A stretch of DNA of 21,862 bases, taken from a virus. The notes under the pieces were generated by a model. The model was not told the origin of the DNA, ran no database searches, and worked only from the letters and a program-made list of their open reading frames with translations. Of this stretch, positions 1 to 21,862 are shown in pieces. Each line of letters opens with the position of its first letter. Position 1 is the first letter of the stretch. Where the stretch lies: the IMG/VR virus record IMGVR_UViG_3300009093_000130, positions 1 through 21,862 of that record, one strand, 5' to 3'. The position numbers and the translations under genes were made by a program.

Positions 1-207
1 GCCGTCCAAGGTCGTCGTGTAGCTCATAAGTGCCGACATATATTTTTCCTGTTGTCCGCTGCCCGCAAACCTCATTGCGCGCTCAGCATCGTGCCCCTTA
101 GCCTCGCGGATTATTACCTTCTCGCCGGTAGACAAAACAAATTCCCTCCGGACCTCTTTCTTTGGCTCCTTTGCGCCGGTTTTAGCTGTGCTCTTTTCTA
201 TGGTCAT
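1..207 (-). CDS. Phage tail assembly chaperone, partial (N-terminal part)
   Basis: The reading frame opens with ATG at 207 and runs 69 codons without a stop off the left edge, so only the N-terminus is present. It starts MTIEKSTAKTG, followed by a Lys/Glu-rich stretch and then EFVLSTGEKVIIREAKGHDAERAM. The pattern of a short polar leader, a 'V-L-x-x-G-x-x-V-x-x-R-E' strand and a helix resembles the Mu gp41 / P2 gpE class of tail assembly proteins. It begins 20 bp after the tail tube gene, which is where such chaperones lie in contractile-tailed phages, between tube and tape measure. In those phages the protein is a cytoplasmic chaperone for the tape measure and is often extended by a -1 frameshift; the frameshift region would lie outside this window. 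The call rests on position and a short sequence pattern. Confidence 0.6.
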   Translation of the reverse strand, partial: MTIEKSTAKTGAKEPKKEVRREFVLSTGEKVIIREAKGHDAERAMRFAGSGQQEKYMSALMSYTTTLDG

Positions 208-227
208 GTCGTTGATTTTAGTGGTTA

Positions 228-752
228 TCAAATACCCAGGTTTGCCCGATATACGGCGAGTTCGTCGTTATCGTTGACAAAAAACAATTGCGACAATGCA
301 TCTATTTCAATGAGCGATTCCCCATCAACTTCAAGGCGGTAGTAGGTCGCGCTAAAGTCGCTTTCCTGCTCGCTCGGCTCGTTCTGCTTCAACGTAATTG
401 CGGACAACGAGTCTTTAAACCGTACGGTCAGGAAACAGACGACCGGCGTCTGCTGCCGCTGGCCGCTGGCATCGTAAATGTCCATGTTCGCGCGTACTTG
501 CATTTGTACCGCATTAAAGGGGCTGGCCACCTGTGAAACTATGTCAGGGTAAAGCGACGCCCATTTTACTTTACCTGTCATCTTCTCGAAACCATTGGGG
601 AACTCGATTTCCATTATCATACCGAGGCCCTTATGATCGGAAAATTTCGCCTTGATCGCGGGTAGTGTGATTTCCTCCGCGCGCCCGAGATATGAAGCCC
701 CGTTAACGTAAATATTCGCGTTGGTGAGCCTGCCAACTATTACACCGGCCAT
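228..752 (-). CDS. Phage major tail tube protein
   Basis: This 174-aa protein would form the stacked rings of the inner tail tube through which DNA passes. It opens MAGVIVGRLTNANIYVNG and continues with GRAEEITLPAIKAK, a typical start for contractile-tail tube proteins (P2 FII family, PF04985), where an N-terminal strand is followed by 'a-x-x-i-x-L-P'. The GMIMEIEFPNGFEKM stretch also fits the family, as does the length. It starts at an ATG 22 bp after the sheath gene stop, the classic sheath-then-tube order. The C-terminal part (about residues 110-174) is rich in acidic strands and is less family-typical. I am confident of the role because of the adjacent sheath gene. Confidence 0.85.
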   Translation of the reverse strand: MAGVIVGRLTNANIYVNGASYLGRAEEITLPAIKAKFSDHKGLGMIMEIEFPNGFEKMTGKVKWASLYPDIVSQVASPFNAVQMQVRANMDIYDASGQRQQTPVVCFLTVRFKDSLSAITLKQNEPSEQESDFSATYYRLEVDGESLIEIDALSQLFFVNDNDELAVYRANLGI

Positions 753-774
753 ATAGACTAATTATTTAATTGGA

Positions 775-2199
775 TTAATTGAATTGGGAGAGAAGGGACA
801 GGTCCAGCCTGTCTTTAATAACAATATCTTCCGCAGGCGGCGGGATCATGTAGACCCGTTCGAAAACGATTTGCCCCGCGGCTAACTGGCTGGCCGGGTT
901 ATCTGCCTTGTTATAGTTGACTTTTGAACCAGGAAGTACCGCGCTGCGCTGAATCAACGACCTCAAAAGAGCGTTTCCCGCCTCCCGGATCGCGTCGATG
1001 GTTCCTTGCGTAATAGGCTTGTCTATGTACGGTAGTGCCGCTTGCTCCATCGCCTCGGAAACCATATCATCCGTCCGGCGGATGCTGATAAAGTTTTTTT
1101 CCAGTGAGGAGGTAGGAAAGGACGCGTTGCGATTGCCCCAGGCCAGCATACCCGTACCATATCCGGCCGCGACGGTGATAATACCCGCGGCATTCAACTG
1201 GTTGGCCTCGCTGCCCGGATCATTAAGGGACCATTGTATTACACGCTCGATACCGGTCGCGGCAGTGATCGGTTTATTACTGGGGCTGAACCAGTATCCC
1301 AAATCCGGGTCCAGGTCGGTAGCAACAATTACCCCCGCCATAAATGCGCTGTAAGGATAGGCGGTATCTGCATTAGCCGCGGTGTCATAGCTCTTTATTT
1401 CAGGATAGAGCAATAGGGCCCGCTCGTCGGCCGTGTTGAAGCCAAACGCGCCGCCGATACCACGACCGGCTATTGCCCCGGCCACGGTCGTACCTGCCGG
1501 AGCGTCCAGCAAATAAACGGCCCTTTGCTTCGCCGCCGCAGTCGCCATAGCCGCGGAAATTGCGGGGGTGCTGGAATAAGTCGGCGCGACAAAGATTTTA
1601 GGACGGTATCCATAGGTATTATACGCGAGGTCGTAGAGTGCGAGCCCTGTCCGGTTGCCGCTTCCATCTACAGAGCCGATAAGCTGCGCCGGGGTGACGG
1701 TAGCCGTGTCCAGCGTTTTATAGTTAACCTGGTAACTCGTCCCGTTGGTCATTTGACCCGAAAGCGTCTTAACATTGCCGTAGGAATCTACCGAGTAATC
1801 CGTACCAAGGGCTAAGGTTGTAGCTGTCCCGGTCGAGGAGTTTATTGTAATTGTACCAATGGGGGCATTTGCAAGGGAAAATCCGCCGTTGGCGACTGCT
1901 ACAACCTCCGCCGTTACCTGCTTCAAATTGGTAGCCGCATTGAACGTGTTGACGACCATAACCGGGAAGGCCCCGGCCATCGCTCTAAGGATCTGCAGAG
2001 TCTTAGGTATGTTGAAACCAGGAACGGGGTCCCCGAATTGCGCGTCGTCGCTATCAGACAGACATAATACCAAAGCGTTCGCCGGACCTTTCGGAGCGAT
2101 ACCGAAAAGAGCAACCACTGCGGATTTAACTACTTGTACACTCTGGCCGCCGACCTCCGTTTCCACGGTCTCAACGCCATGCAAATATTGTGTAGACAT
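775..2199 (-). CDS. Phage tail sheath protein
   Basis: This 474-aa protein forms the contractile sheath around the tail tube. The N-terminus (YLHGVETVETEVGGQSV) followed by VVALFGIAPKGPANAL matches the start of Mu/P2-type sheath proteins, which carry 'G-V-x-V-x-E' and 'V-x-x-x-x-G-x-A-P' motifs. Residues of roughly 95-180 form a strand-rich insertion (LGTDYSVDSYGNV, then QVNYKTLD) seen in larger sheath proteins. The C-terminal domain has NFISIRRTDDMVSEAM and ends with a region beginning GQIVFERVYMIPPPAEDIV, matching the conserved sheath C-terminal domain (PF17482). The start is an ATG preceded by an A-rich leader. It lies 53 bp after the Gp37-like gene and is followed by the tube gene. Confidence 0.93.
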   Translation of the reverse strand: MSTQYLHGVETVETEVGGQSVQVVKSAVVALFGIAPKGPANALVLCLSDSDDAQFGDPVPGFNIPKTLQILRAMAGAFPVMVVNTFNAATNLKQVTAEVVAVANGGFSLANAPIGTITINSSTGTATTLALGTDYSVDSYGNVKTLSGQMTNGTSYQVNYKTLDTATVTPAQLIGSVDGSGNRTGLALYDLAYNTYGYRPKIFVAPTYSSTPAISAAMATAAAKQRAVYLLDAPAGTTVAGAIAGRGIGGAFGFNTADERALLLYPEIKSYDTAANADTAYPYSAFMAGVIVATDLDPDLGYWFSPSNKPITAATGIERVIQWSLNDPGSEANQLNAAGIITVAAGYGTGMLAWGNRNASFPTSSLEKNFISIRRTDDMVSEAMEQAALPYIDKPITQGTIDAIREAGNALLRSLIQRSAVLPGSKVNYNKADNPASQLAAGQIVFERVYMIPPPAEDIVIKDRLDLSLLSQFN

Positions 2200-2252
2200 T
2201 ATTGTTGTGAGATTTTTTTAGTTCGGTTACTGTACCCCGGTTTAAAATCGAA

Positions 2253-2717
2253 CTATGGGGTAATGATCCCGGTCAAAGCGGTCACCGGTGTTGGTTCTGT
2301 GTAGTTGTCCTGTACAAGCATCGTAAGGCATTCGAAATTGTAGACGTGCAGCCAAATCAAGTCCTCACCTCGGCTTAGATCGTCTTTGGTTAGGTAAAGA
2401 CGTTCGCAATTCGGGGGAAGGTATCCGACGAGCGCGGACTCAAGCAATTGCCGTAAGGCGAACAACCCGGCCGGGCCGTATAGCAGCTTGCTGTAGCATT
2501 CGACATTAAATTTTAGTCGTCGCTGCTGAATTACCGGGTCTGTACTCGCGATTCCAATTGTCTCGCTCCCTGTAAATAGTACGTACGCTAAGGCGTTCGG
2601 TACCGCCCGCTGGTAATCGGCCTCGGCCTCCGGCAATTCCTGGGCGGAAAACGTTGTGCCGTTAAAAGCTCCGTTTAGTTGCTCCGTAATTGCCGTCTGT
2701 ATTGGCCGTGTATCCAT
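2253..2717 (-). CDS. Gp37-like tail-completion protein
   Basis: This 154-aa protein opens with a helix (MDTRPIQTAITEQLNGAF) and then has a strand-rich core with YVLFTGSETIG and RRLKFNVECYSK, followed by a helix (GLFALRQLLESAL). The organisation resembles the Gp37/DUF1834 group of Mu-like phages, whose members are thought to act as tail terminator or neck proteins. Position supports this, because it lies just after the putative head-tail joining gene and just before the sheath. It starts 4 bp after the stop of that upstream gene, so translation is probably coupled. The exact family name is an inference. A tail-completion or neck role is the safest reading. Confidence 0.55.
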   Translation of the reverse strand: MDTRPIQTAITEQLNGAFNGTTFSAQELPEAEADYQRAVPNALAYVLFTGSETIGIASTDPVIQQRRLKFNVECYSKLLYGPAGLFALRQLLESALVGYLPPNCERLYLTKDDLSRGEDLIWLHVYNFECLTMLVQDNYTEPTPVTALTGIITP

Positions 2718-2721
2718 TCGA

Positions 2722-3066
2722 TTATTGCCGCTTCGGCTCTACTTTTATAATGATCGTTTTGCCGTCAAATTTTCTGTCCGCCTTATATGCGTAGTAGTCG
2801 GCCCCATCAATGTTTATTAGCTCACTCCTGGCAGCTTGCACCGCCTCGAACAAACCGGGAAACAGGCCCTCCAGATACTCGCACTTCGTGGCAATCGCGT
2901 CGTACTCGTCGTCACTTACGTCCTCGCGTTGGGTCGGTTTGTTGAACAACACCGCACCGGTCTGGGCTGGTGATCCGTCCGATGGCGTCCAAACCGCAGA
3001 CACTCCCATAGCGTTCACTACAGTATTGTACAAAGCGGTTTGGATCGCGTCGAATAGATTAGCCAT
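2722..3066 (-). CDS. Probable head-tail joining protein
   Basis: This 114-aa protein starts MANLFDAIQTALYNTVVN, an amphipathic helix, followed by a strand core (VSAVWTPSDGSPAQTGAVLF) and a C-terminal pair of strands (DYYAYKADRK, KTIIIKVEP). A short helix followed by a beta sandwich is the layout of lambda gpFII-type head-tail joining proteins, and the gene sits in the same place, between the capsid/decoration genes and the tail genes. Its ATG shares one base with the stop codon of the DUF2190 gene (TAATG), so translation is probably coupled. No catalytic motif is visible. The assignment is mostly from position and fold-like pattern. Confidence 0.5.
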   Translation of the reverse strand: MANLFDAIQTALYNTVVNAMGVSAVWTPSDGSPAQTGAVLFNKPTQREDVSDDEYDAIATKCEYLEGLFPGLFEAVQAARSELINIDGADYYAYKADRKFDGKTIIIKVEPKRQ

Positions 3067-3386
3067 TACTGCCGGAGGATTATGTAGCCTTTCGCGTCAC
3101 CGATAAGCGCGGCCTGGTATGCGTATCCGGCAAGCGTGTTAGAGCCCGCAGTACTGGTAAAAACTTTGTTGGTGCTATCCCAGTAGAGTTTTACACCTAT
3201 GGCCCAGGCTTCGGCAGCTTTGGGCACCAGGTGGGTGCCTACCAGCCAAACAACTGCCGTGTCCCCGATGGCGTATTTGTTTGCGGCAATCCCTACCAGG
3301 GAGCCGACGAGCACCGGGTCACCGCTGGCGATTGCAGCGGCCGCGGTGACCTTGATGGATAATCCACTATTTAATTGGGTATTCAC
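3066..3386 (-). CDS. DUF2190 capsid decoration (cement) protein
   Basis: This 106-aa protein has the DUF2190 pattern (PF09956): SIKVTAAAAIASGDPVLVGSLVGIAAN near the N-terminus, then AIGDTAVVWLVGTHLVPKAA, AWAIGVKLYWDSTNK, and a glycine-rich end with GYAYQAALIGDAKGYIILRQ. DUF2190 proteins are usually encoded beside major capsid proteins and are viewed as decoration or head-fibre-base proteins on the capsid surface. The start is GTG at 3386, 26 bp after the capsid gene. No in-frame ATG near the N-terminus would keep the conserved first strand. The family length is close to this size. Confidence 0.82.
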   Translation of the reverse strand: MNTQLNSGLSIKVTAAAAIASGDPVLVGSLVGIAANKYAIGDTAVVWLVGTHLVPKAAEAWAIGVKLYWDSTNKVFTSTAGSNTLAGYAYQAALIGDAKGYIILRQ

Positions 3387-3412
3387 GTTAGAATTTTAGA
3401 AGGATGAAAGAA

Positions 3413-5419
3413 TTACGCGCCAACGTTCTTGTACATCGAACGCCATTCGATAGCCTTGGCACCGAACACCGACCGGACTTTCCATTGCAGGGCATCCACC
3501 TTGAAACCGTAGCGGCTTTCTGTGTATATGTCCTGACCGTCGAGCGTTGAATACTCGATAGTGTCAATAAGGGCCGGGTTGGCAATCAAGTACCAGGAAT
3601 TGTCCGAAATACGCGCATCTACAATGGGCGTCGTCATGCCAGTCCACACGTTAATATCGGAGCCTTTCGTTGCCACATAGTTTACAGAGGTAAATTGCAG
3701 TGCAACTTGTTCCTTATTGGGGCCGCATACCAGGAACTTCGGAGTAATATTCAGCACGTTGCCGCCTGGGCTTTTCTGCACGCGCATCGCTTTACGGCCG
3801 ATACCGATGGCCCCAACCGAAATGTCAGTACCCGGAGTCGTATAGTTGCCGTGGTTGGCCGCGTCGAAAAGTTGATTACCGTCACCCATCGCATGGGGAC
3901 CCGTGAGGATCGCGTATACAATGTCCCCTTGCTTCTGCGCGACCGCGCCAGCCAGGAACGCGGGATACCTGGAAAACGCGTTTAGGTCGTCGTTCACGAT
4001 AGCCTCCCAACCAATATTTACAATTTTGCCGTACTTGGCAACCTTGTAGACTTCCCCGCTATCGCCCACGGTCGCAAGGGTGTACTCGTCATCCTCTTTT
4101 ACTTCGTCGATGGTCAGGTCATTCAACTGCGTGCGCAGGATCTGCTTAAAATCGGATGCACTGCCCTTACGAACAAAAGGGGTGAATGTCCGTTCCTGCA
4201 AATCATAAGCGGCCCGGAGCGACTTATTCAGGACGTTTTGGAGAACATAGGAGTAGTCCCCGGACGAAACCGCGCCACCGTCACGCGTCGCCATTTGCAG
4301 AGCGCGCGTAGCGATTTCACGTTGCGTCATGCCGCGCCAATTAATACCAGCGAGGGAAAGACTTTCCTTTGCAAGATCCATAAGCGTCATGCCCCGGAAC
4401 TCGCCGGGATCGCCCGCAGCGTCTGCGCCCGGCATTCCTGCGCGGACCATAATACTCGCTTCCATGCCTCGGGACTTCTTGTCCTTCTCGTCTGCTCCAA
4501 ACGTGACACCGGATTGCAGGCGGGGAGTGACCGGGTTAAGTTCGGCCGCCTTGTTGATAATCTGAGCGCGCGCCTGGTCGGTCGTAACGTCAGAGTCGAT
4601 AAGCCCGGTTGCGAACTCCTCCGGCACGCCCGCGATTCTTGCAGCGGTACGAATGTCGTTAATACGGGTACGCTCTGCGGCACGTACTGCCGACTCGTTG
4701 ACGGGGGAAGGCGCGGGCGCGGGGGCACTCCGCTTACTTGCGATTTCCGCGAGTACGTCGGCATGAGCCAGCTCGCCGCTAACCAGCGATTCCGCGTACT
4801 CGTCAGACAGGCCAGCGGCCCGACAGGCGGCGAAAATCTCCGCTATTTCTTTGTATTTCCTTTTCATTGTAAATTTTATCGTGACTGTGTTTTTCTCGTG
4901 GGTCTCGGACCTACTCCCGCTCAGGTAATCGGCGGGAACAGGAGTGAAAGAAATTTCTGTAGGTTCCCAATCGACTGCCCGATAGATCGGCGGTACACTG
5001 GGGTTGGTGTCGTCAACATCGAACGCGTATATGTTATACCCGACCGATATATTTCGAATGATCCCGGCCTTTATGTCGTCTACAACTCCCTTCCATTCGT
5101 CGCGCTGAGATAGTTTAATTGTCGCCTTTGCTTCTCTTGTGGTGTTATCAATCCACGCGCGGACTACCACACCGAATTGGTTTGTTATCGAGTAGCGGTT
5201 GTGCGAATCGAGTACAGGGCCACCGGAGTTAAGCCGGTCGAGACGGACGTTTGCGCTTTGACAAACGAGCACTTCGCGGTATGTTTCTTCCCACGTCCGA
5301 CGTAAGACCTCTACCTCAGTGGCAAATACCACATCGACCGTATTCTCGTCCGCGTTGAATGACGCGGGCACTATGCTGGCCTGGCCCAACATTTTTTCAA
5401 TGTTCCTTTTCAAGCTCAT
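3413..5419 (-). CDS. Prohead protease / major capsid fusion protein
   Basis: This 668-aa protein combines head maturation protease, scaffold and capsid subunit. Residues of about 10-170 form a HK97-type (S78) prohead protease, with LDSHN containing His73, IRNISVGY containing Ser125 and WEPTEISF containing Glu155 as the likely catalytic residues. Residues of about 185-330 are helical, alanine-rich and charged, with a proline-rich hinge (SAPAPAPSPV), as in a scaffold segment. The remainder resembles Mu gpT-like major capsid proteins, including DLQERTFTPFVRKG, VAKYGKIVNIGWEA and a conserved C-terminus with WRSMYKNVGA. I chose the ATG at 5419. An upstream GTG at 5533 would add 38 residues unlike the family and would begin at the edge of a terminator. 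An internal ATG at 4867 follows an unusually AT-rich stretch and could start a separate scaffold-capsid product of 484 aa. Confidence 0.88.
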   Translation of the reverse strand: MSLKRNIEKMLGQASIVPASFNADENTVDVVFATEVEVLRRTWEETYREVLVCQSANVRLDRLNSGGPVLDSHNRYSITNQFGVVVRAWIDNTTREAKATIKLSQRDEWKGVVDDIKAGIIRNISVGYNIYAFDVDDTNPSVPPIYRAVDWEPTEISFTPVPADYLSGSRSETHEKNTVTIKFTMKRKYKEIAEIFAACRAAGLSDEYAESLVSGELAHADVLAEIASKRSAPAPAPSPVNESAVRAAERTRINDIRTAARIAGVPEEFATGLIDSDVTTDQARAQIINKAAELNPVTPRLQSGVTFGADEKDKKSRGMEASIMVRAGMPGADAAGDPGEFRGMTLMDLAKESLSLAGINWRGMTQREIATRALQMATRDGGAVSSGDYSYVLQNVLNKSLRAAYDLQERTFTPFVRKGSASDFKQILRTQLNDLTIDEVKEDDEYTLATVGDSGEVYKVAKYGKIVNIGWEAIVNDDLNAFSRYPAFLAGAVAQKQGDIVYAILTGPHAMGDGNQLFDAANHGNYTTPGTDISVGAIGIGRKAMRVQKSPGGNVLNITPKFLVCGPNKEQVALQFTSVNYVATKGSDINVWTGMTTPIVDARISDNSWYLIANPALIDTIEYSTLDGQDIYTESRYGFKVDALQWKVRSVFGAKAIEWRSMYKNVGA

Positions 5420-5421
5420 TA

Positions 5422-5463
5422 AGTGAGTGGTATCTACAATTTGAGTGAGTGGTGAAAGTGAGT
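5422..5463. repeat. Direct repeats AGTGAGTGGT in the capsid gene leader
   Basis: AGTGAGTGGT occurs at 5422-5431 and again at 5444-5453, exactly 22 bp apart (about two helical turns). A shorter copy, AGTGAGT, is at 5457-5463. All lie between the candidate -7 box (5465-5472) and the capsid start codon, so they would fall in the transcript leader. They could be a binding site for a regulator or just a local duplication. Confidence 0.4.
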
Positions 5464-5464
5464 T

Positions 5465-5472
5465 CAAAACTA
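5465..5472 (-). promoter_or_regulatory. Candidate Bacteroidota -7 promoter box for capsid/tail operon
   Basis: On the minus strand these bases read TAGTTTTG, a perfect match to the TAnnTTTG -7 consensus of Bacteroidota. It lies about 46 bp upstream of the capsid ATG and just downstream of a terminator. I see no good TTG -33 box at the usual spacing, so the site is only half supported. Confidence 0.4.
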
Positions 5473-5533
5473 CAAGACTAACGGCTGCGTCTATGTGCAG
5501 AGTGTAGGAGAAGTATGGGAGGAGTATGGACAC

Positions 5534-5566
5534 AAAAAAACCCCGTGACTTTGTATTCCGGGGCTT
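5534..5566 (-). terminator. Intrinsic terminator on the minus strand between portal and capsid genes
   Basis: Read on the minus strand, a CCCCG arm and a CGGGG arm (5559-5563 and 5541-5545 on the plus strand) enclose a 13-base loop and are followed directly by seven T residues (5540-5534). An AA/TT pair can extend the stem past a bulged G. The plus strand has no T tract after the hairpin, so it acts on minus transcripts. It would end read-through from the packaging/portal genes just before the capsid gene. Confidence 0.7.
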
Positions 5567-5623
5567 AAAATCACTCCCTATGCGCGGCCTAAATGTCCGT
5601 ACCTTTATGGCAATACTTGAACT

Positions 5624-5845
5624 ATGGATTACTATTTGTCTAAAGACGACGTTGGCAGCTATATAATTAAGGACGCGGCCGGAGAATCTGCGGCTAGATT
5701 AATTAAAAGATCAGCGTATGAGGATAGAAAGCACAAAACAAGTTGGATGCTGGTGGAAAACGGAAAGTTATTGAGGGCAACTCCCTTTATAGACAAAGGC
5801 GAGGCGTTGGATTTCTACAAGGATCTTAAAAGCCCGCGTGACTAG
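5624..5845 (+). CDS. Small protein of unknown function, antisense to the late operon
   Basis: I do not recognise this 73-aa protein. It is charged, with no membrane segment or signal peptide, and it reads like a small cytoplasmic protein: MDYYLSKDDVGSYIIKD, then a basic stretch, a strand (SWMLVENGKLL) and a C-terminal helix (DKGEALDFYKDLK). It reads on the plus strand, opposite to all surrounding structural genes, and overlaps the following gene by 8 bp, so the two form a pair. Codon use is more AT-rich than in the portal and capsid genes. A weak -7-like sequence (TACCTTTA, 5600-5607) precedes it with no clear -33 box. Accessory cargo (moron), such as an anti-defence or host-modulating protein, is possible but nothing in the sequence shows it. 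Confidence 0.65.
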   Translation: MDYYLSKDDVGSYIIKDAAGESAARLIKRSAYEDRKHKTSWMLVENGKLLRATPFIDKGEALDFYKDLKSPRD

Positions 5846-6080
5846 CAATAGTACAATTACATTCGATGTGGAAATAGGCAGCAAACGCCGTCACGTCGAA
5901 ATTAGCCAGCCCCTTGGTGCCGGAGACGTCTGGTATATCATAATAGACAATTATTTACATGGTCAGTTATACAAGAGACAAGGACAGTGGCAAGGCGACA
6001 TTAGAAACAGTGATCTGTTAGTCGTCGAGGATATTGGCATCATTGGAGCGATTATAGACGAAGAGCAACCCAAGCCCTAA
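5838..6080 (+). CDS. Small conserved-looking protein of unknown function, second gene of antisense pair
   Basis: This 80-aa protein starts at GTG 5838, eight bases inside the preceding gene; no in-frame ATG near the start is available. It is strand-rich: ITFDVEIGSKRRHVEIS, then VWYIIIDNYLHGQLYKRQGQWQGDI, then an acidic C-terminus (EDIGIIGAIIDEE). The layout, in which a 'W-x-x-x-I-D-N-Y-x-x-G-Q' core and a tryptophan are followed by an acidic helix, recalls small uncharacterised proteins that recur in Bacteroidota genomes; this is from memory of the pattern and was not searched. Its stop overlaps the portal gene stop on the other strand (convergent, 4 bp). No enzyme motif is visible. Confidence 0.6.
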   Translation: MTSNSTITFDVEIGSKRRHVEISQPLGAGDVWYIIIDNYLHGQLYKRQGQWQGDIRNSDLLVVEDIGIIGAIIDEEQPKP

Positions 6081-7561
6081 TTAGTCCCGCTATCCTTCGG
6101 CTTTTTATCTATGCGGTTGGGATCAAATCGCGGGTCGCTCTCTGGCATTATTCCAAGTTCGTCAATCATCGCTTTATCCTGGGCTAACTCTTCGCGTAGT
6201 TCCTCGGGTACATTTCCAAACTCCCTCACCACATTTTGCCAGCTTGTAACTCCCGTCCTTAGTTGTGATTTAATCGCTTCCATTTCCTTATGTGGGTCTA
6301 TCATTTGACGGCGCGGCGGAGTCCAGGTAACGGACGGCCTTGCGGTCATAGGAATAAAGCCAGCAAGCTGGGCCGCGTCCACAAACCAGTTATACACCTC
6401 AGCACAAAGCCGGGGGATAAGGATAAGCCACTGGTACCGCTCGGCATTCCGGTTGAACTCAATCCACCCCATACGGCCCGATGAAAAATTGACATTGGAA
6501 TAGTCGTTGGTGAGCATTTCGTAGGAGGTGCCGAAGCCTGCCGATATGCCGCGCAAGTTGCTACGAACATACTCCCCGTAACCCTGTGTAGTTGGGGGCT
6601 GCGCTACCTCCACTTTCTTTCCGTTCGGCAGGTACTCAATAGCGCCTGGCTCGATCTTTTCAAGAGGCGGCGGCTGCCTACCACTTCCACCGTCCGCGCT
6701 GTCGTCAGTGATAAATACGCTGAATGCCGCGGCAACCTTGTTGCGAATGCGCTCGGTAAATTCGTAGTCGTCAAGGTCTCGGAGTCTCAGCATTGCCCCA
6801 CAACTCAGCGGAACGCCGCGTATTTGGCCAGGCCGCTCCACCTCATAAAGGTGAATTATATTATCAGCCGTTACAAACTCTGACTCTACCCCGAACTCGT
6901 TGGGGTGGTGTCTGTAGAGCCAGTACCCGAGGCGTTCGCCCTTTCGGTTGAATCGGATGCCATAGTAGTCCATAGTTCCGTCTACCTGCCATATGCCCGT
7001 ATGGTGAGAGGTATTAATAAAATCACCGTCCAATACCTGGAGTCGGAGCGGTATCGCGTCCTTATCCGTACCGCGAACCTTCCGTACAAGGCATTCACCG
7101 GACTCGGCTACCGTTCGCATAATCAGCCATTGCAGCCCGTAAAAATTATTCGTGCCGTCATAATCGCACCGGACGCCCTCAGCCCATTCCTTCCACGCGG
7201 CTTTTAATTTGGCGTTCTGGTTCTTTCGCAGACCGGCAGGGGTCGGCATGATCCCGGTACCGACGACATTATTCGCAATAGAGCGAAACGCGTTTATGGC
7301 GTAGGTGTTATTTCGACCCAGGTCGCGGGATCTGCTCCGGAGCGTTTCGAGAGCCGTCTGGACTTCCTGGTTAACGGATAAGTTCGGGCTATGCCAGTCC
7401 GAGTAATGCCGACCACGGGCCGCACCGTCGTATTTTCTTTCACCTTGTTCATGCCTTCGCCTCACATCGTGCAGCGCCTGTAGCTTCATGCGGGATGCTT
7501 CGCGGCGCAACGCCGTTGAGGGGCTGACCTGGGCTAAAAAGCGATCAATTACATTCCCCAT
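6077..7561 (-). CDS. Phage portal protein, lambda gpB family
   Basis: This 494-aa protein forms the dodecameric portal at the capsid vertex through which DNA is packaged and ejected. It matches lambda-type portals (PF05136): after a basic N-terminus (RFLAQVSPSTALRRE) comes LRSRSRDLGRNNTYAINAF, then SIANNVVGTGIMPTPAG, and later LHLYEVERPGQIRGVPL and WIEFNRNAERYQWLI. The start at 7561 (MGNVIDRFLAQ) keeps the family-like N-terminus; a start at 7606 would add 15 residues within the upstream gene. It overlaps the gpW-like gene by 17 bp, as expected for a packaging operon. Its stop meets the plus-strand small gene end-on. Confidence 0.93.
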   Translation of the reverse strand: MGNVIDRFLAQVSPSTALRREASRMKLQALHDVRRRHEQGERKYDGAARGRHYSDWHSPNLSVNQEVQTALETLRSRSRDLGRNNTYAINAFRSIANNVVGTGIMPTPAGLRKNQNAKLKAAWKEWAEGVRCDYDGTNNFYGLQWLIMRTVAESGECLVRKVRGTDKDAIPLRLQVLDGDFINTSHHTGIWQVDGTMDYYGIRFNRKGERLGYWLYRHHPNEFGVESEFVTADNIIHLYEVERPGQIRGVPLSCGAMLRLRDLDDYEFTERIRNKVAAAFSVFITDDSADGGSGRQPPPLEKIEPGAIEYLPNGKKVEVAQPPTTQGYGEYVRSNLRGISAGFGTSYEMLTNDYSNVNFSSGRMGWIEFNRNAERYQWLILIPRLCAEVYNWFVDAAQLAGFIPMTARPSVTWTPPRRQMIDPHKEMEAIKSQLRTGVTSWQNVVREFGNVPEELREELAQDKAMIDELGIMPESDPRFDPNRIDKKPKDSGTN

Positions 7562-7760
7562 ACAATCCCTTTTTAAATTCAGCATAGACCCGACGGCCGT
7601 TTGCATTCGGGTTTATGCCTAATTCGGTTTCCATCAACTTCAAAATCCGCAGCATGTCGGTAAGGCTTTGATATTCGACTTCCTTATCCGCATACTTTAC
7701 TCTATAAACTCCCTGCGCAATTGCAGCTTTCAGGGTATTGTATTGTTCTACTGTATACAC
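7545..7760 (-). CDS. gpW-like head-tail joining protein
   Basis: This small protein of 71 aa has the layout of the gpW family (PF02831): YTVEQYNTLKAAIAQGVYRVKYADKEVEYQSLTDML, a helix, a beta hairpin with 'V-x-Y-x-D-x-x-V-x-Y-x-S', and a second helix (LRILKLMETELG). gpW completes the head after packaging and joins the portal to the tail. I chose GTG at 7760, which gives the family-like MYTVEQY; a TTG at 7763 is directly upstream and also possible. It overlaps the DnaA-like gene upstream by 13 bp and the portal gene downstream by 17 bp. The order TerL - gpW - portal is the lambda order apart from the DnaA-like insertion. Confidence 0.75.
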   Translation of the reverse strand: MYTVEQYNTLKAAIAQGVYRVKYADKEVEYQSLTDMLRILKLMETELGINPNANGRRVYAEFKKGLYGECN

Positions 7761-8116
7761 CAATGGAATTTTTTGCTAGGATATTCGTTTGCGGTCGTTA
7801 TGATAGTATTGATCGCCTCGCGCACATCGCGGTAGACGTCGCGCTGCCCTTCAATCTTTGAAAGGCCATTGCAAACGGCGTTTCGGGACTTGCCAAAGGC
7901 GTCAGCGATAGCGTAATCCTTCAACCCGGCATTATTGAACAGCACCGAAAAACACATAAAGCGAACCGAGGCGACGGTATAGCTTTTATCGTTCAATAAA
8001 TCCTCCTCGGATAGGTCGTAAATCGTACACGCGGCCTGCTTCACGGCCTTTACCATTTCTTTTGCCTGCGGGGTAAACAGGGCCTTTGGTCCTTTGCGTT
8101 TGGTTAGTGCTATCAT
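7748..8116 (-). CDS. DnaA domain IV-like DNA-binding protein
   Basis: This 122-aa protein resembles the DNA-binding C-terminal domain of DnaA (PF08299). The stretch VKQAACTIYDLSEEDLLN matches the first helix and the 'y-x-x-x-x-x-D-L' turn; then SVRFMCFSVLFNN aligns with the 'R-x-x-a-m-y-L' helix, and YAIADAFGKSRNAVCNGLSKIE with the helix-turn-helix and the signature 'I-x-x-x-F-G-x-R-x-H-x-T-V-x-x-a-x-x-k-I'. The signature is degenerate (GKSRNAV in place of GRDHTTV), so binding to a normal DnaA box is unlikely. There is no AAA+ ATPase domain. The start at ATG 8116 overlaps the terminase stop by ATGA; a TTG at 8122 is an alternative. Sitting between terminase and gpW, it may bind phage DNA during packaging or regulate transcription; both are inference. 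Confidence 0.62.
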   Translation of the reverse strand: MIALTKRKGPKALFTPQAKEMVKAVKQAACTIYDLSEEDLLNDKSYTVASVRFMCFSVLFNNAGLKDYAIADAFGKSRNAVCNGLSKIEGQRDVYRDVREAINTIITTANEYPSKKFHWCIQ

Positions 8117-10005
8117 TTCCAAAATGTGCTTTTCTTTTTAGTTGTCGTGGCGTCTTGTTCTTGTGGTGGCGGCGTTGGCGTGGCGGCAGGTTCTGCCGGG
8201 TATCTCTCTTGCTTCCACCGCTCCGGCGCCCAACGGTCCATACCTACGATGTACGCCGCGGCGCGGGCATATACCCGGCAGTCAAGGGGCTCGTTCCGCT
8301 TATATTTCTTCACCCACGTAATTACATCGTACCCGCGCTTGTCCTTAGACATTACTATTTCTTCGGCGGTAAGCCCTCGAAAATAGGCCGGGGATCTATC
8401 GGGGAAATGGCAGTATCCGGCAGGTATTTCGCCGGTCTCTTTGTTGATTTTTAGTTTTAGAAGTCCGTACACTTCTGACTTAATAAGCGATACGCCAGCA
8501 TTCCACACCTTTACCTTTCCTATCTTCTTACCTGCCTTTACTATGTCAACGGCCCGCGGTGTAGAGACGTACGTCTCTTGCCTGTCACGGCCCTTTAGCG
8601 GGATTACCTTACTAATCCCGTGCGCCTGCGTAAATTCGTACGCCTTTTCAGTGTTGTACCCGGTATCCAGCCCCATTAACCGGAGCGGCAAAACCTGGCT
8701 ATCTCCTTCACGGGTCCAGGTCTCAGCAAAAAGTTTGGAGAGTTCCGACCAAACACCGGGGTTTGACGTGTCACCTTCAATAACTCGATAGTCAATGGAC
8801 TGGCTACCCTTGCCCTCCATCCATCCGACGACCTCGATTTCCAGACGGTCGGCCTGAACGTCCACGCCTGCCGTGATGAATATCACCGACGCAAACGGTT
8901 TGTTTGGTTGGTATTGCTCGGCGCGGTCGTGCAGTGCCTCCCAATCCGGTTTATCCCCGGCGTTCGAGTCGTAACACTCGCCGAGTTTTGTATTTGTGAA
9001 AACTATTTTCTTAGGTATATCGTTTAGGCTTTCGTCGCGCTCCCGGACAAGCTGCGCCCAGGAGTACCATCCGTTCGGGGAATACAGCGAGTTTATGAAA
9101 TAGCCGTAGACGGTGCCGTCTTGTTCACGCTCCGGATGCCTGGCTACCCATAGTCCGGCGTTAAGCATACGGGTTTTAAATCGTTCGTCGATCTGTTTTT
9201 TACATTCAACACATTCGTAAGTGACGTGCGAGTAGATACCGGCCTCGTACCGGAGCTGGTCGATAACTAGCGGCTGGAAGAATTGGCAGAACGGGCACGG
9301 TACATGGTAAAACCGCTGTCCGGTCGTTTCAAACTCGGCGTCTATTGCGCTTATACCTTTGAGCGTGGGAGTAGAGGTAAGGAATAATTTTTTCCGCGCT
9401 CCAAAGGTGATAGTGCGGGTTTCGGCCAATCCAAGTGCAGAGCCTTCGCCGGAGACGCTAAGGGGATACCTGTCTATCTCGTCCATATAGACGTAGCGAA
9501 CCGCGGTAGAAGAAAGGCCGACCGGGCTATTTGCACCAACCATTTTAACGAAACCACCTGCGAACTCTTTGTACAGTAGCGTATTTCCCTTGTCCCGCGA
9601 CTTGCTCACTAAAACCTTATCAGCAAGCGAGGGCGTTGACTCAATCATCTTTTGAATCCGGTTCTTACTGGTGTCCTTCATCATGCTATCCGTGGGCATG
9701 ACGTACAGAAAACCGGAGGGGGCAACGTCGATAACGTACCCCAACCAGTTATTACCGCATTCAGTGAACCCAACCTGAGAAGATTTTTTAACAATCACTT
9801 TTTGAGCCGGATCATGTACAGAAAGCCGCTCCATAACTTCCCGGAGGTACGGCGTTACCGCGGTATCGAATTTGCCAGGTCGAGCCGACGTATCGGGCAA
9901 TCGCCTATAAGTATCGGCCCATTCGCGCACCGTTAAGCGCGGTTCGGGGCGAATACCGTCAAAATATCCGGCAACTACGTTAATATCTACTGTTTCAAAG
10001 ATCAA
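8113..10005 (-). CDS. Terminase large subunit, GpA family
   Basis: This 630-aa protein is the ATP-driven packaging motor and DNA-cutting enzyme (PF05876). The N-terminus RPEPRLTVREWADTYRRLP is the GpA signature. KKSSQVGFTE (about residues 73-82) is the variant Walker A with lysine at its front, as in lambda gpA (KSARVGYSK). YVYMDEIDRY (about 171-180) is Walker B. A zinc-ribbon-like pair, CPFC and CVEC, lies near residues 235-265. Acidic residues in ITAGVDVQADRLE and LRLMGLDTGYN fit the nuclease domain. The start is TTG at 10005, directly after the TAA of the small terminase gene; there is no ATG before the conserved N-terminus, so TTG is required. A proline/threonine-rich, basic tail ends the protein. 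Confidence 0.95.
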   Translation of the reverse strand: MIFETVDINVVAGYFDGIRPEPRLTVREWADTYRRLPDTSARPGKFDTAVTPYLREVMERLSVHDPAQKVIVKKSSQVGFTECGNNWLGYVIDVAPSGFLYVMPTDSMMKDTSKNRIQKMIESTPSLADKVLVSKSRDKGNTLLYKEFAGGFVKMVGANSPVGLSSTAVRYVYMDEIDRYPLSVSGEGSALGLAETRTITFGARKKLFLTSTPTLKGISAIDAEFETTGQRFYHVPCPFCQFFQPLVIDQLRYEAGIYSHVTYECVECKKQIDERFKTRMLNAGLWVARHPEREQDGTVYGYFINSLYSPNGWYSWAQLVRERDESLNDIPKKIVFTNTKLGECYDSNAGDKPDWEALHDRAEQYQPNKPFASVIFITAGVDVQADRLEIEVVGWMEGKGSQSIDYRVIEGDTSNPGVWSELSKLFAETWTREGDSQVLPLRLMGLDTGYNTEKAYEFTQAHGISKVIPLKGRDRQETYVSTPRAVDIVKAGKKIGKVKVWNAGVSLIKSEVYGLLKLKINKETGEIPAGYCHFPDRSPAYFRGLTAEEIVMSKDKRGYDVITWVKKYKRNEPLDCRVYARAAAYIVGMDRWAPERWKQERYPAEPAATPTPPPQEQDATTTKKKSTFWK

Positions 10006-10644
10006 TTACAAACTATTGCTATTCAGATTGCCGAACGTCGCCAATGTGGCGTTTATCTCGTCCGTCAATATGTTAATACCCATCACCTCATTATCTGCCG
10101 CCATTATATCGCGTACCACGCGGGTCGGGATATTTAACAGCGCCTTCTTTAGCTCGTTGGCGACGGAGTAAAGCGCCTTGTACACCTTTTCTTTAGACAC
10201 TAGTTTCCCCTCGGCCTCTGCTAACTTCAACTTGTCCTGTTGCGCCCCAATGATCTCCCGCAGCCGGACCGCCTCAGCCACCGGCAGGGCCGTAGTGACG
10301 ACGATGGACTGCAATAGGTCCAGTGCGCCGGGGGTACTCATTGGCAAAGCCGACGCGGAGCTTACGGGCTCCGGCGCAGGTGTCGGATTTTTCGGCTTTG
10401 TCGAGGGTGGCGGATCTATTGCGTGTGGCTTTTCGGTATAATTTACCCGGCCCTTTCCTGGCCGTACCCTCTGAGTCTCGTATTTGTATCCCCATTCGGC
10501 GGTAGCCTCTTCGGGTCTAATTTTCTTCGTACCCTGGTTATATCCGGTTGGCAGCATCCCCTCCTTAATGGCTTTCCTTATAAGCCCCTCACTTACCCCA
10601 ATCCGCCGGGCATATTCCCTAATGCTCACTCCTCCGTTGTCCAT
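10006..10644 (-). CDS. Terminase small subunit, Nu1-like
   Basis: This 212-aa protein starts with a winged helix-turn-helix, VSIREYARRIGVSEGLIRKAIKEGMLP, followed by KKIRPEEATAEW, as in lambda Nu1-type small terminases that recognise the packaging site. A proline-rich linker (about residues 70-100) separates it from a helical C-terminal half (VAEAVRLREIIGAQQDKLKLAEAE) that probably oligomerises and contacts the large subunit. I chose ATG 10644 because translation from further upstream (10713) adds a basic stretch that reads through the neighbouring gene. It overlaps the upstream small gene by 19 bp and abuts the large terminase start. In lambda-type packaging it pairs with GpA. Confidence 0.8.
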   Translation of the reverse strand: MDNGGVSIREYARRIGVSEGLIRKAIKEGMLPTGYNQGTKKIRPEEATAEWGYKYETQRVRPGKGRVNYTEKPHAIDPPPSTKPKNPTPAPEPVSSASALPMSTPGALDLLQSIVVTTALPVAEAVRLREIIGAQQDKLKLAEAEGKLVSKEKVYKALYSVANELKKALLNIPTRVVRDIMAADNEVMGINILTDEINATLATFGNLNSNSL

Positions 10645-10928
10645 CCGGGGGAGGGTTTTAATTTCTTGACGGTGATCCCGAGCGCGCGTAATTGCGCCGC
10701 GTAGTCTGTGCATTGGTCGCCGTGCGCAAACGGGTTCGGCCGATCCTCGGGAACGTGCAGCGTGTTCGTACGCTCGTCATATACGCCTATGGCAGTAATC
10801 AAACCGTTTGCCTCCTGCTCCGCAAGCCAGGCCTGCGCCGCTTCAAAGTCCCACTGGAAAATTTCCCTCACCGCGTTCAACCGTGTGTATACTGCTTTCA
10901 TCTTCGTATTGATTGCGTAATCTGTCAT
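10626..10928 (-). CDS. Small protein of unknown function, first gene of the packaging operon
   Basis: This 100-aa protein is not recognised. It begins MTDYAINTKMKAVYTRLN, continues with a helix containing FEAAQAWLAEQEANGL, a short strand (TAIGVYDERTNTLHV) and ends in a Pro/Lys/Thr-rich tail. It is acidic to neutral with no membrane segment. It is the promoter-proximal gene of the minus-strand packaging operon and overlaps the small terminase by 19 bp, so it is probably made together with it. A helper of terminase, or a small endonuclease-associated protein such as those often found next to terminases, is conceivable, but no catalytic motif (for example HNH) is visible. Confidence 0.6.
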   Translation of the reverse strand: MTDYAINTKMKAVYTRLNAVREIFQWDFEAAQAWLAEQEANGLITAIGVYDERTNTLHVPEDRPNPFAHGDQCTDYAAQLRALGITVKKLKPSPGWTTEE

Positions 10929-10979
10929 GCTGTCATAGAACTTTGCGTACTTCTCGGCGGTGCGTAACTAGCGAGTTTT

Positions 10980-11098
10980 TGCGCATGGGCGCACGCGTCT
11001 GATAATCAAGGGGGAAGGACCCGAAGGCCCCACCCCCATCACATTCCTTTTGTGGCCCTTGTTGGTGCGCACATACGCGCTTGAAAATCACACGCGTC
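10980..11098. promoter_or_regulatory. Cluster of short palindromes and a CACGCGTC direct repeat
   Basis: TGCGC-ATGG-GCGCA (10980-10993) is a perfect 5-bp hairpin. GTGCGCAC (11065-11072) is an 8-bp palindrome with a one-mismatch copy, GGGCGCAC, at 10987-10994. CACGCGTC appears at 10992-10999 and 11091-11098. The position just upstream of the packaging operon makes operator sites plausible, but no regulator is known. Confidence 0.25.
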
Positions 11099-11287
11099 AA
11101 TCACAAGTCAAAGATAAAAGCATACGACCGGAGTCTATGGGGCAAGTTTGGGTATATATCGCCGTTATACTATTCTTATACATTTAATGCACTTTCATTC
11201 GTCATATCTCTTTGCCAGTATGTGTTTTCTAAAAATACTTTCGTCCAAAAAAAAGTTCGTTGTAATATGTTTCATACTTTTATTATG

Positions 11288-11318
11288 TTGCCACAACGGA
11301 AAAATGCCCTTATATTTA
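11288..11318 (+). promoter_or_regulatory. Candidate Bacteroidota promoter of the plus-strand membrane protein gene
   Basis: A TTG (-33 box) at 11288-11290 is followed after 20 bp by TATATTTA at 11311-11318, one base from the TAnnTTTG -7 consensus. Transcription would start about 30 bp upstream of the ATG at 11353. Spacing and position fit well. Confidence 0.45.
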
Positions 11319-11352
11319 GGGACATCTGTATAAAATCACCCCCTTCCTTGCC

Positions 11353-12207
11353 ATGGATACATTTTTATCCTATGCTATTCCTCTATGTGCCGCCCTCGCT
11401 GGTTTGTCATCGTTTTTCGACGCGTGGTCAAAAATCAGCGAACGACCTGTATTCGAGGGACGCCCCTGGATTAGAACCGCATTCCTCGCCAAAACATGGT
11501 TTAAGCTCACATACTTTCTCACTTTAGCGGCATTGTCATTTTTGTTGGGTAAATGCAAATCCGACATAGCGGAAACTAAATCAAATGGCGAAATCGCGAG
11601 GAGAGAAGCCGCGCATACAAAACATGAGGACAGCATCCAAACTGAGTATAAAAAAGACATACGTTCAAATAATGATAGCAATATTCATACATTTACAAAA
11701 TCGCTCCAGGAATACCATCTCTCGTATGACAGCGGCCAAAAGCGAGTCTATAACAAAATGGATTCATTGGCACGAGAAAATCCAGGGTATTCTATTTCCG
11801 CCTATTCCCGACAAGGGTCGATTAATACCTTAACCGACTCCTTGGAGTTTCCAGGCCTTGAAGTGAATACCGGCAACTGCCCGGTCATTCTGAATTTTAA
11901 AGTTTATGTTGGCCAGATTCTTAATGGCAAATTGTTTTGTTCAGATTCCCATACGGGCCGCCATAATTACACGATGGCCCAGGGAGTTAGTTCAAGAAGT
12001 CCATTATCCTGTCACTATACCGTTCTCCCTTCAAAAGTGTATTTCCTCTATATCGGCTCATACTCAAATAGGAAGAAGTCAATTATAAATCCTATTGATG
12101 AAATCCTAGAATGGACATTGAACGATAATTCCGTCGGTCTGCCAGCCAATCCAGACTATAAAGACTCCATTGAAAATGCAATGAAAAGAGACCTACATTT
12201 GAAATAA
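11353..12207 (+). CDS. Membrane-anchored protein of unknown function (accessory gene)
   Basis: I do not recognise this 284-aa protein. Two hydrophobic segments lie near the N-terminus, about residues 4-23 (FLSYAIPLCAALAGLSS) and 48-68 (FKLTYFLTLAALSFLLG), separated by a short basic loop (RPVFEGRPWIRTAFLAK). A polar, probably coiled-coil region follows (about 70-140, with ETKSNGEIARREAAHTKHED). A strand-rich domain (about 170-250) with several cysteines, tyrosines and glycines comes next, then an acidic/basic tail. It reads opposite to its neighbours, is more AT-rich than them, and its stop directly abuts the SNF2 helicase stop. It looks like accessory cargo that could act at the host membrane, for instance in superinfection exclusion or host interaction. 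This is inference from topology and context. Confidence 0.75.
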   Translation: MDTFLSYAIPLCAALAGLSSFFDAWSKISERPVFEGRPWIRTAFLAKTWFKLTYFLTLAALSFLLGKCKSDIAETKSNGEIARREAAHTKHEDSIQTEYKKDIRSNNDSNIHTFTKSLQEYHLSYDSGQKRVYNKMDSLARENPGYSISAYSRQGSINTLTDSLEFPGLEVNTGNCPVILNFKVYVGQILNGKLFCSDSHTGRHNYTMAQGVSSRSPLSCHYTVLPSKVYFLYIGSYSNRKKSIINPIDEILEWTLNDNSVGLPANPDYKDSIENAMKRDLHLK

Positions 12208-13611
12208 TCATGCAACTTTATATTTTTGAAACAAAGGACGCAAAGCGACTAGCAACCCTTCCTGCCCTGCGTCTTTCTCACTCAGCCGTTTCATTACCAT
12301 CTCGTCTATTGTACCTCTTGCTATAAGGTGGTGTATGACCACAATCTCCGTTTGACCCTGCCGGTAGAGACGGGCGTTGGCTTGCTGATAAAGCTCCAGA
12401 GACCATGTAGGCCCGAACCATACCACGATATGCCCGCCCGCTTGCAGGTTGAGCCCGTGGCCTGCACTCGCCGGATGTAAAAGGAATAGTTTGATCTTTC
12501 CTTCATTCCAATCCTGTATATCTTTTTCGCTCTTTAGTTCCCGAGGCGCGTATTTGGCAAAGGCTGTTTTGATTCTGTCGAGGTCATGCCTGAAAGAATA
12601 AAACACCAAAACAGGCTCCCCGTCCGCTCGGTCGAGGATCTCCCCTAACTCGTCTATTTTTTCGTCGTGGACAACGTGGGCGCGCTTTTCTTCATCGTAT
12701 ACCGCTCCATTGGCATATTGCAAGAGTTTTCCCGCAAGAGTCGCCGCACTTACTGCCGTGATCTCGCCCGCGTCTGCCAGGGCTAAAACTTGCTCACGTT
12801 CGAATTTCTGGTATGCCTTTGCCGCGTCGGGGGGCAGTGCTATATCTACGGTTTGGTATTGGCAACCGGGGAGTGTTAAATAATCCTCCGTCTTCATCGA
12901 TACGCATATATCCCCGATCTTCTCGTAAATCTCCATTTCGTAAATGTCTGCCCCGAGTAGGCCTCCGGTGTCGTCCTTCTTTACGTTGTACTCATAGACG
13001 ACGTGGCCACTACGGCGGCCGGGGGTCAGATATTTGTCCCGATATGCGCCCAAGGTTTTACCCAACCGTTCGCCCTGGTCCAGTAGATACATTTGGGGCC
13101 ATATGTCGGGCAGACCATTGGGTCGGGGTGTACCCGTCAACCCAACAACACGCCGAACGAGCGGGCGCACCATGCGAAGCATTTTAAACCTTCGAGACTT
13201 CGCATTTTTATAGCTGGAAAGCTCGTCCAGCACCAGCATATCGAATTTGCCGAAACCTTGCCCGAGATAACCAACAAGCCACGCCAGATTATCCCGCCCG
13301 ATAACGTATATCTCTGCCTTTTGTCGTAGCGCCTCGATACGTTGCCGTTCGGTCCCCATTACCTTTGCTATGCGTAGGTGTTTCAGGTGATCCCATTTGC
13401 GCGCCTCGGTTGTCCAAGTGTTTTCCGCTACGCGCTTAGGTGCGACTACTAATACTTTCTCTACTTCCAACTCTTCGTAAATAAGGCGGTTTACCGCTGT
13501 CAGAGTGGCGACGGTCTTGCCAAGGCCCATTTGCATAAACAGACCCGCCGCAGGGTTTCGGATTATATGATCCTCGGCGAACCTCTGATAACTATGTGGT
13601 ACGTATAACAC
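12208..13611 (-). CDS. SNF2-family DNA helicase/translocase
   Basis: This 467-aa protein is a superfamily 2 ATPase of SNF2 type, likely a DNA translocase in phage replication or recombination. Visible motifs are SYQRFAED (Q-like, residues 7-14), MGLGKT (motif I, 28-33), VVAPKR (Ia, 55-60), VLDELSSYKN (motif II, DELS rather than DEAH, 127-136), GLTGTPRPNG (motif III, 157-166), and QQANARLYRQGQ (motif VI, 409-420). The size is the compact phage form, without extra chromatin-type domains. The start is GTG at 13611, with 20 bp overlap with the VRR-NUC gene. SNF2 plus VRR-NUC is a frequent pairing in phages whose replication is based on a family A polymerase. It is the last gene of the replication operon. 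Confidence 0.92.
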   Translation of the reverse strand: MLYVPHSYQRFAEDHIIRNPAAGLFMQMGLGKTVATLTAVNRLIYEELEVEKVLVVAPKRVAENTWTTEARKWDHLKHLRIAKVMGTERQRIEALRQKAEIYVIGRDNLAWLVGYLGQGFGKFDMLVLDELSSYKNAKSRRFKMLRMVRPLVRRVVGLTGTPRPNGLPDIWPQMYLLDQGERLGKTLGAYRDKYLTPGRRSGHVVYEYNVKKDDTGGLLGADIYEMEIYEKIGDICVSMKTEDYLTLPGCQYQTVDIALPPDAAKAYQKFEREQVLALADAGEITAVSAATLAGKLLQYANGAVYDEEKRAHVVHDEKIDELGEILDRADGEPVLVFYSFRHDLDRIKTAFAKYAPRELKSEKDIQDWNEGKIKLFLLHPASAGHGLNLQAGGHIVVWFGPTWSLELYQQANARLYRQGQTEIVVIHHLIARGTIDEMVMKRLSEKDAGQEGLLVALRPLFQKYKVA

Positions 13612-13879
13612 TCAAAAATTCGTTTAATGTTGTTTCGGAATCAATTACCAGGACTGAGAAACCAAGCCGACATAGTAGCTCGTGTACGACGCGTTGCCGG
13701 GGTGACGGCGATTTGCCAGTACTTTTCAGTTCAATGAACCAAATGCGACCACCGGGCATCAGGACCATGCGGTCGGGCAATCCAGTGAACGACGGCGAGA
13801 TTATTTTTATCGCTATGCCCCCCAATCGCTTGACTACTTCCCGCAGTTTCCGCTCGAAATATTTTTCACTTGTTTTCAT
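13592..13879 (-). CDS. VRR-NUC domain nuclease
   Basis: This 95-aa protein is a stand-alone VRR-NUC nuclease (PF08774), a member of the PD-(D/E)XK superfamily. Near the N-terminus is KYFERKLREVVKRLGG; the catalytic core is GLPDRMVLMPGG (Asp36) followed by IWFIELKSTGKSPSPRQ (Glu50, Lys52, Gln62). Such small phage enzymes cut branched or flapped DNA and usually pair with SNF2 helicases. I chose ATG 13879. A GTG at 13942 would add 21 residues encoded within the repeat cluster, with basic low-complexity content unlike the family. It overlaps the SNF2 gene by 20 bp. Confidence 0.9.
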   Translation of the reverse strand: MKTSEKYFERKLREVVKRLGGIAIKIISPSFTGLPDRMVLMPGGRIWFIELKSTGKSPSPRQRVVHELLCRLGFSVLVIDSETTLNEFLSVIRTT

Positions 13880-13897
13880 GGGTCGTTTTTTGATTTT

Positions 13898-14106
13898 GTA
13901 ACCATGTAACCACTGTAACCACTTTTTCTTACGCGGGTACACGCATTAGGCGGGTTAGGCGTGTCACATGCTCCCATTATCTGCCTAATTACCTTTTTAT
14001 TAGTTCCATAGAAAAATGGTTACAATGGTTACAAATCGTTCAAACCCTTTACTGTCTTGCGTTTGAGGCGTAACCATTTTTGGTTACAAATCGTTACAAT
14101 GGTTAC
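13898..14106. repeat. Iteron-like repeat cluster TGGTTAC/GTAACCA, candidate replication origin or regulatory site
   Basis: Eight perfect 7-bp copies occur in about 210 bp. GTAACCA is at 13898, 13906, 13915 and 14070; TGGTTAC is at 14017, 14026, 14081 and 14100; a degenerate TCGTTAC is at 14091. Neighbouring copies are 8-10 bp apart, about one helical turn. GTAACCA-TTTT-TGGTTAC (14070-14087) is a perfect inverted repeat. A perfect 15-bp direct repeat, TGGTTACAAATCGTT, is at 14026-14040 and 14081-14095; another, GTTACAATGGTTACA, is at 14019-14033 and 14093-14107. The cluster fills the only sizeable gap in the replication operon, just downstream of the primase-helicase gene. This is typical of a replicator or protein-binding array. 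Confidence 0.7.
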
Positions 14107-14132
14107 ACCTTTTTCGACCGCAAGCCGTCCGC

Positions 14133-16550
14133 TTAAACCCTACGGTACCATTTCTGGACGCCATAGTTTTTGAACCTGCGGGCCGCGTCCATACGTTCCC
14201 AACCGGGCATATTCCGCAAAATGCCGTGTATGTCTTTTGTATTGTAGGGGGTCATTTCCCCAGGTCGCCGACCGAACAGCTCGCACCAGATTTCCCCCGC
14301 GCATACGGTCGCCCGCTGTTTTGTACCAACCTCCTGTAGATCGCCGCCTATGAGGTATCCCCGGCGCTGGTCTATGTCCCAGTTCTCCCACGACTCCGGC
14401 AATAGCATGTCCAGAAACTCGGCAATCTGCCCTGTACGCTCGTCCTTCTCGGTATGGTCGGCCTGGATCGCGTTGGCCTCGGCTTCAAGGTCTGCGGATA
14501 GGTGCAAGGCTTCCCCATTTCGAAATAGGTGGACAGCTTCGGCCCATATCTGCCCTACCTCCGCTTCGGTCAGGTCGTCGAAAATGTCCTTTGCCGGGGG
14601 GCCGACGTAGACAGACACCGGCCAGAACTTGCGGTTGCCGTTGGCGTCGTTTCGCAGAAATTCGCCGTCGTTGGTGGTCCCGACGAAAACACACTGCCGC
14701 GGGTAGTCCATCACCTTTTTGCCGTAGGCCGCACGAAAGCGGTCTACCGTCTTACTAATAAAGTGTTTTACCGTCCCTACCTCGGCTTTCTTCAATCCCG
14801 CCAACTCGCCCATTTCAATTATCCACGCCCCCTGCAATTGCTCGAATGCCTCCTTCCCTTCTACTGTGCTAAACGTGTCGGAGAACCATTCCCGCCCGAG
14901 CCGTTGGATGATCGTGGACTTACCGACGCCTTGCTGCCCGACCAGTACCGGGGCGTAGTCGAATTTGATGCCGGGGACGAATACGCGCGCGACGGCTGCC
15001 GTGAGGAGTTTACGGGTTACGGCTCGGGTATATGGGCTGTCCTCCGCTCCCAGGTAATCGATAAACACTCGGTCTGCCCGAGCGGTACCGTCCCAGTTAA
15101 GCCCCCGCAGGTAATCGCGGACGGGGTGAACTTTGTATTTTTCGAACACATGCGCCAGGGCGGTATCCTGTTTTGTCAAATTGAGCGGGAGGCCGTACAG
15201 CTTTTCTAACCGGTGCGCGAGGTTTCCCCCATCGCGGTCGATAACGTGCCGCCCGCTCTTGATCGACCGCCAGGGCAACGAGCGCGTAATGATCTCCCTT
15301 TGCGCAAACTCGTCAAAGGCAAATGCCTGTTTTAGCTTCGGGTCGTTCTCGATAATCAGGATGATATTTCCGAGCGTGGAAAGTGTGTTGCCTTTCTTGT
15401 CCTTTTCGAGATTGGCTAACCATTCATCCGCCCCCGGCATATCTTCTTTCCCGCTGTCCTCTTCATCCTCTGCCGCAGGATCTTCAAAATCCGTTTGCGC
15501 CTGTTCCAACCGTTCACGGCTCAGGAGTAGGCTAACTTCTTTATCCCGGCGCGCGAAGTTTTCCATTGCCAGGTATGACGGCCTACGGTTGATCGGCGTA
15601 TCCGCTGTACAGTTCTCGTCCTGCAAGCCGAACTTATGAAGGCGAACCAGGTCAAAGGCATTGCATAGCTTGCCGCTTGCCGGGTCAGTACCGTGGTGAC
15701 TATACGCGTATTTATCCTCGTAAACAATAAGACCGCCTGACGTACTGCCTCCAGTGAAGGTGTAGCGGTCTTCCTGATCGGTCTGCTCGTATTCGTCCTT
15801 TAGAAACTCGGCAATTGCGTCTTCTATCCCGTACGTCCGGCAGAACGCTCCGACGATGCCCGGTTTCTCCCACGGGTCGCCTTGCTTCTTTGCACCTACC
15901 CGTATTTTATCAGTTTGACGGGAGCTAATCGGCCATTCGCTTACGTCGTTCCAATTGCGATAGGTGGCTAGGCACTCTTCAGCTTTCAACGGCTCACCGT
16001 CCTGATATTGGAAAACGTATTCCCCGTCCTTAGCAGTTGATGGCCAATACATCAACCGCGTCGGCTCAAACGTCGTGTCATCGAAACAATCGATATTCAG
16101 GTTGTCGGCTACGCGGCGCGCTACGGCTTCATACTGGTCAGCGGAAACAGGCTTATCCAGCGGAATCAGCAGACGAAACCGGGGCGTTTCGGCGCTATGC
16201 TTATGGGTGCTATATAATGCTGCAGCATTTCCGTACAGCAGGGTGAAGTCGTCCCACACAGTGGTACCGCCGTGGTCAATATCCAGTGTGATAAGTTGCC
16301 GCTCCTGCACACTGCCGACCTTTCGCCGACCACCCGAGAGGTAGCCGCCGACAAATCCACCAATGTCCTTTATCTCAGCCTGGCGTTCTTTCTTAGCGGC
16401 CACATACTCGGCGTATGTCTCTGCGGTACGGTGGGTGACGGATATTTTACCCAGTAGGATAGACCACGACACGGTTTTATTTTTCCAGGCTGTTTCTTTT
16501 CGGCTCTTTCCAGTGGCTATATTAAACTTAAAATCGTGCTGTAGGTCCAT
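14133..16550 (-). CDS. Primase-helicase, VapE (virulence-associated E) family
   Basis: This 805-aa protein joins a primase-polymerase-like domain to a superfamily 3-like helicase. The N-terminal part has ITLDIDHGG (Asp90, Asp92), STHKHSAETPRFRLLIPLD (about 114-132) and FEPTRLMYWPS (161-171), which fit an archaeo-eukaryotic-type primase domain. An acidic linker follows (about 354-375). The C-terminal VapE domain (PF05272) has VLVGQQGVGKST (Walker A, 535-546), WIIEMGEL (Walker B-like, 576-583), VGTVKHFISK, VFVGTTN (sensor, 621-627) and NRKFWPV (639-645, likely arginine finger). The C-terminal 50 residues look like a winged helix. The start ATG shares a base with the stop of the upstream gene (TAATG). 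It probably opens and primes the phage origin. Confidence 0.93.
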   Translation of the reverse strand: MDLQHDFKFNIATGKSRKETAWKNKTVSWSILLGKISVTHRTAETYAEYVAAKKERQAEIKDIGGFVGGYLSGGRRKVGSVQERQLITLDIDHGGTTVWDDFTLLYGNAAALYSTHKHSAETPRFRLLIPLDKPVSADQYEAVARRVADNLNIDCFDDTTFEPTRLMYWPSTAKDGEYVFQYQDGEPLKAEECLATYRNWNDVSEWPISSRQTDKIRVGAKKQGDPWEKPGIVGAFCRTYGIEDAIAEFLKDEYEQTDQEDRYTFTGGSTSGGLIVYEDKYAYSHHGTDPASGKLCNAFDLVRLHKFGLQDENCTADTPINRRPSYLAMENFARRDKEVSLLLSRERLEQAQTDFEDPAAEDEEDSGKEDMPGADEWLANLEKDKKGNTLSTLGNIILIIENDPKLKQAFAFDEFAQREIITRSLPWRSIKSGRHVIDRDGGNLAHRLEKLYGLPLNLTKQDTALAHVFEKYKVHPVRDYLRGLNWDGTARADRVFIDYLGAEDSPYTRAVTRKLLTAAVARVFVPGIKFDYAPVLVGQQGVGKSTIIQRLGREWFSDTFSTVEGKEAFEQLQGAWIIEMGELAGLKKAEVGTVKHFISKTVDRFRAAYGKKVMDYPRQCVFVGTTNDGEFLRNDANGNRKFWPVSVYVGPPAKDIFDDLTEAEVGQIWAEAVHLFRNGEALHLSADLEAEANAIQADHTEKDERTGQIAEFLDMLLPESWENWDIDQRRGYLIGGDLQEVGTKQRATVCAGEIWCELFGRRPGEMTPYNTKDIHGILRNMPGWERMDAARRFKNYGVQKWYRRV

Positions 16551-17050
16551 TATTTAGTTTTCACGGGTTCGACCAATTCAAATTTTTCAGACGGATGCCA
16601 AAACAGCAAGCCGCCACAACGGATATACTCTTCTCTGTTCACGTTCCGTACAATCAACTCCCGGCCAATTCTGGTACTGCGCGCGTGCTCCTCCTCTTTA
16701 TCCATCCAGTTCACGCCGCTGTAGTCCCTTTGGGTTAACTCGTTTGAAACAATCCGAACCTTGTCGCCGATCTTAAATTTCGTCGTGCGTTGCTCTGTCA
16801 ATACCTTTACCTTCCGTTCAAGCTCGGCGGCCTTGCCGCGCAGGATGCCGTTTTCCAGGGCTATGACTCTGGCGTCTTTCAATATCTGCTCTCCGGCCTT
16901 TTGAACTTCGTCGTAATAGCTTCGGTACTTTGTATAAAGCTCCCGGTACTTGTTCCGCGAATACGTCCTTAGTTCTAAATTCACCATTAGTTCGGCGATC
17001 TCGGCGGCGTGCTTTCTTCTAATTTTCCTTGTCAGTAGTTTCGTAAACAT
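16550..17050 (-). CDS. Coiled-coil protein with a C-terminal small beta domain, paralogous to its neighbour
   Basis: This 166-aa protein is not recognised. The N-terminus is basic (RKIRRKHAAEIAEL); residues of about 25-88 are helical and likely form a coiled coil (LENGILRGKAAELERKVKVL). The C-terminal domain (about 90-162) opens KFKIGDKVRIVS and ends FWHPSEKFELVEP, closely paralleling the next upstream gene's KFKEGDTVRLVS and FHPADKFELVKR. The 'G-D-x-V-R-h-V-S' pattern resembles SH3-like/KOW-type barrels that bind nucleic acid or protein; this is inference. The start at 17050 overlaps the upstream gene by 32 bp and follows an A-rich leader; its stop overlaps the primase-helicase start. It may be a replisome accessory. 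Confidence 0.65.
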   Translation of the reverse strand: MFTKLLTRKIRRKHAAEIAELMVNLELRTYSRNKYRELYTKYRSYYDEVQKAGEQILKDARVIALENGILRGKAAELERKVKVLTEQRTTKFKIGDKVRIVSNELTQRDYSGVNWMDKEEEHARSTRIGRELIVRNVNREEYIRCGGLLFWHPSEKFELVEPVKTK

Positions 17051-17291
17051 TTGTATTTCGTTTTGCTCGTTTAACTAATTCGAATTTGTCAGCGGGGTGA
17101 AAATGGTTCAGCTCCAGGCAACTTATCCAGCCTACGGGCGTGTCATAATCCACCCCTTCTACGGTGTACTCTCGTTGCAGTTGCACTTTTAAACCCGCGG
17201 CCTTTTCCCGCAGTAACCAGTTTTCTCGCTCGGCGCGGTGGATACTAAGCGACACGAGTCTAACCGTGTCCCCCTCTTTAAATTTGGTCAT
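17019..17291 (-). CDS. Small SH3/KOW-like protein, paralog of downstream neighbour
   Basis: This 90-aa protein consists almost entirely of the domain found at the C-terminus of the next gene. It starts MTKFKEGDTVRLVS, has a short helix (HRAERENWLLREKAAGLK), then strands with YTVEGVDYDTPVGWIS, and closes with FHPADKFELVKR. The 'x-G-D-x-V-R' opening is typical of SH3-like barrels. A short tail with Asn, Thr and Glu follows. It begins 3 bp after the polymerase stop. The pair likely arose by duplication within the operon. Function is unknown; association with polymerase or DNA is suggested only by position. Confidence 0.62.
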   Translation of the reverse strand: MTKFKEGDTVRLVSLSIHRAERENWLLREKAAGLKVQLQREYTVEGVDYDTPVGWISCLELNHFHPADKFELVKRAKRNTNVYETTDKEN

Positions 17292-17294
17292 CGT

Positions 17295-19235
17295 TTATTT
17301 TTTGTAGTAGTAGCTTTCGAATCCTTCCGCGGCTAGTGGCAGCCCCGGTGCCCACTGAATCGGCTCGGTAATGAGTCGGATTATGTCGGCCAGACATTCG
17401 AGATTTTCGTCTACCTCGGGGATAAGTTCGTCGTGAACGTGGCCGATTAGATCGTATCCCGCGTCGTCAAGGCGCAGCATGGCCACCGCGAGACAATCAC
17501 GCGCCACGGCTTGCACTATGTTTTCGGTGATCTTGCCGCCCCACGTTTTCGTCCGGCCCCATTTCTTCGTCTTTTGGTCCATGCCTTCGTAGGTGAGTAC
17601 GTCGCCATATTCGCCGGGTACCAGCGTAGGGCGTACGTATGCCAACCGGCGACCGCTCGGCAGTTCGATAAACAGTATACCCGATTCAAAGAAGAAACCC
17701 ACATTGCCAACCCGCTGCGGTTGTCCGGTCCTGACCGCTTTGACCGCCGCTCTCTCCACTGCCTTCCAATACTTGGTAGTATTGGGGCTGGCGGCCCGCC
17801 ACTGGTCTACAATCGGCTGTAGCTCCTCCTCGGTCAGCCCCATCCGGAGCGCGCCCATTGCAATCAGGGCGTTGACTCCGCCGCCGTATTGACAAGCCAG
17901 GGAAGCAATTTTCCCTTTCTGCCGCTCTGGTGAGCCCTTGCCGATGGACTCGACCGGAACACCGAGCATACGGGCGGCGGTCTGCTCATATATTTTGCGC
18001 TTGCCGGTGAACTCGTTTATTACCCACTGCTCACCCGCCAGCCACGCGAGTACGATTAACTCTATCGCGGCAAAGTCCACCGGCACCAACTTCTTACCGC
18101 GAGGCGCGACAAAGGCGGTACGGATCAATTGGCTAAGGGTGTCGGGCACATTGCCGTAGAGCATAGCCAGCAATTCGGTATCTCCAGAGGCGGCAACCTG
18201 TCGAGCCAGGTCCAAGTCGTTTATATGGTTTTGCGGCAGGTTCTGCACCTGCACCAGCCGACCGGCCCACCTGCCGGTACGGTTGGCCCCGTAGAATTGA
18301 AACAGCCCGCGTATTCTGTTTCCCCGGCCTACCGTTGCCGCCATTGCCTCGTACTTCTTTACCGAAGTCTTGGCCATTTCCTGCCGGATGGTAAGCACGC
18401 GGGCCGCGGTATCCGTGCTAACTCTTTCCATCAAACCGGGTATATCACTCTTTCGCAAGGTTGCCACCTGTTCGCCTATGTCGTCCGCTAACCACGTCTT
18501 TAGCTGCGCGGCGCTGTTGGGGTTCCCCAAACCTGTAAGGGCTATAGCTTCCGCCTCCAACGCTGCGCGGCTCTCGCCGTCGATCCTGATTGCGGCATTC
18601 ACCAGACGCATATCAACCCCCATCCCCCGGTCATTAATTTCCTGATCCAGCACGTATAACCTTTGCTCGATCTCTGGGACAGGGAATTTTAGGAGTCTTC
18701 GACGTATTACCTGCTCGACCTCTACGTCCCTCAGACAGTAGTCCTTAAACCTTATCCACTCATTTGGAAAATGTAGCGGCAGATTACGGGTACGCCCGCC
18801 GTTCTTTTTTGTCGCCTTGCAGGGGACGGAAAATATCTTAATCAGCTTTTTGCCTTCTGCGTCCTTTTGTACTGGTAGGCGCATGGCCTTCGCTACCGCG
18901 TCCAGGTGCATAGGAAGACCCAACCGAGCCGCCCGTACCATTGTGCAGTCCCATAACAACGGCGGTATCCATTCGCCGACATGGCGGCTGAGACATACGC
19001 GCTCGAAAACTGCGTTAAATGCAGTCTTGGTAACTTGCACGTCGAACAGTGCGGAAATAATTTCGTCGGGTATTTGTTCGCCGCTGGACAGGTCTATCAG
19101 CTGGCGCGGGCCGTCATTCACCGCATACCCAAATAATAGTATCTCGAAGTCCGGAGCGGCAGCGTACCTGTAAACTCCGCTGGTGGCAATGTCCTCACTA
19201 CTGTACGTCTCCAGGTCAATCGATAAAGTCGTCAT
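17295..19235 (-). CDS. Family A DNA polymerase with 3'-5' exonuclease domain
   Basis: This 646-aa protein replicates phage DNA. The exonuclease domain has SIDLETYS (Exo I, residues 5-12), TAFNAVFE (Exo II-like) and KDYCLRDVEVE (Exo III, YxxxD), so the residues for proofreading appear present. The polymerase domain has motif A VPVDFAAIELIVLAWLAGE, motif B RQKGKIASLACQYGGGV (Arg, Lys and Tyr of the O helix) and motif C IGHVHDELIPEV. Motif A is odd: the arginine that normally follows 'IE-x' (as in DYSQIELR) is replaced by isoleucine. There is no 5'-nuclease domain, as is usual for phage forms. The start at 19235 overlaps the upstream gene by 20 bp. Confidence 0.95.
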   Translation of the reverse strand: MTTLSIDLETYSSEDIATSGVYRYAAAPDFEILLFGYAVNDGPRQLIDLSSGEQIPDEIISALFDVQVTKTAFNAVFERVCLSRHVGEWIPPLLWDCTMVRAARLGLPMHLDAVAKAMRLPVQKDAEGKKLIKIFSVPCKATKKNGGRTRNLPLHFPNEWIRFKDYCLRDVEVEQVIRRRLLKFPVPEIEQRLYVLDQEINDRGMGVDMRLVNAAIRIDGESRAALEAEAIALTGLGNPNSAAQLKTWLADDIGEQVATLRKSDIPGLMERVSTDTAARVLTIRQEMAKTSVKKYEAMAATVGRGNRIRGLFQFYGANRTGRWAGRLVQVQNLPQNHINDLDLARQVAASGDTELLAMLYGNVPDTLSQLIRTAFVAPRGKKLVPVDFAAIELIVLAWLAGEQWVINEFTGKRKIYEQTAARMLGVPVESIGKGSPERQKGKIASLACQYGGGVNALIAMGALRMGLTEEELQPIVDQWRAASPNTTKYWKAVERAAVKAVRTGQPQRVGNVGFFFESGILFIELPSGRRLAYVRPTLVPGEYGDVLTYEGMDQKTKKWGRTKTWGGKITENIVQAVARDCLAVAMLRLDDAGYDLIGHVHDELIPEVDENLECLADIIRLITEPIQWAPGLPLAAEGFESYYYKK

Positions 19236-19440
19236 TGTGAAATGTGAACTCGTCGTTTTGTTCTAAGGCTTCTTTTTCCAGGACGTCCATATTTTCGCGC
19301 ACGTAATTTTTTACGTCCGCCCATTGTTCCGGGTCAAAATCTGCGTAAGCATGTAGCAGATAATCGGCGGGGACGTTTGCCATTGGTGTACCCATGTACC
19401 GGCCTCGGGGCATTGGGGACTTGTCAGTCAGTTGTTCCAT
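19216..19440 (-). CDS. DUF3820-like small protein
   Basis: This 74-aa protein carries MPRGRYMGTPMANVPADYLLHAY, close to the pattern 'MPFGKYKGTPLANVPADYL' of the DUF3820 / QSregVF_b family (PF12843), followed by a helix (DPEQWADVKNYVRENMDVLEKEA) and an acidic tail (NDDFID). Members occur widely in phages and bacteria, often near nucleases or polymerases; their biochemical role is unclear. It sits between the single-strand-binding protein and the polymerase, overlapping the latter by 20 bp, so co-expression is certain and a replisome role likely. The acidic C-terminus ending in D-D-F-I-D recalls SSB tails, but this may be chance. Confidence 0.75.
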   Translation of the reverse strand: MEQLTDKSPMPRGRYMGTPMANVPADYLLHAYADFDPEQWADVKNYVRENMDVLEKEALEQNDEFTFHNDDFID

Positions 19441-19478
19441 TGTTAAAATGTAGGGGGCACGCGGCCCCCTGTTGTTCG

Positions 19479-20063
19479 TTAAAGAAAATCATCATCGCCG
19501 CCTACGCCGTCATTAAAATCATCCTCGGCCGATGCACGAGATCCGGCCAGGCGTTCGCCGTCTTCCAGTTTTTGAATATTATTGAGCCCACACCCGATAC
19601 CTTTTTTACCTTCGAAATTGAAGGGGTAAAAGCTGATACTTGCCCTACCATAACAGCCACTATAGAGCAATTCAGGGTCAGTGATTGGGAGACGTTTCGC
19701 GTCAACAACTCCGGGGCGAGGTTTGTCCGCGGGGGCGTTGGCGTTAAGAAAGAATTTGCCAGCATATTCAGGATTGTCCGGCCTGTCTTCGCTACCCTTA
19801 CCAAGGGGCAATTTTAGCTTTGCGGGTATTTTACCCTCGAATTTTTTAGATTTTCCTTTCTGCTTTGCCGCTTCAATCGCAGCGTTAACCTTGCGCAATG
19901 TTTCGGCGGCGTCGTCATCTTCGGGGTCGATGATTATGGATACCTGATACTGCTTTTTACCGTCCTCGTTTTCTTTTGGTTCGAATACGTTGACGAAACT
20001 AAATCTTACCCTTCCGGTGATAACTTTGCACGGGTCTACCTGCGCTGTTTTTTCAGTGCTCAT
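19479..20063 (-). CDS. Single-stranded DNA-binding protein, DUF2815 (Enc34/T7 gp2.5-like)
   Basis: This 194-aa protein matches DUF2815 (PF10991), whose structural member in phage Enc34 is a single-strand-binding OB-fold protein similar to T7 gp2.5. Family-like features are GRVRFSFVNVFEP, KKQYQVSIIIDPED, a long helix (DDAAETLRKVNAAIEAAKQKG), LPLGKGSEDRPDNPEYAGKFFLNANA, YSGCYGRASISFYPFN and GIGCGLNNIQKLEDGERL. The C-terminus is strongly acidic and ends DDDFL, as in SSB tails that recruit polymerase and helicase. It starts at an ATG with an AT-rich leader, 30 bp after the DUF2800 gene. It would coat single strands at the fork. Confidence 0.87.
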   Translation of the reverse strand: MSTEKTAQVDPCKVITGRVRFSFVNVFEPKENEDGKKQYQVSIIIDPEDDDAAETLRKVNAAIEAAKQKGKSKKFEGKIPAKLKLPLGKGSEDRPDNPEYAGKFFLNANAPADKPRPGVVDAKRLPITDPELLYSGCYGRASISFYPFNFEGKKGIGCGLNNIQKLEDGERLAGSRASAEDDFNDGVGGDDDFL

Positions 20064-20093
20064 TTTCTTATATTTTAAATTCTTGATTGATTG

Positions 20094-21248
20094 TTAAGCG
20101 AAGTCGGCAGCGGCTTGGGCGTTGGCATCTAACATTGGCCGTCTGTCACTCAGCGGGGCCAGCTCCGGACCGCCGCCAGGTTTGAAGACATGCGCGGCGG
20201 CGTGTTCTTTAAATGCGTCTTTTCCTACTTTCTTTTCGAGGTTCGTAATAGAGAGAAGGGAGCGGGGCGCTATCTCATCATCTTTGAACCCGGCTCCGGT
20301 CAGGCTCGTAATAATTGCAGCTTCGTCACGGTATTTCCTCTTTGTATTGGCGGCGACTATCTTATATCCAGGCCATTGTTTGCCGTGGTTTCTTGCTTGA
20401 TCCAGCGCGTAGGACTCGACGGCTGTAAGCCATTTCTTAATCTCGTCGGCGTTGTCGAGAATATCGGCGACGTCTTCGGGGGAAAGCAAATGCGCCGGGG
20501 TATCTTTGTGCTTTTCAATAGCGCGGTTTTTGTCGGCATTTGCTTTACATACACCGCGGGCTTTGCAAAACCGGCAATGCTCCCCCGGCTCATAAACCCC
20601 GTCGCCTTCAAATGCGAGCGCCGCGCGCGGCTTTAGCTCAGACTCCGCCCAATCTCTCAACTCTCCAACCGGTAGCGTCTCCTCAGTTATATTGTCGAGT
20701 CGTGGTTGATATATAACCAGCTTTACCGCGTCAATGTCATAGAGAAAATCCACGTCGCGGAGCGCGCCAAGACCATAGATCCGCAATTGTTTATTCTCAT
20801 AAGCGGTAACTCGTACGCCCTTGCCGTATTTAAGGTCGATGATGATAAGAAGGCCGTCGCCGATGATCCGCACGTCCACGGTACCGAAGCCCTCCGGAAC
20901 AAACTCGCTTAGGTCTACACGGGTTTCAAGATAAATTTGTGCGTCCGGAGTAAGAGCAAGAACAGTGTTATACTGTTCAATTACAAAGTCACAATAGGCG
21001 TCTATATGATCCGTCATAGCAGCGTCGTATAGTTCATGTGCTTTGATCTGCTGCAATTCCTTCTCGTATTTGTATCGCTTGATCCGTTTTAGTCGAAACA
21101 TTAGCGTTAACTCGGCGAGTTTGTGGGCGAGGGTACCCTCTTCCGCTGCCTCGCTCGTTGTGTCCGGAAAGGTCTGTTCCAATCGGGCCGAAGGTGTACA
21201 CGCCAACCAGCGGGAGGCGGAGGAGGGACTAAGAATAGCGTGACTCAT
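20094..21248 (-). CDS. DUF2800 Cas4/AddB-like nuclease
   Basis: This 384-aa protein is a DUF2800 (PF10926) member of the PD-(D/E)XK superfamily. GTLAHKLAE (residues 38-46, His42) corresponds to the Cas4/RecB motif with histidine. GFGTVDV (Asp125), LIIIDLKYGKG (Asp138, Lys140) and ENKQLRIYGLG (Gln154) complete the active site. Cysteines at 17 and at 225, 228 and 234 (CRFCKARGVC) give the one-plus-three layout of the 4Fe-4S cluster in Cas4 and AddB. The start ATG 21248 overlaps the methyltransferase stop (ATGA); a start further upstream would add an arginine-rich leader encoded inside that gene. It likely processes DNA ends during replication or recombination. Confidence 0.85.
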   Translation of the reverse strand: MSHAILSPSSASRWLACTPSARLEQTFPDTTSEAAEEGTLAHKLAELTLMFRLKRIKRYKYEKELQQIKAHELYDAAMTDHIDAYCDFVIEQYNTVLALTPDAQIYLETRVDLSEFVPEGFGTVDVRIIGDGLLIIIDLKYGKGVRVTAYENKQLRIYGLGALRDVDFLYDIDAVKLVIYQPRLDNITEETLPVGELRDWAESELKPRAALAFEGDGVYEPGEHCRFCKARGVCKANADKNRAIEKHKDTPAHLLSPEDVADILDNADEIKKWLTAVESYALDQARNHGKQWPGYKIVAANTKRKYRDEAAIITSLTGAGFKDDEIAPRSLLSITNLEKKVGKDAFKEHAAAHVFKPGGGPELAPLSDRRPMLDANAQAAADFA

Positions 21249-21709
21249 GGTTGTATTTTTTGAGGGTTGAGGATGAACATTGCAATGTGTCGGCCTGTTC
21301 CAGGGCCCTGTGCCCCGTCTTCTGTTGCGTGCCAACGAACGTCTCGAAGGTTTCGAATTTCTGCGCCGGCCTCTACCAGCATCAGTACCCATTTATCAAT
21401 CGGGAAAACGATGACCACCGACTTCCCATTTTGCTGTTCTGCGATTGCCTTACGTACCCACGCTGTGGGGCCTTTCTTTTTTCCTTCGTGAAGAATGGAT
21501 CCGAACGGCGGGTTAACATAGGTAGCCTTTCCCCATTCGCTGGTAAGGCCGTCAAAGCCTTCCGGCTTCGGATAGGGGCAAGCATCAAAATCAAAATTGA
21601 ACTCTGCTTGCAACAATTGCATTAAGGGGGGCGGTGTCAGCCAGTAATGTTTACCATCCTGTCTATTACCCTTGTGAAACTTGTTTTCCGCTGGATTTTT
21701 GCTCGTCAT
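21245..21709 (-). CDS. Phage Dam-type N6-adenine methyltransferase
   Basis: This 154-aa protein matches the short phage DNA N6-adenine methyltransferase family (PF05869). It has HYWLTPPPLMQLLQAEF, DFDACPYPKPEG, EWGKATYVNPPFG (catalytic NPPF, residues 66-69) and SVVIVFPIDKW. No restriction endonuclease is next to it, so it looks like an orphan that would mark phage DNA against host restriction or regulate replication. The start at ATG 21709 follows a short gap from the partial gene at the right edge. It is co-transcribed with the DUF2800 gene (ATGA overlap). The recognition site cannot be told from sequence. Confidence 0.85.
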   Translation of the reverse strand: MTSKNPAENKFHKGNRQDGKHYWLTPPPLMQLLQAEFNFDFDACPYPKPEGFDGLTSEWGKATYVNPPFGSILHEGKKKGPTAWVRKAIAEQQNGKSVVIVFPIDKWVLMLVEAGAEIRNLRDVRWHATEDGAQGPGTGRHIAMFILNPQKIQP

Positions 21710-21727
21710 TGGTATTAAGCGAAGTGT

Positions 21728-21862
21728 TTAGTTAGTAGATTGAAACAGCCGGGTATTCTCGGGATCACCGAATCCGGCGTTGACATCATCGACGCCCACT
21801 CCGGCACCGTAGACGTCAGCTGGGACGGCAAACGACCCGACCAGCAGGCATTCACTATCCAC
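21728..21862 (-). CDS. Probable C-terminal end of an unknown gene, cut by the window edge
   Basis: A minus-strand frame is open from the right edge to a TAA at 21728-21730, giving 44 residues ending DVNAGFGDPENTRLFQSTN. It stops 18 bp before the methyltransferase ATG, which fits a compact same-strand operon. The plus strand also has an open frame here (from TTG 21740, with GILGITESGVDIIDAHSG) with protein-like composition, so the strand is uncertain. I do not recognise either product. Confidence 0.4.
   Translation of the reverse strand: MDSECLLVGSFAVPADVYGAGVGVDDVNAGFGDPENTRLFQSTN

What the first reader, a model, noticed from the sequence alone, without database searches (positions are those of the whole stretch)
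13898..14107. Iteron-like array beside the primase-helicase gene
Eight exact copies of a 7-mer (TGGTTAC or its complement) plus one degenerate copy lie in a gap of the replication operon, spaced about one helical turn within groups. There is a perfect inverted repeat (14070-14087) and two 15-bp direct repeats. Left and right groups point in opposite directions. Together with the adjacent primase-helicase, this looks like the phage origin of replication or the operator of a replication regulator. A less exciting reading is slippage-type repeat expansion in a non-coding spacer.
Basis: partly seen in the sequence, partly recalled or inferred. Interest (0 to 1): 0.68.

Follow-up and report, generated by a model that had tools for sequence, protein, structure and literature searches.

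The report
Phage replication origin with private address
The repeats are very probably the start site for copying this phage's DNA, and over a hundred related phages carry the same layout at the same place but spell the repeated word differently, in step with the tail end of the protein thought to read it.

Summary
The array is real: eight exact TGGTTAC/GTAACCA copies and one degenerate copy fall in the 253-bp gap between vapE (primase-helicase) and the VRR-NUC gene, with one copy elsewhere in the window. It is best explained as the phage's replication origin, read by the C-terminal winged helix of VapE.

The main evidence is comparative. Of 150 VapE loci with a gap at this spot, 107 carry a significant repeat array there, against 1 of 150 control segments. 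The repeated word differs between phages, but site order, orientation and 8-9-bp spacing recur. Two arms face each other across about 100 bp, which hold an AT-rich stretch and, in 37 of 83, a fixed TTAGG...CCTAA dyad.

In C. difficile phages 98-99% identical nearby, all nine iterons change together, along with only the last ~23 residues of VapE. Three wing alleles match three iteron words in 22 of 22 loci.

Searching viral contigs with the iteron pair alone found arrays directly downstream of VapE, DUF927 and NrS-1-type primase-helicase genes.

This layout is known from SaPI/PICI satellites. The window is a new member, in a tailed phage. No binding or replication was tested.

The parts
13898..13921 (-). 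Outer iteron arm next to VRR-NUC: three TGTAACCA copies (13897-13904, 13905-13912, 13914-13921), spacing 8 and 9 bp
14017..14033 (+). Inner facing arm: two TGGTTACA copies 9 bp apart, facing the outer arm across ~95 bp
   Evidence: recurrent pair in relatives
14070..14107 (.). VapE-proximal group: inverted copy 14070-14076, forward copies 14081-14087 and 14100-14106, degenerate copy 14091-14098
13986..14016 (.). AT-rich stretch (6 G/C in 31) beside the inner arm: candidate unwinding element
   Evidence: sequence; in 83 relatives the 30 bp at this place average 14% GC
13945..13989 (.). Dyad ATTAGGC (13945-13951), TTAGGC (13955-13960) ... GCCTAAT (13983-13989): element that stays constant while iterons change
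   Evidence: TAGGN..NCCTA in 37 of 83 inter-arm regions, 4.7 expected; 8-mers. In the window it does not fold better than shuffles (z 0.1)
14133..16550 (-). VapE-like primase-helicase, predicted initiator
   Evidence: PF05272 E 2.6e-80; PHROG 256 DNA helicase; PDB 7pds profile match E 1.2e-122
14199..14315 (-). VapE residues 746-784: helix-turn-helix of the C-terminal winged helix
   Evidence: AF2 model, pLDDT ~86-93: E748-750 H751-758 H768-780
14136..14198 (-). VapE residues 785-805: beta-hairpin wing, inferred iteron-specificity segment
   Evidence: AF2 strands 784-793 and 797-804; changes with iterons
13592..13879 (-). VRR-NUC nuclease gene, far border of the origin
   Evidence: PHROG 93 endonuclease; conserved neighbour

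Best explanation
The gap 13880-14132 is the phage's replication origin. VapE, a fused primase and hexameric-type helicase, is inferred to bind the TGTAACCA iterons through its C-terminal winged helix, with the wing (residues 785-805) setting which word is read. Binding to the two arms that face each other is inferred to load helicase rings on the ~95 bp between them and open the AT-rich stretch. VapE would then unwind and prime, and the SSB and family-A polymerase of the same operon would copy. Shown here: the array, its recurrence at this position, its shared geometry, its change of sequence between phages, and its co-variation with the wing. Inferred: binding, melting, loading, and the role of the dyad.
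For: (1) 8 of 9 copies lie in 210 bp. (2) Of 171 VapE loci, 150 have a gap of 100 b or more; in 107 the top 7-mer exceeds all 60 shuffles, against 1 of 150 for equal-length segments inside vapE. (3) Geometry is shared while letters differ: same-orientation spacing peaks at 9 bp (124 pairs), then 12 and 8; many loci show the order ++ -- ++ (about 100 bp) --. (4) Inter-arm DNA is 27% GC, and 12-15% beside the inner arm. (5) C. difficile phages L037 and L039: 776/776 aligned residues identical before the wing, 9 of 23 different in it, all nine iterons changed from TGTTACC to TGTCTAC. L039 vs L043: 98.5% identical over 5.3 kb upstream and 99.7% over 2.7 kb downstream, but 64.5% in the last 25 codons and 69% in the first 105 b of the gap. 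Wing and iteron match 1:1 in 22 of 22 loci. (6) Partial Mantel: wing p=0.002, HTH p=0.89; among homologues under 55% identical the wing is the best predictor of the word. (7) Scanning viral contigs with the iteron pair alone finds arrays directly downstream of VapE, DUF927, Cch-HTH and NrS-1-like genes. (8) SaPI Rep is reported to read a downstream iteron origin with its C-terminal domain (PMC7581432).
Against: No binding, melting or replication data exist. Wing and iterons are adjacent in DNA, so linkage alone could give the 22/22 match. The Mantel and nearest-neighbour effects are small (partial r 0.076; 25% against 10%), and segment 200-480 also reaches p=0.012. Per-residue mutual information did not single out the wing and is confounded by ancestry. 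43 of 150 gapped relatives fail the exact 7-mer test and 21 have little or no gap, several without a visible array anywhere in the fetched DNA. There is no GC-skew switch in the window, uninformative because genes run one way. The window is a fragment.
Confidence: 0.86

Rival explanations
1. The array is an operator: a phage regulator binds the repeats to control transcription of the VRR-NUC and SNF2-helicase genes.
For: Repeats lie directly upstream of VRR-NUC; closely spaced opposed sites also occur in operators (for the spacing).
Against: No promoter- or terminator-like site in 13600-14400. Large spaced arms with an AT-rich middle are unusual for an operator. Array words change with the VapE wing. 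In L031, L027 and L081 the array has moved downstream, away from VRR-NUC.
Confidence: 0.06
2. The array is an origin, but the reader is a different phage or host protein, with VapE loaded later.
For: Binding by VapE is not shown; adjacency alone could link wing and array.
Against: In L039 vs L043 nothing else within the 8.4 kb compared differs like the wing and gap. The wing predicts the word across distant homologues. The pattern-only search finds arrays downstream of initiator helicases of several families.
Confidence: 0.06
3. The repeats are neutral slippage or expansion in a spacer.
For: Short repeats in non-coding DNA can arise this way; copy number varies among relatives.
Against: Copies occur in both orientations with conserved positions; all nine change together between near-identical phages; 107 of 150 against 1 of 150 in controls.
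Confidence: 0.02

Closest known systems
SaPI/PICI replication module (Rep or Pri-Rep helicase followed by ori)
   Same: Initiator helicase with primase, origin directly downstream, short iterons, two iteron sets flanking an AT-rich region (PMC6092414, PMC7581432); recognition assigned to the C-terminal domain in SaPIs.
   Different: The window carries a large terminase and a tail sheath, so it is a tailed phage and not a satellite; it has its own family-A polymerase and SSB; the fixed TTAGG..CCTAA dyad was not found described.
PDB 7pds, 'Similar to D. nodosus vapE' (six chains)
   Same: Only PDB homologue found by sequence, covering helicase and C-terminal region (profile E 1.2e-122).
   Different: 477 residues, lacking the N-terminal primase part; no cognate origin could be examined here.
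PLE RepA_N initiator and origin of Vibrio cholerae satellites
   Same: Initiator DNA-binding domain and iterons co-vary and are exchanged as a module (PMC8263062).
   Different: Different initiator family; the varying DNA-binding domain is N-terminal; iterons ~30 bp.
SCCmec Cch2 initiator helicase
   Same: Binds direct repeats downstream of its gene with its C-terminal domain (PMC7581432).
   Different: Different helicase family, three 5-nt iterons, element replication not shown in that paper.

Membership tests
SaPI/PICI-type rep-ori module | Initiator helicase gene, alone or fused to a primase | tested here: met
   PF05272 helicase core; primase PHROGs over the N-terminal half
SaPI/PICI-type rep-ori module | Origin directly downstream of the initiator gene | tested here: met
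   Array begins 26 b after the vapE stop
SaPI/PICI-type rep-ori module | Two iteron sets flanking an AT-rich region | tested here: met
   Arms 13898-13921 and 14017-14107 around 13986-14016; family-wide
SaPI/PICI-type rep-ori module | C-terminal domain of the initiator recognises the iterons | tested here: inconclusive
   Co-variation only
SaPI/PICI-type rep-ori module | rep-ori drives autonomous replication | not testable with these tools
   needs a plasmid test
PICI element (satellite) | No own complete capsid, tail and packaging genes; depends on a helper phage | tested here: not met
   terminase large subunit and tail sheath in the window
Lambda O-type origin | Iterons inside the initiator gene | tested here: not met
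   array lies after the vapE stop; only in L017 and L095 does it overlap the 3' end
Transcriptional operator | Promoter at the sites | tested here: not met
   0 sigma-70-like sites found, 1.0 expected in shuffles; other promoter types not covered

The most novel reading that the evidence does not exclude
VapE phages across Bacillota and Bacteroidota share one fixed origin layout with an interchangeable address: the ~20-residue wing and the adjoining iterons form a compact cassette that is replaced as a unit, giving each phage a private replication specificity, perhaps to avoid cross-replication or origin-directed attack by competitors.
Probability: 0.45. Interest if true: 0.66.

Novelty: new member of a known kind. 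Interest (0 to 1): 0.5.

Why it matters
It gives a rule for locating the replication origin in a very large set of phages (1,049 records of 'phages' hold a VapE relative) without experiments. It also supplies natural near-isogenic sets in which a short protein segment and its DNA target changed together, so initiator specificity can be tested directly.

Tried and rejected
Single-sequence scans with the window's VapE found no relatives; an alignment query did. Per-residue mutual information pointed to helix-turn-helix positions as much as to the wing and is confounded by ancestry, so no residue code is claimed. A hairpin at the dyad: mean z -1.2 over 83 loci but 0.1 in the window, so a folded structure is not claimed for the window. 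GC skew gave no signal. No Rfam match or tRNA. No paper on origins of VapE phages was found in the library searched; subscription papers, including the SaPI originals cited by PMC7581432, were not readable.

Full report
Observation. The repeats are at the stated coordinates and are not chance: 9 TGGTTAC in the window against 2.4 expected, 8 of them in 210 b. Spacing within groups is mostly 8-9 bp, not a helical turn. The gap lies between vapE (14133-16550, minus strand) and VRR-NUC, inside an operon with DNA polymerase A, an Enc34-type SSB, an exonuclease-like DUF2800 protein and an SNF2 helicase. The window is an IMG/VR virus record, a linear fragment.

Recurrence. VapE relatives in 'phages' number 1,049 records. 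Ten annotated regions, 80 viral and 80 bacterial loci and the window make 171 loci. 150 have a gap of at least 100 b. In 107 the commonest 7-mer exceeds every one of 60 shuffles; in equal-length segments inside vapE this happens once. A few of the 107 may be AT-rich false positives (for example L104).

Layout. The word varies, mostly TGT plus four letters, but the order and spacing recur. The DNA between facing arms averages 27% GC, lowest beside the inner arm. A TTAGG...CCTAA dyad recurs there, 37 of 83 against 4.7 expected. In four complete phage genomes the array is the place where the word clusters. Longer words are nearly confined to it (TGTCAACA 7 of 8 in LWP01, TGTTGCATCA 7 of 7 in StauST398-2, GGTAACG 7 of 9 in Fontainebleau); GTAAACG in phage F4 has 11 copies in the array and 16 scattered.

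Specificity. C. difficile phages form a natural experiment. VapE is identical or nearly so up to residue 784, then differs in the last 23 residues exactly when the iterons differ, with sharp borders: 98.5% identity upstream, 64.5% in the last 25 codons, 99.7% from VRR-NUC on (L039 vs L043). Staphylococcal phages show the same pairing of C-terminal sequence and word. Physical linkage could produce the pairing, but not the matched change of nine sites. Statistics over diverse loci favour the wing, with small effects. The AF2 model (mean pLDDT 90.8) places these residues in a beta-hairpin after a helix-turn-helix.

Independent check. 32 have at least five copies in 400 b; several are coding repeats. 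Arrays lie just downstream of VapE-like genes in L308, L327, L358, L369 and, by PHROG match, L351; of DUF927 genes in L311 and L368; of a Cch-HTH fragment in L333; and of an NrS-1-like primase gene in L313. About ten are one family, mostly marine, without a recognised gene nearby.

Placement. PMC7581432 states that SaPI Rep reads a downstream iteron origin with its C-terminal domain, and PMC6092414 that E. coli PICI origins always have two iteron sets around an AT-rich region and that the module replicates a plasmid. The window meets the layout features but is a phage, not a satellite. What the searched literature did not contain is the family-wide fixed layout in VapE phages and the narrow wing-plus-iteron exchange.

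Noticed in passing
L302 3429-3532, L306 7220-7323, L314, L325, L326, L331, L332, L340, L350, L363, L365, L371, L377: A recurrent array of TGGTTACA pairs exactly 94 b apart, in what looks like one family of mostly marine viral contigs, with no recognised replication gene beside it in the loci read.
   Followed up: partly
L031 6431-6703, L027 5290-5471, L081 7522-7705: VapE abuts VRR-NUC with no gap, and a GTGAACA array lies about 2 kb or more downstream: the origin seems to have moved.
   Followed up: partly
L006, L008, L044, L047, L051-L054, L065, L071, L078, L085, L113, L162: VapE relatives with almost no gap and no visible array in the fetched DNA; their origin is unknown.
   Followed up: no
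window 11353-12207 (+): A 284-aa open frame on the opposite strand to the replication operon, no Pfam match, between the SNF2 helicase and the packaging genes; lower GC (0.43).
   Followed up: no
L364, L305, L316, L320, L361, L300, L307: Long open frames with collagen-like Gly-Tyr-Thr/Ser repeats whose DNA contains many TGGTTACA words, a trap for iteron searches by pattern.
   Followed up: partly
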